From Mumia flava (GTDB taxonomy: Bacteria; Actinomycetota; Actinomycetes; Propionibacteriales; Nocardioidaceae), in the NCBI RefSeq assembly GCF_002797495.1, contig NZ_PGEZ01000004.1, positions 1 to 64,000 on the forward strand: a stretch of DNA of 64,000 bases, read 5' to 3'. Under the pieces are notes generated by a model that did no database searches, was not told where the DNA came from, and worked only from the letters and a program-made list of their open reading frames with translations. Shown here piece by piece: positions 1-64,000 of the stretch. Both the position numbers and the translations under genes were made by a program. Positions within the stretch are counted from its first letter, which is position 1; each line of letters opens with the position of its first letter.

Positions 1-693
1 GACGCCGACCGCACCGCCCTGCTGCTGAACGGCACCACCACCGGCCCCACCCCGATCGCCGACGTCCTCAACGTCGGACGCACCCAACGCCTCGCGACCA
101 AGAAACAACGCCGCGCCGTCCGCGCCCGCCAACACGGCCGCTGCGCCAACCCCGGCTGCTCGCACACCGTCCTGGAGTTCCACCACGTCGCCTGGTGGAC
201 CCGCGACGGCGGCCCCACCGACCTGCACAACATCATCGGCCTCTGCCCCCGCTGCCACGCCCGGGTCCACACCGGCACCCTCACCATCGAACCTGACGGC
301 CACCGCGGGTTCACCTTCACCACCACCAACCGCGCCCAGCACAAACGCCGACTCGAAGACCACGCACGCATCCAGCGCGAGAAGCTCCGCACCTTCCTCC
401 GCCGCCTCACCCGCGACGCCGGCCTCACCCCCACGCGGCCGACCACCGGCACCGGTGTCAGCCCTGGCGCCAACCCTGGCCCGAAGGTGAGCACGACGCC
501 GAGGTTCGAGGAGTGGACTGGGTCTCCGAGCCCCGCCGCCACCAGGGCCACGCGCCCCGACGGAACGGGGACGCCGCCACGAGCAGGCGAAGACCAGACA
601 CCGCCACCGAGGACGTCCGGCCAAACCAGCACCGAACCACCGCCCAGGCCGAAGACCCTGCAGCTCCGCCCCCGCATCCACGCCCGCACCTAG
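1..693 (+). CDS. DUF222/HNH endonuclease-domain protein (13E12 type), 3' end
   Basis: Only the last 230 codons are in the window; the reading frame is open from base 1 to the TAG at 691-693. The visible part holds an HNH zinc-finger nuclease module: RQHGRCANPGC supplies the first CxxxxC-type pair, EFHHVAWW the catalytic His-His, then N at DLHNIIGLC, and LCPRCHARVH closes the metal site. The tail is rich in Pro, Thr and Gly and looks disordered, as is usual for this family. Members are multicopy in actinobacteria and their substrate is mostly unknown. A second family member lies at 52430. The N-terminal DUF222 region would be upstream of the window. Family assignment is firm, function is not. 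Confidence 0.85.
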   Translation, partial: DADRTALLLNGTTTGPTPIADVLNVGRTQRLATKKQRRAVRARQHGRCANPGCSHTVLEFHHVAWWTRDGGPTDLHNIIGLCPRCHARVHTGTLTIEPDGHRGFTFTTTNRAQHKRRLEDHARIQREKLRTFLRRLTRDAGLTPTRPTTGTGVSPGANPGPKVSTTPRFEEWTGSPSPAATRATRPDGTGTPPRAGEDQTPPPRTSGQTSTEPPPRPKTLQLRPRIHART

Positions 694-841
694 ACCACGC
701 TCGACAAGACCGAGACCCTCTGCAACACGACCGAACAGCCCGCCGGAGAACACCGACGGGCCCGTTCGCACGCCCACACGCTGCCGCCCTCTCAGCACCT
801 CGTGGCGCGTGCGACCCGGCAGTGTTCTCGCGACGGCGACC

Positions 842-919
842 GGCCAGCAGCTCAGGCCAGCAGCTCAGACCAGCAGCTCAGGCCAGCAGCTCAGGCCAGC
901 AGCTCAGACCAGCAGCTCC
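842..919. repeat. 13-bp tandem repeat, six copies, overlapping the rdgB stop
   Basis: Six head-to-tail units of GRCCAGCAGCTCA (plus-strand reading, third-to-last unit variants only at base 2 and the last base) run without gaps. Read on the minus strand the unit is TGAGCTGCTGGYC. The unit at 907-919 is the coding end of rdgB (codons for Glu-Leu-Leu-Val), and the stop TGA begins the next unit, so the array looks like expansion of the gene's own 3' end. Confidence 0.9.
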
Positions 920-1512
920 ACCAGGTGCGGGACCATCGCCCGCAGGGCCCGGCCGCGGTGGCTGATCGCGTCCTTGTCGGACGCACTGAGCTCCGCGGTC
1001 GACACCTCGTACCCCTCCGCGACGAAGAGCGGGTCGTAGCCGAAGCCACCGTCACCCGTCGGGCCCCGCTGGACCCGCCCCGGCATGACGCCGAGCTCGA
1101 CCACTTCGGCGCCCCCCGGCAGCACCAGGGCCATCGCGCACCGGAACTGCGCCGTCCGACGCTCGTCCGGGACATCGGCAAGCTGGTCCAGGAGAAGAGC
1201 GTTGTTGCGTTCGTCGGACTTCGGCCGTCCTCCCCAGCGCGCCGAGAGCACGCCTGGCATGCCGTTCAACGCGTCCACGCACAGCCCGGAGTCGTCCGCG
1301 AGCGACGGCAGACCCGTGGCGACCGCGGCGGCGCGCGCCTTCAGGAGGGCATTGCCCTCGAAGGTGGGCTGGTCCTCCACCGGCTCCTCGAAATCACCGA
1401 TGTCGTCCAGCCCGAGGACCTTGACGCCCCCGACCTGCGGTTCGAGGATCCGGCGCAGCTCGACCAGCTTGCCCTGGTTGTGGCTCGCCAGGACGACCGT
1501 GCGGTCGCTCAC
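904..1512 (-). CDS. rdgB: RdgB/HAM1 non-canonical purine NTP pyrophosphatase (XTP/dITP diphosphatase)
   Basis: A 202-residue protein that hydrolyses XTP, dITP and ITP to the monophosphates and so keeps deaminated purines out of DNA and RNA. The family signatures are all present: [11 protein letters not shown] near the N-terminus (phosphate binding), [12 protein letters not shown] in the middle, GVLSARWGG, and FGYDPLF before the C-terminus. The start is the GTG at 1512, whose GTGA overlaps the TGA of rph, so translation is probably coupled. It is the last gene of murI, MBL hydrolase, rph, rdgB, the order also seen in mycobacteria. A 13-bp repeat array begins inside its last codons. Confidence 0.95.
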
Positions 1513-2276
1513 GCGCCCGGCCCGCCTGCGTCCGCGCCGTGCGTCTCGAGCGACTGGATCTGCAACGCCGTCAGGTCGGCGCACCCCTTCTCCGCGAGGC
1601 CCAGCAACGCATCCAGCTCGGCCCGGTCGAACGGCGCGCCCTCCGCCGTGCCCTGGACCTCGACGAATGACCCCGCACCCGTCATCACGACGTTCATGTC
1701 GGTCTCGGCGCGCACGTCCTCGGAGTACGGGAGGTCGAGCATCGGGGTTCCGTCGATGATCCCGACCGACACGGCTGCGACCGAGCCGGTCAGCGGATCG
1801 CCGACCAGCGCACCGCGCTCCCGCAGAGTGGCGACCGCGTCCGCCAGCGCGACGTACGCGCCCGTGATCGCCGCGGTCCGCGTACCGCCGTCGGCCTGGA
1901 GGACGTCGCAGTCGATCACGATCGTGTTCTCGCCGAGCGCCTTGTAGTCGACGACGGCGCGCAGCGACCGCCCGATCAGGCGCGAGATCTCGTGCGTACG
2001 CCCACCGATGCGGCCCTTGACGGACTCGCGGTCCGAGCGCGTGTTGGTCGCGCGCGGGAGCATCGCGTACTCCGCCGTGACCCAGCCGAGGCCGGAGTCG
2101 CGCCGCCACCGGGGGACCCCTTCGGTCGCGCTGGCCGCGCACAGCACCCGGGTCCGTCCGAACTCGACGAGCACCGACCCCTCGGCGTGGTCCAGCCAGT
2201 TGCGGGTGATCGTGACGGGGCGCAGCTCGTCGAGCGCGCGCCCGTCGACTCGGGAGGTCTCAGCAGACGTGGTCAT
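1509..2276 (-). CDS. rph: Ribonuclease PH
   Basis: A 255-residue phosphorolytic 3'-5' exoribonuclease that trims tRNA 3' ends. The sequence [19 protein letters not shown] followed by [24 protein letters not shown] is the diagnostic RNase PH segment, with the Arg residues that bind phosphate; [18 protein letters not shown] follows. The ATG at 2276 gives the normal family length. The gene begins 19 bases after the MBL hydrolase stop and its own stop overlaps the rdgB start by 4 bases, so it sits in the middle of a four-gene operon. Confidence 0.95.
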
Positions 2277-2295
2277 GCCCCCGAGACTAACGGCG

Positions 2296-3057
2296 TCAGA
2301 GGACGTAGACCCCGCCCGGTTCGACCAGCTCGCTCGGACCGTCGAACGTCGCCTTCGCCTCGGCTGCGACCGCGTCGTGATCCGTCCACGACGGCACGTG
2401 CGTGAGCAGCAGACGACCGACCTCCGCCGCCGCGGCGGCCTCACCCGCGTCGGAGCCCGTCAGATGGAGCTCCGGCGGGTTGTTGGGACGGTCCACGAAG
2501 GACGCCTCGCACAGGAACAGGTCGGCGCCCGCCGCCAGCTCCACCAGGGCCTGGGTCGGGCCGGTGTCGCCGGAGTACGCCACGGTCCCGGAGCCGTCGC
2601 TGATCCGCAGGCCGTACGCCTCGACCGGGTGGACCAGCTCGCGCGGGAGGATGGTGAACGGGCCGAGCGTCACGATCTCGTGGTCGGCCCACTCGTGGAT
2701 CGCGAACTCCTCGTGCATCCCGGGATCGTGCGGCAGGTCGTACGCGTCCGCGAACCGGTCGGCACATCCGGCGGGCCCCCAGAGCGGGATGCGCGCCAAC
2801 GGACCCTCGGGGTGGTACTTGCGGTACACGTACGTTCCGCAGATGTCCATGTAGTGGTCGGGATGCAGGTGCGAGATCACGATCGCATCGACGTCGCGCA
2901 GGTCGACCAGCTGCTGGAGCGGTGTCAGCGCACCGTTCCCGAGGTCGACGACCAGGCGGTACGTCCCGCCTTCGTACGGCGCCTCGAACAGGTAGCAGCT
3001 GGCGGCCGAGTCGGCCGACGGGTACGAGCCGGCGCAGCCGACGACGGTCATCCTCAC
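2296..3057 (-). CDS. Metallo-beta-lactamase-fold hydrolase (Rv1339-like)
   Basis: A 253-residue MBL-fold protein. The metal-binding motif HLHPDH is at residues 63-68 and a later region YSGDTGPT supplies the bridging Asp. The opening [11 protein letters not shown] with a substrate-access region and no lactamase or glyoxalase II hallmarks places it with the RNase Z-like/Rv1339 group; in M. tuberculosis that orthologue has been reported as an atypical class II cyclic AMP phosphodiesterase, so a cyclic nucleotide role is possible but inferred. Start is taken as GTG 3057, which overlaps the murI TGA by 4 bases; ATG 3051 is an alternative. Position between murI and rph is conserved. Confidence 0.85.
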
Positions 3058-3875
3058 CGTGCGACCTCCACCGGAGCCAGCCACGCGAACTGGTCCACCT
3101 GCTCGATCTCGGGTCCGAGGAAGCGCTGGCCGAGGGTCCGGAACTCCTCGGGCTGCCCGGTCGTCAGGAATCGGTGCCCAGGATGCGGAGCCCGCAAGTC
3201 ACGCTCCAGGCCGTGCTTGACCAGGAGGGCGTAGACGTCCTTCGCCGTCTCCTCCGCACTGCTGACCAGCGTCACGTCGTCGCCCATCACGTACGAGATC
3301 ACCCCGGTCAGCAGCGGGTAGTGGGTACATCCGAGCACCAGCGTGTCGACGCCGGCTGCCTGCAACGGTTGCAGGTACGAGCGTGCCACGTCCAGCAGCT
3401 CGGGGCCCGACGTGATGCCGCGTTCGACGAACTCGACGAACCGCGGACAGGCCTGCACCACGAGATCGACCGCCGGGTTCGCGGCGAACGCGTCGTCGTA
3501 GGCCATCGAGGCCTTCGTCGCGCGTGTGCAGATCACGCCGACGTGGCCGTTGCGGGTCGCTGCCACGGCACGGCGGGTCGCCGGCACGATCACCTCGACG
3601 ACCGGCACCTCGTAGCGCTCCCGAGCGTCGCGCAGCACGGCCGCGCTCGCCGAGTTGCACGCGATCACGAGCGCCTTGACGCCCTGGGCGACGAGGTGGT
3701 CGAGACACTCCAGCGCATACTCGCGCACCTCGCCGATCGGCTTCGGGCCGTACGGCTGGCGCGCGGTGTCGCCGAGGTAGAGGACGCGCTCGTCGGGCAG
3801 CTGGTCGATCACGGCGCGGGCCACGGTGAGGCCACCGAAGCCGGAGTCGAAGATGCCGATGGGCGCGTCGTTCAC
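3054..3875 (-). CDS. murI: Glutamate racemase
   Basis: A 273-residue racemase making D-glutamate for peptidoglycan. The catalytic acid/base cysteines are visible: IACNSAS (Cys73) and LGCTHYPLL (Cys183), together with the N-terminal [13 protein letters not shown] and [12 protein letters not shown]. The start is the GTG at 3875. A TAGGCT hexamer lies 7 bases upstream, suggesting a leaderless transcript and supporting this start over longer in-frame options. First gene of the murI, MBL, rph, rdgB operon; the downstream gene overlaps its stop by 4 bases. Confidence 0.95.
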
Positions 3876-3882
3876 CCGAGCG

Positions 3883-3888
3883 AGCCTA
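3883..3888 (-). promoter_or_regulatory. Leaderless -10 element of murI
   Basis: TAGGCT ends 7 bases before the GTG start of murI; spacing fits a transcript that begins at the start codon. Confidence 0.55.
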
Positions 3889-3955
3889 GTGGCGGATTCA
3901 CACGTACGAAACACAATGCGTCCCATCCCACAACCGCGTGTTCACCTCCGGGCCG

Positions 3956-4798
3956 TCAGCGGACCTCACAGGTCGCCGGCGGCTCGAACGTCTTCAGGTC
4001 CATCGGGTCCGGGTGCTCGACGACGTCCTCGACGACTGCCATGAACGGATGCTCCGCTGCCTGGGCGGAGACGACGACGCCTTCCTCGGGGACGACGAGG
4101 GTCTTCTCGAGCCCGGAGTCGGCCTTGTAGCCGACCTCGAACGCCACCGCGTGCGTGAGCGGCTCGCAGGCGACGAGCTCGAAGTCCATGAACACCGCCT
4201 CGCCCGGCGCCACGGTGAACGGCTCGAACGTCGTCGGGACCGGCGCGTCGTCCGGCCCCTCCGCGACGAGCAGGGTCTCGGTGGTGGAGTCACCGAGGAG
4301 AACGAGGTAGTGCCGCCAGTACTGGCCGGCGCCGCAGCCCTGCGGCGCCAGATGCCAGACCGGCGGGTCGTCGCGGGACTCGTTGCGCACCTCGATCGTG
4401 CGGACGTCGATCGCGGTCAGCTCCGCGGTCGTCGGCAACGCGAGATGCAGGCGGACGGTCCCGAACTCCGCCATCTGCATCGACGCCTCGACGGCGTCCG
4501 CGACCGGGTCGAGACCACTCTCGAATGACGACGCGTCCGCCGGGTCCGTCCAGCCGACGGCGCCTCGGTACGAGCAGCCGTTGCCGGGGAAGGAGACGTC
4601 GACGTCGAAGCGGGCCGCGTCGGCCTTCGCGACGCCTTCGTCGGCGGCCTCGTCCCCGACGCGCTGGACGATCAGGGTCCCGAGGATCACGGCGGCTGCG
4701 GTGCCGGCCGCACTCAGGAGGGCGACCAGCCGCGTTCCGGGTCGGCGCGGACCGCCCGCGCCTGCCGGTCCTGGTGCGTCGCTGTCACGCTCGGACAC
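3956..4798 (-). CDS. Membrane-anchored extracellular protein of unknown function
   Basis: A 280-residue protein I do not recognise. A short basic, Pro/Gly-rich cytoplasmic tail (about 22 residues) is followed by one hydrophobic segment, LVALLSAAGTAAAVILGTL, and then a long soluble region outside the membrane with three or four cysteines (around NGCSY, QGCGAG, VACEPL and TCEV). The segment order suggests a single-pass anchor with an all-beta domain. GTG 4798 follows a GAGGGGGCG ribosome-binding site. It stands alone between murI and a divergent DinB gene, within the stretch inserted into the otherwise conserved murI-cysM block. Confidence 0.7.
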   Translation of the reverse strand: MSERDSDAPGPAGAGGPRRPGTRLVALLSAAGTAAAVILGTLIVQRVGDEAADEGVAKADAARFDVDVSFPGNGCSYRGAVGWTDPADASSFESGLDPVADAVEASMQMAEFGTVRLHLALPTTAELTAIDVRTIEVRNESRDDPPVWHLAPQGCGAGQYWRHYLVLLGDSTTETLLVAEGPDDAPVPTTFEPFTVAPGEAVFMDFELVACEPLTHAVAFEVGYKADSGLEKTLVVPEEGVVVSAQAAEHPFMAVVEDVVEHPDPMDLKTFEPPATCEVR

Positions 4799-4926
4799 GG
4801 TTTCGCCCCCTCGATCCGCCCTCCTTCACGGTCACCCCGGCCGTCGGCCCTGGCAAGGACGTTGCTCGACGAGTCCGCGCGAGCGCGCGCGATGCTCGAG
4901 ACCCCCGACCGTGCCACTCTGTGCGG

Positions 4927-5430
4927 ATGAGACGTGTCCCGTTCACCGGTGACGAGAAGCAGAGCCTGTACGTGGCGCTCGACCGGCACCGCGACGCGCT
5001 GCTGTGGAAGCTCGAGGGGTTGTCCGAGGACGACCTGCGGCGGTCCGTCGTACCGTCGGGGACGTCCTTGCTCGGCATGCTCAAGCACCTGGCGTCGGTC
5101 GAGTACAACTGGTTCTGCGGAACCTTCGGCCGCGAGTCGCTGGAGGTTCCGTACTCCGACGACGACTGGGACTCCGACTGGCGGATCGAGCCGTGGGAGA
5201 CGACCGAGGGTGTGCTGGAGTACTACGCGATGGCCCGCAGGGACGCGGACGCGGTGATCGACGAGCTGGACCTGACCGACACCGGCACCGCGTGGTACGG
5301 CCCGACCGTGACGCTGCGCTGGGTGCTGATCCACATGGTCGAGGAGGTCTGCCGCCACGCCGGGCACGCGGACATCATCCGCGAGCTGCTCGACGGGCGC
5401 ACCGGGTCGTTCGAGGACTACCCCGGCTGA
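4927..5430 (+). CDS. DinB/DUF664 family protein, mycothiol S-transferase-like
   Basis: A 167-residue four-helix DinB-superfamily protein. The metal-binding histidines are His54 (MLKHLASVEYNW), His136 (LIHMVEEVCRH) and His147 or His144 (RHAGHADIIRE), the arrangement of the actinobacterial DUF664 group, several of which use mycothiol as the thiol co-substrate. The typical C-terminal HAGHADIIRELLDG is intact. Start is ATG 4927; an in-frame GTG at 4921 would add two residues. The specific substrate cannot be read from sequence. It converges on the Ig-like secreted protein gene with a hairpin between them. Confidence 0.85.
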   Translation: MRRVPFTGDEKQSLYVALDRHRDALLWKLEGLSEDDLRRSVVPSGTSLLGMLKHLASVEYNWFCGTFGRESLEVPYSDDDWDSDWRIEPWETTEGVLEYYAMARRDADAVIDELDLTDTGTAWYGPTVTLRWVLIHMVEEVCRHAGHADIIRELLDGRTGSFEDYPG

Positions 5431-5447
5431 GCCGCACCCGCCGGCTC
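5429..5447. terminator. Bidirectional hairpin between convergent genes
   Basis: GAGCCG and CGGCTC form a 6-bp stem with a 7-base loop exactly between the DinB stop codon and the stop of the facing gene. No U tract, as is common in high-GC actinobacteria. Confidence 0.5.
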
Positions 5448-5448
5448 G

Positions 5449-7671
5449 TCAGCGACGGCGTACGGTGACCGCCTTCGAGACGCTCGGCGCCACCAGGTCC
5501 GCACGCGAGCCGAGGTACGAGACGCGAACGCGGTGCCGGCCGCGCTTCAGCGCGCCGGCCCGGATCTTGACCGAGAACGTCCCGTCGGCACGCAGCGACG
5601 CGCGCGTGACGTTCCTGCCGTCGACCTGCACGACCACCGTGTGCTTCCGCAGGTTGGCGTGCGGCTTCGTGGGCACGCGGACCCGTCCGGCGACCGTCAG
5701 CTTCGTACCGGCCCGGATCGTCGCGGGACGCGCCGTCGCTGCGACGGTGCTGCGGTGCAGCACCGTCTGGAGCCGCGTCGGCGAGGCCGACGCCGCGTAG
5801 ACACGCTCCGCCGGGGCGAACCGCGCGACGAGGCGCGCGACTCCACCGGGCAGCCGTACACCTGCGAGCGTCGCCGTCCCCGCAGAGCTGACCGGACGTG
5901 TGCCGAGGAGCCTGCTGCCGGCGTAGAACCGCACCGTGCCACCGACCCTGGTTCGATCCGCGGCGGTGACCTTCGCCGTCAGCGCGATGGTCCTGCCCGC
6001 GACGATCGATCCCGACACGCTGCTGGCGAGCGTCGTCCGCGTCGCCCTCCGAGCCTCGGTGAGGACGTTCAGGTCGGAGAGCGTCTCGTCGCTGTCCCAC
6101 CTGTTCGCCGTGGCCACGTCGGTCACGCCGACGGACAGCTCGTACGGCGTGGTCGCCGACGCTGCGACGTCGGACGCAGCGACCCGGTACGTCGGCCCGT
6201 TCGCACCCTCGATCGCGACCGGCTCGTCGGCGCCGCGCTGCCGGTACCACTGGTACCGCAGCGTCACCGGGTCGGTCGAGGCGCCGGTGTCCCACCACCA
6301 CGGCTCGGCGTCCGCCTCCAGGACGTCGCCGACGAGAGCGTCCTGGTCGGGTGCGGTCGAGTTGGCGACGGTGACGGCGTAGCCCTCGCCCAGGGTGCTC
6401 GGCGAGGCAGCCGTGCACGTCTTGGGCGACCAGCTGTCGCGGACCGCGAGCGTCGTGTCCGGGCCGGACGCCGTCGGAGACGCCGAGTACGGCAGGTCCA
6501 GGCCGGCGGCGTCCGCGAGGCTCCACGGGCGGAACGAGCCCGAGTCGAACCGCCAGGAGGAGGTGACCGACACCGTGGCTGCCGACAGCACCGCCTGGGC
6601 GTACTTGCGCGGCGGCAGGGTGTACGGGGTGCTCTGGGCGATCGGCGCCGCGGCGGTCCAGGCCTTCCCGAGGAGGTTCCCGGAGCCCAGGGCGCCGCTC
6701 GCGATCAGCAGCGGCGCCACGTCGTCCTCCACGACGTCGGACAGCCCCGGCGACACCGTGGCCCGGACCCTGCTCGTCGTCGTGACGCCCAGCGGCTCCT
6801 CCGCCGCCCGACCGGTGTCGTTGTAGATCGCCTCGTCCCCGACACCGCCGCGGCATCCCACGACCCGCGCCGCCGGCGTCGGCCGCCGGGTGATCGTCAG
6901 GTAGCCCAACGGGCTCCAGCCGGTCAGGTCGGCGTCGGTGAGCTTCTCGACGAGCTGCACGAGACACCGTGTCCCCGGCGGGATCGAGCATCGGACCAAG
7001 GAGAAGTGGAACGCGGCGGTCAGCAGGGACCGGGCGGCCTCGGCCTGCTGCGCCTGCGTCTTCTGTGCCCGGCTGGGCACGGAGTCGAACGTCGGCAGCG
7101 TCCAGCGGAACCGCGGCTCCGCTGCGCACGGGAGCACGACCGGGTTCGCGATGCGGCCGGTCAGACACGTGACGGGCGCCGTGAGCGCCTGGTGCGCGGA
7201 GATGATGGAGAAGGTGTGGCGGCCGACCCACGCGGGCAGCCACGGGTTCCAGGTGCCGGGGTCGATCGCCTCGTACTCCCCCGCCGGGCCGCCCGAGCTC
7301 GGCCGGACGTGCCAGAGGTTGCGCGGGTCCGCGCTGTTGCACGGGAGGAACGACGCCGGTCCCGTCCCTGCGAGGTTGTACAGGCACTGGCGCGTCCCCG
7401 ACGCGTGCACCGCGATCTGGAACGCCCCGCCGATCATGGGGTCGCCGTCGACGAAGCGGAAGTCGTAGGTCCGCTCCGGGACGAGTGACGTGAGATCCGC
7501 CATCGTGATCGGGTACAGGCAGTCCAGCGCCGCATCGCAGCCCGCGATGTCCTCCGGCGCCGCCGCCGCCGGCGGTGCGACTGCTGCGAGGCCCGCGGTC
7601 GCGAGCGTGAGTGCGAGCGCTGCCGCCGCGAGGCCTCCGAGGACCGATCGTGGCCGTCGTGGGTTGGTCAT
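5449..7671 (-). CDS. Large secreted protein with Ig-like repeats
   Basis: A 740-residue exported protein. The N-terminus is a classical signal peptide (MTNPRRPRS then a hydrophobic Ala/Leu stretch ending in PPAAAAPED). The first half has paired cysteines and a Trp/Tyr-rich region with no family I can name; the middle has an Ig-like YQWYRQRG block; the last about 230 residues carry two Big_3-type modules (TVRFYAGSRLLGTRPV and GTFSVKIRAGALKRGRHRV). ATG 7671 follows a GGGGGAG ribosome-binding site. It is divergent from a SARP-type regulator with 118 bases between, so that regulator may control it. Role in surface structure or adhesion is inference. Confidence 0.75.
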   Translation of the reverse strand: MTNPRRPRSVLGGLAAAALALTLATAGLAAVAPPAAAAPEDIAGCDAALDCLYPITMADLTSLVPERTYDFRFVDGDPMIGGAFQIAVHASGTRQCLYNLAGTGPASFLPCNSADPRNLWHVRPSSGGPAGEYEAIDPGTWNPWLPAWVGRHTFSIISAHQALTAPVTCLTGRIANPVVLPCAAEPRFRWTLPTFDSVPSRAQKTQAQQAEAARSLLTAAFHFSLVRCSIPPGTRCLVQLVEKLTDADLTGWSPLGYLTITRRPTPAARVVGCRGGVGDEAIYNDTGRAAEEPLGVTTTSRVRATVSPGLSDVVEDDVAPLLIASGALGSGNLLGKAWTAAAPIAQSTPYTLPPRKYAQAVLSAATVSVTSSWRFDSGSFRPWSLADAAGLDLPYSASPTASGPDTTLAVRDSWSPKTCTAASPSTLGEGYAVTVANSTAPDQDALVGDVLEADAEPWWWDTGASTDPVTLRYQWYRQRGADEPVAIEGANGPTYRVAASDVAASATTPYELSVGVTDVATANRWDSDETLSDLNVLTEARRATRTTLASSVSGSIVAGRTIALTAKVTAADRTRVGGTVRFYAGSRLLGTRPVSSAGTATLAGVRLPGGVARLVARFAPAERVYAASASPTRLQTVLHRSTVAATARPATIRAGTKLTVAGRVRVPTKPHANLRKHTVVVQVDGRNVTRASLRADGTFSVKIRAGALKRGRHRVRVSYLGSRADLVAPSVSKAVTVRRR

Positions 7672-7777
7672 GGCATCTCCCCCGTCATCCGATACAGCCG
7701 CACGCGAACCTAGGCGCCGTGCGTTCCGTCCGCGTTCTGTCTGCCGCAAACGCCGCGCACGCCTCCGTGGAGATCCT

Positions 7778-7783
7778 TAGATT
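7778..7783 (+). promoter_or_regulatory. Leaderless -10 element of the SARP-type regulator
   Basis: TAGATT ends 6 bases before the ATG at 7790, and no purine-rich ribosome-binding site is present. Confidence 0.5.
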
Positions 7784-7789
7784 TCCTCC

Positions 7790-10777
7790 ATGGGAGAAGA
7801 CGAGGGGGGCCCGTCGATCCGGGTTCTCGGCGAGCCGGGGCTCGACCACACGGACGGCGGCGCACTTCCCCGGAGGTCGTGGCTGGTGATCGCCTACCTG
7901 GCGAGCACGCCGCAGCGCACCGGACGGGACGAGCTGGCACGGCTGCTGTGGCCCGACGCGACCGACAAGGTCGCCCGCGCCAACCTGAGGGTCGTCCTCA
8001 ACCAGGTCCGTGCCCAGCTACCGGACCTGCTCGACGCCGACCGCGACCACGTCGGCATCGCGGCAGCGCACCGCGGACGGATCGACCTGCACCAGTTCGA
8101 GGACGCGGCGACGCGCGCGCTGTCCGCTGTCGTCGCGGCCAGCGGCGAGCGCGGCTCGTTGCTCGCGGCGGCCGAGCGGGCGTACGGCGGGGTGCTGCTC
8201 GCCGGGCTGTCCTGGCCGGCCAGCCCCGCGTACGAGGAGTGGCTGGAGGTGGAGCGCGAACGGCTCGCGGCGCTCGCGCAACGGGTGGGTGTCGCACGGA
8301 TCGAGGCCGACCTCGCCGAGGGCGCGACCGAGGACACGCTGCGCCGTGCGCGTCGGCTGGCCGCAGCAGACCCGCTGTCGGAGGTCGTGCACGCGCTCCT
8401 GCTGCGCAGCGAGGCGAGCCTGGGCAACCGCGAGCAGGCGCTCGCGGCGCACGACGGCTGGGTCCGCAGGCTCCGCGAGCAGCTCGATCTCGACCCGTCC
8501 GACGAGATCGGCGTCCTCGTGGACGAGATCCGCGCCGGCGGGGGACGCGGCGCGCCGCTCGAGGCCGAAGGCGGTGGCGCCGTCTCCGCCCCGCGACGTA
8601 CGTTCGTCGGTCGCCACCACGATCTCGACGTCCTGAGCCGGACGCTGGCGTCCGGCTGTCGTCTGATCACGATCACGGGCCCCACCGGGGTCGGGAAGTC
8701 CACCCTCGCGTGGGCGCTGTCGGAGCGTGTCGAGGCGACCTCGACCTCCCCGGTCGTGATCGCGGATCTCCAGGACACCGAGTCCCACGAGGAGGTCCTG
8801 GTCCGGCTCGCGACCTCGTTCCGGGACGGGCCGCCGGACGTCCTGACCCTCGAGGCGCTCCTCGCACGCCTCGCCGGGCGCTCCGCGTTGCTCGTGCTGG
8901 ACGACGCCGACCACGCCCCCGGTGCCGCCGAGGTCGTCGCCGCGCTGCACGACCGGTGCCCGCTGCTCGTCCTCGTCGTCACGGCGCGCACGGCCCTGCG
9001 GCTCGAGGTCGAGCACGTGCACGAGCTCCCGCCGTTCCCGGCCCCGCAGAGGGGCCCGCACGCGGCGCGGTCGCCGGCCGTACGGCTCTTCCTGAGCGCC
9101 GCCGACCGCTCGGGCGCACGGATCGACAGGTCGGCCGAGCAGATCGCCGACGTCGCGCAGGTCTGCCGACGCGTGGACGGCCTTCCGCTCGCGATCGAGC
9201 TCGCGGCAGCACGCCTGCCCGTCCTCGGCCTGGCCGGTCTGCTCGAGGCGCTGTCGAGCGACAGCGACGCCTACCTCGGCGTGCTGTCACCGTCACGCGG
9301 GACCGACCGCATCGGCGGGCGCGGGATGCGCGCAGCGCTCCGCTCGGCGACGCGGGACCTCGACCCGCCGACGATCGAGATGCTCGCGCAGCTGTCGGTC
9401 CTGCGCGGGTCGTACGACCTGAGCGCGATCGCGGCGGTGTGCGGGAGCGGCGACCCGTACGCGGTCCTGGACGAGGTCACCGAGCTCGTCGGCCGCCATC
9501 TGCTCGTCCGGGTCCCGCAGCCCGGCGGCACCGTGAGGTTCCGGCAGCTCGTGTCGACGCGCGCGTTCGGACGGCAGCTGGTCGGCGCCGACGACCGCGC
9601 CGACCTCGCCGCGCGGCACGCCGACCACTTCCTGGCGTGGCCCGACCGCGTGCTCGGTGACGTCGACGACGAGGCCGTCCCGGACTTCGTGGCGCTGGCT
9701 CGCCGCTTCCGCGCGGACCTCCCGAACCTGCGTGCCGCACTGCGGTGGGGACAGGACCACGGCCACGACGCCCGGGTGCTCGGTGCGCTCGCCCGGTTGG
9801 GTCCGTGGTACCGGGAGGCCGGTGCCCTGGCCGAGGGCGTCGCCGCCCTCGACGCCGCGCTCTGTGTGCCGGCGACCCCGGAGACCGAGGTCGTCCGCGC
9901 CGAGTGTCGCGTCGCTCGCGCGAGCCTGCGGGCCGAGCTCGGGATGAGTGGTGCCGGCTCGTCCGTGAGGGACGACCTCGAAGCCGGGCTTCCGATCGTG
10001 CTGCGCCAGAGCGGCACGACGCAGCGAGCGAACGCGTTGGGCGAGGCGATCAACGCCGGGATCGCGATCGGCGACCTGCCGCTGTCGGAGAAGCTGGCGC
10101 GCTCCCTCGAGGAGCTCAGCGGCACGCCGCGGTGGCGGCTGTCGAGCCGCGTGGTGATGGCGCTCGCGTCCTTCCCGTCCGACCCCGCCGCGACCGCCGC
10201 AACGCTCAGCGAGGCGCTGCCCGAGGCCCGCCGGATCGGCCACCGGCGGGTCGAGCTGACCATCTGGTACTGGCTGAGCACGCTCCCTGAGGAGGCCCGC
10301 ATCGACGTGGGGAGCGTCCCGGACCTCGAGACCCTGCTCGCGATGTCGCGCGAGGCGGGCGACACGAGGTCGGACGTCTGGCTGATGGCGAGCCTGGGCG
10401 CCCAGGCGCTCCTCGACGGCGACGTCGAGGCAGCCGTCGGACACCTCGACGCGGCGATGGCCACGACCCGACGCGCGCACTTCTGGCACGGGATCGTCCT
10501 GTGCCTGCTGGGTACCGTCGCCGTCGCGCACGCGCGGGGGGACCGTGACGACGCCGCGCGGCTGTTCGGGAGCGTGGCCGGGAACCTCGCGACCGCGCGC
10601 GCCTACCTCGGCCCGCTGTTCGCACGCGCGTACGAGCCGGTGCTCCAGGACCTGGAGCGTGACGATGCGCTCGCGCCGCAGCGTGAGGCGGGTCAGCGTC
10701 TCGGCTTCCCGCTGTCCGTGGCTCGCGCCCACCGCTACCTTCGGGAGGCCCGTCACCGGGACCGCACCGTACGGTGA
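7790..10777 (+). CDS. AfsR/SARP-type transcriptional regulator with NTPase (STAND) domain
   Basis: A 995-residue multidomain regulator. An OmpR-like winged helix occupies about residues 10-100 (SWLVIAYLASTPQRTGRDEL and ARANLRVVLNQVRAQL), the BTAD helical domain about 105-250 (YEEWLEVERERLAALAQR and AAADPLSEVVHALLLRSEA), then a STAND/NB-ARC ATPase with Walker A GPTGVGKST near 297-305 and Walker B LLVLDDAD near 366, followed by a long helical TPR-like region to the end. Such proteins bind direct repeats upstream of target genes in response to unknown ligands. Divergent from the Ig-like secreted protein. No biosynthetic cluster adjoins it, so a link to the secreted protein is more likely than to an antibiotic. 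Confidence 0.85.
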   Translation: MGEDEGGPSIRVLGEPGLDHTDGGALPRRSWLVIAYLASTPQRTGRDELARLLWPDATDKVARANLRVVLNQVRAQLPDLLDADRDHVGIAAAHRGRIDLHQFEDAATRALSAVVAASGERGSLLAAAERAYGGVLLAGLSWPASPAYEEWLEVERERLAALAQRVGVARIEADLAEGATEDTLRRARRLAAADPLSEVVHALLLRSEASLGNREQALAAHDGWVRRLREQLDLDPSDEIGVLVDEIRAGGGRGAPLEAEGGGAVSAPRRTFVGRHHDLDVLSRTLASGCRLITITGPTGVGKSTLAWALSERVEATSTSPVVIADLQDTESHEEVLVRLATSFRDGPPDVLTLEALLARLAGRSALLVLDDADHAPGAAEVVAALHDRCPLLVLVVTARTALRLEVEHVHELPPFPAPQRGPHAARSPAVRLFLSAADRSGARIDRSAEQIADVAQVCRRVDGLPLAIELAAARLPVLGLAGLLEALSSDSDAYLGVLSPSRGTDRIGGRGMRAALRSATRDLDPPTIEMLAQLSVLRGSYDLSAIAAVCGSGDPYAVLDEVTELVGRHLLVRVPQPGGTVRFRQLVSTRAFGRQLVGADDRADLAARHADHFLAWPDRVLGDVDDEAVPDFVALARRFRADLPNLRAALRWGQDHGHDARVLGALARLGPWYREAGALAEGVAALDAALCVPATPETEVVRAECRVARASLRAELGMSGAGSSVRDDLEAGLPIVLRQSGTTQRANALGEAINAGIAIGDLPLSEKLARSLEELSGTPRWRLSSRVVMALASFPSDPAATAATLSEALPEARRIGHRRVELTIWYWLSTLPEEARIDVGSVPDLETLLAMSREAGDTRSDVWLMASLGAQALLDGDVEAAVGHLDAAMATTRRAHFWHGIVLCLLGTVAVAHARGDRDDAARLFGSVAGNLATARAYLGPLFARAYEPVLQDLERDDALAPQREAGQRLGFPLSVARAHRYLREARHRDRTVR

Positions 10778-10780
10778 GCG

Positions 10781-11170
10781 TCAGCGTGTCGCGCGGGGCG
10801 CGCCCACCCGCAGCAGGTTCCCGTCGAGGTCGATGAGCTGGAACTCCACGAGGGCGTCGCTGGTCTCCGGGGCGCGCAGCTGCGCCGGCTGGGACAGGTC
10901 CGTCCTCGACCACCGCGCGTGCAGACGCCTCACCGCATCGGGCGACTCGAACCCGATCCAGCAGGCGACGTCGTTGTCCCACCGCGACACCCGCAGGTCG
11001 TACCAGAAGTGCAGCTCGATGTCGCAGTCGTCGCGGACGATGAGGTACTCACCTGCCCACCGGCCGAGCTCGGTGAACCCGAGGTCCGCGTAGAAGACCG
11101 AGGTCCGCTCGAGGTCGGAGCTCGGCAGGATCGGCCGGGTGGTCGCACGGTCCCGCGCCGACGAGCTCAT
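10781..11170 (-). CDS. VOC-family protein (bleomycin-resistance/glyoxalase fold)
   Basis: A 129-residue protein with the paired beta-alpha-beta-beta-beta modules of the vicinal oxygen chelate superfamily: ILPSSDLERTSVFYADLGF at the N-terminus, ELHFWYDL in the middle and VEFQLIDLDGNLLRVG at the end. The pattern IELHFW...D..G..L fits bleomycin-binding type resistance proteins, but metal ligands of glyoxalase I are incomplete, so a binding or resistance role is inferred only. It converges on the SARP gene with three bases between stops and lies 28 bases from cysM. Confidence 0.75.
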   Translation of the reverse strand: MSSSARDRATTRPILPSSDLERTSVFYADLGFTELGRWAGEYLIVRDDCDIELHFWYDLRVSRWDNDVACWIGFESPDAVRRLHARWSRTDLSQPAQLRAPETSDALVEFQLIDLDGNLLRVGAPRATR

Positions 11171-11198
11171 GCTCCGACGATCTCACGTCCTGCCGGCC

Positions 11199-12447
<1,249 letters not shown>

Positions 12448-12453
12448 CTGCGA

Positions 12454-12936
12454 TCAAACTTCCTGTGCGTTCGTGGGGACGTCGTCATAACGCTCGACGA
12501 CGCGAACTTCTTCCTCGGTGACCTCGCCGTCGACGATGCGGTACGAGCGGAACTCGACCGGGCCCTCGCCGTTGCCGCACTCCCGGGTCGAGACCAGCAC
12601 GTAGTGCGCACCCGGCTCGCCCGCGAGGTTCACGTCGGTGCGCGACGGGTAGGCCTCGGTCGCCGTGTGGGAGTGGTAGACGACCACCGGCTCCTCGTCG
12701 TTGTCGTCCATCTCGCGGTACAGCCGCAGCAGGTCCGTCGAGTCGAACTCGTAGAACGTGGGCGACATCGCGGCGTTGACCATCGGGACGAACCGGGTCG
12801 GCAGGTCGGATCCCTCAGCACCCGCGACGACGCCGCAGGCCTCGTCGGGGTGGTCCCGACGGGCGTGGGCGACGATCGCGTCGTACGTCGCGGAGTCGAT
12901 GGTCAACACGTGGATCAACGATACCGGCCGGACCAT
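12454..12936 (-). CDS. mec: JAMM/MPN+ metalloprotease Mec, CysO-cysteine hydrolase
   Basis: A 160-residue zinc protease that releases cysteine from the CysO-cysteine adduct. The JAMM residues are complete: Glu32 (DEACG), His88-x-His90 (YHSHTATEAYPS), Ser98 and Asp101. It is the first gene of mec-cysO-cysM. ATG 12936 is the longest sensible start; a GTG at residue 10 preceded by a TATCGT hexamer is an alternative that would shorten the protein by nine residues without touching the fold. Because CysO here has a Gly-Gly-Ala-Arg end, Mec may also trim the carrier. Confidence 0.93.
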   Translation of the reverse strand: MVRPVSLIHVLTIDSATYDAIVAHARRDHPDEACGVVAGAEGSDLPTRFVPMVNAAMSPTFYEFDSTDLLRLYREMDDNDEEPVVVYHSHTATEAYPSRTDVNLAGEPGAHYVLVSTRECGNGEGPVEFRSYRIVDGEVTEEEVRVVERYDDVPTNAQEV

Positions 12937-13002
12937 GGCGTCAAGCGCGTGACCACCCGTCGAGACGCCCGGCTTGCGGCCGGCGTACGGGTGGGTCCGC
13001 GC

Positions 13003-13479
13003 TCAGCCGATCGCCCAGGTTCCGAGCACCCGGCGGGCGTCCTGCCGTCCGTCGGGACGCTGGTCGACCAGCGAGACCGAGCCGATCTCCACCGTGTCCC
13101 CGACTGCCACCCGGTCCGCGCCCCGCACCGTGACGTGGGGGCGGAACCCGCGTGCCGTGTGCGGTCGCTCGCGGACCCCGGCCCCGAGCGCGTCGAGCTC
13201 GACGACCAGGTCGTCGTGGAGCGCGGCGAGCTCGTCGGACAGCTCGAGCACGGTGACCTCGACGTCCCGGCGACGCCCGAACATCGCCGTCTCCCGCGCC
13301 CGGACCTCGGTCCGGCGGTGCGACGCGGCGGTCTCGGCGACGACGTCGGCGACCACCGACGTACCGGCCTCGACGCTGAACGGCGGCACGAGCGTGACGT
13401 GCAGCGGCCACCGCGAGGGCGCGAAGGTCTGCCCCGGCGGCTGCTCCGCGAGGAACGAGACGACGACCAGACGGTCCAC
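13003..13479 (-). CDS. 2H phosphoesterase (2'-5' RNA ligase-like) family protein
   Basis: A 158-residue protein with the two HxT/S motifs that define the 2H phosphoesterase superfamily: HVTLVPPF near residue 27 and HVTVRG near residue 114, each followed by a beta-strand pattern. Known members act on 2',3'-cyclic nucleotides or small cyclic phosphates; the substrate here is unknown. The GTG start at 13479 sits 6 bases after TAGGGT, suggesting a leaderless transcript. It occupies the place that the peptidase Rv1333 has in mycobacteria, between DUF2017 and mec. Confidence 0.8.
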   Translation of the reverse strand: MDRLVVVSFLAEQPPGQTFAPSRWPLHVTLVPPFSVEAGTSVVADVVAETAASHRRTEVRARETAMFGRRRDVEVTVLELSDELAALHDDLVVELDALGAGVRERPHTARGFRPHVTVRGADRVAVGDTVEIGSVSLVDQRPDGRQDARRVLGTWAIG

Positions 13480-13485
13480 GGTCCG

Positions 13486-13491
13486 ACCCTA
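13486..13491 (-). promoter_or_regulatory. Leaderless -10 element of the 2H phosphoesterase gene
   Basis: TAGGGT ends 6 bases before the GTG start. Confidence 0.55.
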
Positions 13492-13510
13492 GGCGGGACC
13501 CGGCACCGGG

Positions 13511-14095
13511 TCAGTCCAGGGACTGCACCAGCGTCTCCTGGACGAAGCCGAGCCACTCGTAGATGTCGGCGACGAGTGCGACCGACTCCTCCTCGCTCGC
13601 GGCCACCCGCTCGGCGTCGTCCTCGGACTCGATCCCGAGCCGGGTCGCGAGCGCGAGCCGGACATCGGTCAGCGCACGCAACCAGGCCTGGGCGCCCTGC
13701 GGCCCGAGCTCGACCTCGATCGTCTCGTCCGTCGACGACTCGGGGTCCTCGACGTCGAGCCCGCCGGCGGCGAGGGACGCCACCACGGCGCGGGCGTTGC
13801 TCACCTTCGCCTCGCTCAGCGAGCGCTCCGTGAAACGGCGGAAGTCGCCCGACGCGTCGTCGTCGTCGGAGTAGGCGTCGGGCAGGAGCCGTTTGAGCAC
13901 CGGGTCGTCGGGCGGCAGGTGGGACCCGCTCGGCCCCAGCTGGGCGAACAACGGGTCCGGGGACGACTCCTCGGGCCCGTTGCGGTCCAGCAGGAGCTCG
14001 ACGATCTGGCTGAGCAGGTTGACCAGCAGGGCCGCCTCGGCGACCTCGAACTCCGCCCGGACACGCCCGCGCTTGCGCTGCTCGAACGCCCTCAT
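13511..14095 (-). CDS. DUF2017 family protein
   Basis: A 194-residue acidic protein of the actinobacterial DUF2017 family. Recognisable parts are the N-terminal ALLVNLLSQIVELL helix and a C-terminal LRALTDVRLALATRLGI followed by YEWLGFVQETLVQSL. It starts 10 bases after the clpS stop; this clpS-DUF2017 pair is almost universal in actinobacteria, so a link to ClpS/ClpP proteolysis is likely though unproven. No membrane segment or catalytic motif is visible. Confidence 0.9.
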   Translation of the reverse strand: MRAFEQRKRGRVRAEFEVAEAALLVNLLSQIVELLLDRNGPEESSPDPLFAQLGPSGSHLPPDDPVLKRLLPDAYSDDDDASGDFRRFTERSLSEAKVSNARAVVASLAAGGLDVEDPESSTDETIEVELGPQGAQAWLRALTDVRLALATRLGIESEDDAERVAASEEESVALVADIYEWLGFVQETLVQSLD

Positions 14096-14105
14096 GTGTC
14101 GACCC

Positions 14106-14402
14106 TCATGCGTCCGCCCGCTGCAGCGTCGCCCACAGGCCGTACTCGTGCATCGCCTGCACGTGCCGTTCCATCTCCTCGCGGGTGCCGGTCGAGACGA
14201 CCGCCTTGCCGTCGCTGTGCACCTTCATCATCAGGTCGTGGGCCTTCGCCTCGGAGTAGCCGAAGTAGTTCCGGAAGACGTAGGCGACGTACGACATCAG
14301 GTTGACCGGGTCGTTCCAGACGATGGTGACCCACGGCCGGTCCAGCTCGACGACTGCATCGACGTCGGGCTGGTCGAGCTCGGTCGGGGACGGCGCGCTC
14401 AC
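14106..14402 (-). CDS. clpS: ClpS, ATP-dependent Clp protease adaptor
   Basis: A 98-residue N-degron adaptor that hands substrates with destabilising N-termini to ClpC/ClpP. The conserved core [21 protein letters not shown] (N-end binding pocket with the Asn-Asp pair) and [15 protein letters not shown], then MHEYGLWAT, are all present. GTG 14402 gives a short disordered N-terminus, as usual. First of the clpS-DUF2017 pair and divergent from pncB, as in M. tuberculosis (Rv1331/Rv1330c). Confidence 0.95.
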
Positions 14403-14480
14403 CGGTCCATTGTTGCCCACCGCCGAAGTTCGCTTCCGCGGGGCCCGTGCGCGCCCCGGGTCGTCCCCCTGATCGGCGTC

Positions 14481-14486
14481 TACGCT
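14481..14486 (+). promoter_or_regulatory. Leaderless -10 element of pncB
   Basis: TACGCT ends 6 bases before the GTG at 14493. Confidence 0.55.
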
Positions 14487-14492
14487 GGCGCC

Positions 14493-15788
14493 GTGACCAC
14501 GACAGCGCTGCTGACGGACCACTACGAGCTCACGATGCTCCAGGCGTCGCTGGCCGACGGGACGGCCCACCGTCGATCGGTCTTCGAGCTGTTCGCCCGA
14601 CGGCTCCCCGACGGGCGCCGGTACGGGGTGGTGTGCGGGGTCGGACGGGTCCTCGACGCGATCGAGGACTTCCGGTTCGGGGACGCCACCCTGACGCACC
14701 TGCAGGAGCGCGGCGTCGTGGACGCGCCGACCCTCGACTGGCTCGCCGGGTTCCGTTTCACCGGTGACGTGCACGGCTATCGGGACGGTGAGCTGTACTT
14801 CCCGGGCTCGCCGGTGCTCGTGGTCGAGTCGACCTTCGCCGAGGCCGTGCTCCTCGAGACGCTCGTGCTGTCGATCCTCAACCACGACGCGGCGATCGCC
14901 TCGGCTGCAGCACGGATGACGGTCGCCGCCGGCGACCGCCCGTGCATCGAGATGGGATCCCGGCGGACGCACGAGCAGGCCGCGGTCGCCGCGGCGCGCG
15001 CGGCGTACGTGGCGGGGTTCGCCTCGACCTCGAACCTCGAGGCGGGACGCCGGCACGGCATCCCGACCGCGGGCACCGCCGCCCACGCGTTCACGATGCT
15101 CCACGACACCGAGCACGACGCGTTCGCCGCACAGGTCGCCGCGCTGGGGCCCGGGACCACGCTGCTCGTCGACACGTACGACGTCGCCGCCGCGGTGGAG
15201 ACGGCGGTCGAGGTCGCAGGACCCGGGCTCGGCGCCGTCCGCCTCGACTCCGGCGACCTGCCCGTGCTGGCGGGACAGGTCCGCCGCCAGCTCGACGGTC
15301 TGGGTGCGACGGGCACGCGGATCATCGTGACCAGCGACCTGGACGAGTACGCGATCGCCGGGCTCGCGGCGGCGCCTGTGGACGGGTACGGCGTCGGGAC
15401 CGCGCTCGTCACCGGGTCCGGCCACCCGACCTGCGGGTTCGTGTACAAGCTCGTGGCGCGCGCAGGGGCGGACGGCACCCTCGTCCCGGTGGCGAAGAAG
15501 AGCCAGGACAAGGCGTCGGTCGGCGGCCGCAAGACCGCACTGCGCCGACGCGACCCGTCGGGGACGGCGACCGCGGAGGTGATCGCCGTCGGCGGTTCCC
15601 CCCACGACGACGGCGACGACCGGCCCCTCGCCGCCCCTCTCGTCGTCGACGGCGAGCGGGTGCACGACGAGCCGCTGACGGTGTCCCGCGACCGTCTGCG
15701 TACGGCGCTCGAGGAGCTACCGTTGCAGGCGAAGCAGCTGTCGCGGGGGGAGCCCGCGATCCCGACGGTCTACGAGCAGGAGGACTGA
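14493..15788 (+). CDS. pncB: Nicotinate phosphoribosyltransferase
   Basis: A 431-residue enzyme of NAD salvage that joins nicotinate and PRPP. It begins [11 protein letters not shown], the canonical NAPRTase opening, has the catalytic loop region [40 protein letters not shown], and [16 protein letters not shown] for the phosphoribosyl site. GTG 14493 is chosen from the -10 spacing and family length. pncA starts five bases after its stop, so nicotinamide is converted to nicotinate and then to nicotinate mononucleotide by one operon. Confidence 0.95.
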
Positions 15789-15793
15789 TCCCC

Positions 15794-16345
15794 ATGGCAG
15801 GCGCACTCGTCGTCGTCGACGTGCAGAACGACTTCTGCGAGGGCGGCTCCCTCGGCGTCGACGGAGGGACGTCGGTCGCCGAGCGTGTCGCGTCGCTGGT
15901 CGCAGGCGGTGGCTACGACGTCGTCGTCGCGACCAAGGACCACCACATCGATCCCGGGTCGCACTTCAGCGACGAGCCCGACTTCGTGGACTCGTGGCCG
16001 CCGCACTGCGTCGTCGGCACCCCCGGCAACGACCTGCGCGCCCCGTTGCGCGAGGACATGTTCGCCGCGGTGTTCCGCAAGGGCGAGTTCGACGCCGCGT
16101 ACTCCGGTTTCGAGGGGAGCTCCGAGCACGGCGACGCGCTCGTCGAGTGGCTGCGCGCGAACGACGTGGACCGCGTCGACGTCGTCGGGATCGCCACGGA
16201 CTACTGCGTCCGCGCCACCGCGCTCGACGCGGCCGCGCACGGGTTCGCCACGACCGTGCTGATGGACCTGACCGCGCCGGTGTCGCCGGACAACCTGCCG
16301 CGGGTGCGCGCCGAGTTCGCCGAGGCCGGCGTCACCCTCGCCTGA
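15794..16345 (+). CDS. pncA: Nicotinamidase/pyrazinamidase
   Basis: A 183-residue amidase converting nicotinamide to nicotinate. The catalytic triad occupies the same positions as in M. tuberculosis PncA: Asp9 (VVVDVQNDF), Lys96 (FRKGEF) and Cys138 (ATDYCVRATALDA). Metal ligands Asp49, His51, His57 and His71 are also in place (KDHHIDPGSHFS, WPPHC). It follows pncB by five bases. An organism with this gene should be able to activate pyrazinamide, a consequence of the family's chemistry. Confidence 0.95.
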   Translation: MAGALVVVDVQNDFCEGGSLGVDGGTSVAERVASLVAGGGYDVVVATKDHHIDPGSHFSDEPDFVDSWPPHCVVGTPGNDLRAPLREDMFAAVFRKGEFDAAYSGFEGSSEHGDALVEWLRANDVDRVDVVGIATDYCVRATALDAAAHGFATTVLMDLTAPVSPDNLPRVRAEFAEAGVTLA

Positions 16346-16409
16346 CGAGTCACCCACGGCGCGGTCGCGAGTCGCCCACGGCGCGGTCGCGAGTCGCCCA
16401 CGGCGCGTG
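16346..16409. repeat. 22-bp tandem repeat, about three copies
   Basis: Units at 16346-16367, 16368-16389 and 16390-16409 (last one incomplete) share CGAGTCGCCCACGGCGCGG with one base difference in the first. The array starts directly after the pncA stop and ends 48 bases before the TetR start. Confidence 0.9.
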
Positions 16410-16432
16410 ACACTACAGATGTTGTTGCTATG

Positions 16433-16446
16433 ACTACATTCGTAGT
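16433..16446. promoter_or_regulatory. Palindromic operator candidate for the adjacent TetR regulator
   Basis: ACTAC-ATTC-GTAGT is a perfect 5-bp inverted repeat, with weaker symmetry reaching GTTnnTA on the left and TAnAAC on the right. It lies just upstream of and touches the putative -10 hexamer of the TetR gene, the normal place for autorepression. Confidence 0.55.
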
Positions 16447-16451
16447 AACGT
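16446..16451 (+). promoter_or_regulatory. Leaderless -10 element of the TetR gene
   Basis: TAACGT ends 6 bases before the GTG at 16458 and abuts the palindrome. Confidence 0.5.
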
Positions 16452-16457
16452 CGTGCC

Positions 16458-17033
16458 GTGCCCTCCCGCCGAGACGAGATCCTGGACGCCGCGATCGACC
16501 TCGTGGGGACGCGCGGGTTCTCGCGCCTGACCCACCGTGCCGTCGACGACGCGGCGGGACTCGCCGCCGGATCCACCTCCAACCACTTCCGTACGAAGCA
16601 GGCGCTCGTCGCCGGCGTCGTCGACCGGTTCGCGCTGCGCGAGCGCGCGTGGTGGGACGAGCTGGCGGCCGGCTCCTCGCCGATGACACCCGGCGACCTC
16701 GTCGCGACGCTGACCGCGTTCGCCCGAGCCGGGGTCCGCGAGCACCGCGCGGTCACGCTGACCCGGTTCGCCCTCATGGTGGAGGCCGGTCTCGACGAGT
16801 CCATCCGTGCGGAGGTCGCCGCGACCGGCATGCGCGTCCGGCAGTGGGCCTCGCAGTGGATGCGCGCGCTCGGTGCGAGCGACCCCGTCCAGGCGGCCCG
16901 GATCGTCGGCGCGCACCTCGACGGCCTGGTGCTGCACGAGCTCGCCCATCCTGATCCCGCGTTCGACCCGCAGCCGCGGATCGCGGCCGTGGTCGCCGCC
17001 GTCCTTGCCGATCCACCCGACCGAACGGAGTGA
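16458..17033 (+). CDS. TetR-family transcriptional regulator
   Basis: A 191-residue repressor. The N-terminal helix-turn-helix is clear: RRDEILDAAIDLVGTRGFSRLTHRAVDDAAGLAAGSTSNHF... with the recognition helix at TSNHFRTKQAL. The C-terminal ligand domain resembles the TetR_C group often found beside mycothiol-dependent enzymes. GTG 16458 is preceded by a palindrome and a TAACGT hexamer. Its TGA overlaps or nearly touches the start of the next gene, so the two are co-expressed and the regulator probably represses both. Confidence 0.85.
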   Translation: MPSRRDEILDAAIDLVGTRGFSRLTHRAVDDAAGLAAGSTSNHFRTKQALVAGVVDRFALRERAWWDELAAGSSPMTPGDLVATLTAFARAGVREHRAVTLTRFALMVEAGLDESIRAEVAATGMRVRQWASQWMRALGASDPVQAARIVGAHLDGLVLHELAHPDPAFDPQPRIAAVVAAVLADPPDRTE

Positions 17034-17038
17034 CAGCC

Positions 17039-17647
17039 GTGGACACCGACACCCTCTGGAAGCACACCGACCAGCGCCGGCACGAGATCGTCACCCTGCT
17101 GCGCGACCTGCGGCCCGAGGAGTGGGACCGCCCGTCGCTGTGCGAGGGGTGGACGGTCCGTGACGTGGCCGCCCACCTGTCGCTCGCCGAGACCGCTGCC
17201 GGACGCGCCGCGATCGAGATCGTCCGTGCCCGAGGAAGCCTCAACCGGATGATCCACGACACCGCCGTACGCCGCGCCGCGACGTGGTCCGACTCCGCGG
17301 TGATCGACGCCGTCGAGGCGACGATCGGCACGCACCGGCACGCGATCGGCGTCACCGACCAGGAGCCGCTGCTCGACGCGCTCGTCCACGGCGCCGACAT
17401 CGCCGTCCCGCTCGGACGCGCGCTGCCGATGGCCCCCGACGCAGCCGCCGTCGCGGCGACCCGCGTGTGGTCGTTCGGACGCCGGATGTCCTCGGCGTTC
17501 CGGGCCCAGCCGCGCTCGTTCGCCGACGGCCGCCGCCTGGTCGCCACCGACGTCGACTGGTCCGCGGGTCAGGGCCCCGACCTGCGGGCGCCGATCGAGC
17601 AGATCCTGCTGCTCCTCACGGGCCGTCCGGTTGGCCTGCCGGCCTGA
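17039..17647 (+). CDS. Maleylpyruvate-isomerase-family mycothiol-dependent enzyme
   Basis: A protein of about 202 residues with the DinB-like helical fold of the mycothiol-dependent maleylpyruvate isomerase family: RRHEIVTLLRDLRPEEWDRPSLCEGWTVRDVAAHL gives the typical CEGW-V-D---H signature, with the first metal His in AAHLSLAE; further His residues follow in HRHAIG and LVHGAD. GTG 17039 has a GGAG 8 bases upstream; a GTG at 17030 overlapping the TetR stop by GTGA would add three residues. The 3' end overlaps the facing acetyltransferase gene by 32 bases. Confidence 0.8.
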   Translation: MDTDTLWKHTDQRRHEIVTLLRDLRPEEWDRPSLCEGWTVRDVAAHLSLAETAAGRAAIEIVRARGSLNRMIHDTAVRRAATWSDSAVIDAVEATIGTHRHAIGVTDQEPLLDALVHGADIAVPLGRALPMAPDAAAVAATRVWSFGRRMSSAFRAQPRSFADGRRLVATDVDWSAGQGPDLRAPIEQILLLLTGRPVGLPA

Positions 17648-18230
17648 CCGTCCGGATCACGCGTGCCGGTGCGCCGGCGGCGACGGAGAACGCCGGCAGG
17701 TCACGGGTCACCACGGAGTTCGCACCCACGACGCACCGCCGCCCGATCGTCACGCCGCTGGTGACGACGACGTTCGCGCCCAGCCAGGTGTTGTCACCGA
17801 CGATCGTCGGCCCGCGCGAGGTGAATCCCTGCCACGGCACCGGCAGCTCGGGGTCGTCGAAGCGGTGGTCGGAGTCGGTCACGAGACAGCCGTTCGCGAG
17901 CATGCAGTGCGGGCCGATCTCGACGCGGTGCGACGCTGCCAGCATCACGCCGACGTTGAGGAACGAACCCTCCCCCACGGTGATCCGCGCGTCGGGTCCG
18001 CCGGTGATCCACACCCACGGCTCGAGCAGGACGTCCGGGCCGAGCTCGAGCCGTCCGTCGCGCAGCATCTCGAGCGCCTCGCCCAGCACCGGGCCGCGGG
18101 CGTACGCGCGCCTGCGGGCCAGCTCGGCGGTCAGCCTCAGGCGGTTCCACGGTCGGCGTGCCCGCCCGTACCACCGGTGCTTCACCCACCAGGTCCGGGC
18201 CAGGTCGAGCGGGGCGTCCGAGCCCGTCAC
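17616..18230 (-). CDS. Left-handed beta-helix (hexapeptide) acetyltransferase
   Basis: A 204-residue protein with hexapeptide repeats ([LIV]GxxxxI-type turns) through RITVGEGSFLNVGVMLAASHRVEIGPHCMLANGC and continuing to VTIGRRCVVGANSVVTRDLPAFSVAAGAPARVI, the hallmark of maltose/galactoside-type O-acetyltransferases. The catalytic His candidate is in DSDHRFDD. It starts at GTG 18230 with a GTGA overlap on the upstream MpaB-family gene, so the two form an operon. Acceptor unknown; a sugar or surface glycan is plausible. Confidence 0.88.
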   Translation of the reverse strand: MTGSDAPLDLARTWWVKHRWYGRARRPWNRLRLTAELARRRAYARGPVLGEALEMLRDGRLELGPDVLLEPWVWITGGPDARITVGEGSFLNVGVMLAASHRVEIGPHCMLANGCLVTDSDHRFDDPELPVPWQGFTSRGPTIVGDNTWLGANVVVTSGVTIGRRCVVGANSVVTRDLPAFSVAAGAPARVIRTVRPAGQPDGP

Positions 18231-19123
18231 TCGAGGTGCGTCCCGAGGTCGTCGAGGCGGTAGCCGCCCGGCAGGTAGGTCCGGACCGAGCCCGTGTCGA
18301 TCGGCCGCTTGGGACGACGCCGCGCGGGCGCGTGCCGTAGGAGCCGCCCGCGCAGCCGCAGCGCGCCCCGCGAGAGCGCGATCACGACCCGCGGCGGGTC
18401 GTCGTAGCGGAACGCCGCGCGGACGTGGTCGTCCATCACCGCTCGGCTGAAGATCTCGACACCTCGCCGCAGCGCCTTCGGGTAGAACGAGCAGAACAGC
18501 TCGAGCGTCGCGTCCGCAACCGCGCGGGCGCCCGGGTCGTACCCGAACCGCTCCCGCTCGTAGTCGTCGAGCAGCGCCTCGAAGTCCTCGTACGTCTCCG
18601 GGATGTCGCGGATCCCCATCAGCTCGCCCATCCGGCGGTACGACAGCACCGCGGCGTCGATCTCGGTCCGGGTCGAGTCGCGGTAGCCGTAGTCGCGGAT
18701 CCACCGGATCGGCGTGACCACGAAGGTCGAGAGCACGTACCGCATGTCGTCGTTGCTGATGTCGTACGAGCCGTGCATGCGGTTCATCCGGCGGACGGCG
18801 GTGCGCCCGTCGGGCGACTCGAGCCCGTCCTCGACGATCGCGTCGAGGATGAGGACGGTGTCGTCGTGCCGCTTCTGGGTCGCCGCGGTGAACTCGCGCG
18901 TCTCGGCGAGCAGACGTCCGATCGACGGCACCGCGAACGTCCGGAACAGCGCGAAGCTCAGCGACTGCTGGAGGTCCCACGGGAACTCGTAGCGGGCCAC
19001 GATCCGGCTGATCTCTTCGTACTGCGTCTCGGGGTCCATCGTCGCGATCACCCGCTGCCAGGCGTCCCGGCGGCGGGCGTCGCGTCGCGAGAGGGTCGGC
19101 CGCGCTTCTGCGGTGGCGCTCAT
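18227..19123 (-). CDS. MpaB-family (DUF2236) oxygenase-like protein
   Basis: A 298-residue protein of the DUF2236/MpaB family, which includes the rubber-cleaving Lcp oxygenases and the fungal MpaB. Typical segments are RIVARYEFPWDLQQSLSFALFRTFAVPSI, NRMHGSYDISNDDMRYVLSTFVVTPIRWI and a Tyr/Arg-rich YRRMGELMGIRDIPET. Heme ligation in Lcp involves a His in this fold; HGSYDISND contains the matching His. Substrate unknown. ATG 19123 lies 6 bases after TAGCGT. Overlaps the acetyltransferase start by 4 bases. Confidence 0.85.
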   Translation of the reverse strand: MSATAEARPTLSRRDARRRDAWQRVIATMDPETQYEEISRIVARYEFPWDLQQSLSFALFRTFAVPSIGRLLAETREFTAATQKRHDDTVLILDAIVEDGLESPDGRTAVRRMNRMHGSYDISNDDMRYVLSTFVVTPIRWIRDYGYRDSTRTEIDAAVLSYRRMGELMGIRDIPETYEDFEALLDDYERERFGYDPGARAVADATLELFCSFYPKALRRGVEIFSRAVMDDHVRAAFRYDDPPRVVIALSRGALRLRGRLLRHAPARRRPKRPIDTGSVRTYLPGGYRLDDLGTHLE

Positions 19124-19129
19124 GCCGGG

Positions 19130-19135
19130 ACGCTA
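19130..19135 (-). promoter_or_regulatory. Leaderless -10 element of the MpaB-acetyltransferase operon
   Basis: TAGCGT ends 6 bases before the ATG at 19123. Confidence 0.55.
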
Positions 19136-19209
19136 CCACCGTGACACCGACACTGTCACCATCCTTCCGTCGGCGGGACCGGTCTCCGTCGCCCGGCCCG
19201 CGCCTGCAC

Positions 19210-19215
19210 TACCGT
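19210..19215 (+). promoter_or_regulatory. Leaderless -10 element of the 19223 gene
   Basis: TACCGT ends 7 bases before GTG 19223; a GGAGG also lies just upstream of the in-frame ATG 19226, so leadered translation is equally possible. Confidence 0.4.
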
Positions 19216-19222
19216 CGGAGGG

Positions 19223-20140
19223 GTGATGTCCGCACTGCCGTCGCTGCACGTCGTCGACGACGCCACGAGTCTCGACACGACCGATCCCGGACCTCAGGCA
19301 CCGAGCCTGCTCGCCCGGCGCGCCGAGGCCCACCGCGTACGCGCGGCAGCGCAGCACGGACCGTTCGCCGCGTTCGGGCCGCTCGGGCCGCTCGCGGTCC
19401 GCGACGCCGACGTCCCGGCCCTCGTACGAGCGCTGCCCGAGGCAGACCCTGACGACGACGCTGCTCCGCTCGACGTCACCGTCGTCGTGAGCGGTGGCGC
19501 CGGCGCGATCGAGCCCGCCGCACGCTGGGCCGAGCGTGCCTCCGGCCTGCGGCTGCGTGGTCTGCTCGCGAGCGTCCGCGACCTCGACGACCTGGCACGC
19601 GGTGCCCACCGGATCGCGGCGATGGTGCAGATGCTCGGGGCCGACGCGGTGATCGACGACGACGTGGTCGTCGAGGTCGCGCTGCCCCTGGACGCACGAG
19701 GACCGGCCGGCGCACGCTGGGAGCACGCCCTCGACACCCTCGCCCTCGAGGACCTGCGGCTGGCGCTGCGGACGGGCGGGGCCTGGTCCGAGGCACCCGA
19801 CCCGACCACCCTGGCCGCCGCGATCGGCGAGGCCCTGGACCGCGAGATCGCCTTCGTCTGCCACGGAGGCCTCGAAGGGGCGGTCGGGACGTCCGGCCCG
19901 GGAGCCGGGTACGGCTTCGCGGACGTGCTGCTCGCGACCCGGGCGAGCCTGGACGGTGCTGCTCCGGACGAGGTCGCGGCGCGGCTGACCGAGCAACGCA
20001 CGCTCGAGAGCACGCGCGCCGAGCTCGACGCGATCGGCGCGGCCGGTGTCGGCTCCGCCGCGCGGTGGTTCAGCGGCTTCTCGTCGGTCGACGTGGACGC
20101 CACGGTCGCCGACCTGGCCGCCGTCGGCCTGGGCGGCTGA
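19223..20140 (+). CDS. Protein of unknown function, 305 residues
   Basis: I do not recognise this protein. It is Ala/Asp-rich, has no signal peptide or membrane segment, and reads as a soluble alpha/beta protein: LDVTVVVSGGAGAIEPAARWAERASGLRLRGLLASVRDLDDL alternates predicted strands and helices, in the style of a TIM-barrel or related fold, and VVVEVALPLD and AFVCHGGLEGAVGTSGPGAGYGFADVLLATRA look like further strand-loop units. Codon use matches the neighbours. Start GTG 19223 or ATG 19226. It is divergent from the MpaB operon and converges on a hydrolase gene. Confidence 0.75.
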   Translation: MMSALPSLHVVDDATSLDTTDPGPQAPSLLARRAEAHRVRAAAQHGPFAAFGPLGPLAVRDADVPALVRALPEADPDDDAAPLDVTVVVSGGAGAIEPAARWAERASGLRLRGLLASVRDLDDLARGAHRIAAMVQMLGADAVIDDDVVVEVALPLDARGPAGARWEHALDTLALEDLRLALRTGGAWSEAPDPTTLAAAIGEALDREIAFVCHGGLEGAVGTSGPGAGYGFADVLLATRASLDGAAPDEVAARLTEQRTLESTRAELDAIGAAGVGSAARWFSGFSSVDVDATVADLAAVGLGG

Positions 20141-20159
20141 CCGGGTCGCGGGCTCAGCC
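20135..20159. terminator. Hairpin at convergent gene ends
   Basis: GGCTGA (20135-20140, the end of one gene including its stop) pairs with TCAGCC (20154-20159, the end of the facing gene), with a GC-rich loop. The two stop codons themselves are the stem bases. Confidence 0.4.
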
Positions 20160-21173
20160 GGCGCGCAAGGCGTCGGTGACGAAACCCACGATCTCGCGGT
20201 GCGCACGCCCGGCGGCAGGCGAGATCCCCGGCAGGCTCAGGTAGCCGTGGACGGCGTTCGGGTAGTCGGTGAGCGTGGCCGAGCCGCCGCTGCGTCGCAG
20301 CGCCTCGGCGTACAGGGTCCCGTTGTCGCGCAGCGGATCGTGTCCCGCGATCTGGACGAGCGCCGGCACCGCTGCTCCCGCGAGGTCGCCGCGGATCGGC
20401 GACGCGGCCGAGGCCTGCGGGTCGGCGCCCGCGAGGTAGAGCGCGGAGTACGCACGCATGCTCGTCGACGTGAGCACCGGGGCGTCGGCGAACTCGACCT
20501 CCGACGGGTACTTCTCCTCCATCTCCGCTGCCGGGTAGACCAGCACCTGGCCCTGGAGCGTCGGCCCACCGGACCGCCCGGCGAGCTCGGCGACGACCGC
20601 CGCGAGATTGCCGCCGGCGCTGTCCCCCGCGACGACGATCCGGTCCGGGTCCCCACCCACCTCGGCGGCGTGGGTCGACACCCAGTCCAGCGCGGCCCAG
20701 GCGTCCAGCACCGCCGCGGGGTACGGGTGCTCGGGCGCGAGCCTGTAGGCGACCGACACCACCACGCAGCCGGCCTCCACCGCCAGGTGCGAGGACCACC
20801 ACTCGGACTGCTCCGGGTCCCCCATCACCCACCCGCCGCCGTGCAGCATGAGGACGACGCCGAGGGGCATCCTGCGCGGGCCGGACGGTTGGTAGACGCG
20901 CAGCCGAAGCGACACCGCCTCGGTCGTCGTCGCCTCCAGACCCGAGCCGCCCGGCACCTTGACCGGCGGCAGGTCGACGTGGACGTCATGGATCCGCGCC
21001 TGCGGGTGGGGGCGGCCGGAGACCAGGCGACGGGCGAGCGGGGTCGAGAGCAGGGCTGCCCTCTTGCCGCGCCGCGCCGCGATCTCGGCGTGCGGCACCT
21101 CGTGGATCGGCGTCGAGAGGCGGCCCTCGATGCGGGCGAACAGGCGGGTCCTCAGGGGAAGGCGATCGGCCAT
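20154..21173 (-). CDS. Alpha/beta hydrolase, hormone-sensitive-lipase family (esterase)
   Basis: A 339-residue serine esterase. The HSL-family oxyanion motif HGGGWVMGD and nucleophile elbow GDSAGGN are both present, followed by the catalytic Asp region (GHDPLRDNG) and His in NAVHGYLS. Length and the N-terminal cap are typical. ATG 21173 lies 7 bases after TAGTCT. Natural ester substrate is unknown. It is followed upstream by the FAD oxidase gene with ten bases between, but that hexamer suggests its own promoter. Confidence 0.88.
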   Translation of the reverse strand: MADRLPLRTRLFARIEGRLSTPIHEVPHAEIAARRGKRAALLSTPLARRLVSGRPHPQARIHDVHVDLPPVKVPGGSGLEATTTEAVSLRLRVYQPSGPRRMPLGVVLMLHGGGWVMGDPEQSEWWSSHLAVEAGCVVVSVAYRLAPEHPYPAAVLDAWAALDWVSTHAAEVGGDPDRIVVAGDSAGGNLAAVVAELAGRSGGPTLQGQVLVYPAAEMEEKYPSEVEFADAPVLTSTSMRAYSALYLAGADPQASAASPIRGDLAGAAVPALVQIAGHDPLRDNGTLYAEALRRSGGSATLTDYPNAVHGYLSLPGISPAAGRAHREIVGFVTDALRAG

Positions 21174-21180
21174 GGGCGAC

Positions 21181-21186
21181 AGACTA
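21181..21186 (-). promoter_or_regulatory. Leaderless -10 element of the esterase gene
   Basis: TAGTCT ends 7 bases before the ATG at 21173; it overlaps the stop region of the upstream FAD oxidase gene. Confidence 0.5.
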
Positions 21187-22560
21187 GAAGACCTTGCCCG
21201 GGTTCAGCAGCCCGAGGGGATCGAGCGCCTCCTTCAACGACCGGTGGACCGCGAGACCCACCGGACCGATCTCGCGGGCCAGCAGGTCGCGCTTGAGCAC
21301 CCCGACCCCGTGCTCACCGGTGATCGTGCCGCCGACATCGAGACCGAGCAGCATGATGTCGCGGAACGCCTCCTGGGCGCGCTCGGTCTCCTCGGGATCG
21401 TGCTCGTCGAAGATCACCGTCGGGTGGAAGTTGCCGTCGCCCGCGTGGCCGACCACACCGACCAGGACGTCGCGCTTCGCCGCGATCACCTCGATCCCCT
21501 CGACCAGGGCGGCGATCCGGTCCCGCGGGACGCACACGTCGTCGATCATCGTGGTGCCGATCCGCTCGAACGCCGTGAGGACCCCGCGCCGCGCGGCGAG
21601 CAGGGCGTCGGCCTCGGCAGGGTTGTCGGCGACGACGACGTCGAGCGCGCCCGCTGCACGCAGGACCTGCTCGATCTCCGCGATCTCGGCGGCACCGGCC
21701 GCTCCGCCCGCGTCGGACTGGGCCAGCACGAGCGCCCGGACCTCGGTGCCGAAGTCGAGCCCGAACGCCTCGTCGACGGCCCGCAGGCAGGTCGCGTCCA
21801 TCAGCTCGAGCAGACTGGGCACGACGGGCGACCGGACCACGGCGCTGACGCCGTCGGCTGCGTGGCGGACCTCGCCGAACGTCGCGGCCATCGTCACCGG
21901 GCGCGCAGCGGCACCCCGCAGCCGCAGGGTCGCCTCGGTGATCACGCCGAGCGTGCCCTCGGACCCGACGAACAGGCGCGCCAGGTCGTACCCGGCGACA
22001 CCCTTGACCGTACGCCGTCCCGTCCGCAGCACCTCGCCGCCGGCCAGCACCACCTCGAGCCCGAGGACGTAGTCGGTCGTGACGCCGTACTTCACGCAGC
22101 ACAAGCCGCCCGAGTTGGTCGCGAGGTTGCCGCCGATCGTGCAGAACTCCCACGACGACGGGTCGGGCGGGTAGAACATCCCGGCGTCCTCGACCGCTCG
22201 CGACAGGGTCGCGTTCATCACCCCGGGCTGGGTGACCACGAGGCGGTTCGCCGGGTCGATCTCCAGGATGCGGTCCATCTTCTCGAGCGCGACGACGATG
22301 CCGCCGGAGATCGCGTTGGCGGCACCCGACAGCCCGGAGCGCGCACCCTGGGCGACGACCGGCACCCGGTGCTCGGTCGCGATCCGCAGCGCCGTCGCCA
22401 CGTCGGAGGTGCTCCGTGCGAGGACGACCGCGTCCGGCGTGCCGGCGTCGCAGAACTGCGCGCGATCGGTGCGGTACGAAGCGAGCCGGTCGGGGTCGGT
22501 GAGCACCGCCGCCTCACCCAGCTCGCTGCGGAGCTGCTCGACGTGACGTGGGCCACTCAT
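21184..22560 (-). CDS. FAD-linked oxidase, GlcD/D-lactate dehydrogenase type
   Basis: A 458-residue flavoprotein oxidising a 2-hydroxy acid (glycolate or D-lactate class). The PP-loop FAD site is seen in VVAQGARSGLSGAANAISGG and FCTIGGNLATNSGGLCCVKYG, followed by GYDLARLFVGSEGTLGVITEA. The C-terminal cap has the metal/substrate motif HAGDGNFHP and ends GLLNPGKVF, as in GlcD. It is divergent from an AsnC/Lrp regulator with 53 bases between; that regulator likely controls it. Exact substrate not readable. Confidence 0.88.
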   Translation of the reverse strand: MSGPRHVEQLRSELGEAAVLTDPDRLASYRTDRAQFCDAGTPDAVVLARSTSDVATALRIATEHRVPVVAQGARSGLSGAANAISGGIVVALEKMDRILEIDPANRLVVTQPGVMNATLSRAVEDAGMFYPPDPSSWEFCTIGGNLATNSGGLCCVKYGVTTDYVLGLEVVLAGGEVLRTGRRTVKGVAGYDLARLFVGSEGTLGVITEATLRLRGAAARPVTMAATFGEVRHAADGVSAVVRSPVVPSLLELMDATCLRAVDEAFGLDFGTEVRALVLAQSDAGGAAGAAEIAEIEQVLRAAGALDVVVADNPAEADALLAARRGVLTAFERIGTTMIDDVCVPRDRIAALVEGIEVIAAKRDVLVGVVGHAGDGNFHPTVIFDEHDPEETERAQEAFRDIMLLGLDVGGTITGEHGVGVLKRDLLAREIGPVGLAVHRSLKEALDPLGLLNPGKVF

Positions 22561-22566
22561 GGGCAC

Positions 22567-22572
22567 ACAGTA
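22567..22572 (-). promoter_or_regulatory. Leaderless -10 element of the FAD oxidase gene
   Basis: TACTGT ends 6 bases before the ATG at 22560. Confidence 0.55.
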
Positions 22573-22600
22573 CGTGCGGGCGGGCCGGGTCGCCACGCCC

Positions 22601-22606
22601 TACGAT
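22601..22606 (+). promoter_or_regulatory. Leaderless -10 element of the AsnC/Lrp gene
   Basis: TACGAT ends 7 bases before the ATG at 22614. It faces away from the FAD oxidase -10 with 28 bases between, so the two promoters must share or overlap their -35 regions. Confidence 0.5.
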
Positions 22607-22613
22607 GCTCGGG

Positions 22614-23108
22614 ATGGACGCACCGATCGACGACCTGGACGGCCGGATCATCGCGCTCTTCCTCGCCGAGCCGAAGATCGGCGTGCTGGAGGCCTCCCGA
22701 CGCCTGCACGTCGCGCGGGCCACGGTCCAGTCGCGCCTCGACCGGCTGACCGAGCGCGGGATCATCACCTCGTGGGCCCCCCGGATCGAGCCGGCCGCCC
22801 TCGGATACCCGGTGACCGCGTTCCTGACGCTGGAGGTACGCCAGGGCGAGGGTCGCGCCCCGGTCGCCGAGGACCTCGCCGCGATCCCCGAGGTCCTCGA
22901 GGCGTGCACGATCACCGGCAGCGGCGACCTGTGGTGCCGCGTCGTCGCACGTTCGAACGCCGACCTCCAACGTGTCCTCGACGCCGTCGTCACCGCGTCC
23001 GGTGTCGTCCGGGTCGCGACCGTCATCGCGCTCCAGACCGAGCTCCCACCCCGGATCGGGCCGCTCGTCGCGGCTGCGGAGAGCGACACCGGCTCGAGCG
23101 GCGACTGA
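22614..23108 (+). CDS. AsnC/Lrp-family transcriptional regulator
   Basis: A 164-residue feast/famine regulator: a winged helix at the N-terminus (DDLDGRIIALFLAEPKIGVLEASRRLHVARATVQSRLDRL) and a RAM ligand domain (CTITGSGDLWCRVVARSNADLQRVLDAV). The G-x-x-D in TGSGDLWC is the usual effector loop. It is divergent from the FAD-linked oxidase, which suggests it senses a substrate or product such as lactate or an amino acid. ATG 22614 follows a TACGAT hexamer by 7 bases. Confidence 0.88.
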   Translation: MDAPIDDLDGRIIALFLAEPKIGVLEASRRLHVARATVQSRLDRLTERGIITSWAPRIEPAALGYPVTAFLTLEVRQGEGRAPVAEDLAAIPEVLEACTITGSGDLWCRVVARSNADLQRVLDAVVTASGVVRVATVIALQTELPPRIGPLVAAAESDTGSSGD

Positions 23109-23136
23109 GCCCGTCGAGATCACCGCGGGAGGCAGC

Positions 23137-23226
23137 GGGTCTCGATCGTCGCTCCGCTCCACCTCGACCGACGAAGGCGAGGGCCCGACCGACGAAGGCA
23201 GCGGGTCTCGATCGTCGCTCCGCTCC
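23137..23226. repeat. REP-like repeat, two copies between convergent genes
   Basis: The core GGGTCTCGATCGTCGCTCC followed by GCTC occurs at 23137-23159 and 23203-23225 inside a 30-bp exact direct repeat (23131-23160 and 23197-23226). A close relative follows the M23 peptidase stop at 56874. Both places are between facing gene ends, as for REP elements in related actinobacteria. Confidence 0.75.
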
Positions 23227-23227
23227 G

Positions 23228-25060
23228 TCAGGCCGACGGGCGGGTCGCCCAGTCCCGCAGGGTCTCGATCCTCCGCGTGAGGTCGTCCACCGAGGCGCTC
23301 GCGGAGGGAGGCCCGCCGCAGACCTCGCGCAGCTTCGTGTGAGTCACCCCGTGCGGCTGGCCGGTCCGGTGGTGCCACGCTCCGACGAGGGCGTTGAGCT
23401 CCCGTCGCAGCACGGCCCGGCGCTTGTGTGTCGACTCCTCACCCGATCCCGCGCCATCGCCCGCACCGTCGTCGGAACCACCGCCGCCGGAACCACCGCC
23501 CTCGGAACCGCCGTCGGAACCGCCGCCGTCGGAACCGCCGCGTGAGCGCTCCGCCGCACGTCGTGACCGCGCGTGCCGCAGCAGCTCGCGCACCTGGTCC
23601 GGCTCCAGCAGGCCGGGGATCCCGAGGAAGTCCATCTCCTCCTCGGAGCCGACCGCGACCTCGCCCTCGTGACCGAACTCGCCGCCGTCGTAGAGCACCC
23701 GGTCGAACGACGCCGCGCTGTCCAGCGCCTCGAAGTCGAACTCCTCGAGATCGGCCGTCGACTCCGTGGCCTGCGCGGCCGCGATCAGCTCGTCGTCGAG
23801 CGCGGCCGGGTCGTCGTCGTCCGACGGCCGCCCGAGGACGTGGTCGCGCTGCACCTCGAGCTCGGAGGCCAGCCCGAGCAGGCGCGGCACGCTCGGCACG
23901 AACACGGTCGCGGTCTCACCGCGTCGCCTCGCACGCACGAACCGGCCGACCGCCTGGGCGAAGAACAGCGGCGTCGACGTCGTGGTCGCGTACACCCCGA
24001 CGGCCAGCCGGGGCACGTCGACGCCCTCGCTGACCATCCGGACCGCGATCATCCAGCGATCGTCGGACTCGGCGAACGCGCTGATCCGTGCGCTCGACTC
24101 CTTCTCGTCCGACAGGACCAGCGTCGGCGACGTCCCGGTCACCTCGCGCAGGATCTTCGCGTACGCACGGGCGGCGTTCTGGTCGGTCGCGATCACCAGC
24201 CCGCCGGCGTCGGGCACGTGCCGCCGAACCTCCGAGAGGCGCCGGTCGGCCGCCGCCAGGACCGAGGGGACCCACGAGCCCTTCGGGTCGAGCGCGGTGC
24301 GCAGCGCCTGGGCGGTGAGGTCGGTCGTCATGGGCTCACCGAGCCGCGCCGCCACCTCGTCGCCGGCGCGGGTGCGCCATCGCAGGTCGCCGGAGTACGC
24401 CATGAACAGGACGGGCCGTACGACACCGTCCGCGAGCGCCTCGGCGTAGCCGTAGGAGAAGTCGGCGACGCTGCGCGAGATCCCGTCGCTGCCCGGGGCG
24501 TACCCGACGAACGGGATCGGGTTGGCGTCGGAGCGGAAGGGGGTGCCGGTCAGCGCGACCCGCCGTACGGCCGGCTCGAACGCCTCGCGCACGGCCTCGC
24601 CCCACGACAGCGCGTCGCCGGCGTGGTGCACCTCGTCGAGGATCACCAGGGTGCGGAACCGCTCGGTCCGCAGCCGGTGAGCCGTCGGGTTCGTCGCCAC
24701 CCCGGCGTAGGTGAGCGCGTAGCCGCGGAAGTCCTTCGCCAGCGCACCCCCGCGTCCGGTCACCGTCGGGTCGAGCGGGATCCCGGCGCGCGCGCCCGCC
24801 TCGGCCCACTGCGTCTTCAGGTGGTCGGTCGGAGCGACCACGACGACGCGCTCGATCACGCGCGCCTCGAGGAGGCGTCCGGCGAGGGTCAGCGCGAAGG
24901 TGGTCTTGCCCGCCCCGGGGGTCGCGACCGTGAGGAAGTCGCGCGGGGAGGTCTCGGCGTACGTGGTGAGTGCGTCGGCCTGCCAGGCGCGCAGCTTCGG
25001 GGCGGTACCCCAGGCGGCGCGATCCGGGTAGGCCGGCGGCAGATGTGCGGCCCCTGACAT
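23228..25060 (-). CDS. SF2 DEAD/DEAH-box helicase
   Basis: A 610-residue superfamily 2 helicase. Visible motifs: Q-like LRAWQADAL, motif I TPGAGKTTFAL (Walker A), motif Ia VVVAPTDHLKTQW, motif II DEVHH, motif III LTGTPFRSD, motif V region VRMVSEGVDVPRLAV and motif VI AQAVGRFVRARR. After the ATPase core comes a Gly/Ser/Asp repeat linker (about residues 500-545) and a conserved C-terminal helical module with HHRTGQPHGVTHTKLREVCGG. ATG 25060 overlaps the protease stop as TGATG. Nucleic acid substrate unknown; the family is near-universal beside DUF3039 in actinobacteria. Confidence 0.88.
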   Translation of the reverse strand: MSGAAHLPPAYPDRAAWGTAPKLRAWQADALTTYAETSPRDFLTVATPGAGKTTFALTLAGRLLEARVIERVVVVAPTDHLKTQWAEAGARAGIPLDPTVTGRGGALAKDFRGYALTYAGVATNPTAHRLRTERFRTLVILDEVHHAGDALSWGEAVREAFEPAVRRVALTGTPFRSDANPIPFVGYAPGSDGISRSVADFSYGYAEALADGVVRPVLFMAYSGDLRWRTRAGDEVAARLGEPMTTDLTAQALRTALDPKGSWVPSVLAAADRRLSEVRRHVPDAGGLVIATDQNAARAYAKILREVTGTSPTLVLSDEKESSARISAFAESDDRWMIAVRMVSEGVDVPRLAVGVYATTTSTPLFFAQAVGRFVRARRRGETATVFVPSVPRLLGLASELEVQRDHVLGRPSDDDDPAALDDELIAAAQATESTADLEEFDFEALDSAASFDRVLYDGGEFGHEGEVAVGSEEEMDFLGIPGLLEPDQVRELLRHARSRRAAERSRGGSDGGGSDGGSEGGGSGGGGSDDGAGDGAGSGEESTHKRRAVLRRELNALVGAWHHRTGQPHGVTHTKLREVCGGPPSASASVDDLTRRIETLRDWATRPSA

Positions 25061-26136
25061 CAGCGCCTGTATGCCCTCCAGCTGTCGTGCATCCTGGCGA
25101 TCTGTCCTGCGGTGAAGTGGTGCATGCAGGAGTCGAACGAGTAGTCCATGAAGTTGCGCACCGGGTCGTCGCCCTCCGCGGCACAGCTGTCGCGGTTCGT
25201 CGGGCACCGGAAGCTCGGGACCGCCTCGGCCGGGGTGTCGGCGACGCGGTCGTTGCGCTTGCTGCACCCTCCGTGGAACGTGTGGTACAGGCCGAGCCAG
25301 TGGCCGACCTCGTGCACCGTCGTGTCGCCACGGTTGTACCCGCGGATCCCGCCGCCCCGCATCGAGCCGCGGTGGATCACCACCCCGTCGAGCCGCGGCC
25401 GCTTGGCCGCCTTCTGCGGGAACGACGCGTAGCCGAGGACGATCATGCCGCCGCCGGCCTCGGGCTTGCCGATGTAGAGGTTGAGCGCGCGGGTGCCGCC
25501 TCGGTGGAGCTGGCGGCGCATGCGCTTCGACGCCCTGCTGCCGAGCTCGGCGCGGTACCACGACTTGTTCGTGGTCACGTCCACGTCGCGCAGCTCGAAC
25601 CGGAAGCGGGCGTTCTCGGCGCGGCGCCACTGCCGACCGGCGTACGCGCGGTTGAGGACCCTGATCTGCTTGCGGATCCTGCGGCCGCTGACCCGCTTCG
25701 CCTTCTGCGTCGGCTTGAGGACGTGCACGAAGACCTTGACCTTCCGCGTCCTCGGCTGCACGTCCCCGGCGATCAGGCCCCGGGCCGAGGTCGGTCCGCC
25801 CAGGCGCGCGAGGCGGGCCCGGAGGTCGCGCTCGTACGCACGCACGGTGGCCTCGGACGGTCCGTCCGGGCGGGCGATCCCTGCCGGCGCGGCAGCGGTG
25901 AGGCGTGCGGCGTGCGGCTCGCAGTCGTCGGCCTTCCCCGGCCCGTCCAGCGCGCTCGCGCTCGACGACGTCGCGACCGTCCCGCGGGCCCCGGCCTCAT
26001 CCGTTCCTGTGGTCCCGGCGGACGTCGTCCCGGCGGACGTCGTCCCGGCGGACGCCGGAGCTGCGAGCAGAGCCGACGCCATCGCGAGTGCGGCGACGAG
26101 CGCGGGCAGGGTCAGCAGGCGGCGCGCGTCACTCAT
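25060..26136 (-). CDS. Secreted M43 (pappalysin-type) zinc metalloprotease
   Basis: A 358-residue exported protease. Signal peptide MSDARRLLTLPALVAALAMA ends near AGTTS. The zinc motif HEVGHWLGLYH (about residues 274-284, HExxHxxGxxH) and a Met-turn NFMDYSFDSCMHHFT are the metzincin/M43 signatures. Near the signal peptide cleavage site are three AGTTS repeats encoded by a 15-bp tandem repeat. It is co-transcribed: its ATG overlaps the DUF3039 stop by 8 bases and its stop overlaps the helicase start. A secreted protease inside a helicase operon is odd. Confidence 0.88.
   Translation of the reverse strand: MSDARRLLTLPALVAALAMASALLAAPASAGTTSAGTTSAGTTGTDEAGARGTVATSSSASALDGPGKADDCEPHAARLTAAAPAGIARPDGPSEATVRAYERDLRARLARLGGPTSARGLIAGDVQPRTRKVKVFVHVLKPTQKAKRVSGRRIRKQIRVLNRAYAGRQWRRAENARFRFELRDVDVTTNKSWYRAELGSRASKRMRRQLHRGGTRALNLYIGKPEAGGGMIVLGYASFPQKAAKRPRLDGVVIHRGSMRGGGIRGYNRGDTTVHEVGHWLGLYHTFHGGCSKRNDRVADTPAEAVPSFRCPTNRDSCAAEGDDPVRNFMDYSFDSCMHHFTAGQIARMHDSWRAYRR
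26011..26058. repeat. 15-bp tandem repeat encoding AGTTS units
   Basis: Three near-identical 15-base units of CGTCCCGGCGGACGT within the protease gene encode successive Ala-Gly-Thr-Thr-Ser segments just after the signal peptide. Confidence 0.8.
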
Positions 26137-26392
26137 CGCCGCCCTCGTCGCCGGACTGCAGGGAGTCCCAGATCTCCTTGCACTCGGGGCAGACGGGGTA
26201 GCGCTGCGGGTCGCGACTGGGCACCCAGACCTTGCCGCACAGCGCGACGACCGGGGTGCCCTCGATCATCGCCTCGGTCAGCTTGTCCTTCGGGACGTAG
26301 TGCGAGAAACGCTCGTGGTCACCGTCATCGAGCCGCGGCTGGGTGCGCACGTCGGTCGACGTCTGGGCTCCGGGGCTGAAGGTCGTGGACAC
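26129..26392 (-). CDS. DUF3039 zinc-ribbon-like small protein
   Basis: An 87-residue protein of the DUF3039 family, with a treble-clef-like metal site VALCGKVWVPSRDPQRYPVCPECKEIW (one single and one CxxC cysteine pair). The family is near-universal in actinobacteria next to a DEAD/DEAH helicase; its role is unknown. It overlaps the next gene by 8 bases and is the first of a DUF3039-M43-helicase operon, 63 bases after YqgE. Confidence 0.88.
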   Translation of the reverse strand: MSTTFSPGAQTSTDVRTQPRLDDGDHERFSHYVPKDKLTEAMIEGTPVVALCGKVWVPSRDPQRYPVCPECKEIWDSLQSGDEGGDE

Positions 26393-26455
26393 CCTGGAAG
26401 TCTCTCATACGGATCGAGTCACCGGGACCGGCTCGGCAGGGCCCCGCGGGCGGCT

Positions 26456-27073
26456 TCAGTTCAGCTGAGGGTCGTCCGGATACGTCGAGAGCATCCGGGC
26501 GTCGCCGCTCTGTCGGCGCAGCACGGCGCGCCACAGGTCCTGCGGCCGGGCGGAGAGCAGGTCGTTCTCGTCGGCGTCCACGACGACCCACGAACCCTCC
26601 TCGATCTCGCCCTCGAGCTGACCCGGGCCCCAGCCGGCGTACCCGGCGAAGACCCGCATGCCGCGCACCGCGGCCGCCACCTCCGCCGCCGGCAGGTCGA
26701 GATCGACCAGGCCCACCCGGTCGTACATCTCGCGCCACCCCGGCGGGACGCCGTGGCTGGAGGCGAGCACCCCGACGGCCAGGGCCGACTCGGGCGACAC
26801 CGGGCCGCCGGAGAACACCGTCGCCGGCGCGGTCGCCACCGACCCCCAGTCGGGAAGCACCTCGGCGACGTCGGCCGCCAGCGGCTGGTTGATCACCACG
26901 CCGAGCGCGCCCTCCTCGTCGTGGTCGAGCAGCAGCACGACCGAACGGTAGAACGGCCCGACGCCGAGCAGGGGCGTGGCGACGAGCAGACGGCCGCGGT
27001 GGAACCGGGCCGTGCCGGAGTCCGGGCCCAGCCGAGCCTCGTCGTCGAATCCCGCCGCCTCCGGCTCGGTCAT
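26456..27073 (-). CDS. YqgE/AlgH family protein
   Basis: A 205-residue protein of the YqgE/AlgH (DUF179) family. The diagnostic patterns GRLLVATPLLGVGPFYRSVVLLLDHDEEGALGVVINQP, VFSGGPVSPES and FAGYAGWGPGQLEGEIEEGSWVV are complete. Proposed to regulate or modify alginate or stress functions in other bacteria, but the biochemical role is not known. ATG 27073 is preceded by a GGGAGG. It is divergent from the MerR gene and heads toward DUF3039. Confidence 0.9.
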   Translation of the reverse strand: MTEPEAAGFDDEARLGPDSGTARFHRGRLLVATPLLGVGPFYRSVVLLLDHDEEGALGVVINQPLAADVAEVLPDWGSVATAPATVFSGGPVSPESALAVGVLASSHGVPPGWREMYDRVGLVDLDLPAAEVAAAVRGMRVFAGYAGWGPGQLEGEIEEGSWVVVDADENDLLSARPQDLWRAVLRRQSGDARMLSTYPDDPQLN

Positions 27074-27167
27074 GCGCGCACCTCCCGCCTGATCCGCGCG
27101 AGCGGCGCGCGGCTGCCTGATCCGAGCGTACGTCCTGCTACGTCTGCCCGACAGGAGGACGACGCCG

Positions 27168-27173
27168 TAGGAT
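27168..27173 (+). promoter_or_regulatory. Leaderless -10 element of the MerR gene
   Basis: TAGGAT ends 6 bases before the GTG at 27180. Confidence 0.5.
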
Positions 27174-27179
27174 GCGACC

Positions 27180-27959
27180 GTGGCCGACCAGGGAACCGAC
27201 GAGATCACCGTTGACCAGCTCGCCGCGCGCGTCGGGATGACCGTTCGCAACGTGCGCGCGTACGCCAGCCGCGGGCTGCTCGACCCCCCGCGGCTCGAGG
27301 GTCGCACCGGCTACTACGGCGAGGCGCACGTCCGTCAGCTCCAGCTCGTCCGGACGCTGCTCGACCGGGGCTACACGCTCGCCGCGGTCGAGAAGGCCCT
27401 GGTGAACAAGTCCGCGGCGACCAGCGACTACGCGCTCGACCTGATCGACGTGCTGGACTCGCCGATGGCACGCGAGCCCGAGTCCGAGCTGGTCTCGCGC
27501 GACGCGCTCGCGGCGCTCGCGGGAGTCTCGCGCAACGACGCCCTCGTCGACAGGCTGGTCGAGGCCGGCCTGGCCGAGGTGGTCGACGACGACACGTTGC
27601 GGGTGCTGCGTCCCAGCATCGTCCGCTCCGGTGCCGCCGCGGTCTCGCTCGGGCTGTCCGTCGACACCGTGATCGGCCTGCTCCCGCGCCTGAGCGAGCA
27701 GCTGCGGACCACCGCGGAGGACCTCGTCGACCAGGTCCGGCACGAGGTCTGGCAGCCGTTCGTCGCCCGCGGCATGCCGGACGAGGAGTGGGAGTCGACC
27801 GTCTCGACGATCGCCAACCTGCTCCCGGTCGCCGGGCAGACGGTGCTCGCGGTGTTCCGTGACGAGCTCGCCCACGTCATCGACGACGCACTCGGCGAGG
27901 AGCTCGCGGCGCTGGCCGAGGGCTCGGGCGCCCAGCGCCGGCAGGCCGAGGGCGCCTGA
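27180..27959 (+). CDS. MerR-family transcriptional regulator
   Basis: A 259-residue regulator with an N-terminal MerR winged helix: ITVDQLAARVGMTVRNVRAYASRGLLDPPRLEGRTGYYGEAHVRQLQLVRTLLDRGYTL. The long C-terminal region is helical and not a metal- or drug-binding MerR tail with cysteines, so the signal is unknown. GTG 27180 follows TAGGAT. It is divergent from YqgE. Two hairpins after its stop separate it from the facing DUF3048 gene. Confidence 0.88.
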   Translation: MADQGTDEITVDQLAARVGMTVRNVRAYASRGLLDPPRLEGRTGYYGEAHVRQLQLVRTLLDRGYTLAAVEKALVNKSAATSDYALDLIDVLDSPMAREPESELVSRDALAALAGVSRNDALVDRLVEAGLAEVVDDDTLRVLRPSIVRSGAAAVSLGLSVDTVIGLLPRLSEQLRTTAEDLVDQVRHEVWQPFVARGMPDEEWESTVSTIANLLPVAGQTVLAVFRDELAHVIDDALGEELAALAEGSGAQRRQAEGA

Positions 27960-27963
27960 TCCC

Positions 27964-27977
27964 GAGGCTCCGGCCTC
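27964..27977. terminator. Small hairpin after the MerR gene
   Basis: GAGGC-TCCG-GCCTC, a 5-bp stem with a tetraloop a few bases after the MerR stop. Confidence 0.35.
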
Positions 27978-28001
27978 AGAAGCACCCCAGCCCCAGAAAC
28001 G

Positions 28002-28040
28002 CGGCGGACCCCACCTGGCGCTGGAGGGAGGGACCGCCGG
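28002..28040. terminator. Hairpin between convergent MerR and DUF3048 genes
   Basis: CGGCGG and CCGCCG pair around a Gly/Arg-neutral loop, with an inner CC/GG pair. Placed between two converging ends. Confidence 0.35.
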
Positions 28041-28127
28041 GTGAGGTCGTCGCTGGTTCCAGCCTAGGTCAGCGGACCCAGGAACCGGAGTGCGGTCGCC
28101 TGTGATCTGGGACCCATCGGACTCCGG

Positions 28128-29186
28128 TCAGCGTGTCCGGACCCCGCCGGACCCCACCGGGACGAGCTCGATGAACACCTTGCCTGCGGGGAGCCGCAGC
28201 GGTTTCTTCGACCCGATCGTGAACCGGAACGGAGCCTTGGCGTTCTTCTTGTGCCACCGGGCGGTGAAGGTCTTGCCGCCGTGCATGATCTGCGCCTTGC
28301 CGTTGCCGGTCAGCACGGTCTCGGGCACGGGGTTGCCGGCGGGGTCGCGGTAGCCGGCGTCGGCCTGCTTCGTGTGGAGCACGAGCACGGTGTCCGGCTT
28401 GAAGTCGTCGCTCGACGGTGCGTGCGAGCCGGGTCGGGTGTACCTCGAGCCGGTCCAGCGCCAGGCGGTCGTGGTCGTCGGCGAGAACCGCACCCCGAAC
28501 GCCTTGGGCATCGCCTTGCCCTCGGGCGCACCCGCGCCGAACGGCAGGTACGGCTGGGGCGCCTTGCCCGGGCTCGACTGCGCGTCGGCGTGCGCCTTCA
28601 GGTCCAGCAGGCGGTCGTACGGCGCGCTCTTGCCGGGGTCGCGCGTCAGCGCGAGGTTGCCGGTGTCCTCGCTGGCGAAGCTCACGCCCGCGCCACGGAT
28701 CTGGCTGACGACCTTGCCGGCCCCGCCGGAGGCGACGAGCTGGCCGCCGGTCGGTGAGACCAGGGCGATGTCGGTGGTCCGGGTCGACCGGACGTGTCCG
28801 ACCTTCTTGGGGAGGTCGGAGTAGAAGAACGCGGCGATCCGGGTCAATCCGCCCTCGACGAGCTCCTCGACGACGAGGTCGGCCTCGCCCAGGCCGGACT
28901 GCGGGGCACCGGCGTCGGTGTTCTCGATCTTCACGAGGTACGCCCGGTGCTGCGGGATGCCGTCCGGCACCGCCTCCCCGGTGAACGGGTTGGCCCGGAC
29001 CAGGGTCGCCGCGTCGCGGGCGGTGCCGCTCGACGTCGGGGTCGGCGTCGCAGCCGCTTCCGGCTCAGGATCGTCGCCCGAGCAGGCGGCGACCAGCGCG
29101 GTCGACAGGACGAGGCCGGCCAGGGCCGAGGTGGTGCGGACGGCGCGGCGGCGCACCACCTGCAGGCGGTCGGAGGTCACGAGCAT
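28128..29186 (-). CDS. DUF3048 family lipoprotein (YerB-like)
   Basis: A 352-residue exported protein with a lipobox (LSTALVAACSGDD, Cys anchored) and a Thr/Ser/Pro linker, then the DUF3048 domain: AYLVKIENTDAGAPQSGLGEADLVVEELVEGGLTRIAAFFYS and GHVRSTRTTDIALVSPTGGQLVASGG. Function of YerB in Bacillus is unknown. A strong 15-bp hairpin lies between the NlpC gene and this one, so it probably has its own promoter. Start ATG 29186; a GTG two codons later is an alternative. Confidence 0.9.
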   Translation of the reverse strand: MLVTSDRLQVVRRRAVRTTSALAGLVLSTALVAACSGDDPEPEAAATPTPTSSGTARDAATLVRANPFTGEAVPDGIPQHRAYLVKIENTDAGAPQSGLGEADLVVEELVEGGLTRIAAFFYSDLPKKVGHVRSTRTTDIALVSPTGGQLVASGGAGKVVSQIRGAGVSFASEDTGNLALTRDPGKSAPYDRLLDLKAHADAQSSPGKAPQPYLPFGAGAPEGKAMPKAFGVRFSPTTTTAWRWTGSRYTRPGSHAPSSDDFKPDTVLVLHTKQADAGYRDPAGNPVPETVLTGNGKAQIMHGGKTFTARWHKKNAKAPFRFTIGSKKPLRLPAGKVFIELVPVGSGGVRTR

Positions 29187-29201
29187 GCTCCCTATGGTGG
29201 A

Positions 29202-29235
29202 GCAGGGCCGGTGCCGTACCCGGCACCGGCCCTGC
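29202..29235 (-). terminator. Strong hairpin terminator of the NlpC/P60 gene
   Basis: A perfect 15-bp inverted repeat (GCAGGGCCGGTGCCG and its complement) with a 4-base loop, 43 bases after the NlpC stop. Confidence 0.7.
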
Positions 29236-29278
29236 TTCGAACGGTCGCGTCGCGCGGAGGTGCGCGACGATCAGCGCG

Positions 29279-29857
29279 TCAGAAGCGCTTGCGGAGCGTC
29301 CCCGCGGACCACGAACGGGTCCAGATCTTCTCGACCTTCACGCGCGATCCCGAGTAGGGCGAGTGCAGGATGCGCTTCTTGCCCCAGTAGATCCCGACGT
29401 GGTACTTGCGGCTGCCGCCGAAGAACACCAGGTCGCCCTTCTTCGCGTTGCGCTTCTTGATCTTGCGCACGCGGTGGTACTGGGAGTCCGCGGTCCGCGG
29501 CAGCTTGATGCCGGCCTTCTTGAACGAGTAGCTCGTCAGGCCGGAGCAGTCGAACGAGCCGGGGCCCGAGGCGCCGTAGCGGTACGGGTCGCCCTTCTGG
29601 CGTGCGGCGACGCGCTCGGCCTTGTCGATCTTCTTGATCCGACGCAGCTTGATGCGCTTGCGCTTGAGGCGCTTCTTCTGCTTCTTCGTGAGCTTCTTCT
29701 TGGCGGTGACCTTCGAGCCGACGCTCGACCCGGTGGCCGCCGAGGCGGACGACGCGGAGACGACGCTGACGGTCGCGAACACCATGACAAGAGCGGCAAA
29801 AGCCGCGACGGGCAGCGCGACGAGGCGCTGCCAACGGGGGTTGGCAAGCATGATCAC
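29279..29857 (-). CDS. NlpC/P60 peptidoglycan endopeptidase, riboswitch-controlled
   Basis: A 192-residue secreted wall hydrolase. The N-terminus has an export signal (LVALPVAAFAALVMVFATVSVVSASSASAA), followed by a highly basic Lys/Arg segment (KKKLTKKQKKRLKRKR...) that may bind wall polymers, then the NlpC/P60 domain with catalytic Cys in GSFDCSGLTSYSF and His in KYHVGIYWGKK. GTG 29857 has an AGGGA 6 bases upstream; ATG 29851 is the other option. The 5' leader is a cyclic di-AMP riboswitch, so expression should fall or rise with c-di-AMP. Confidence 0.9.
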   Translation of the reverse strand: MIMLANPRWQRLVALPVAAFAALVMVFATVSVVSASSASAATGSSVGSKVTAKKKLTKKQKKRLKRKRIKLRRIKKIDKAERVAARQKGDPYRYGASGPGSFDCSGLTSYSFKKAGIKLPRTADSQYHRVRKIKKRNAKKGDLVFFGGSRKYHVGIYWGKKRILHSPYSGSRVKVEKIWTRSWSAGTLRKRF

Positions 29858-29871
29858 TCGGTGTCCCTGCA

Positions 29872-30050
29872 ACGCCTGCGAAGTGAGCTGTCGGGTTCGG
29901 GCGAGAGACGTGGCCCGGTCCTGGTGAGGACTTCACCCCGAGCGCGAGCGCCGTGAGGCGTTCACGCAGAAGTTGGTTCCTCCGCTCCTGCCCTGGGGTT
30001 CATCACTCGGCAACGGGGGACGTGCGACGGGTGGGCAGGACTCGGCGTCC
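29872..30050 (-). promoter_or_regulatory. ydaO/yuaA riboswitch (cyclic di-AMP)
   Basis: Read on the minus strand the leader has the conserved elements in order: GCCGAGTCCTGCCC near 30045, GGAACCAACTT and GGGGTGAAG around 29960-29935, CCCGAACCCGACAGCT near 29900, and CGCAGGCGTTGCAGGG at the end. The first and last segments (ACGCC / GGCGT) close the P1 helix. This matches the actinobacterial ydaO consensus upstream of wall hydrolases such as RpfA. It lies between the promoter region and the NlpC/P60 start. Confidence 0.85.
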
Positions 30051-30273
30051 CGTGCACGATGCTGTTCGCCCGACGTTCCGTGGACCAGGTCTTCAGGGGC
30101 CTGGCGAACCGATGAAGTTGTCTGCGGCGGGGGTCCGCCGAACCGCGGGCCACACTAGGCAGACCCGACATGAGGGGCAAACGCGACATCCTCCGCAGAG
30201 GCGTCAGAAAGTCACTTTGTGGGAGAAACCGCCCTGGGATTTCAGGCATCCCGCGGTGAAATCATGACCCATC

Positions 30274-30299
30274 TCACATTTGGTCACAGGAGCATCACA
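30274..30299. promoter_or_regulatory. Three TCACA direct repeats at helical spacing
   Basis: TCACA occurs at 30274, 30284 and 30295, 10 and 11 bases apart, in the AT-richer region upstream of the riboswitch. Resembles phased half-sites of a Crp- or Rpf-type activator, but no full palindrome was found. Confidence 0.35.
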
Positions 30300-30318
30300 G
30301 GGCCGTAACAGAACGGTA

Positions 30319-31479
30319 TCAGTTTCGAAGTGAACCGACCTGGCGGACGGCCTCGACGACCGCGTCCGCGACCCCCTCGAAGTCCCCTGGGCCACCGGCG
30401 GTGAACCGGACGGCCGTCTCGGCCACCTCCGGTGAGATCCCGAGCGCCAGGAGCACGGGTGAGGGGTCGGAGGACCCCGCCGCGCAGGCGGAGCCGCTGG
30501 AGCAGATCACCTGATGGTCCTGCTCGAGCGTCAGCAGCACCGTCTCCCCCGCCGTCCCCGGGAAGCAGAACGACGCGTGCCCGGGCAGCCGCTCGGTCGC
30601 GTGGCCGGTCAGCCGGGCACCGTCCGTGCCCGCCAGGACGGCCCGTACGAAGGCGTCCCGCGCCGCAGCCAGCCCGGCGCTCCACGGCGGCACCGCACCG
30701 TCGGAACCCAGCCTGCCTTCTCCCTCCAGCAGCCGCATCGCCGCCGCCATCGCCACCGCCCCGGCGACGTTCTCGGTGCCGGACCGCCGACCCCGCTCCT
30801 GCCCACCTCCGTGCACGAGGGGCTCGACGGCGACGCCGGCGCGGGTCCACAGCACGCCCGACCCCTTCGGCGCGCCCGCCTTGTGACCCGACAGCGACAG
30901 CGCGTCGACGCCCAGGGCGGCCGGGGACACCGGGAGCGCGCCGAGCGCCTGGACGGCGTCGGTGTGCACCAGGGCCCCCGCCTCGTGCGCGATCGCGGCC
31001 ACCTGCGCGACCGGCTGCACGGTCCCGATCTCGTTGTTCGCGAGCATCACGGAGACCAGCGCGGTGCGCTCGTCGACCACGGCGCGAAGCTCGTCGAGGT
31101 CGACCACTCCGTCGCCGTCCACCCCCACGCGTACGACCTCGAAGCCGTGGACGCGCTCGAGGTACGCGCACGCCTCGAGCACCGCCGGGTGCTCGACCGC
31201 GCTCGTGACCACGCGACGACCTCGCGGCCGCGCCAGCGCGATCCCTTTCACGGCGAGGTTGTCCGCCTCGGTCCCTCCCGAGGTGAACGTGATCTCCCCC
31301 GCACGAGCCCCGAGGCAGTCGGCGACCGTCCGCCGCGCCTGCGCGAGACCCCGCGCGGGCCCCTCCCCGACCCGGTGGTGGCTCGACGGGTTGCCGAACT
31401 CGCCGGTGAGGTACGGCCACATCGCCTCGAGCACCTCACGCCGGACCGGAGTCGTCGCGGCCGCGTCGAGATAGCGCAC
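30319..31479 (-). CDS. Cysteine desulfurase of the NAD operon
   Basis: A 386-residue PLP enzyme of the NifS/IscS family. The PLP Lys is in SGHKAGAPKGSG, His and Asp of the cofactor site in HTDAVQALG and EHPAVLEA, and the catalytic Cys in CSSGSACAAGSS on a mobile loop. It overlaps neither neighbour but starts one base after nadC. In this operon it most likely supplies sulfur for the NadA [4Fe-4S] cluster, as nifS does in the Bacillus nad operon. Start is GTG 31479. Confidence 0.9.
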   Translation of the reverse strand: MRYLDAAATTPVRREVLEAMWPYLTGEFGNPSSHHRVGEGPARGLAQARRTVADCLGARAGEITFTSGGTEADNLAVKGIALARPRGRRVVTSAVEHPAVLEACAYLERVHGFEVVRVGVDGDGVVDLDELRAVVDERTALVSVMLANNEIGTVQPVAQVAAIAHEAGALVHTDAVQALGALPVSPAALGVDALSLSGHKAGAPKGSGVLWTRAGVAVEPLVHGGGQERGRRSGTENVAGAVAMAAAMRLLEGEGRLGSDGAVPPWSAGLAAARDAFVRAVLAGTDGARLTGHATERLPGHASFCFPGTAGETVLLTLEQDHQVICSSGSACAAGSSDPSPVLLALGISPEVAETAVRFTAGGPGDFEGVADAVVEAVRQVGSLRN

Positions 31480-31480
31480 G

Positions 31481-32335
31481 TCAGCGCACCACCGCGACGT
31501 CGAGTCCCAGGTCGAGCGCGGGCGAGCTGTGAGTCAGGGCACCCACCGAGATCACGTCCACGCCGCACTCGGCGACGGCGCGCACCGACGCGAGGGTGAT
31601 GCCGCCGCTGGCCTCGACCAGCGCCCTCCCTGCGACCAGGTCGACGCCGCGGCGCAGATCGTCCTCGGAGAAGTTGTCCAGCATCACGGTGTCGGCACCA
31701 CCGGCGAGCACGGGCTCGATCTGGTCGACCCGGTCCACCTCGACCTCGACGTGGACGGTGTGCCCGAGCCGCTGCCGCGCAGCCCGCAGCGCGGTCGTGA
31801 TCGCACCGGGGTCGTCGCCGAGCAGCGCAAGGTGGTTGTCCTTGACCATGACGGCGTCCGACAGCGAGAAGCGGTGGTTGTGCCCCCCGCCGCACACCAC
31901 CGCGTGCCGCTCGAACGCGCGGAGACCGGGCGTCGTCTTGCGGGTGTCGACGATCCGGACGCCCGTGCCGTCGACGGCGTCCACGTAGCGCCGGGTCGCC
32001 GTCGCGATCCCGGACATCCGCTGGGCGAAGTTGAGGGCGATCCGCTCCGCCCTCAGCACACCGTGCGCCGGTCCGTCGACGACCGCGACCACCGACCCGG
32101 CTGCGACCGCGTCACCGTCGGCCATCCGCACGTCGACGACGATCGACGGGTCGACCTGCGCGAACGTCTCCACGACGACCGCGACCCCGGCCAGCACCCC
32201 CGGCTCCCGGGACTCCAGCCGCGCGTGCGCCCGCGCATCCGGCGGCAGCAGCGCATCGGCCGTGACGTCGCCCCAGGGGGCGTCCTCGGCCAGCGCGGCG
32301 CGGACGCCGGCTGCGACCGTGTCGCGCGTCAGCAC
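31481..32335 (-). CDS. nadC: Nicotinate-nucleotide pyrophosphorylase (carboxylating)
   Basis: A 284-residue enzyme (quinolinate phosphoribosyltransferase). Signature segments: DVTADALLPPDARAHARLESREPGVLAG, FAQRMSGIATATRRYVDAV, RIVDTRKTTPGLRAFERHAVVCGGGHNHRFSLSD and VEVEVDRVDQIEPVLAGGADTVMLDNFS. GTG 32335 overlaps the nadB stop. Makes NAMN from quinolinate and PRPP, completing the branch from aspartate begun by nadB and nadA. Confidence 0.93.
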   Translation of the reverse strand: MLTRDTVAAGVRAALAEDAPWGDVTADALLPPDARAHARLESREPGVLAGVAVVVETFAQVDPSIVVDVRMADGDAVAAGSVVAVVDGPAHGVLRAERIALNFAQRMSGIATATRRYVDAVDGTGVRIVDTRKTTPGLRAFERHAVVCGGGHNHRFSLSDAVMVKDNHLALLGDDPGAITTALRAARQRLGHTVHVEVEVDRVDQIEPVLAGGADTVMLDNFSEDDLRRGVDLVAGRALVEASGGITLASVRAVAECGVDVISVGALTHSSPALDLGLDVAVVR

Positions 32336-33873
32336 GTCGACCCCTCCTTGCGCACCCAGCTGAGGTGCCGCTGCAGCCGCGGGTCGGTCGCGGGCGCGTC
32401 GCTGCGGTGGTGCGCGCCACGGGACTCGGCCCGCGCCAGCGCGGCCGCCACCACGAGGCGAGCGACCTCGAGCAGGTTCGCGTCCTCGTACCGCTGCGTG
32501 GTCTGGTCGACCGGGCAGCGCCAGGCGGCCAGCGTCGCCGCCGCCTCCTCGAGCGTGCTGCGGTCGCGCACCAGGCCGGCCGCGGTCCACATCGTGGTCT
32601 GGAGGTCCTCGCGCCGTACGGTCCGGGCCGGCTCGGTCAGCTCCGGCGCGAACGGCACCGGCTCCCCCGCGTGCACGGCGGCGCCGGGTCGCGCCAGCGA
32701 ACCGGCGCAGCGCCGCGCGAGCACCGCGGCCTCGAGCAGGGAGTTCGACGCGAGGCGGTTCGCGCCGTGCAGACCCGTGCACGCGACCTCTCCGACCGCC
32801 CACAGCCCCGGCAGGCTGGTCCGACCGTCGAGATCGGTGCGCACGCCGCCCATCGCGTAGTGGGCCGCCGGCGTGACCGGCACCGGCTCGCGGTCCCAGG
32901 CGATGCCGTGCGCGCGGCACCGTCGGTCCAGGCCGGGGAAGCGGCGCCGGAGGAAGTCGGCCCCGAGCGCGGTCGTGTCGAGCAGCACCGGCTCGCCGTC
33001 CTGCTCGAGCATCACCCGGGCGATCTCGCGGGCGACGACGTCCCTCGGCGCCAGCTCGGCGTCGGGGTGGACGCGGAGCATGAAGCGCCGGCCGCGACGG
33101 TCGCGCAGTACGGCTCCCTCCCCGCGGACGGCCTCGGAGATCAGGCCGCCGCCGGGGACGGCGAGCCGGGTCGGGTGGAACTGGTACATCTCCGCGTCCG
33201 TGACCACGGCTCCCGCACGGAGCGCGAGCGCGAGACCGTCGCCGGTCGCCGACGACGGGTTCGTGGTGTGCGCGTAGAGGTGCCCGGCGCCCCCGGTCGC
33301 GAGCACGACCGCGTCCGCCTCGACCACGGACCGGCGGCCGGTCGGGACGTCCACGCACCGGGCGCCGACGACCGCGTCGTCGGTGACCACGAGCTCGGTG
33401 ACCAGACTGTGCTCGGCCACCTCCACGCCGGCGTCGGCCAGCCGCGCGACCAGGGCCCGGACGATCTCGGCACCCGTCGCGTCGCCCTGCGCGTGCAGGA
33501 TCCGGTGGGCGGAGTGCGCCGCCTCGCGCCCCAGCGCCAGGCGCCCGTCGGTGCGGTCGAACCGCGTCCCCCAGCGCATCAGAGCCGCGACCGCGTCCGG
33601 CCCCTCGCCGCAGACCACGCGTGCAGCCGCCTCGTCGACCAGCCCGGCGCCGGCCGCGAGCGTGTCCGCGACGTGCGCGTCGACGGAGTCCGCGACCCCG
33701 TGCCGGGCGGCCTCGTCGAGCACGACGGCGATGCCGCCCTGGGCGTACCGGGTGGATCCGTCGCCGAGCGTCCCCTTCGTCACCAGCACGACCTCGTGGG
33801 TCGCCGCGGCCTCGATCGCCGTGACGAGTCCGGCGATGCCGCTGCCGACGACGAGCAGCCGGGGCCTGGTCAT
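32329..33873 (-). CDS. nadB: L-aspartate oxidase
   Basis: A 514-residue FAD enzyme that oxidises L-aspartate to iminoaspartate. FAD GxGxxG motif VVGSGIAGLVTAIEAA, RYAQGGIAVV, the active-site region HTTNPSSATGDGLAL, FHPTRLAVPGGGLISEAVRGEGA, and the C-terminal GEVACTGLHGANRLASNSLLEA are all canonical. It overlaps nadA by ATGA and nadC by 7 bases, so the products are made together. Iminoaspartate goes to NadA. Confidence 0.95.
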   Translation of the reverse strand: MTRPRLLVVGSGIAGLVTAIEAAATHEVVLVTKGTLGDGSTRYAQGGIAVVLDEAARHGVADSVDAHVADTLAAGAGLVDEAAARVVCGEGPDAVAALMRWGTRFDRTDGRLALGREAAHSAHRILHAQGDATGAEIVRALVARLADAGVEVAEHSLVTELVVTDDAVVGARCVDVPTGRRSVVEADAVVLATGGAGHLYAHTTNPSSATGDGLALALRAGAVVTDAEMYQFHPTRLAVPGGGLISEAVRGEGAVLRDRRGRRFMLRVHPDAELAPRDVVAREIARVMLEQDGEPVLLDTTALGADFLRRRFPGLDRRCRAHGIAWDREPVPVTPAAHYAMGGVRTDLDGRTSLPGLWAVGEVACTGLHGANRLASNSLLEAAVLARRCAGSLARPGAAVHAGEPVPFAPELTEPARTVRREDLQTTMWTAAGLVRDRSTLEEAAATLAAWRCPVDQTTQRYEDANLLEVARLVVAAALARAESRGAHHRSDAPATDPRLQRHLSWVRKEGSTC

Positions 33874-35126
33874 GGCTTCGCCGCCAGCATGCGTTCGAGC
33901 GCCACCCGGGCGGAGCCTGCCACCTCCGGTGCGACCTCGATCCGGTTCTCGACGCGGCCCTCGAGCAGTCCGTCGAGCACCCACGCGAGGTAGCCGGGGT
34001 GGATCCGGTACATCGTCGAGCAGGGGCAGACGACGGGGTCCAGGCAGAAGATCGTGTGCTCGGGGTGCTCCTCGGCGAGCCGCTGGACCAGGTTGATCTC
34101 CGTCCCGATCGCGAACGTCGTGCCGGCGGGCGCCGCCTCGACCGCCTTGCGGATGTAGTCGGTCGAGCCCGACTCGTCCGCGGCGTCGACGACCGGCATC
34201 GGGCACTCCGGGTGGACGATGACGCGGACGTCCGGGTGCTCGGCCCGGGCCTGCTCGACCTGCGCGACGGTGAAGCGGCGGTGCACCGAGCAGAACCCGT
34301 GCCACAGCAGCACCCTCGCGTCGCGCAGGCTCGCCTCGTCGTTGCCGCCGAGCGGCTTGCGCGGGTTCCACATCGGCATCGCGTCCAGCCCGATGCCCAT
34401 GGCCTTGGCGGTGTTGCGGCCGAGGTGCTGGTCGGGGAAGAACAGCACCCGCTGCCCCCGCTCGAAGGCCCACTCGAGCACGGTCGCGGCGTTCGACGAC
34501 GTGCAGACGATGCCGCCGTGGTCCCCGCAGAACGCCTTGAGCGCGGCCGAGGAGTTCATGTAGGTCACCGGGATCACCGGGACCCGCCCGTCCGCGTCCG
34601 GCTCGGTGCCGTAGATCGCCTCCAGCTCGGCCCAGCACTGCTCGACCGAGTCGATGTCGGCCATGTCGGCCATCGAGCAGCCGGCCGCGAGGTTGGGCAG
34701 GATCACGGCCTGCTCGTCGCGCGACAGGATGTCGGCGGTCTCCGCCATGAAGTGCACGCCGCAGAACACGATCGCCTCGGCGTCGGGTCTCGTCAGTGCT
34801 GCGTTCGCGAGCTGGAAGGAGTCTCCGACGAAGTCCGCGTGCTTGACGACCTCGTCACGCTGGTAGAAGTGCCCCAGCACGACGAGCCGGTCGCCGAGCG
34901 TCCGTTTCGCGGCGACGATCCGGGCGTCCAGCTCCTCGGGACTCATCCGGGTGTACGCCTCGGGCAGGACGCCCTGGCGCGGCGCGGCGTCGGGGATCGT
35001 GTCGCCCATCGACGCACCGGGCCCGTACCCGGGCGGCTGGAGATCGAAGGTCCACGGGCCGTCGGCGAGGTCCGGGGTGCAGGTCGCAGCGGGTGCTGCC
35101 TGGACGATGCTGTCGACGGAGGTCAT
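33870..35126 (-). CDS. nadA: Quinolinate synthase
   Basis: A 418-residue [4Fe-4S] enzyme that condenses iminoaspartate and DHAP into quinolinate. It contains LGHFYQRDEVVKHADFVGDSFQLA, the FCGVHFMAETADILS Cys region, GCSMADMA, FFPDQHLGRNTA, ECPMPVVDAAD, and CLDPVVCPCSTMYRIHP with the cluster cysteines. ATG 35126 overlaps the nrtR stop by 4 bases. A longer N-terminus than in E. coli is normal for actinobacteria. Confidence 0.95.
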   Translation of the reverse strand: MTSVDSIVQAAPAATCTPDLADGPWTFDLQPPGYGPGASMGDTIPDAAPRQGVLPEAYTRMSPEELDARIVAAKRTLGDRLVVLGHFYQRDEVVKHADFVGDSFQLANAALTRPDAEAIVFCGVHFMAETADILSRDEQAVILPNLAAGCSMADMADIDSVEQCWAELEAIYGTEPDADGRVPVIPVTYMNSSAALKAFCGDHGGIVCTSSNAATVLEWAFERGQRVLFFPDQHLGRNTAKAMGIGLDAMPMWNPRKPLGGNDEASLRDARVLLWHGFCSVHRRFTVAQVEQARAEHPDVRVIVHPECPMPVVDAADESGSTDYIRKAVEAAPAGTTFAIGTEINLVQRLAEEHPEHTIFCLDPVVCPCSTMYRIHPGYLAWVLDGLLEGRVENRIEVAPEVAGSARVALERMLAAKP

Positions 35127-35890
35127 GGTGTCTGCCTGCTTCCTGACGTCGGGTTCGTGGGCGTCGGGTTCGTGGACGTCGGCCGGGAGCCGACGACGTC
35201 CTGTCGGCGGGTGAGGGGTCCGTTGTCGGCGAGATCACGCGTCTCGCGGTGGCGGTAGAGCCTCGGCGGACGATGCCGGCCGCCGACCAGGTAGTCGCCG
35301 GTCGGCTCGACGGCGCCGCTGCTCTCCATCTGGCGGCGGAAGTTCGCCGGGTCGAGGGTGCGTTCGAGCACGACCTCGTAGACCTCGCGCAGCTGGGCGA
35401 GGGTGAACGTGTCCCCCAGGAAGGCCTGGGCGACCCGGGAGTACTCCATCTTGGTCCGCAGCCGCCACAGCGCGTACCGCACGATCGTGGCGTGGTCGAA
35501 GGCGAGGCCCGGCGGAGCGTCGGCGAGGTGCCAGCCGACGTTCTCGTCCTCGATCCCGTGCTCGGCCTCCTCCGGGCGGACCAGGGCCCAGTAGACGACC
35601 GAGATCACCCGCGGCCCCGGGACCGGCTCGGCGGCGCGCTCCACCTGTCCGAAGGTGTAGAGCTGCTCGAGGTACTTCGGGGCGAGCGCGGTGGTCTCCA
35701 GGAGGGTCCGGCGCGCAGCCTGCTCGACGTCCTCGTCGCGCCGGACCGGCCCTCCGGGCAGCGCCCAGCGGCCTGCGTACGGCTCCTTGATCCGGCGCAC
35801 GAGCGGGAGCCACAGCGCGGTCCCGCGGGCGCACCGGTCAGGTCGGAGCGCGAAGATGACCGTCGAGACGGCGACCTCGATGTCGCCCAT
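35123..35890 (-). CDS. nrtR: NrtR-type Nudix-related transcriptional regulator
   Basis: A 255-residue protein with a Nudix fold at the N-terminus and a winged helix at the C-terminus (AQAFLGDTFTLAQLREVYEVVLERTLDPANFRRQM), the build of NrtR. The Nudix box GGPVRRDEDVEQAARRTLLETT lacks the Arg-Glu pair expected at REUXEE (here RTLLET), so hydrolysis is probably lost and ADP-ribose or NAD is only sensed. First gene of nrtR-nadA-nadB-nadC-nifS, behind a long palindrome. It likely represses its own operon. Confidence 0.9.
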   Translation of the reverse strand: MGDIEVAVSTVIFALRPDRCARGTALWLPLVRRIKEPYAGRWALPGGPVRRDEDVEQAARRTLLETTALAPKYLEQLYTFGQVERAAEPVPGPRVISVVYWALVRPEEAEHGIEDENVGWHLADAPPGLAFDHATIVRYALWRLRTKMEYSRVAQAFLGDTFTLAQLREVYEVVLERTLDPANFRRQMESSGAVEPTGDYLVGGRHRPPRLYRHRETRDLADNGPLTRRQDVVGSRPTSTNPTPTNPTSGSRQTP

Positions 35891-35900
35891 CGGACCCCCA

Positions 35901-35954
35901 TGAGTAAGTGTCGGGATGACTAGAACACATAATAGTCATGACGACCCTTACTCA
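35901..35954. promoter_or_regulatory. 54-bp palindrome with the nrtR promoter in its centre
   Basis: Arms 35901-35922 and 35933-35954 match at 19 of 22 positions across a 10-base spacer. Key elements: TGAGTAAG at the outer end of each arm and ATGACTA at the inner end. The spacer plus inner arm holds TATTAT on the minus strand, a good -10 about 40 bases before nrtR. Confidence 0.75.
35929..35934 (-). promoter_or_regulatory. -10 element for the nrtR-nad operon
   Basis: TATTAT on the minus strand inside the palindrome spacer; transcription would start near 35922. The nrtR ATG follows a GGGGG ribosome-binding site. Confidence 0.45.
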
Positions 35955-36010
35955 CCAGCGCGGGGTCCTCCCGGCCGCGGACGACGACCGCGAGCCGGGC
36001 TCGGATCGGA

Positions 36011-37594
36011 TCAGGCGACGACGGCGCCGCCGGTCGGCTCGGGTCCGCGCCCGCTGCGCTTGTCGACGTACATCCGACGGTCCGCGACGGCCAGGAGCTC
36101 GTCGGCCGCGAGCCCCTCGGTAGTCGATGCCATCCCGACGCTCAGGCCCACCCGGCAGTCCACGGCATCACCAGGTACGACGGCGGCCGCGGCCGCGAGC
36201 TGGAGCCGGTCCATCACGAGCTCGACCTCGGCGGTGTCCTCCGTGGCGAGCACGACGGCGAACTCGTCGCCGCCGACCCGGGCGGCCCGGTCTCCCGAGC
36301 GGATGTTCTGCTCGATCAGCACACCGACGAGCTGGAGCGCGCGGTCGCCGAGCACGTGCCCGTGCGTGTCGTTGAGCCGCTTGAGCTCGTCGACGTCGAC
36401 GAGGATGAGGTTGAGCGCCTCGTCCCCCGCACTCTGGATCCACTCGTCGAAGGCGCGGCGGTTCCCCAGACCGGTGAGCGGATCCTCGCGCGCCGCCCGG
36501 ACCGCGTCGTCGTGCGCGCGGGAGCGTTCGTACCCCCCGATCGCCGCACGCATCATCGCGAGGTCGCTGCGGTGCTGGTCGCGCCACGCCCACGCGATGC
36601 TGCGGCCGTAGCCGAGACCGGCGCTGGCCGACGGGTACCCCATCGCCTCGGCGACGCGCAGCGTGGCCCACCGGACGTACCGCTGCGTGTTGAGGTCGCC
36701 GTTCTCGGACAGCGAGATCAGCGCGAGCCGCGCGGCCCGCTGCGCCTCGGCGGTCTCTCCGACCTCCACGTGGGCCACCGCCAGCAGCGCGGTCGCCTCG
36801 CGCTCGAAGGTCTCGTACCCGTACGAGCCGAGGGTGGAGCGGCAGCGGTGGAGCTCGCCGATCCAGCGCGCCGGGTCGGCCGGCCAGGCCGCCGCGGCGC
36901 GCAGGTAGCGCGCCAGGGCCTGCGCACCGGCTGCGCTCGGGTCGCCGTCGGCGAGCCCCATCGCCCGCTCCGCCCAGCTGACGACGGCGCCGCGGCGCTC
37001 GACGAGGTCGTCGTCGCAGGCCGGGTCGCCGACCATCTCGAGCTCCTTGACCCAGTGGTAGCTGACCCGCGCCAGATTGAGTGCGTCGTGGGCGCGCGAC
37101 CCGGGCAGCGGCAGCGGGTCCTCGGTGAACGCGAGGGTCTCCTCGTAGTGGGGGACCGCGAGCTCGAACAGGCCGAACAGCTCGTAGGCGCGGCCGAGGT
37201 GACCGTGCCCCCAGGAGCGCAGACCGTCCGTGGCCTGCTCGAGCTCGTACTCGGCACGCACCAGGTCCCCGACGGCCTCCGCCGGGCGACCGTCGCCCAG
37301 CAGAGCGGTGGCGCGGGCGGCGCAGCCGAGCGCCACCCAACCCGGTTCCTCGAGGGCCGTCCCGATCGCCTGGCACGCCGCCGCGGCACGGGTCGCCTGA
37401 CCGGTCGAGCCGTCCTCGGTCGCCGCGTAGGCGAGCACGTACTCGGTCGCCGCGCGCACGTGGGACGGGGCGCGACCGAGGTCGCGCAGCAGCGCCTTCA
37501 GCGACGCGACGGCCTCGTCCGGCGCACCGGTGCGGACCAGGGCGAGCGCGGTCGTGATCCGGCCCGCGTGCGCAGGAGGAATCGAGATCGTCAC
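36011..37594 (-). CDS. GGDEF domain diguanylate cyclase with TPR-like N-terminus
   Basis: A 527-residue cytosolic protein with a long helical, TPR-like N-terminal half (about residues 10-330, repeated helix pairs such as AIGTALEEPGWVALGCAARATALL) and a C-terminal GGDEF domain: DPLTGLGNRRAFDEW, the metal-binding VDVDELKRLND, and the active-site loop VGGDEFAVV. An RSGD inhibitory I-site sits five residues before GGDEF, so the enzyme should bind c-di-GMP as product. No membrane segment. GTG 37594 follows GAGGGGAG. It makes c-di-GMP in response to a protein-binding sensor; partners unknown. Confidence 0.85.
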   Translation of the reverse strand: MTISIPPAHAGRITTALALVRTGAPDEAVASLKALLRDLGRAPSHVRAATEYVLAYAATEDGSTGQATRAAAACQAIGTALEEPGWVALGCAARATALLGDGRPAEAVGDLVRAEYELEQATDGLRSWGHGHLGRAYELFGLFELAVPHYEETLAFTEDPLPLPGSRAHDALNLARVSYHWVKELEMVGDPACDDDLVERRGAVVSWAERAMGLADGDPSAAGAQALARYLRAAAAWPADPARWIGELHRCRSTLGSYGYETFEREATALLAVAHVEVGETAEAQRAARLALISLSENGDLNTQRYVRWATLRVAEAMGYPSASAGLGYGRSIAWAWRDQHRSDLAMMRAAIGGYERSRAHDDAVRAAREDPLTGLGNRRAFDEWIQSAGDEALNLILVDVDELKRLNDTHGHVLGDRALQLVGVLIEQNIRSGDRAARVGGDEFAVVLATEDTAEVELVMDRLQLAAAAAVVPGDAVDCRVGLSVGMASTTEGLAADELLAVADRRMYVDKRSGRGPEPTGGAVVA

Positions 37595-37754
37595 CTCGTT
37601 CTCCCCTCGTCCAGCGACCAGGCGGGCCCCTCGCCGTCGCACCTCAGCAGTATGCGCGCGCCGAGGGCCGTACTCACCCCGATTTGTCCCATCAGGGCCG
37701 GTTGAGACCCGATCGCAGGTACGGCCGCGACCAGGCGTGCTTCACCCCACGGAC

Positions 37755-37760
37755 TACCCT
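37755..37760 (+). promoter_or_regulatory. Leaderless -10 element of lpqI
   Basis: TACCCT ends 7 bases before the ATG at 37768. Confidence 0.5.
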
Positions 37761-37767
37761 GAGCGCG

Positions 37768-39039
37768 ATGGACGCCTCCCTCCGAGCACCCGGGCGCCGT
37801 TGGCGGATCCGACTCGTCGTCGCCCTCGCCGGCGCCGCCACCGTGGCGTGCGGCTCCGGCCAGGATGCGGCCGATCCTACGGCCGGGACGGCCCCGACCT
37901 CTACCCCCGGCGAATCGTCCGGTCCTTCCACGGCGCCGAGCGCAGGTCCGGCACCCGACGCCACCGCCCCCGAGGCGACCGCACCACCCGGAGGGTCCGG
38001 GACGCCGACCCCTGCCGCGCGCGTGGACCGGCTCAGCCTTCCGCAGCAGGTCGGCCAGCTCTTCATGACCGGCACCGAGGCGGCGAACGCGGACCGGGCG
38101 ACGATCGACGCGATCCGCCGCCACCACGTCGGCAACGTGATGCTGCGCGGCCGCAGCGACGCGGGCGTCGGCGCCACGGCGCGCGTGGTCGACACCCTGC
38201 GCGGGACGGTCGACCGCGCCTCGACCGGCGGCACCGCCCTCCTGGTCGCCACCGACCAGGAAGGCGGCCTGGTCCAGGTCCTCAGCGGCCCCGGGTTCTC
38301 CACGATCCCCCGCGCGACCCAGCAGGCCGAGCTCCGCCCCGCGCGGCTGACGCGCAGCGCGCGCACGTGGGGCCAGGAGCTGGTCGACGCCGGCGTCGAC
38401 GTGAACCTCGCACCGGTCCTGGACACGGTCCCGGAGGGCAACGCCGCCGCGAACGAGCCGATCGGCGCGTTCGGGCGCCAGTACGGGTCCACGCCGGCGG
38501 CCGTGACGCGTTCCGGACTGGCGTTCCAGCGCGGGATGGCCCGCGCCGGGATCCTCGTCGTCCCGAAGCACTTCCCCGGGCTGGGGCGGGTCCGCGGCAA
38601 CACCGACACCTCGGCGTCGGTGCGCGACACCGTCACGACCCGCGACGACCCGTCGCTGCGCCCGTTCGCGGCCTCGATCGACGCCGGCGCACCGCTGGTG
38701 ATGATGTCCTCCGCCGTCTACGACCGGATCGACCCACGCCGGCCGGCGGCGTTCTCCCCCCGGATCGTCACCGGGATGCTGCGCGGCGACCTCGGCTTCG
38801 ACGGCGTCGTGATCTCCGACGACATGTCGGCGGCCGCGCAGGTCGACCGCTGGTCTCCGGCCGAGCGGGCGGTGCGGTTCGTGCGCGCCGGTGGCGACCT
38901 CGTCCTCGCGATCGATCCCGGCCAGATGGACGCGATGACCTCCGCCGTGCTGCGCGAGGCCCGGCGCGATCCTGCGTTCCGGACGCGGGTGCGCGAGTCC
39001 GCGGGCCGGATCCTGCGGCTCAAGGCCGCACGATCCTGA
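37768..39039 (+). CDS. LpqI-like beta-N-acetylhexosaminidase (GH3) lipoprotein
   Basis: A 423-residue glycoside hydrolase family 3 protein, exported (basic RWRIRLVVALAG then hydrophobic, with a possible lipid Cys in VACGSG) and with a long Pro/Ser/Thr linker. Catalytic features: VATDQEGGLVQ, KHFPGLGRVRGNTDT, and the nucleophile in VVISDDMSAAA. The variant KHFPGLG instead of KHFPGHG, lacking the NagZ DSH loop, is also seen in the mycobacterial LpqI, so the family is the actinobacterial NagZ/LpqI group that clips muropeptides. Start from -10 spacing. Confidence 0.85.
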   Translation: MDASLRAPGRRWRIRLVVALAGAATVACGSGQDAADPTAGTAPTSTPGESSGPSTAPSAGPAPDATAPEATAPPGGSGTPTPAARVDRLSLPQQVGQLFMTGTEAANADRATIDAIRRHHVGNVMLRGRSDAGVGATARVVDTLRGTVDRASTGGTALLVATDQEGGLVQVLSGPGFSTIPRATQQAELRPARLTRSARTWGQELVDAGVDVNLAPVLDTVPEGNAAANEPIGAFGRQYGSTPAAVTRSGLAFQRGMARAGILVVPKHFPGLGRVRGNTDTSASVRDTVTTRDDPSLRPFAASIDAGAPLVMMSSAVYDRIDPRRPAAFSPRIVTGMLRGDLGFDGVVISDDMSAAAQVDRWSPAERAVRFVRAGGDLVLAIDPGQMDAMTSAVLREARRDPAFRTRVRESAGRILRLKAARS

Positions 39040-39122
39040 CTGTGCTCGGGCCGGCGTCGAGCGTCGCGGGTGTCGCGCCGGACGGGCGGAATGCCCCGCA
39101 CCACGTGAACGTTGCACGCCCC

Positions 39123-39455
39123 ATGACCGACGCCGTCGAACGGATCGCGGGACGCCTGACCCGGGTCGAGGACCTGCTGGCGGCGCTGCGGCGCGATCAC
39201 GCCGACCTGGTCTCGGCGGCCGAGGGCGACAACGGCGACGACGAGCACGACCCGGAGGGCGCGACGCTGGCCTGGGAGCGCGAGCACACCGCCGCCCTGA
39301 TCGCCCGGTCGGAGGCCGAGCGCGAGGCCCTGCGCTCCGCCCTCGGACGCGCACGCGACGGGTCGTACGGCCGGTGCGAGCGCTGCGGGTCCGCGATCCC
39401 GACCGAGCGGCTCGAGGTGCGTCCGTCCGCGACCACCTGCGTCGCCTGCGCCTGA
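39123..39455 (+). CDS. DksA/TraR-family zinc-finger protein
   Basis: A 110-residue protein with a coiled-coil N-terminal region (LEERH...-style helix with ADLVSAAE and WEREHTAALIARSEAEREALRSALGR) and the C-terminal zinc finger CERCGSAIPTERL...TTCVACA, Cys85, Cys88, Cys106 and Cys109. This is the RNA polymerase secondary-channel family; whether it binds ppGpp or DksA targets is not readable. GTG 39105 upstream would add six residues. It ends one base before the facing CPBP gene stop. Confidence 0.82.
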   Translation: MTDAVERIAGRLTRVEDLLAALRRDHADLVSAAEGDNGDDEHDPEGATLAWEREHTAALIARSEAEREALRSALGRARDGSYGRCERCGSAIPTERLEVRPSATTCVACA

Positions 39456-40280
39456 TCAGCGCGGTCCGGTCTCCTCGCGGCCACCTCGCGGATCCGGGCC
39501 GTAGACGTGCCAGCCGGCGTATGCCAGTCCGACGAGCAGCATGCTGGTGGCGGCGAGCCACCCGAACGCGCCCAGCAGGGCGTCGCTGCCGGAGAAGACG
39601 AGATTCTCCTCGTCACCGGTCGCGCTGAAGGAGAGCGCCACCGTCCCGTTCCACGCGCCGTGGGCGACCACGGCCGGCCAGATCGAGCGGGACCGGTCGG
39701 TGAGGACCCCGGCGAACAGGACGAACCCGACCAGCCCGACCGTGTAGGCCGGCAGCCCGTCGACCGACCCGTACCACCCGACCAGGACGAGGAGCGCATG
39801 GGTCGCCCACCACGCCGGGGCGAGGACGAGCGCGCTGATCCAGAAGCTCGTGCGTCGCCGCAGCAGCGGCCACAGGAAACCGCGCCACCCGACCTCCTCG
39901 CCGAAGGCCAGCGCGGCCCCGATCAACGTGAACGGCACGGCGTACGCGAGCATCCGCCCGAGGTGCTCGGAATGGAACCCGACGACTCCGAGCAGCCCGG
40001 CCATCGTCGTCACCATCAAGGCTGCCGCCGGCGGGACCAGCCCGGCCAGCACCCATCCGCTGGGCCAGCCGACCCGCACCACCGCCGGACCGATGTACGC
40101 CACGACCACCGCCCCGACCGCCGGCGCGTAGAGCAGCATCAGCAGCAGGTCGGGCGGAGGCTCGACGTCGATCTGCGGCGAGGTGGCGAACACCGCGAAC
40201 ATCGCCGCCAGCGTCGTGACGCCGAAGAACACGACCAGGCGACGCCCGTCGTACGCAGGATCGATGCGCAGCTCAGCCAT
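39456..40280 (-). CDS. CPBP-family intramembrane metalloprotease
   Basis: A 274-residue protein with about eight predicted membrane helices. The CAAX-prenyl-protease/CPBP signature is EEVGWRG (Glu128-129 with Arg) inside a membrane helix, followed by His161 in WATHALLV and a later His/Asn in VVAHGAWNGTV. These are the zinc-site residues of Rce1-like proteases. Substrate unknown. It is the first of three membrane genes in this region; a second CPBP is at 41149. Start ATG 40280. Confidence 0.87.
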   Translation of the reverse strand: MAELRIDPAYDGRRLVVFFGVTTLAAMFAVFATSPQIDVEPPPDLLLMLLYAPAVGAVVVAYIGPAVVRVGWPSGWVLAGLVPPAAALMVTTMAGLLGVVGFHSEHLGRMLAYAVPFTLIGAALAFGEEVGWRGFLWPLLRRRTSFWISALVLAPAWWATHALLVLVGWYGSVDGLPAYTVGLVGFVLFAGVLTDRSRSIWPAVVAHGAWNGTVALSFSATGDEENLVFSGSDALLGAFGWLAATSMLLVGLAYAGWHVYGPDPRGGREETGPR

Positions 40281-40405
40281 CGACCGCGACCGTGGCGGGT
40301 CGGGCGCGGAGGCTCCGCGCCACGTGTCGCCGCCGATCGTCGCCATCGGCATCCACCTTCGCGGCGACCGACCGGGCCCGCAACCGCAAGCGTCGCGCCG
40401 TCGCC

Positions 40406-41092
40406 TCAGGCGGCGCCGTACCAGTCCGTGAGCGCGGCCCCGACCAGCACGCCGCCGACGGCGATCAGGGCGATCCCGCCGATCCGGTGCCACGGCTGCG
40501 CGCGCAGCCACTCGGCAGCGGGCTCCGAGCGTGCACGCAGCGACGGCAGGCGGTCCGCGCCCCACAGCAGGAGGACGTACGGAGCGATGATCGCAGCGAA
40601 GAACACGGCGAACGCCACGGTGTGCAGGAGGAGGTCCCCGTCGGCCTCGCGGATGAGTCGCAGCGCCACGTACGTGCTCGCCGCGCCGCCGACGCTCGCG
40701 AGCGTGTTGAGGGAGGTGAAGGCGAACAGCGTTCGCGCGCTCTCGAGGATGCGGCCGCGCGGCTTCGAGCGCTCCGGGCGGGGTTCGCGGCGGCGGGCGA
40801 TCAGCCGCACCCCGACGAGCACGAACGCCGATCCCACCACGATGTCGAACCCCCGCTGGAGCAGGACCGCCTGGACCCTCCCGCTGAGCAGCTGGGCCCA
40901 CGCGTCGGGGTTGAACACCTGCAGGAGCAGCACCATCCCGGCCGCGCCCGTCAGCACCCCGGCCACGATCACGTGACTCAGGCGTACGGGGTGGTCGGCG
41001 CGGGTCAGCACGGTCACCTCGAGCGCGTACAGGGTCGGGCTGAAGCTCATCACGAGCCCCAGGCCGGCGAGGCTGATCAAGGTGGCGAGCAC
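40406..41092 (-). CDS. GAP-family (Sap) membrane protein
   Basis: A 228-residue six-helix membrane protein of the GAP/Sap family, related to the LysE superfamily and to the sulfolipid-addressing protein of mycobacteria. Helices: LATLISLAGLGLVMSFSPTLYALEVTVL, VIVAGVLTGAAGMVLLLQV, FDIVVGSAFVLVGVRLIA and LLLHTVAFAVFFAAIIAPYVLLLW. GTG 41092 lies 6 bases after TAGCCT. It sits between two CPBP genes on the same strand. Confidence 0.8.
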   Translation of the reverse strand: MLATLISLAGLGLVMSFSPTLYALEVTVLTRADHPVRLSHVIVAGVLTGAAGMVLLLQVFNPDAWAQLLSGRVQAVLLQRGFDIVVGSAFVLVGVRLIARRREPRPERSKPRGRILESARTLFAFTSLNTLASVGGAASTYVALRLIREADGDLLLHTVAFAVFFAAIIAPYVLLLWGADRLPSLRARSEPAAEWLRAQPWHRIGGIALIAVGGVLVGAALTDWYGAA

Positions 41093-41098
41093 GGGCTC

Positions 41099-41104
41099 AG
41101 GCTA
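41099..41104 (-). promoter_or_regulatory. Leaderless -10 element of the GAP-family gene
   Basis: TAGCCT ends 6 bases before the GTG at 41092. Confidence 0.5.
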
Positions 41105-41148
41105 GCCCTCCGGGTGGGGTCGACGGGGTCGGAACGCCGCTCCGACGC

Positions 41149-41910
41149 TCAGGCCCGAGGGGCGAACCCCGCCAGCACCGTGCGTCGACCGCGCTCGCGG
41201 CGCACCAGGAGGATCGTGAGCACCAGCCCGACCACACCGTTCACGACGACCAGGAGACCCACCGCGGTCGGGACGTCGCCGACGAACGCCGCGAAGTCCC
41301 AGACCCCGTGGAGCGCCATCGCGAGGAACAACGAGCCAGACAGCCGGCGCGCCAGGTACAGCACGGAACCGGTCATGAAGGCGAGCGCCACCTGGCCGGC
41401 CGCGGCGGGACCGGCGCCGAACCACCAGTTCGGCAGGTGCAGGAGCCCGAACAGCAGCGTGCTGAGGAACCACGCCGTCGGCTCGGTCAGACGCGCACGG
41501 AAGCCGGTGAGCAGGACCCCCCGTGTCGCCACCTCCTCGCAGAAGCCGACCCCCAGGCTCCCCAGCGCCACCACGAGCACGAAGGTGGTCGTCGCGTCAC
41601 CGACGTCCTCGGTGAGCAGGAAGACCGCGGTGATCGCGAGCATCACCGCCGGCGCGATCCACAACCACCACGGCGACCTCAGTCGCTGCGCCTCGAACAG
41701 CACCGGTCGCCACCAGCCGAGCACGGTGACGGCGACGACCAGCAGCACCGCTCCCCCGGTCAGCGGGGCGACGTACCACGCCAGGGCGGTCTCGGTGGAC
41801 TCACCGATCCGGTCGTAGTCGATCTCGTTCAGGATCCAGATCCCGTAGAACACCGCGAGGTACAGGACGAAGGTCACGATCGCAGCGACCGGGCCGGGGG
41901 TGATCCGCAT
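41149..41910 (-). CDS. CPBP-family intramembrane metalloprotease
   Basis: A 253-residue multi-helix membrane protein. The metalloprotease motif is FCEEVATRG (Glu125-Glu126, Arg130) and the second helix pair carries LLHLPNWWFG (His158) and later ALHGVWD. Same Rce1/CPBP superfamily as the protein at 39456 but only distantly similar in sequence, so not a recent duplicate. ATG 41910 follows GAGGAC. Substrate unknown. Confidence 0.87.
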   Translation of the reverse strand: MRITPGPVAAIVTFVLYLAVFYGIWILNEIDYDRIGESTETALAWYVAPLTGGAVLLVVAVTVLGWWRPVLFEAQRLRSPWWLWIAPAVMLAITAVFLLTEDVGDATTTFVLVVALGSLGVGFCEEVATRGVLLTGFRARLTEPTAWFLSTLLFGLLHLPNWWFGAGPAAAGQVALAFMTGSVLYLARRLSGSLFLAMALHGVWDFAAFVGDVPTAVGLLVVVNGVVGLVLTILLVRRERGRRTVLAGFAPRA

Positions 41911-42059
41911 CGGGTGTCCTCTCGGTCGGGCGCCGCCGGGACGAGCATCGGGAGTCCTGGGCCGGAAGCGTACCGGCCGATCCGCCTGCTGTGGCGGGTT
42001 CCGCCGCCGCCTACGCTGGAGGGTACGCAGACGCGTCGGGCGCGAGCGAGGAGGCGACC

Positions 42060-42404
42060 ATGGGTGTGTTCCGCGGCAAGGGTGCCCAGGAGCGCGAGCA
42101 GGTCAGGGCCTCCGGCGCACCGCGCGACCCCGGGCACCAGGCCATCACCGACCTGGGCGCGTTCGCCTCGAGCATCGCCGGAGACGGCGCCACCGGGAGC
42201 GGCTGGAGGCTGGCGACCGACGCGAACGACACGACCGACGCGACCGACGCGAGCACCACGAACGCCGCGAGCACGTCAGCGGCCGACGGTGCTCCCACCG
42301 ACGAGGGCGGAGCCGACGAGATCACCGACGAGCTGCGGTCGTGGCTGCGCGAGCGCCGCCGGTCCGGTGACCGCTCGGGTGATCCCGCCCCACCACGGGA
42401 CTGA
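42060..42404 (+). CDS. Small Asp/Ala/Thr-rich protein of unknown function
   Basis: A 114-residue protein I cannot assign. N-terminal half is basic to neutral, the middle contains a low-complexity run (DANDTTDATDASTTNAAST) that resembles a disordered acidic linker, and the C-terminus is a short helix ELRSWLRERRR followed by a polar tail. Strong GAGGAGG ribosome-binding site in front of ATG 42060 and actinobacterial codon bias argue that it is real. It precedes the Rho-N protein by 73 bases in the same direction. No relation to known domains seen. Confidence 0.65.
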   Translation: MGVFRGKGAQEREQVRASGAPRDPGHQAITDLGAFASSIAGDGATGSGWRLATDANDTTDATDASTTNAASTSAADGAPTDEGGADEITDELRSWLRERRRSGDRSGDPAPPRD

Positions 42405-42477
42405 CGCGGCCGACCCACGAGACCGGTCGCGCGGCCGTACGCTGGGCCGTACGACCAGCCGACGCCCGGGAGGACAC

Positions 42478-43038
42478 GTGGCGAAGAAGCAGAAGCAGGC
42501 GAAGAAGACCAAGAAGTCCGCTGCCGACAAGGTCGAGGAGGCGCTGCGGGAGCGGATCGCCGAGCTGGAGAAGGCGCTCGACGACACCACCCGCCGGCTC
42601 AAGAAGGCACGCAAGGACGCCGAGGCAGCGCGCGCCGACGCCGAGAAGGCGATCCGCAAGACCGCGAAGTCCGCACAGAAGCGGATCGTGGACTCCGCCG
42701 AGGCGGCCCGCGCCGAGCTCGCCAAGCTGGCCGAGACAGCGGTCCGGCGAGCGGACTCGGCCAGGCAGGCCGCGAGCGAGGCGAGCGCGACGGCGTCCGC
42801 CCCCACGGAGGCCGCACCGACCAAGAAGGCGTCCGCGACCAAGAAGGCGTCACCGACCAAGAAGGCGTCACCGACCAAGAAGGCGTCACCGACCAAGACG
42901 GCGCCGCCCAGCAGGGCGACCTCCGCGTACGGCGACATGACCGTCGCCGAGCTGCGCAAGGCCGCACGGGCGCAGGGCGTCAAGAACTACTCGCGGATGA
43001 ACAAGGGCGCGCTCGTCGCCGCGCTCCAGTCCTCCTGA
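42478..43038 (+). CDS. Lysine-rich histone-like protein with C-terminal Rho-N domain
   Basis: A 186-residue basic protein. N-terminal half is a long charged coiled-coil helix (LRERIAELEKALDDTTRRLKKARKDAEAARADAEKAIRK), then an 18-bp-repeat-encoded linker of four KKASPT/KKASAT units, then a Rho termination factor N-terminal (SAP-like) domain MTVAELRKAARAQGVKNYSRMNKGALVAAL. The basic repeat and coiled coil suggest DNA or RNA binding, as in the lysine-rich HupB-like tails. GTG 42478 follows GGGAGGACAC. Confidence 0.82.
   Translation: MAKKQKQAKKTKKSAADKVEEALRERIAELEKALDDTTRRLKKARKDAEAARADAEKAIRKTAKSAQKRIVDSAEAARAELAKLAETAVRRADSARQAASEASATASAPTEAAPTKKASATKKASPTKKASPTKKASPTKTAPPSRATSAYGDMTVAELRKAARAQGVKNYSRMNKGALVAALQSS
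42823..42894. repeat. 18-bp tandem repeat encoding KKASPT units
   Basis: Four consecutive 18-base units AAGAAGGCGTCACCGACC (first unit with three substitutions) encode Lys-Lys-Ala-Ser-Pro-Thr. Copy number could vary by slippage without breaking the frame. Confidence 0.9.
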
Positions 43039-43072
43039 CCCGGCTCGGCGCCGTACGCCTCGGCGCTCGCGA

Positions 43073-43921
43073 TCACGTCTCGTCAGGTCGACGCGCGTGC
43101 ACGACCGCCCAGGAGAGCGCCATGTCGGCGACCTCCTCCCACCCCGGCTCCCCGCAGGTCCAGTGCGACCGCTCGGGGAACACGTGGAACTCCGTCACCG
43201 CGTCGGACTTGCGGTAGTGCTTCGCGTTCGACTTGTTCACCGAGGCCGGCATGATGTGGTCGCGACCGCCCGCGATGAACAGCAGCGGCGCCCGGTCGTC
43301 GTTCGCGTAGTCGACCCAGGTCTCCTGGTGACCCGGCTTGAGGTTCGCGAAGAGCCCGTAGTCCCACACGAACGATCCCGGAGCCGGGATGTGGTAGCGC
43401 TCGTAGACCGCGTCCGACTCCTCTCGGCTCAGCGTGTTCGTGAACGCGTAGTGGAACTGTGCGGGCGTGAACCCCGCCGCCCGGTGCCGGGTCGCGGGGT
43501 TCTTCAGGATCGGGAACAGCGACTTGGCCTGCGACGGCGGGTTGACCCGCACACCCTCGGTCGGCGCGGAGTCGATCACGACCGCGGAGCACCCGAGCCC
43601 CCGAGCGAGCAGCAGCTGCGTCAGCGTGCCGCCGAACGAGTGGCCCATGATGATCGGCGGTGCGTCGAGCTCGGCGATCATGGCGGCGATGTGGTCGACA
43701 ATCGCGGGCACCTTCTGCTCGGCGATCACGTCGGGGTTCTCCCGCAGCGCCTCGACCTCGATCTCGAATCCCGGGTAGCCGGGTGTCAGGACGCGGTACC
43801 CCTGCGCCTCGTAGTGCGTCACCCAGTGCTCCCAGCTGCGCGGCGTCATCCACAGTCCGTGGACGAGGACGACGGTGTCGGGACTGAGCGGGGTCGGCGG
43901 TTCGGTGGTCGGATCGGTCAT
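43073..43921 (-). CDS. Alpha/beta-fold hydrolase
   Basis: A 282-residue protein with a complete catalytic triad: nucleophile GHSFGG (oxyanion HGLWMTP upstream), Asp in FIAGGRDHIMPASVN and His in FPERSHWTC. The substrate class is unknown; the fold resembles small-lipase or haloperoxidase-type hydrolases. It follows the truncated hydrolase gene by 39 bases on the same strand, as if one had been duplicated from the other, but they share little sequence. Confidence 0.82.
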   Translation of the reverse strand: MTDPTTEPPTPLSPDTVVLVHGLWMTPRSWEHWVTHYEAQGYRVLTPGYPGFEIEVEALRENPDVIAEQKVPAIVDHIAAMIAELDAPPIIMGHSFGGTLTQLLLARGLGCSAVVIDSAPTEGVRVNPPSQAKSLFPILKNPATRHRAAGFTPAQFHYAFTNTLSREESDAVYERYHIPAPGSFVWDYGLFANLKPGHQETWVDYANDDRAPLLFIAGGRDHIMPASVNKSNAKHYRKSDAVTEFHVFPERSHWTCGEPGWEEVADMALSWAVVHARRPDET

Positions 43922-43960
43922 GACGGTCTCCTTCGTGGTCGGCCGTACCGGTCGTACGGC

Positions 43961-44542
43961 TCAGGTGGCGAGAAACGCGAGCAGGTCGGTGGTGAGGCGG
44001 GAGGCATGGGTCTCGGGCAGGCGGTGCGACGCGCCGGCGTACACCAGCAGGCGGGCACGCGGGATCCGCTCGGCGTACTGCGCGCCGCCGAGCGCGAGCG
44101 GCACCACCTCGTCGTCGGTGCCGTGCACGACGAGCGTCGGCACGTCGAAACGATCGAGGTCGGCCAGGGAGGAGAGGACGGCCGAGACGAGCACGATCTG
44201 GGCGAGTCTGTCGGTGCCGTGCCGCCGAACGTGCCGCGCGACCTCCCCACCGCCGGTGGCGTACCCGACGAGGGTGGCGTCGCGCAGGTCGAGGAGCCCG
44301 ATCAGGCGGGCGAGGCCGTCCACGACGGTGTCGTGGACGGTGCCGGCCGCGCCGGGCGCGCGCGACCGGGGACGGCGGTGGTCGTGCGCGACGGCACGGT
44401 AGCCACGCGCGGCGAGCGCGCGCTGCTGCACCGCCCACGGGCCCGCGTCCAGCGGCCACCCGTACGAGAGCACGACGGGGCGGCCGTCGCCCTGCTCCGT
44501 GTAGGAGATCTCGGCGCCGTCGTCGGCGACCACCGTGCCCAT
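43961..44542 (-). CDS. Degenerate chloroperoxidase-like alpha/beta hydrolase, probably inactive
   Basis: A 193-residue protein that aligns with cofactor-free haloperoxidases (usually about 275 residues) at both ends but lacks about 70 residues of the cap. VVLSYGWPLDAGPW corresponds to the oxyanion strand, but the nucleophile elbow reads GYATGGG where GHSMGG or GHSTGG is normal: Ser is replaced by Ala (codon GCC). Asp (HGTDDEVVPL) and His (GASHRLPE) remain. ATG 44542 is chosen for its GGGGTGG; GTG 44551 is possible. Likely a pseudo-enzyme or decaying gene. Confidence 0.6.
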   Translation of the reverse strand: MGTVVADDGAEISYTEQGDGRPVVLSYGWPLDAGPWAVQQRALAARGYRAVAHDHRRPRSRAPGAAGTVHDTVVDGLARLIGLLDLRDATLVGYATGGGEVARHVRRHGTDRLAQIVLVSAVLSSLADLDRFDVPTLVVHGTDDEVVPLALGGAQYAERIPRARLLVYAGASHRLPETHASRLTTDLLAFLAT

Positions 44543-44620
44543 CGGAACCACCCCGTTCCGAGTCTGGAGCCCGGACGCGGCCGTGGAATCACGTGCGGCA
44601 CGTAGTCTCTGCGTCCGCGG

Positions 44621-47389
44621 CTACGAGATCCGCTCGGCCGCGTCGAGCGTCCCGGCGAGCTCGCGCCGGCTGGTGACGCCGAGCTTGCGGAAGACCTTGC
44701 GCAGGTGGAAGTCCACCGTGTGCGGGCTCAGGAGCAGGGCCGCCGCGATCTCGGCGTTGGTCGACCCCGCCGCCGCCATCGCCGCGACGGTGGCCTCCCG
44801 TGCCGTCAGGTCCGAGGTCCGGGTGGGCCCGGCTGCGTCTCCCGGGCCCTCGGTGCCGCCGCTGGCGAGCAGCTCGCGGCGGGCACGCTCCGCGAAGCGC
44901 ACCGCGCCCATCCGCTCGAAGACCCCCAGCGCTCCCCGTAGCTGGAACCGGGCGTCGGCGCGCCGACGCCGCCGCAGGAGCCACTCGCCGTACAGCAGCC
45001 TCGCACGGCCGAGGGCGGCGAGGTTCCGCGTGGGCTCGAGGATCTGGACCGCCTCGCGGAAGGCGACCTCGGTCTCGTCGTCGGTCGCGACCAGCGCCCG
45101 ACCGACCGCGGCGAGCCCGCGGGCCCAGGTGGTCGGCGAGGCGGCGGCGATGGACTCGAGCCGCACGAGCGCGCGCCGGGCCTCCTCGTCGCGCCCGGTG
45201 AAGACCGCGGCCTCGACCAGGTTCACGAGGGCGCGCTGCGCGACCTGGAGATGGTTCTGCTCGACGATGCCGGCGGACAGGCGGTACGAGGTCTCGTAGT
45301 CACCAGCGCACGAGGCGAGCAGCGCGGACGCGGCCCGCGCCATCGTCTCCGCCCCGCCGAGGCCGAGCGCCACCGCCGCCTGCCCGGATCGTTCGATCTG
45401 AGCCTCGAGATCGGGTCCGCGGCCGCACCAGGCGAGGTACTCGACGTTCTTGAACATCTCCTGCTGGTCGGGGGTCAGGCCGATCGCGTCGCGGACCTGG
45501 CCGACCTCGGCGAGCAGACGCCCGGCCGACTCCAGCTGCCCGATGTCGGCCTCGGTCAGGGAGCGCACCCACAGGAAGACGTCGAGCGGGTAGAGCGCAC
45601 CGGCCGCCCGCGCCACCTCGGCGCTGCGGGTCAGGATCGTCGTCCGCGCGTCGTCGTCGAGCAGCCCGGTCGCGAGCACCATCCCGAGCATGCCGAGCTC
45701 GAGCAGCTCGGTGGGGCTCACCCGATCCGACGCGATCGCGTCGACCGCCGCGCGCATCTGCGGTGCTGCGACCTCGTACGGGTCGAGCGCGAAGGACGCG
45801 AGCGCAGCCAGCGCCGTCCCCGCGACGTCCCTCGGCTCCTCGCCGACGATCTCGCGGATCGTCGTCGCGGCCTCCTCGACGGAGCAGCCGCGCATCATCC
45901 ACTCGGCGCCGCCGAGGTTCGACGCGCAGCGCACGAGCGCCTCCCGTGCCCGTACCGGGTCGGAGGCCTCGAACGCCCGCGCGGCGCGCAGGTACATCGC
46001 GGGCACGTCGGCGCTGGCGTCCGCGAGTCCGGAGTAGACGTGCACGGCAGCGCGGACCATGAGGCTGCGGCCCAGCCCGACCGGGTCGAGCTCCGTCTCC
46101 TCGAGCGACGCGAGCAGCCGGCTCGCCTGCACCGGCGCCCCACCGATCGCCGCCGCCTCGGCGGCCGCGAGCGTACGGTCGATCCTCGCCGGCCCCGCCG
46201 GGGTGAGCTCGACGGCCCGGACCAGGAAGGACACCCGCGCGGAGTAGCCGCCCCGGTCGCGCGCCCGGTCGGCCGCCCGCGCGAGGACGCCGGCCACGTG
46301 CTCGTCCGGCTCGACCCGGCTGGCGCCGAGGTGCCAGGCCCTGCTGTCCTCGTCGACCGGGTCGGTGGTCACGGCGGCGAGCGCGTCGTGGACCCGACGC
46401 CGGTCCTCGGTGTCGGCGGCGCCGTACACGGCGGAGCGGACCAGAGGGTGGCGGAACCGCACCCGGCCCCGGGTGCGGACCAGGCCGGTCTCCTCGGCCG
46501 CACGCACGTCCGACGGATCGATGCCGAGGGCGGACGCGGCGGCGCTGACCCGGGCGAGGTCACCGCTCGGCTCGGCCGCGGCCAGCAGCAGCCAGGTCCG
46601 GCTGCCCGTGCCCAGCTCGCCGACCCGCTCCAGGTAGTGCGACTCCAGCCGGCCCCCGAGCGGCAGCGGGTCCGGGAGCGTGGCACCGCCGGAGAGCTGG
46701 TCACCGCCGAGCTCGTCCCCGAGGTCGAGGATCGCCAGCGGTACGCCGCGGGTCGCCTCCACGATGCGGCCGGCGATCACCGGGTCGAGGTCGCCGGCGA
46801 CCGAGCGCGACAGGAGCTCGTGGGCCGCGGCGTGCTCGAGACCCTCCAGACGCAGCTCCGGCAGGCCGGCCAGCGCCGCCACCGCGATCGACGTGCGGGC
46901 TGCCAGCACCATCGAGACCCGGTCGGCGTGGATGCGGCGGGCGACGAACGTGAGCGCGTCGAGCGACTCCTGGTCGAGCCACTGGACGTCGTCGACGACA
47001 CAGACGATCGGCCGGTCGTGCCCGGCCTCGGCGAGCAGCGTCAGGGTCGCCAGGCCGACCAGGTGGCGATCGGGCGGCGGGCCCGCCTCGAGCCCGAGCG
47101 CGACCCGCAGCGCGGCGCGCTGGATCTCCGGCATCGCCGAACCGAGCGCGCGGTACCTCAGGAGGAGCCGCTGAAGTCCGGCGAAGGCGAGTCCGGCCTC
47201 GGTCTCGACACCGAGGAGGCGCACCACCTGGAGCCCGTCGACACCGTCGGCCAGATCGTCCAGCAGTGCCGTCTTGCCGACTCCCGGGTCACCCCGGACG
47301 ACCAGGACCTCGCCGAAGCCCTCGGCCGCCGATGCGGCGACCGCTGCCAGGCGTTCACGTTCGGCCACCCGGCCGACGAGCGCGTTCAC
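44621..47389 (-). CDS. LuxR-family (LAL) transcriptional regulator with ATPase
   Basis: A 922-residue large ATP-binding regulator. Walker A GDPGVGKTALL is at residues 33-41 and Walker B VCVVDDVQWLD follows; the middle is a long helical region, and the C-terminal LuxR helix-turn-helix reads LTAREATVAAMAAAGSTNAEIAAALLLSPHTVDFHLRKVFRKLGV. LALs bind promoters of operons in response to unknown ligands and usually regulate the gene next to them; the secreted protein upstream on the other strand is the nearest candidate. GTG 47389 is 6 bases after TAGGGT. Confidence 0.88.
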   Translation of the reverse strand: MNALVGRVAERERLAAVAASAAEGFGEVLVVRGDPGVGKTALLDDLADGVDGLQVVRLLGVETEAGLAFAGLQRLLLRYRALGSAMPEIQRAALRVALGLEAGPPPDRHLVGLATLTLLAEAGHDRPIVCVVDDVQWLDQESLDALTFVARRIHADRVSMVLAARTSIAVAALAGLPELRLEGLEHAAAHELLSRSVAGDLDPVIAGRIVEATRGVPLAILDLGDELGGDQLSGGATLPDPLPLGGRLESHYLERVGELGTGSRTWLLLAAAEPSGDLARVSAAASALGIDPSDVRAAEETGLVRTRGRVRFRHPLVRSAVYGAADTEDRRRVHDALAAVTTDPVDEDSRAWHLGASRVEPDEHVAGVLARAADRARDRGGYSARVSFLVRAVELTPAGPARIDRTLAAAEAAAIGGAPVQASRLLASLEETELDPVGLGRSLMVRAAVHVYSGLADASADVPAMYLRAARAFEASDPVRAREALVRCASNLGGAEWMMRGCSVEEAATTIREIVGEEPRDVAGTALAALASFALDPYEVAAPQMRAAVDAIASDRVSPTELLELGMLGMVLATGLLDDDARTTILTRSAEVARAAGALYPLDVFLWVRSLTEADIGQLESAGRLLAEVGQVRDAIGLTPDQQEMFKNVEYLAWCGRGPDLEAQIERSGQAAVALGLGGAETMARAASALLASCAGDYETSYRLSAGIVEQNHLQVAQRALVNLVEAAVFTGRDEEARRALVRLESIAAASPTTWARGLAAVGRALVATDDETEVAFREAVQILEPTRNLAALGRARLLYGEWLLRRRRRADARFQLRGALGVFERMGAVRFAERARRELLASGGTEGPGDAAGPTRTSDLTAREATVAAMAAAGSTNAEIAAALLLSPHTVDFHLRKVFRKLGVTSRRELAGTLDAAERIS

Positions 47390-47395
47390 GGCACG

Positions 47396-47401
47396 ACCCT
47401 A
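47396..47401 (-). promoter_or_regulatory. Leaderless -10 element of the LuxR gene
   Basis: TAGGGT ends 6 bases before the GTG at 47389. Confidence 0.5.
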
Positions 47402-47532
47402 GAGCCTGGGGCTGGTCACCGGGCACCACGTGCACGCACGAGCCCCCGCGGGCGCGGCGAGGCCCGCGATCGCACCCCTTACACTGAATTCGCCATCCGG
47501 GGGCAACGGGCACCCGGACACCCCCCGGGAGC

Positions 47533-48792
47533 ATGACCATGACGTCCTCGACGACGCCGCGGCCGCGTGCGCGCGGTCGCCTGCTGATCGGCCTCACGGC
47601 CGTCCTCGCGATCCTCCTCTCCACCCTCGTCGCCGCGCCGGCCCAGGCCGCCGGCGTGACCGTGGTGGGCACGATCACCGACGGAGCCGGACGCCCCGTC
47701 GCACACGCCAACGTCCTGATCCGCAAGAACCAGACCGACGGCGGCCAGTTCATCTACACCGACGCGAACGGGCGCTACGACAGCAGCGCGTGGCCCCAGA
47801 CCTCGGACCTCTCCACCGGGACGCACTGGATCAGCGTGTCCGTCGACGAGGAGCACACCAACAACGGCTGGCCGTACCGCTACGTCGACACGGCGGTGTC
47901 GCTCGCCTCCGGCACGAACACGAAGAACTTCACGCTCACCGAGCTCGCCACCGCCGACTTCACCGTGCTCGGTCCCGACGGACGCAGGCTCGTGCGCGCG
48001 CCCGTGATCTTCGAGGTCCTCCGCAACGGCGTGTGGGACCTGCCGCAGTACGGCCCGAACGAGACCGACCGCAACGGCCGCTACCGGTTCACCGAGAGCA
48101 CCTACTTCGAGAAGTACCGCGCCTGCTTCGGCGTCCCGTCCGGCTACTCCGGGCCGACTGCGGTCCTGACCTGCTGGCAGTCCGGCTCGAAGCCGAGCGA
48201 GGCGACGCCGTTCACCGTCACGGGCGGCACCCACGCGAAGCACACCGTCCGTCTGAGGAGCGGGGCCGCGCCGAGCGTGTCCGGCACCGTGCGCAACGGC
48301 CGCACGCTCACGGCGAGCGCCGGCGCCTGGTCGAAGGCCGGCCTGTCGGTCTCGTACCGCTGGAAGGCGGACGGCCGGGCGATCACCGGAGCCACGAAGC
48401 GCTCGTTCACGGTGAGCAACGCTCAGGCGGGCAAGCGGATCAGCGTCACCCAGACCGCGAAGGACTCCGAGGGTCGCCAGTGGTACGCGCGGACCTCGCG
48501 GGCGACCGGCAAGGTCGTCGGCACGCTGAAGTCCAGCAAGCCGCGGATCAAGGGCAAGGCCAAGAAGGGCAGGACGCTGCGCGCCAAGGCCGGTTCCTGG
48601 GGACCGGGCGCGGTGAAGCTCTCGTACCGCTGGACCCGCAACGGCAAGGCGATCAAGAAGGCCACCCGCGCGAAGTACAAGGTGACCAAGCGCGACGTCG
48701 GCAAGAAGATCCGGGTGAGCGTGACGGGCCGCAAGGCCTCGTACACGACGGCGAAGCGGACCAGCGCGAAGACGAAGCGCGTCAAGCGCTAG
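47533..48792 (+). CDS. Secreted protein with carboxypeptidase-regulatory and Ig-like repeats
   Basis: A 419-residue exported protein. Signal peptide GRLLIGLTAVLAILLSTLVAAPAQAA. Residues about 30-130 look like a carboxypeptidase regulatory-like beta sandwich (GTITDGAGRPVAHANVLI with repeated GRYD/GRYR). Two tandem Ig-like modules follow (SVSGTVRNGRTLTASAGAWS and KPRIKGKAKKGRTLRAKAGSW), each with a YRW...G..I..AT..... core as in other actinobacterial surface proteins. C-terminus is strongly basic. A 17-bp terminator hairpin lies just downstream. Possible surface adhesin. Confidence 0.78.
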   Translation: MTMTSSTTPRPRARGRLLIGLTAVLAILLSTLVAAPAQAAGVTVVGTITDGAGRPVAHANVLIRKNQTDGGQFIYTDANGRYDSSAWPQTSDLSTGTHWISVSVDEEHTNNGWPYRYVDTAVSLASGTNTKNFTLTELATADFTVLGPDGRRLVRAPVIFEVLRNGVWDLPQYGPNETDRNGRYRFTESTYFEKYRACFGVPSGYSGPTAVLTCWQSGSKPSEATPFTVTGGTHAKHTVRLRSGAAPSVSGTVRNGRTLTASAGAWSKAGLSVSYRWKADGRAITGATKRSFTVSNAQAGKRISVTQTAKDSEGRQWYARTSRATGKVVGTLKSSKPRIKGKAKKGRTLRAKAGSWGPGAVKLSYRWTRNGKAIKKATRAKYKVTKRDVGKKIRVSVTGRKASYTTAKRTSAKTKRVKR

Positions 48793-48813
48793 CAGACGCG
48801 GACGCGGACGATC

Positions 48814-48851
48814 GACGGCGGCGTCGGTGCTCGGGCACCGGCGCCGCCGTC
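48814..48851 (+). terminator. Strong 17-bp hairpin terminator
   Basis: GACGGCGGCGTCGGTGC pairs with GCACCGGCGCCGCCGTC (one G-U in RNA) around a TCGG tetraloop, 22 bases after the stop of the secreted protein. Confidence 0.75.
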
Positions 48852-48871
48852 GTCGTCGCCCCTCCGGCGCC

Positions 48872-48893
48872 GTTGACTGATCGCTCGCTCAGC
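48872..48893. promoter_or_regulatory. Operator candidate upstream of the acyl-CoA dehydrogenase
   Basis: GTTGACTGATCGCTCGCTCA continues to a 22-bp site that matches the palindrome upstream of the thiolase (55464-55485) at 18 of 22 positions. Centred 27 bases before the GTG start, so it can block RNA polymerase. Confidence 0.65.
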
Positions 48894-48908
48894 AGCAGGA
48901 TGTGGTCC

Positions 48909-50165
48909 GTGACCGACCACGAGACCCCGAGCCGGGTGACGGACCTGCTCGCCGCGCTGGACGCGTTCATCGACGAGGACATCCGCCCGCTCGAGGAAGC
49001 CGACGACAACCTCCGGTTCTTCGACCACCGGCGGGAGTTCGCCCGCACCGACCTCGAGCGCGACGGCGCGCCGAGCCAGGACTGGCTCGACCTCCTGGCC
49101 GAGGCGTGCCGGCGGGCCGATGCAGCGGGCTTCTACCGGTACGGGATCCCGTCCGAGCTGGGCGGCCGCGACGGCACGAACCTCGACATGGCGATCATCC
49201 GCGAGCACCTCGCGGCCCGGGGGCTCGGGCTGCACAACGACCTGCAGAACGAGCACTCGATCGTCGGCAACCTCGTCTTCGTCGAGCTCCTGCACCGGTT
49301 CGGGACGCCCGAGCAGCGCGAGCAGCTCGTCGAGCCGTCGATCCGCGGCGAGGCCGGCCTCGCCTTCGCGCTCACCGAGCCCGACCACGGCTCCGACGCG
49401 ACCTGGATGACGACGCGTGCCGTGCGCGCCGGCAGCGACTGGCTGATCTCGGGCGCGAAGCGGTTCAACACGCTCGGGCCGAGCACGACCCACGACGTGG
49501 TCTTCGCCCGCACGTCCGGTGACGACGGCGACGCCACCGGCATCACGGCGTTCATCGTGCCGATGGACGCTCCCGGGCTGGACGTCCCGATGCGCTGGTG
49601 GACGTTCAACATGCCGAGCGACCACGTCGAGCTCAGGTTGGACGACGTCCGCGTCCCGTCCTCGTCGATCCTCGGGGCCGAGGGCGAAGGGCTCGCCGTC
49701 GCCCAGACGTTCGTGCACGAGAACCGCATCCGCCAGGCCGCCTCGGGCGTCGGCGCCGCGCAGTACTGCATCGACCGCTCGGTGGCGTACGCGAAGGAGC
49801 GGACCGTCTTCGGGCGGTCGCTCGCACGCAACCAGGCGATCCAGTGGCCCTTGGTCGAGCTGCACACCGAGGCCGCGATGGTCCGCACGCTCGTCCGCTC
49901 GGTGTCCGCGCAGATGGACGCGCTCAAGGAAGCCGACGAGCCGCTCGTGCAGATCGGCCACCTCGTGTCGATGTGCAACTACCGAGGCAACCGACTCGTC
50001 TGCGATGCCGCCGACCGCGCGATCCAGGTGCACGGCGGACTCGGATACACCCGCCACCTGCCGTTCGAGCACATCTACCGCCACCACCGCCGCTACCGGA
50101 TCACCGAAGGGTCGGACGAGATCCAGATGCGTCGGGTCGCCGGTCACCTGTTCGGATACCTGTGA
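48909..50165 (+). CDS. Acyl-CoA dehydrogenase family protein
   Basis: A 418-residue flavin-dependent dehydrogenase. Motifs: LAFALTEPDHGSDATWMTTRAVR, ISGAKRFNTLG, IRQAASGVGAAQYCIDRSVAYAKERTVFGRSLARNQAIQWPL and the C-terminal catalytic region RYRITEGSDEIQMRRVAG with Glu400 as catalytic base. GTG 48909 follows GCAGGA; ATG 48900 is an in-frame alternative. It overlaps the APH-DUF6285 gene by GTGA, the arrangement of the ACAD10/11 pair and of bacterial LvaC-LvaA, which act on 4-hydroxyacyl-CoAs. An operator palindrome precedes it. Confidence 0.9.
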   Translation: MTDHETPSRVTDLLAALDAFIDEDIRPLEEADDNLRFFDHRREFARTDLERDGAPSQDWLDLLAEACRRADAAGFYRYGIPSELGGRDGTNLDMAIIREHLAARGLGLHNDLQNEHSIVGNLVFVELLHRFGTPEQREQLVEPSIRGEAGLAFALTEPDHGSDATWMTTRAVRAGSDWLISGAKRFNTLGPSTTHDVVFARTSGDDGDATGITAFIVPMDAPGLDVPMRWWTFNMPSDHVELRLDDVRVPSSSILGAEGEGLAVAQTFVHENRIRQAASGVGAAQYCIDRSVAYAKERTVFGRSLARNQAIQWPLVELHTEAAMVRTLVRSVSAQMDALKEADEPLVQIGHLVSMCNYRGNRLVCDAADRAIQVHGGLGYTRHLPFEHIYRHHRRYRITEGSDEIQMRRVAGHLFGYL

Positions 50166-51547
50166 GCGCGCGGACGATGAGCACCGCGACGCCGAGCGAC
50201 CCCGCACACGAACGTGCGCAGCGCCTCCAGCAGCTCGTCCGCGACGCGACGGGGACGGCCGGACCCGTGCTGCTGGAGCGCCTGACCGGAGGCGCGAGCC
50301 GGGAGACGCTCGCCGTGACCACGGGCGACGGCGACGAGCAGCAGCTCGTCCTGCGGATCGACGAGACCGGCGGGCTCGGAGGCGTCAGCCTGCAGGTCGA
50401 GGCCGCCGCGATGCGTGCCGCCGACGACGCCGGGGTCGCGGTCCCGAGGGTCCACGCCGTCGGGACGGACCCCGCCCTCGGCGCCGCGTACATGCTGATG
50501 GACCGCATCGACGGCGAGACGATCGCACGCCGCATCCTGCGCGACGACCGCTTCGCGGCGGCCCGCACAGGGCTGGTCGGTGAGCTCGGCGCCACCCTCG
50601 CCCGCCTGCACACGATCGAGGTCGGTGACGACCTGCTCGCTCCTGCGCCGGAGCCGCTCGCCGCGCTCGACGACCTCGCCGGGGCTCGCCCACCAGCGCC
50701 GGGGCTCGCACTCGGCCTGCGCGCTCTGCACGACGAGCGTCCCGAGCCGGGCGCAGAGTGCCTCGTGCACGGCGACTTCCGCCTGGGCAACCTGATGGTC
50801 GGCCCCGACGGCCTGCGCGCGGTGCTCGACTGGGAGCTGGTGCACCGCGGCGACCCGGTCGAGGATCTCGGCTGGTTGTGCGCGAAGGTCTGGCGCTTCG
50901 GTTCGCCGCACCCGGCCGGCGGTCTGGGGACACGCGACGAGCTCCTCGACGCGTACGCCGAGGTCGCCGGGTGGCGCCCGTCCGACGCGCGGCTGGCGTG
51001 GTGGGAGCGCTACGCGACGGTGCGGTGGGGGCTGATGTGCCGCGTCCAGGCAGACCGACACCTCAGCGGTGCCGAGCGGTCGATGGAGATGGTCGCGATC
51101 GGGCGCCGGTCCGCGGAGCAGGAGTTCGACGTGCTGCTCGGGCTCGGCCTCGACCACCCCCACGAGACGCGCGAGGTCCTCGACGACGCGCCGCCCGCCG
51201 CCACCGGGCCGTACGGGAGCCCGACGAGCGACGACCTGCTCGACGGGCTGCTCCACTTCCTCGGTACGGAGGTGGTGCCGGCGGGCGGGAGCGTCGGCTT
51301 CCAGGCCCGTGTCGCCACGAACCTGGCGCGCACCGTCCGCCGCGAGGCACGGCTCGGCGAGGAGCACCGCGCGCGCCACCGCGTACGCCTGGACCGGCTC
51401 GGCGTCGCCGACGACGACGAGCTGAGCCGCGCCATCGTGACGGGGTCGCTCGACGACCGCTGGGAGGCGGTCGCCGAGGTCGTGCGGGAGAGCGTGCGGG
51501 ACCGGCTCGCGGTGGCCAACCCCGCGCACACCGCGCAGCCGGGATGA
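50162..51547 (+). CDS. APH-family kinase fused to DUF6285
   Basis: A 461-residue fusion. Residues 1-350 are an aminoglycoside/choline-kinase-type phosphotransferase: nucleotide site near LTGGASRETLAV, catalytic HGDFRLGNLMV (Asp205) and Mg-binding VLDWELVHRGDP (Asp223). This sub-group is the one linked to acyl-CoA dehydrogenases. Residues about 359-461 are a DUF6285 domain (DDLLDGLLHFLGTEVVPAGG through NPAHT), usually a separate neighbouring gene. Starts at GTG 50162 overlapping the dehydrogenase stop by GTGA. Predicted to phosphorylate a hydroxyacyl-CoA in the same pathway. Confidence 0.88.
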   Translation: MSARTMSTATPSDPAHERAQRLQQLVRDATGTAGPVLLERLTGGASRETLAVTTGDGDEQQLVLRIDETGGLGGVSLQVEAAAMRAADDAGVAVPRVHAVGTDPALGAAYMLMDRIDGETIARRILRDDRFAAARTGLVGELGATLARLHTIEVGDDLLAPAPEPLAALDDLAGARPPAPGLALGLRALHDERPEPGAECLVHGDFRLGNLMVGPDGLRAVLDWELVHRGDPVEDLGWLCAKVWRFGSPHPAGGLGTRDELLDAYAEVAGWRPSDARLAWWERYATVRWGLMCRVQADRHLSGAERSMEMVAIGRRSAEQEFDVLLGLGLDHPHETREVLDDAPPAATGPYGSPTSDDLLDGLLHFLGTEVVPAGGSVGFQARVATNLARTVRREARLGEEHRARHRVRLDRLGVADDDELSRAIVTGSLDDRWEAVAEVVRESVRDRLAVANPAHTAQPG

Positions 51548-51620
51548 CCGGGGCGGGCGCCGGGCACCGCGGCCGGCGGCTGCCCGCGCCCTATGATGTG
51601 GCCAGGCCGAGGGAGGCGGG

Positions 51621-52247
51621 ATGACGACGGACCGGAGCGCGACCGCAGCAGGGACGTCGCGCGACTGGCGCACGTTCGAGCCCGTGCCGTTGACCCCGAT
51701 CCTCGCCGGTGCCCTGGAGGCGTTCTACGAGCACGGATACCACGGCACGACCGTCCGCGACATCGCGCGACGTGTCGGCGTGACCGTCCCGGCGCTCTAC
51801 TACCACCACCCGAGCAAGGAGGCGCTGTTCGTCACGCTCCTCCTGCTCGGGACCGACGACGTCGCCGACCGTGCCGAGGCTGCAGTCGCGGACGCCGACG
51901 ACGCGGTGCAGGCGCTGTCCAACCTGACCGAGGTGGTGGTGCTGCACATGACCACGCGCCACAAGCTCGCGGCGCTCGACCTGGAGGCGCGCTACCTCGG
52001 GCAGGAGAGCCGCGCCCGGTACGCGGCCCCGCGCCGGCGCATCGACGCGCTGGTCGACCGGGTCGTTGCCGACGGGGTGGAGAGCGGGCAGTTCCACCCG
52101 ACCGACGTGCACGAGGCGGCTCGGGCCCTGCTCGGGATGTGGCAGTCGATCGCGCGGTGGTTCCGTGACGACGGCACGCTCAGCGGCGAGGAGATCGCCG
52201 CCCGCTACGTGCCGCTGTCCCTCGCCACCGTCGGCCACGGCGGCTGA
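51621..52247 (+). CDS. TetR-family regulator, likely controlling the acyl-CoA operon
   Basis: A 208-residue TetR protein: helix-turn-helix ILAGALEAFYEHGYHGTTVRDIARRVGVTVPALYYHHPSKEALF, then a C-terminal domain with HKLAALDLEARYLGQESRARYAAPRRR. GTTVRDIA and LYYHHPSKE are typical of fatty- and steroid-metabolism regulators such as KstR2 and FadR. It is the last gene of acyl-CoA dehydrogenase, APH-DUF6285, TetR and may bind the palindromes at 48872 and 55464. GGGAGGCGGG precedes ATG 51621. Confidence 0.85.
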   Translation: MTTDRSATAAGTSRDWRTFEPVPLTPILAGALEAFYEHGYHGTTVRDIARRVGVTVPALYYHHPSKEALFVTLLLLGTDDVADRAEAAVADADDAVQALSNLTEVVVLHMTTRHKLAALDLEARYLGQESRARYAAPRRRIDALVDRVVADGVESGQFHPTDVHEAARALLGMWQSIARWFRDDGTLSGEEIAARYVPLSLATVGHGG

Positions 52248-52254
52248 GCCCGAC

Positions 52255-52299
52255 GGCTCGGCTCGGCTCGGCCCGGCGGCTCGGCCCGACGGCTCGGTG
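52255..52299. repeat. GGCTCG-rich short repeat region
   Basis: Seven scattered GGCTCG or GGCCCG hexamers in 45 bases after the TetR stop form an imperfect microsatellite. Confidence 0.6.
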
Positions 52300-52417
52300 G
52301 TCGATCCCGCCGCGGTCCAGGAAGCGCCCCGCGCGATGGAGGCGAACGACGCGAAGAGCCGAGCTGTCGGTCTGATGTCCCGAGACATCACAGATCCAGA
52401 CTGTCGGTGTCCCGCCG

Positions 52418-52423
52418 TAGTCT
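52418..52423 (+). promoter_or_regulatory. Leaderless -10 element of the DUF222-HNH gene
   Basis: TAGTCT ends 6 bases before the ATG at 52430. Confidence 0.5.
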
Positions 52424-52437
52424 GTACACATGTTCGA
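52422..52437. promoter_or_regulatory. LexA (SOS) box candidate over the start codon
   Basis: CTGTAC-ACAT-GTTCGA. The right half is a perfect mycobacterial SOS half-site (GTTCGA); the left half has three of six bases of TCGAAC. The ATG start lies in the spacer and right arm. Some 13E12 genes are under LexA control in M. tuberculosis. Confidence 0.4.
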
Positions 52438-54019
52438 ATCGGTGTCGCCTTCGACGGTTGTGGAGGCTCTGCGCAGCCGGGTGGTCGACGCCGTCGACGG
52501 GGTGCTCGAGCAGATCGCCGCGCTCGACCCGGGTGATGTCGCGATGGGGGCCGCGGAGGTCGAGGTGGTCGCGCTGTGCGAGCGGCTGGTGCGGGTGACG
52601 CAGGCGACGCAGACGACCGCGGTCGCGGCGCTCGAGGCGCGGCGGCGTGCGGTCACGCATGTGCCGCAGCACGAGGAGACGATCGAGCGGTCGCTGCGCA
52701 CCGAGGTGGCGATGGCACGCCAGGTCTCGGCGTCGGCGTCGGGCCAGTCGCTGTTCGAGTCGCGGATGCTGCAGGAGCTGCCGTCGACGGCCGCGCTGTT
52801 CGAGCAGGGTGCGATCTCTGTCGGTGTGGTGCGGGAGGTGTGCCGTGAGGTGCAGTTCCTCTCCGCCGAGCACCGTGCGCGTCTCGACTCCGAGCTCGCC
52901 GAGAGCCTCGGGTCCCTGACCCCGAAGCGCGCGGGCAAGGCAGCCCGGCGGCTGACCCTTGCCCTCGATCCGCACGCGGGCTACGTCCGGACCATGCGGG
53001 CACGGGGCGAGCGGCAGGTGAGCCTGACCCGCGAGCTCGACACGATGGCGACGCTGCGGGTCTACGGCCCGGCCGAGCAGCTCGCAGCGGCCTACCACGC
53101 CCTCGACGACCACGCGAGCGCCCGACGGGCCGACGGGGATCCCCGCACCGTGTCGCAGCTGCTCGCCGACACCGCGCTCGAGCGGCTCACCGGTGCCGCG
53201 GTCGACACCGACGGCCGGGCGCCGATCCGCACCGAGATCAGCCTCCTCATGCGACCCGAGACGCTCTTCGGCACCGAGGACACACCGGCGGTCCTGGACG
53301 GCTACGGAGCCGTCCCGGCCGAGCTGGCCCGTGAGCTGGTCACCGACGCGGGAGCCACGGCCTGGATCCGCCGCCTGTTCACCCGCGCCGACGGGCAGCG
53401 GCTGTCGCACGCGGATCCACGACGTCGCCGGTTCCCACCCGCGGTCGCACGGCTCGTCCGCTCGGTCGACGCCGAGTGCCTGCGGCCCTGGTGCGACTGC
53501 CGGGCCCGTGACATCGACCACCGCCTGCCCCACCATCGAGGCGGCCCGTCGACAGGAGCGAACGCCGACCCGGCCTGCCGCGGCAGCAACCAGACCAAGG
53601 AAGCGCACGGCTGGCGCGTCACCGGCGAGACCAGTGGCCCACCACCCGACCAGCCAACCCCCGACAAGCCAACCCCGAAGAGACCAGACCCGAGCACGCC
53701 AGCCCCGAACAGACCAGACCCGAGCACGCCAGCCCCGAGCAGACCAGACCCGAACAGGCGAGACTCCCTGCACGGCGGGGTCGCCGACGCCCCACGCGTG
53801 GTCACCTGGACGACCCCCACCGGACACCGCTACACCTCGACGCGACCCGGTCCACACGGTCACGGACCAACGATGATCGTGACAAGACCCCCGACCTCAC
53901 CGCTCGAGCGACGGCTGTGCTCGATGGTCCGTCAAGCACGCCTCGATCACGAGAACGCCGACGCCAGAGCGGCATGGGACGAAGCAACACACCTGCCCGA
54001 CGACCCGCCCCACGACTGA
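52430..54019 (+). CDS. DUF222/HNH endonuclease-domain protein (13E12 type), full length
   Basis: A 529-residue protein. The DUF222 helical domain covers residues 1-320 (VVEALRSRVVDAVDGVLEQI and ELDTMATLRVYGPAEQLAAAYHALDDHA), then an HNH domain near 355-400 with LRPWCDCRARDIDHRLPHHRGGPST and NADPACRGSNQTKEAHGW. The C-terminus is a Pro/Asp/Arg linker from a 30-bp repeat and a final helical segment. Same family as the gene at 1. Its start codon lies in an SOS-box-like palindrome. Function of the nuclease unknown. Confidence 0.88.
   Translation: MFESVSPSTVVEALRSRVVDAVDGVLEQIAALDPGDVAMGAAEVEVVALCERLVRVTQATQTTAVAALEARRRAVTHVPQHEETIERSLRTEVAMARQVSASASGQSLFESRMLQELPSTAALFEQGAISVGVVREVCREVQFLSAEHRARLDSELAESLGSLTPKRAGKAARRLTLALDPHAGYVRTMRARGERQVSLTRELDTMATLRVYGPAEQLAAAYHALDDHASARRADGDPRTVSQLLADTALERLTGAAVDTDGRAPIRTEISLLMRPETLFGTEDTPAVLDGYGAVPAELARELVTDAGATAWIRRLFTRADGQRLSHADPRRRRFPPAVARLVRSVDAECLRPWCDCRARDIDHRLPHHRGGPSTGANADPACRGSNQTKEAHGWRVTGETSGPPPDQPTPDKPTPKRPDPSTPAPNRPDPSTPAPSRPDPNRRDSLHGGVADAPRVVTWTTPTGHRYTSTRPGPHGHGPTMIVTRPPTSPLERRLCSMVRQARLDHENADARAAWDEATHLPDDPPHD
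53681..53752. repeat. 30-bp tandem repeat encoding RPDPSTPAPN
   Basis: Units at 53681-53710 and 53711-53740 differ by one base; a third partial copy follows. They lie in the proline-rich linker of the DUF222-HNH gene. Confidence 0.88.
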
Positions 54020-54140
54020 CCCGTTGCCCTCGACTCGCCCCTGAGCCCAGGCACCCGGGCTGAGCCCTCGCGGTCGCCCTCGGGTGAGGCGCGCCGTGGG
54101 CGGTGGGTCGCCTCGCCTCGCCGCGCGCCGCTGCCGACTC

Positions 54141-54203
54141 TCAGCCGACCGAGTGCAGGCAGAGCACGTTCCCCTCGGAGTCCTTGAACCACGCCGCGGC
54201 CGG
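54141..54203 (-). pseudogene. Remnant of a VOC-family gene (C-terminal 20 codons)
   Basis: In one frame PAAAWFKDSEGNVLCLHSVG then a stop. AAWFKD-EGN-L-LH is the C-terminal signature of glyoxalase/VOC proteins. The frame is closed by a TGA directly upstream, and a neighbouring frame reads AYPGAYLETNPD, which may be further remnant material shifted by one base. No start or full domain survives. Confidence 0.5.
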
Positions 54204-54267
54204 TCAGGATTGGTCTCGAGGTACGCGCCGGGGTACGCGGACGTGTCCTTTCGCTCGGCGCTGCGCC

Positions 54268-55443
54268 TCAGAGGCGCTCGACGACGGTCGCGTTGGCCAT
54301 GCCGCCGCCCTCGCACATCGTCTGGAGACCGTAGCGCCCGCCGGTCGCCTCGAGGTGGTTCACCAGGGTGGCCAGCAGGCGCGTCCCCGAGGCCCCGAGC
54401 GGGTGGCCGAGCGCGATCGCGCCACCGCGGGGGTTCAGCTTCTCCGGGTCGGCGTTGAGCTCCTGGGCCCACGCCAGCGGCACCGGCGCGAACGCCTCGT
54501 TCACCTCGTACGCGTCGATGTCGTCGATCGCCAGCCCGGCCCGCTCGAGCACCTTCTGGGTCGCCGGGATCGGCCCGGTGAGCATGATCTCGGGGTCCGA
54601 TCCGCACACCGCGAAGCTGTGCAGCGCGGCGCGCGGGGTCAGCCCGAGGGCCGCGGCCGTGTCCTCGCCCATCAGCAGCGCGGCCGATGCGCCGTCGGTC
54701 AGCGGCGAGGAGTTGCCCGGCGTGATCACCCAGTCGATCTCCGGATACTGCTCGGAGTAGCGGTCGTTCGCGAACGCGGGACGCAGGCCGCCGAGGCCCT
54801 CGGCCGTCGTGCTCGCCCGCACCGTCTCGTCGGCGGCGTGCACGGTGCCGTCCGGCAGCGTGACCGGCACGATCTCGTCGGCGAACCTCCCGCTCGTCGT
54901 GTGCTCCGCGGCGAGCCGGTGCGAACGCGCGGCGTAGGCGTCGACCTCTCCGCGCGAGAGCTTCCACCGCGACGCGATCAGCTCGGCGCCGATCCCCTGC
55001 GGGGGCAGGCTGGCGAAACGTTGGGCGAGCGGCCCGAACGGGTCTCCGTCCATGGTCGGCGTGCCCATGGGCACCCGGCTCATCGACTCCACGCCGCAGG
55101 CGATGGCCACGTCGTACGCGCCGGCCATGATGCCCTGCGCGGCGAAGTGCACGGCCTGCTGGCTGGAGCCGCACTGCCGGTCGATCGTCGTCGCGGGGAC
55201 GGTCTCGGGGAAGCCCGCCGTCAGCAGGGCCGTGCGGCCGATGTTGAGTGCCTGGTCGCCGGCCTGGTCGACGCAGCCGGCGATCACGTCGTCGACCTTC
55301 CCTGCCTCGACGCCGGTGCGCTCGATCAGCGCGGTGAGCGTGGTGGCGAGCAGCTCGGCGGGATGCACCCCGGACAGGGCGCCGCCGGGCTTGCCCTTGC
55401 CGGAGGCGGTTCGGACGACGTCGACGATCACGGCACGGCGCAT
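54268..55443 (-). CDS. Acetyl-CoA C-acyltransferase (thiolase)
   Basis: A 391-residue thiolase. Active-site Cys in TTIDRQCGSSQQA, His in NPRGGAIALGHPLGASGTRLL, and the second Cys in LQTMCEGGGMANA; RTASGKGKPGG opens the chain. Catalyses the last step of beta-oxidation or the reverse condensation. ATG 55443 has AGAGG upstream, and a palindrome at 55464-55485, shared with the acyl-CoA dehydrogenase operon, covers the promoter. The same TetR protein may control both. Confidence 0.92.
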   Translation of the reverse strand: MRRAVIVDVVRTASGKGKPGGALSGVHPAELLATTLTALIERTGVEAGKVDDVIAGCVDQAGDQALNIGRTALLTAGFPETVPATTIDRQCGSSQQAVHFAAQGIMAGAYDVAIACGVESMSRVPMGTPTMDGDPFGPLAQRFASLPPQGIGAELIASRWKLSRGEVDAYAARSHRLAAEHTTSGRFADEIVPVTLPDGTVHAADETVRASTTAEGLGGLRPAFANDRYSEQYPEIDWVITPGNSSPLTDGASAALLMGEDTAAALGLTPRAALHSFAVCGSDPEIMLTGPIPATQKVLERAGLAIDDIDAYEVNEAFAPVPLAWAQELNADPEKLNPRGGAIALGHPLGASGTRLLATLVNHLEATGGRYGLQTMCEGGGMANATVVERL

Positions 55444-55463
55444 GGCGGGGGCCTCTCTGGTGG

Positions 55464-55485
55464 ATTGACTGAGCGCTCGCTCAAT
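55464..55485. promoter_or_regulatory. Operator palindrome upstream of the thiolase
   Basis: ATTGA-ct-GAGCGCTC-gc-TCAAT: a 22-bp palindrome with 18 symmetric positions, 21 bases before the thiolase ATG. Same core as at 48872-48893. Confidence 0.75.
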
Positions 55486-55593
55486 TCTGGGAGCAGGAGA
55501 GATCGCTGTCAAGGCACCGCAGGACCGCGACCGCCGTGTCTCGGCCGACCTCGCTGCGGGCATGCTCGCCCCGGTCCGCGCTCGCCCGAGCAC

Positions 55594-55633
55594 GACGACG
55601 GCCGGCCCGGCGGGAGCCGGACCGGCCGTCGTC
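55594..55633 (-). terminator. 18-bp hairpin terminator of ssrA
   Basis: GACGACGGCCGGCCCGGC pairs with its complement (one G-U on the minus strand) around a 4-base loop, 34 bases past the tmRNA 3' end. Confidence 0.7.
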
Positions 55634-55667
55634 GACCGTGCGGGGCACCGTCGCGAACGACGGCGGA

Positions 55668-56039
55668 TGGTGGAGCTGGCGGGAATCGAACCCGCGTCCT
55701 CCAGCGCAGGACCAGGACTTCTCCGAGCGCAGTTCGTCATGTCGTGTTCTCAGCCCCGACGCTCGGACGAACACGTCGTCGACAGGCTCAGTCGCTGTGA
55801 ATGTCCCCTGTCAGTCCCGCGACCGGACTAACAGAGCAAGCCTCCTAGCTGAGGCCGGTGACTGGGACGGAGGCGCTCCCAGGCCGACCCTTCGCGGTAC
55901 TCGCCTCAGGCGGCGAGAGCGAAGTCAGTGCGCTTGGAATCGGCACTTGTTGTTTTCCAAGGAACGTTCACGAGATGACCTTGGATTCTCGGCTCGCTTC
56001 TCCTGATTCGTACGACCGAAGTCGAAACCGATCAGCCCC
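55668..56039 (-). ncRNA. ssrA: tmRNA (trans-translation ribosome rescue)
   Basis: 372 nt. The 5' end GGGGCTGATCGGTTTCGACT pairs with the 3' GCCAGCTCCACCA, and the third pair is G-U, the alanine-tRNA identity element. The 3' T-loop region reads GGGTTCGATTCCCGCC. The tag frame resumes at GCC 55944-55942 and ends at TGA 55908-55906, encoding ADSKRTDFALAA; the LAA end is the protease degron. It works with SmpB, whose gene is 2 kb away. CCA is encoded. Confidence 0.97.
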
Positions 56040-56135
56040 GCTGTGATGTTGTCAAAACGCGCCGGTGGAACCGACGCCTGAACTCTACCCCGCACAACCC
56101 GCCCCGGACGAACGGTATTCCCGGCGCGGCCGATC

Positions 56136-56141
56136 TACCCT
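56136..56141 (+). promoter_or_regulatory. Leaderless -10 element of the M23 lipoprotein gene
   Basis: TACCCT ends 6 bases before the GTG at 56148. Confidence 0.5.
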
Positions 56142-56147
56142 GCACGA

Positions 56148-56873
56148 GTGAGGCCGTGCGTATGGCTCCTGCTGGCGGCCGTGCTCGCCGCCGGGTGCGC
56201 GGGCACGGACGGCGACACTGCGCGCAGCGACGGCGGCTCGTCCGCGAACGCCGTCGTTCCTGCTGCGAGCGCATCCACCACCGCGGCCCGGCCGGCGGCC
56301 TCCTCGGCGCCGCAGCGGACCGCCGACCGCACGACTCCCCGTACGACGCCCCGCGCGGAACCCCGCCGGGCGTGCCGGTCGGGACCGCGCCGGACGGCCG
56401 ACGGCACGCGCCGGTTCTGGACGAAGGACAGGCGGTGCTACACCTCGCGCTGGTACGCAGGCGCCCACCGCCGCATGATCCCGTTCGGCTGCACCCGCGC
56501 TCCCTGGTATCCGCCGTCGTCACGCTGCGCCCGGGGCCGCGGCTTCCACCACGGCCTCGACCTCGCGATGCGCAAGGGCACGAAGGTGTACGCGGGCGTG
56601 CGGGGACGGATCGTGACCCGCGGGCTCGGGTCCGCGTACGGCAGCCGTGCGGTGATCATCCGCTCGCGCGGCCGCGACGTCCTGCTCGGACACCTGCGAT
56701 CGCGTCGGGTGTCCCACGGCGACCGGGTCCGTCGCGGCGACCTGGTCGGCCGATCCGGGGCGCGGGGCGCGCCGGACGGCCCGCACCTGCACGTCGAGGT
56801 CCGCCCGGCCCGGGGGTCGTACCTGTCGGCCGTCAGCCCGCGTCGGGTGCTGCGCCTACGCGTGGCGGGGTGA
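56148..56873 (+). CDS. M23 (LytM) peptidase lipoprotein
   Basis: A 241-residue exported lipoprotein: signal MRPCVWLLLAAVLAAGCAG with a lipobox, an Ala/Thr/Pro disordered linker, then an Arg-rich region and an M23 domain with HHGLDLA and the His-x-His of PHLHVEVRP. The first zinc His in HHGLD pairs with Asp; compared with active LytM enzymes the HxxxD and HxH are present, so activity is likely. GTG 56148 is 6 bases after TACCCT. Its stop is directly followed by a REP-like element. Confidence 0.87.
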   Translation: MRPCVWLLLAAVLAAGCAGTDGDTARSDGGSSANAVVPAASASTTAARPAASSAPQRTADRTTPRTTPRAEPRRACRSGPRRTADGTRRFWTKDRRCYTSRWYAGAHRRMIPFGCTRAPWYPPSSRCARGRGFHHGLDLAMRKGTKVYAGVRGRIVTRGLGSAYGSRAVIIRSRGRDVLLGHLRSRRVSHGDRVRRGDLVGRSGARGAPDGPHLHVEVRPARGSYLSAVSPRRVLRLRVAG

Positions 56874-57000
56874 GGGTCTCGATCGCTCGCTCCGCTCGCG
56901 CCTCGACCAGCGGATGGGTGACCCTCGCGCCTCGACCAGCGGATGGGTGACCCTCGCGCCTCGACCAGCGGATGGGTGACCCTCGCGCCTCGACCAGCGG
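56874..57000. repeat. REP-like element plus 29-bp tandem repeat (3.6 copies)
   Basis: GGGTCTCGATCGCTCGCTCC followed by GCTC occurs immediately after the M23 stop; then 29-bp units starting GCGCCTCGACCAGCGGATGG at 56898, 56927, 56956 and a partial at 56985. No spacers, so not CRISPR. Lies between two converging genes. Confidence 0.85.
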
Positions 57001-57007
57001 GAGGAGC

Positions 57008-57934
57008 TCAGGCGTCGAACAGCGCCAGGCCGTTGCGCCAGAGGACGTCGCGCAGCCAGTCGTCACCGAGGTCGAGCCGCGCGAGCGCCTCGACCTGGTG
57101 GGCGTACGCGTACGGGATGTTCGGGAAGTCCGACCCGAGCAGCACCCGCGGCTGCAGGTCCTTCAGGCGCCCCAGGTCGTCGGTCGGGAACGGCGTGGTC
57201 TCCTCGGTGAAGTCGGTGAAGACCATCGTGGTGTCGAGCCGCACGTTCGGGTAGCGCTCGGCGAAGTCGAGGAACGCGCCGTACTCCGGCACGCCCATGT
57301 GCGCCACGATCATCGGCAGCGTCGGGAACGCCGCCAGCACACGTCCGATCAGCTCCGGCCCGGTGAACCTCCCCGGCGCCGGTCCCGAGCCCGCGTGCAC
57401 GACGACCGGTGTCTGCGAGTCGGTCAGCGCACCCCACACCTCGTCGAGCATCGGGTCGGTCGGGTCGAACTCCCCCACCTGGATGTGCGTCTTGAAGATC
57501 TCGGTCCCGGCGTCGATCCGCGCGCGGACGTACGCCCCGGCCTCCGGCTCCGGGTAGAAGGTGGCGCTGCGCAGGGCGTTGCCGTAGGTGTCGGCGAAGT
57601 CCGCGGCCCAGTCGTTCAGGAACTCCGCGATCCCCGGCTTGTGCGCGTACGGCAGCGCGGAGAAGCGGAGCACCCCCATCCGCTCCAGGTGCGCGACCCG
57701 CTCCCCGTCCGACCAGCGGTAGGTGATCGGCCACTCGCGGCCCGTCAGCGGGCCGGCGGCGTCGAAGTACGACCACACCTTCTGCATCACCCGCGGCGGG
57801 AGGAAGTGCACGTGAGCGTCGAACAGCCCCGGGATCCCGAGCCGTGCGCAGAACTCCGGGAGCCCGTCATCGGACAACGCAGCATCCGACAACGCAGCAT
57901 CGGACAACGCAGCGCCCGGAAGGGGGTCGGTCAT
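57008..57934 (-). CDS. Amidohydrolase (TIM-barrel metal-dependent hydrolase)
   Basis: A 308-residue amidohydrolase-2 family protein. Metal ligands: HVHF (DAHVHFLPP), then HIQVGEFD, a later VVHAGSG, and the catalytic Asp in [11 protein letters not shown]. The fold is that of decarboxylating or hydrolytic enzymes such as ACMSD and predicted metal-dependent hydrolases; substrate unknown. ATG 57934 overlaps the smpB stop by ATGA, so it is translationally coupled to smpB. The N-terminus carries a 15-bp repeat (ALSDA) of unknown use. Confidence 0.85.
57871..57915. repeat. 15-bp tandem repeat in the amidohydrolase N-terminus
   Basis: Three units of CGGACAACGCAGCAT (minus strand: encoding Leu-Ser-Asp-Ala-Ala) near the amidohydrolase N-terminus. 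Copies differ by one or two bases. Confidence 0.85.
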
Positions 57935-58410
57935 CCCGGCATCCCCTTGATCCTGCGGCCGATCTCGGTCTGCACCTCTCGGGTCGCCTGCCGCTCGGCG
58001 ATCGCCTGCCGCTTGTCCCACGCCTTCTTGCCCCGGGCGACCGCGACCTCGATCTTCGCGCGGCCGGAGGAGAAGTAGAGGGACAGCGGGACCAGGGTCA
58101 CGCCCGGGTTGGAGACGGCCTTCTCGATCTTCTCGATCTCACGGCGGTGCAGCAGCAGCTTCCGCTTGCGGCGGGCCGTGTGGTTGGTCCACGTCCCCTG
58201 TGCGTACTCGGGGATGTGCACGCCGTGCAGCCACACCTCGCCGTCCTCGATGTCGGCCCAGCCGTCGGTGAGGTTCGCGCGGCCCTCGCGCAGCGACTTG
58301 ACCTCGGTGCCGGTCAGCACCAACCCCGCCTCGTAGGTGTCGTCGACGTGGTAGTCGTGCCGCGCCTTGCGGTTCTGCGCGATCAGCTTCCTGCCCGGTT
58401 CCTTGGCCAT
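57931..58410 (-). CDS. smpB: SsrA-binding protein SmpB
   Basis: A 159-residue OB-fold protein that brings tmRNA to stalled ribosomes. All conserved blocks are here: [38 protein letters not shown], the [24 protein letters not shown] segment, and the C-terminal [21 protein letters not shown] tail that enters the ribosome. It starts one base after a GGAGGA and ends overlapping the amidohydrolase gene. ssrA itself is 1.9 kb downstream. Confidence 0.97.
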
Positions 58411-58440
58411 TCCTCCATTGTCCAGGTCGCGTCCAGACGT

Positions 58441-59841
58441 TTACAGCCAGTTCATCGGGTCCCGGGTGTTGCCGTTCTTCAGGACCATGAAGTGCAGGTG
58501 GCATCCCGTGGAGTACCCGGTGCTCCCGACGTAGCCGATCGTCTCGCCACGGCTGACGTACTGGCCCTCGTAGGTGGAGAACTGCGAGAGGTGGTTGTAC
58601 GTCGTGGCGACGCTCGCCCCCCGCATCCGGCCGTGGGAGATGATGACGCGGTTGCCGTAGCCGGCGTTGTAGTACGCGCCGATCACCGTGCCGCTCGCGG
58701 CGGCGTACACCGGGGTCCCGCAGCCGACGCCGAAGTCGGTGCCGTCGTGGAGCTTCCAGACGTGCAGGATGGGGTGGAAGCGCATCCCGTACGACGACGT
58801 GATCGGGCCGGAGACGGGGTACGAGAGGCCGCCGCCGCCACCACCGCCACCGCCGCCGCCGCCGCCGGAGGAGGAGCCGCCGCCGGACGACGAGCCGCCG
58901 CCCCCTCCGCCGCCACCGCCGCCGGAGCTCTTCTTGTCGTTCTTCCGGGCCTCCTGGCGCCGCTTGCGCTCCAGGCGCTCCTGGCGCCGCCGCTCCGCGC
59001 GCGCCTCGGCCCGTGCGATCGCCTTGAGCCGGGCACTGATCCGGTCGCGCTCCGACTCCAGGGCCTGGAGCTGGACCGCGTCGGACTGCTTGGCCTTCGC
59101 CGCCTCCTGACGCGCCTCGGCGGTCGAGCGCACGAGCGTCGCGACCTGCGCCTCCTGCTCCTCGGCCTGCGCGGTCAGCTCCTCCTGCAGCTGGAGGTTC
59201 TCCGCCGCCGCCTCGCGCTTCACCTTGACGACGTCGCGCGCCTTCTTCACCTTCTCGCGCGTCAGGGCCAGGATCACCTGGGTCGCCTCGAGCTGATCGC
59301 CCTGGGCGAGCCGGGCCTCGGTGACCGCCGTGTCGAGGCTGACCTGCTCGGCGTACGTCGCGGCGTCGACGCCGTTGACCAGCGCCGAGAAGGCCCGCAG
59401 GCTCGGAGAACCGGACTGGAGCTGCTCCACGGTCGTCCGCTCCAGCACGCGCTCGGCCTTGCGGCTGCGCTTGCGGCCCTTCTTCGCCTCGGTCCGCGCG
59501 TCGGAGAGCTCGTCCTCGGCCTCGGTCAGCGCAGCCTGCATCGCCGCGTCACGCGCCTGCGCCGCGGCGAGCTGGGTCCGGGTCGTCGCCAGCGTCGCCC
59601 GCGCCGACGTGAGACTGGTCTGGGCGGACTGGAGCGCACGGGTCGCGTTCGCCAGCCTCGCCGAGGAGGCGTCCAGGTCGGATCGGGCACCGGCAATGTC
59701 CGACGTCACGTCCTGACGTCGGTCTCTGAGGTCGTCCTTGTCGTCGCCGGAACTGGGACTCGCGACCGCTGCGGTGACGCAGAGCAGGAGAACCAGAACC
59801 AAGGCGGCACGTACAGGAACGAGGGGGAAGACTCGCACCAC
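58441..59841 (-). CDS. Coiled-coil LytM (M23) protein, FtsEX-associated
   Basis: A 466-residue exported protein. Signal peptide (ALVLVLLLCVTAAVASP) is followed by two long coiled-coil regions (RLANATRALQSAQTSLTSARATLATTRTQL and AERVLERTTVEQLQSGSP...), a Gly/Ser linker of about 40 residues with long Gly runs, and an M23 domain (LHDGTDFGVGCGTPVYAA, HGRMRGASVATTYNHLS, TGCHLHFMVL). This is the EnvC/RipC-type partner that FtsEX activates at the septum. Downstream of ftsX on the same strand. GTG 59841. Confidence 0.87.
   Translation of the reverse strand: MVRVFPLVPVRAALVLVLLLCVTAAVASPSSGDDKDDLRDRRQDVTSDIAGARSDLDASSARLANATRALQSAQTSLTSARATLATTRTQLAAAQARDAAMQAALTEAEDELSDARTEAKKGRKRSRKAERVLERTTVEQLQSGSPSLRAFSALVNGVDAATYAEQVSLDTAVTEARLAQGDQLEATQVILALTREKVKKARDVVKVKREAAAENLQLQEELTAQAEEQEAQVATLVRSTAEARQEAAKAKQSDAVQLQALESERDRISARLKAIARAEARAERRRQERLERKRRQEARKNDKKSSGGGGGGGGGGSSSGGGSSSGGGGGGGGGGGGGLSYPVSGPITSSYGMRFHPILHVWKLHDGTDFGVGCGTPVYAAASGTVIGAYYNAGYGNRVIISHGRMRGASVATTYNHLSQFSTYEGQYVSRGETIGYVGSTGYSTGCHLHFMVLKNGNTRDPMNWL
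58833..58922. repeat. Gly/Ser linker encoded by GGN repeats
   Basis: Long runs of glycine codons with a few serine codons, about 40 residues in the M23 protein. Prone to slippage and sequencing error in high-GC templates. Confidence 0.85.
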
Positions 59842-59929
59842 ACGCTGCCTCTGCTCGGGGACAGGTCGGGATGAACGTATCCGCCCATTCCGCCAGAACC
59901 CGGCATTTCATCACGCTCGGGCGCGTCCG

Positions 59930-59965
59930 ACGGGCCCCTCGGGTCGCCGGACCGCGCCGGCCCGT
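59930..59965 (-). terminator. Weak hairpin between ftsX and the M23 protein gene
   Basis: ACGGGCC and GGCCCGT form a 7-bp stem around a GC-rich loop just after the ftsX stop. Confidence 0.3.
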
Positions 59966-59966
59966 G

Positions 59967-60887
59967 TCACACCTTGAGGTAGCGGCGCGTCATCACGAGC
60001 GTCGGGATCAGCGCGAGCAGGATCGCCAGGACGGTGGTGTAGATCATCACCCCGCCGGCGTCCTGCCATCTGACCCAGGTCGTCAACGCCCCCAGACGGT
60101 CGCGCAGGAAGCCGTAGACCACCCACTGCATGAACGCGGCCAGGCCCAGGCACGCGAGGCCGGCCGAGATCAGTGCCGCGACCAGCGACTCGAGGATGAA
60201 CGGGAGCTGGATGTGCCAGGTGGACGCACCCACGAGCCGCATGATGCCGATCTCGCGGCGACGGGCGTACGCGGTCATCCGGATGGTGTTCGAGACCTGC
60301 AGCACGGCTGCGACGATCAGCAGCAGCGACGTGCCGAGCGCGGCCCAGCGCAGCTTGGAGAGCACCTCGAACAACGGCGCGAGCAGGTCGCGCAGGCTGA
60401 TCACGCTCGCCACCCCGTCGATCCCGGTGAGCTGGCTGGTGATCCCCTCGGACTGGTTCGGGTCGACCAGAGTCACGCGGTAGGAGACGCCGAACGACTC
60501 CGGTCCGAGCGCCTCGAGCTGCTTGCGCCCCTCGGCGTTCTGGCCGAGGCGCTCCTGCGCGAGCTCGTAGTTCTCCTCCGGCGTCCAGCGCTCGTACGAG
60601 CGGACCTCCGGATTCTCGTCGAGCGCGGCCTCGACGGCCTGCTCCTGCTGCTCGGTGGCGCGGCCGCCGACGCACGTGTCCGCGGAGGAGTTCTGGGTGC
60701 AGAGGTTGACCTGGATCTGCAGCCGGTTGCCGAAGAAGGTCTCGGTGCGGTCCGCCTGAGCCTGCAGCAGCAGACCGAGCGATGCCAGCACCAGCGACAC
60801 GCTCATCGTGACGACGAGGGAGACCGTCATCGAGAAGTTGCGTCGGATGCCCGTGGTGAGCTCGTTGAAGATGCTTCCGAGTGCCAT
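59967..60887 (-). CDS. ftsX: Cell division permease FtsX
   Basis: A 306-residue protein with one N-terminal helix (SMTVSLVVTMSVSLVLASLGLLLQA), a large extracellular domain (about 45-190, with the Cys pair NLCTQNSSADTCV), and three C-terminal helices (WAALGTSLLLIVAAVLQV, FILESLVAALISAGLACLG, TVLAILLALIPTLVM). The extracellular loop contacts the M23 protein. It starts 12 bases after ftsE, so both are made together. Controls septal hydrolases. Confidence 0.95.
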   Translation of the reverse strand: MALGSIFNELTTGIRRNFSMTVSLVVTMSVSLVLASLGLLLQAQADRTETFFGNRLQIQVNLCTQNSSADTCVGGRATEQQEQAVEAALDENPEVRSYERWTPEENYELAQERLGQNAEGRKQLEALGPESFGVSYRVTLVDPNQSEGITSQLTGIDGVASVISLRDLLAPLFEVLSKLRWAALGTSLLLIVAAVLQVSNTIRMTAYARRREIGIMRLVGASTWHIQLPFILESLVAALISAGLACLGLAAFMQWVVYGFLRDRLGALTTWVRWQDAGGVMIYTTVLAILLALIPTLVMTRRYLKV

Positions 60888-60899
60888 CGAATCGTCTCG

Positions 60900-61589
60900 T
60901 CAGTTCTCGTAGCCGTAGGCGCCGCGCGACTGGTCGCGGACGAGGTGCCCGCCGGACAGCTCGATCACCCGCTTGCGCATCTGGTCGACGATGCCGACGT
61001 CGTGGGTCGCCATGAGCACGGTCGTATCGGTCCGGTTGATCCGGTCGAGCAGCTTCATGATGCCGACGGAGGTCTGCGGGTCGAGGTTGCCCGTCGGCTC
61101 GTCGGCGATCAGGATCATCGGACGGTTCACGAAGGCACGAGCGATCGCCACGCGCTGCTGCTCACCGCCCGACAGCTCGTCCGGCATCCGCTCGCCCTTG
61201 CCCTCGAGCCCGACCAGCTCCAGCGTCTGCGGGACCACCCGACGGATCTCCGAGCGGGACTTGCCGATGACCTGCAGCGCGAACGCGACGTTCTCCGAGA
61301 CGGTCTTGTTCGGGAGCAGGCGGAAGTCCTGGAACACCGTGCCGAGCTGACGACGCAGCTTCGGCACCTTCCAGTTCGCCAGGCGGTTGATCTCCTTGCC
61401 GGCGACGTAGACCCGTCCTGTGCTCGGCCGCGTCTCCCGCAGGATCATCCTGAGGAAGGTCGACTTGCCGGAGCCGGACTGCCCGACCAGGAACACGAAC
61501 TCGCCCTTCTCGATCTCAAGATTGATCGAGTCGAGAGCGGGTCTCGGTTGACCGGGGTAGGTCTTCGTGACGTTCTCGAAGCGGATCAC
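60900..61589 (-). CDS. ftsE: Cell division ATP-binding protein FtsE
   Basis: A 229-residue ABC ATPase. Walker [14 protein letters not shown], the Q-loop [10 protein letters not shown], the signature [15 protein letters not shown], Walker [14 protein letters not shown] and the H-loop LMATHD are all perfect. GTG 61589 lies 6 bases after TACACT, so ftsE is probably the first gene of a leaderless ftsE-ftsX transcript that may continue into the M23 protein and smpB. Confidence 0.96.
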
Positions 61590-61595
61590 CGTGCG

Positions 61596-61601
61596 AGTGT
61601 A
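61596..61601 (-). promoter_or_regulatory. Leaderless -10 element of ftsE
   Basis: TACACT ends 6 bases before the GTG at 61589. Confidence 0.5.
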
Positions 61602-61608
61602 CGCAGGC

Positions 61609-62721
61609 TCAGGAAGCGGCAGCCTCAGCGCCACGCCGCCAGCGGATTCCTGCCTCGATGAACGGGTCGATCTCGCCGTCGAACACGGCCTGGGTGTTGC
61701 CCGTCTCGTACTCCGTCCGGAGATCCTTGACCATCTGGTACGGATTGAGCACGTACGAGCGCATCTGGTCGCCCCAGGACGCCTGCACGTCACCGCGCAG
61801 CTCGTCGAGCTGGGCGCGCTCCTCGGCCTTCTTCAGGGCGAGCAGCTTCGCCTTGAGGATCACCATCGCGCTCGCCTTGTTCTGGAGCTGGCTCTTCTCG
61901 TTCTGGCAGCTCACCACGACGCCGGTCGGCAGGTGGGTCAACCGGACCGCGGAGTCGGTCGTGTTGACGCTCTGGCCGCCGGGGCCGGACGAGCGGTACA
62001 CGTCGACGCGGACCTCGTCCTCGGGGATGTCGATCTCGTCGGTCTGCTCCAGCACCGGGACGACCTCGACCGCGGCGAACGACGTCTGCCGGCGGCCCTG
62101 GTTGTCGAACGGGGAGATCCGCACGAGCCGGTGCGTGCCCGACTCCACCGACAGCGTGCCGTAGGCGTACGGCGCCTTGACGGCGAAGGTGGTCGACTTG
62201 ATCCCCGCCTCCTCCGCGTACGACGTGTCGTAGACCTCGACCGGGTACTTGTGCTGCTCGGCCCACCGGACGTACATCCGCTGGAGCATCTCGGCGAAGT
62301 CCGCCGCGTCGACACCCCCGGCGCCCGAGCGGATCGTCACCAGCGCCTCGCGCGCGTCGTACTCGCCCGACAGCAGGGTGCGGACCTCGAGCGCCTCGAC
62401 GGCCTGCTCCAGGCGCCCCAGCTCGACGTCGGCCTCGGCCAGGACGTCGCTGTCGCCCTCCTCGGTGCCGAGCTCGACGAGGACCGCGAGGTCGTCGATC
62501 CGTGACCGCAGGCCGCTCACACGCTCCAGCTCGGCCTGCAGGACCGACAGCCGGCCGGTGACGCGCTGGGCGTTGGCCTGGTCGTCCCACAGGTCGGGCG
62601 CGGCCACCTGCTCCTGGAGGTCGGCGATCTCGGCCCGCATCGCGTCGAGGTCGAGGACGGACTCGATCGACGTCATCGTCGTGCCGAGTGCCTTCAGTGC
62701 TGCGTCGTAGTCCCGTGCCAC
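61609..62721 (-). CDS. prfB: Peptide chain release factor 2
   Basis: A 370-residue class I release factor for UGA and UAA codons. The anticodon-like SPF motif ([20 protein letters not shown]) and the GGQ motif ([23 protein letters not shown]) are present. No internal UGA programmed frameshift is needed: the frame is open throughout, as is usual in actinobacteria. GTG 62721 is 7 bases after TAGGCT. prfB directly upstream of ftsE is a common actinobacterial order. Confidence 0.97.
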
Positions 62722-62728
62722 AGGTGCG

Positions 62729-62734
62729 AGCCTA
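62729..62734 (-). promoter_or_regulatory. Leaderless -10 element of prfB
   Basis: TAGGCT ends 7 bases before the GTG at 62721. Confidence 0.5.
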
Positions 62735-62780
62735 CCCGCCCACCTCAGCGGGCCAGGGCGCGGCAGCGGGTCGGCGTCCG

Positions 62781-64000
62781 TCAGCGGGTCAGCGCCCGAC
62801 AGCTGGCCGAGGCGCAGTCGACGTAGGCGTCCAACTTGCGCATCATCGCCTTGACCGTCGGGTCCTGGGGCCGGAACTGGTTCCGTTTCTCGAACGAGCC
62901 GACTCGTGCCAGGCCCCGGTAGAACTCGTACGACACGAGCGACGGGTGGCCGCTGGGGTGTGCGTAGCGGACCAGCAGCGCGTCGCGGTTGCGGACGGCG
63001 ACGTACGAGCGCTTCAGGTTGTCGGAGCCCTCGAGGTCCGGGTCGTCACCGACGGGCTCGGACCAGGTGTGCTCCACGAAGGCGAAGCGGTTGCCCTTCG
63101 CTCGCGGGTTGCGCAGCACCGGCACCAGCGACGACCCGTCCCGGTCGGGCGACGGTCGGTTGCCGGCGAGCTGCTCGATCGTCGGCGCGAGGTCGATGTT
63201 CTGGACGACCTGCCCGCGGGAGCCGGTGACGACGCCGGGCCCGGCCACGATCAGCGGGACCTGCAGGTCGACCTTGTACGCGGTGCGCTTGCCGATCCCG
63301 AGCCGGAACTCACCCAGGTGGTAGCCGTTGTCCGACGTGAAGATCACGTAGGTGTCCGGGCCGACGGACCGCATCACCGCGCCGAGCAGGTCGTCGAGCG
63401 ACTGCGCCATCCGGGCGCGGTTGCGGTAGTGGTTCTCGAGCCGCTTCGTCTTGCGCTTGCCGGCCCGGTTGTTCTCGTTCCACGCCGCCGCCAGGCGCCC
63501 GTCGGCGTACCGCGGGCGGTTGTCGCGCTGGTCGTCGTTGAAGCCCGGGCGATCGCGCACACGCAGCCGCGCGCACGGCACGCGGCCGCAGTCGCCGGCG
63601 CTGCGCTTCGTCGCACGGTCGCGCAGCGCGGGAGAGAACAGCGGGTCGGTCGCGCGGACCTTCCGCTTGCGCTTGTGGGTCGCGAACGGCGCGATCTCGA
63701 GGAAGTACGGGGCGTCGCTGCGCTCACGCGACTCGATCGACCGGACCGCCATCCGCCGCAGGACGTCCGTGCTGTAGTCGGCCGCGGCCCGGCCGTACCG
63801 TCGGTTGGAGATCACGCTCTCGCCGGAGCGCTTCACGGCGTCGGTCATCTTGTAGCTCCACATCCGGTACCCGCCGGCGGTGATGGCGTGGAACTCGTCC
63901 CACCCCTGCGGGACGGCGGAGCCGCCCGCACCGCGGTAGCGGTTGAGGAACTTCCCCATGAAGGTGGTGTGGTAGCTGCCGCCGGCGCGCGTCGTCAGGG
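62781..64000 (-). CDS. Sulfatase family protein, C-terminal part
   Basis: Only the last 406 codons are in the window; the frame stays open to its edge and continues. Sulfatase hallmarks: [13 protein letters not shown] at the start of the visible part (second part of the N-terminal signature), [15 protein letters not shown], and the metal site [38 protein letters not shown] (DNG, K). The catalytic Cys/Ser (formylglycine) site lies upstream of the window. Extracellular arylsulfatase-like function is inferred. Confidence 0.88.

What the first reader, a model, noticed from the sequence alone, without database searches (positions are those of the whole stretch)
43961..44542. Haloperoxidase-like hydrolase with its nucleophile Ser replaced by Ala and the cap missing
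Asp and His of the triad and both ends of the fold are present, but the elbow is GYATGGG and about 70 residues of cap are lost. The frame stays open, so it may be a binding or regulatory protein and not decaying DNA. The neighbouring hydrolase at 43073 is intact.
Basis: seen in the sequence. Interest (0 to 1): 0.5.

Follow-up and report, generated by a model that had tools for sequence, protein, structure and literature searches.

The report
Cap-less, serine-less haloperoxidase-like pseudoenzyme
One bacterial genome carries a shortened copy of a common hydrolase that has lost its catalytic serine, much of its active-site loop and its whole lid, yet is predicted to keep its fold; it is probably a dead enzyme kept as a folded protein, though recent decay is not excluded.

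Summary
The minus-strand frame 44542-43961 (193 aa) is a cofactor-free haloperoxidase/arylesterase relative with GYATGGG for G[H/F]STGGG, one in-frame 81-residue deletion of the cap, and Asp144/His173 kept. All 53 other distinct homologues gathered keep Ser and 268-279 residues, among them copies at the same locus in two congeners; so this is a change in one lineage, not a conserved pseudoenzyme family in the sets searched. AlphaFold2 with a 17-row alignment gives the core fold (pLDDT 91.0); from the sequence alone it gives no confident model (41.9). The end branch is about ten times the median, and changes cluster in the active-site loop (3 of 2000 permutations). In the core, neutrality is rejected under two of four composition models, weakly under a third, not under the fourth. 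I judge a retained non-catalytic folded protein somewhat likelier than a dying gene. An open frame alone proves little here. What it would bind is unknown.

The parts
43961..44542 (-). Cap-less haloperoxidase-fold pseudoenzyme, 193 aa plus stop
44462..44464 (-). Tyr27 in place of the invariant His of the HGWP (oxyanion-side) motif
44315..44380 (-). Residues 55-76: active-site loop where 12 of 16 clade-invariant residues are changed (R55H, G57R, H58P, G59R, R60S, S61R, Q63P, W65A, N68T, M70H, A74V, D76G)
44243..44266 (-). Nucleophile elbow GYATGGGE; Ala95 at 44258-44260 replaces Ser
44147..44176 (-). Deletion junction: linker LSSLADLDRF (residues 123-132) where relatives have 81 more residues (the cap)
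44111..44113 (-). Asp144, triad acid, kept
44024..44026 (-). His173, triad base, kept
43073..43921 (-). Intact alpha/beta hydrolase, downstream partner gene (GHSFGGT elbow), 39 nt after the pseudoenzyme
44621..47389 (-). LuxR-family AAA regulator 78 nt upstream; groups 100/100 with the regulators near intact haloperoxidases in G001, G005 and G163

Best explanation
A lineage-specific pseudoenzyme. An ordinary capped haloperoxidase/arylesterase, encoded between a LuxR regulator and a second hydrolase, lost its nucleophile, its HGWP histidine, most of its GHGRS loop and its cap (shown by comparison). It is most likely still made as a compact, minimal alpha/beta-hydrolase core (inferred from the model). 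It should be unable to form the acyl-enzyme (inferred from loss of Ser), so if it acts it acts by binding: either a small acid or ester in the now open pocket, or a protein partner such as the co-directional hydrolase at 43073 (speculative, untested).
For: Ser, HGWP His and cap are lost together while 53 of 53 other distinct homologues gathered keep Ser and full length (His invariant in 36 of 36). Model pLDDT 91.0, pTM 0.89 with eight strands; Z 27.4 to chloroperoxidase F over 189 residues and Z 24.8 to 3bdi, a 207-residue hydrolase. Over a nucleotide distance of 0.285 to L027 there is one net indel, in frame, and no stop. GC by codon position .804/.521/.938, GC3 equal to the LuxR neighbour's. 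Of 103 residues invariant in the closest clade, 12 of 16 in loop 55-76 are changed against 17 of 87 elsewhere; the best scan window is reached in 3 of 2000 permutations. Codon models: core (158 codons) omega 0.20-0.21 and omega of 1 costs 7.2-8.0 log units with position-specific compositions; active-site set (34 codons) omega 3.6, not distinguishable from 1. With omega fixed at 1 the active-site set needs 1.7 substitutions per codon and the core 0.63-0.65, hard to explain by equal recent decay. The adjacent hydrolase shows no such acceleration: end branch 0.28 against 1.27.
Against: Seen in one genome only; no second copy with the change in the sets searched. The omega values average over the time before and after the loss. 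With a flat composition at 70% GC, neutrality is not rejected in the core (twice the difference 0.9) nor over all 192 codons (omega 1.08); at 80% it is rejected only weakly in the core (5.1). Those models fit the core about 6-14 log units worse than the best. Earlier runs with fewer relatives were mixed: a neutral phase with equilibrium GC 0.7-0.8 fitted better than constraint at background composition. Among clade-invariant columns the changed share does not fall with conservation in the wider family: 10 of 33, 13 of 53, 6 of 17, as decay would give. Loop 55-76 was picked after seeing the changes. AlphaFold with homologues in the alignment does not reliably sense destabilising changes (general knowledge), and the single-sequence model failed (pLDDT 41.9). 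No expression data.
Confidence: 0.52

Rival explanations
1. Recent decay: a fast-diverging but functional enzyme lost its cap and nucleophile and is now drifting; the frame is open because stops are rare in 73% GC DNA.
For: Found in a single genome; GC1 and GC2 raised relative to the eight homologues tabulated; stop-free frames are not rare under neutrality, 5-31% at 60-80% equilibrium GC and 42-53% at 90%; even spread of changes over conservation classes; flat-GC neutral models not or only weakly rejected.
Against: No stop and no frame-breaking net indel; GC3 of 0.938 or more arises in at most 0.3% of neutral simulations at 60-70% GC, though in up to 22% at 80% and up to 92% at 90%; changes are clustered along the chain; within the same branch the core has changed less than the active-site set.
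Confidence: 0.36
2. It is still an enzyme with another mechanism, using the kept Asp-His pair without a serine, for example water activation in an exposed pocket.
For: Asp144 and His173 are kept while many other invariant residues are not; the pocket would be open without the cap (inference).
Against: The HGWP His, most of the GHGRS loop and the nucleophile are lost; no homologue of this kind among the 54 gathered.
Confidence: 0.07
3. Assembly or sequencing error created the deletion and the Ser change.
For: Only one assembly was available; reads could not be inspected.
Against: The divergence is spread over the gene, 44% amino-acid difference from L027 with an open frame, which error would not make; the genome is listed as 99.75% complete with 0.09% contamination.
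Confidence: 0.02

Closest known systems
Cofactor-free (non-haem) haloperoxidases / arylesterases: chloroperoxidase F (1a8s), P. fluorescens esterase (1va4, 3hea), bromoperoxidase A1 (1a8q), P. putida esterase (1zoi)
   Same: Core fold and sequence: E 1.2e-48 to 1a8s; Z 27.4 with 49% identity over 189 residues to 1a8s and Z 29.0 to 1zoi; Asp and His positions
   Different: No nucleophile Ser, HGWP His changed, most of the GHGRS loop changed, 81-residue cap missing
Small hydrolases such as 3bdi (Ta0194, CIB-like, 207 residues)
   Same: Size and compact core (Z 24.8 over 188 residues)
   Different: 20% identity; a separate lineage, and as far as I recall a Ser hydrolase
Laboratory Ser-to-Ala mutants of related hydrolases (CumD S103A 1iup, DxnB2 S105A 4lxh, LJ0536 S106A 3pf9)
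   Same: Same substitution at the nucleophile; those proteins fold, and some entry titles state bound ligands
   Different: Made on purpose in otherwise normal, capped enzymes (caps recalled, not checked)
Known non-catalytic alpha/beta-hydrolase-fold proteins (neuroligins, thyroglobulin domain, NDRG; recalled)
   Same: Fold kept, catalysis lost, binding role
   Different: Eukaryotic, conserved families; kinship not tested

Membership tests
Cofactor-free haloperoxidase / arylesterase | Alpha/beta hydrolase core with family sequence similarity | tested here: met
Cofactor-free haloperoxidase / arylesterase | Ser-Asp-His triad with G-x-S-x-G-G elbow | tested here: not met
   Ala95 for Ser; Asp144 and His173 kept
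Cofactor-free haloperoxidase / arylesterase | Helical cap between strands 6 and 7 | tested here: not met
   81-residue deletion
Cofactor-free haloperoxidase / arylesterase | Esterase or perhydrolase activity | not testable with these tools
   no assay
Pseudoenzyme (folded, non-catalytic, functional) | Catalytic residue lost | tested here: met
Pseudoenzyme (folded, non-catalytic, functional) | Folded product | tested here: inconclusive
   high-confidence model with alignment, failed from the single sequence
Pseudoenzyme (folded, non-catalytic, functional) | Kept by selection | tested here: inconclusive
   core: neutrality rejected under two composition models, weakly under one, not under one; clustering 3 of 2000; one genome only
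Pseudogene | Disabled reading frame (stop or frameshift) | tested here: not met

The most novel reading that the evidence does not exclude
A bacterial two-hydrolase gene pair in which the first enzyme has been turned into a cap-less, serine-less minimal binding protein, kept for a new role such as sensing a ligand or partnering the adjacent hydrolase, after losing cap, nucleophile, HGWP histidine and active-site loop as a set.
Probability: 0.3. Interest if true: 0.55.

Novelty: new variant of a known kind. Interest (0 to 1): 0.32.

Why it matters
If kept, it would be a natural, compact case of an enzyme losing its chemistry and lid while the core stays, with intact relatives in the same gene arrangement as controls for asking what cap and nucleophile do for fold stability and binding. 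If decaying, it is a caution that an open frame in GC-rich genomes says little about function.

Tried and rejected
Conserved family of such proteins: looked for and not found. Protein searches covered overlapping sets of 6 (E 1e-20), 245 (1e-25), 391 (1e-36), 396 (1e-34) and 394 (1e-34) genomes; at most 8-13 first-look candidates per genome were scored, so a much diverged cap-less relative could be missed. The GxATGGGE DNA pattern hit 10 of 341 genomes of the family; the other 9 lie in frames that do not read as hydrolases (judged by eye). IMG/VR with this protein or with the G001 homologue found nothing; with a homologue alignment it gave 8 full-length homologues. Genome contigs gave 12 distant hydrolases. 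Plasmids gave 739 records, all under 60% identity; the 20 shown each cover 88-96% of the query in two pieces.

Compensated frameshift in loop 55-76: the DNA of residues 55-70 keeps 44-54% identity in register to eight relatives against a mean of about 0.33 for segments taken from elsewhere in the gene, and reading the other frames by eye gave no better match (DNA); so I do not favour it.

Close kinship to the congeners' copies alone: grouping with L008 and L009 is rejected (p-AU 0.011); grouping with the wider 13-row clade is not (p-AU 0.316). The LuxR tree likewise puts another genus's copy (L085) nearer to the congeners than the window's, so the locus may have moved between lineages.

Sigma-70 promoter and terminator scan: none found, uninformative for such a genome. 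Literature: the searches gave listings only, with no paper in 51, 74 and 77; no paper was opened, and none listed reports such a protein in its title or abstract start.

(first codon model, nine sequences) suggested that neutrality is strongly rejected; two searches showed that this depends on the composition assumed; one search uses eleven sequences and is the one I rely on. Its active-site set includes residues chosen after seeing the data.

Full report
What is there. The minus-strand frame from ATG 44542 to the stop at 43961 encodes 193 residues. Pfam places it in Abhydrolase_1 above the curated cut-off, and the closest solved chain is the cofactor-free chloroperoxidase F, E 1.2e-48. In an alignment with 36 homologues it has Ala95 where all 36 have the nucleophile Ser, Tyr27 where all 36 have the His of HGWP, changes at most of the DRRGxGxS loop, and a gap for the cap. 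Relative to each of the eight closest relatives there is one deletion of 81 residues and no other net length change. Asp144 and His173 are kept; that these are the triad acid and base follows from known family motifs.

Neighbourhood. The gene lies 39 nt before an intact 282-aa hydrolase (43921-43073) and 78 nt after a LuxR-family AAA regulator (47389-44621), all on the minus strand. The haloperoxidase-hydrolase pair recurs in 5 of 7 fetched neighbourhoods (G001, G005, G033, G243, G163), each with a full-length haloperoxidase; the regulator is upstream in three of them (G001, G005, G163); in the other two neighbourhoods (G002, G004) the hydrolase has no haloperoxidase beside it. A TetR gene sits at the locus in G001, G005, G002 and G004; none was found in the window with that query. 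The window's regulator groups with those of the three intact loci at 100/100.

Is the change shared? Not in what was searched. 57 distinct homologous frames at E 1e-30 or better to the G001 protein reduce to 54 after I dropped one second copy (L083, the same gene as L027) and two cut off by locus ends (L062, L063, the same genes as L008 and L009). 53 have Ser at the elbow and span 268-279 aa; only the window copy has Ala and 194 residues in the envelope. For L027 the script's motif search caught an upstream string; its true elbow, GFSTGGG, is read. The GxATGGGE pattern occurs in 10 of 341 family genomes, and only the window's hit is in a hydrolase. In the protein searches every listed match other than the window's own lies in an open frame of at least 274 codons and ends at query residue 124-145, where the cap begins in relatives.

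How fast has it changed? In the 54-row tree its end branch is 1.27 changes per column against a median of 0.12 (1.41 against 0.11 with 37 rows). The adjacent hydrolase has an end branch of 0.28 in a tree whose median is 0.19, so the acceleration is not shared by that neighbour. In the 15 nearest homologues 98 covered columns are invariant; 28 are changed here, against 0-3 for each of the 15 in leave-one-out.

Kept or dying? For constraint: no stop and no frame-breaking net indel over a nucleotide distance of 0.285 to L027; codon-position GC of .804/.521/.938; 12 of 16 clade-invariant residues changed in loop 55-76 against 17 of 87 elsewhere (Fisher p 2.9e-5), with 3 of 2000 permutations reaching the best scan window. 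In a codon model with 11 sequences and position-specific compositions, all 192 codons give omega 0.33-0.34 (background 0.10) and omega of 1 costs 4.6-5.1 log units; the core (158 codons) gives 0.20-0.21 (background 0.11) and omega of 1 costs 7.2-8.0; 34 active-site codons give 3.6, not distinguishable from 1. For decay: with flat neutral compositions the core rejects omega of 1 weakly (80% GC) or not (70% GC), and all codons together give omega 1.08 at 70%, though those models fit worse; with fewer relatives a neutral GC-rich phase beat constraint at background composition; the changed share does not fall with conservation, 10 of 33, 13 of 53 and 6 of 17; and 5-31% of neutral simulations at 60-80% GC have no stop (nucleotide difference reached there 0.21-0.28, a little under the observed). 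Chance frames of 502 and 761 aa on the opposite strand of this locus make the same point. I weigh all this as slightly favouring retention.

Can it fold? With an alignment of 17 sequences (itself, 8 haloperoxidases from IMG/VR, 7 distant hydrolases and the neighbouring hydrolase) AlphaFold2 gives pLDDT 91.0 and pTM 0.89 with eight strands; confidence is lowest in residues 51-70 (block means 73 and 59), around the changed loop. Without an alignment it gives 41.9 and 0.33. The model matches the P. putida esterase 1zoi at Z 29.0, chloroperoxidase F at Z 27.4 (rmsd 1.7, 189 residues) and the 207-residue hydrolase 3bdi at Z 24.8 (rmsd 2.3, 188 residues). Several Ser-to-Ala mutants of related hydrolases are among the solved structures, so that substitution need not prevent folding. 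The linker LSSLADLDRF, with a short helix at 126-129 in the model, connects strands 6 and 7, so loss of the cap need not break the sheet.

Mechanism. Shown by comparison: loss of nucleophile, HGWP His, most of the loop, and cap. Inferred: no acyl-enzyme can form; the core folds. Speculative: it acts by binding, either a small acid or ester in the open pocket or a partner protein such as the downstream hydrolase.

Verdict. A real, striking but single-genome pseudoenzyme-like gene of a common family: new variant of a known kind, modest interest.

Noticed in passing
G000:C2:988621-991359 with 991472-992311; G000:C1:337701-340433 with 342405-343202: The same genome has two further cases of a LuxR-family AAA regulator within about 2 kb of a haloperoxidase-like hydrolase (GFSMGTGE type), so this pairing recurs.
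   Followed up: partly
window, about 42480-43038 (+): Lys/Ala-rich protein with a repeated KKASPT stretch and a C-terminal end that looks Rho-N-like (by eye).
   Followed up: no
L083:5736-6653 and L084:8324-9307: In G033 and G243 a third, apparently exported hydrolase (GHSYGGA) lies directly before the haloperoxidase-hydrolase pair, next to an AraC-like regulator (names by eye).
   Followed up: no
L069, L070, L071, L072: A TetR gene sits at the locus in four congeners but was not found in the window.
   Followed up: partly
L064 (G004:C10:757182-759896): A LuxR-family regulator match with one in-frame TAG.
   Followed up: no
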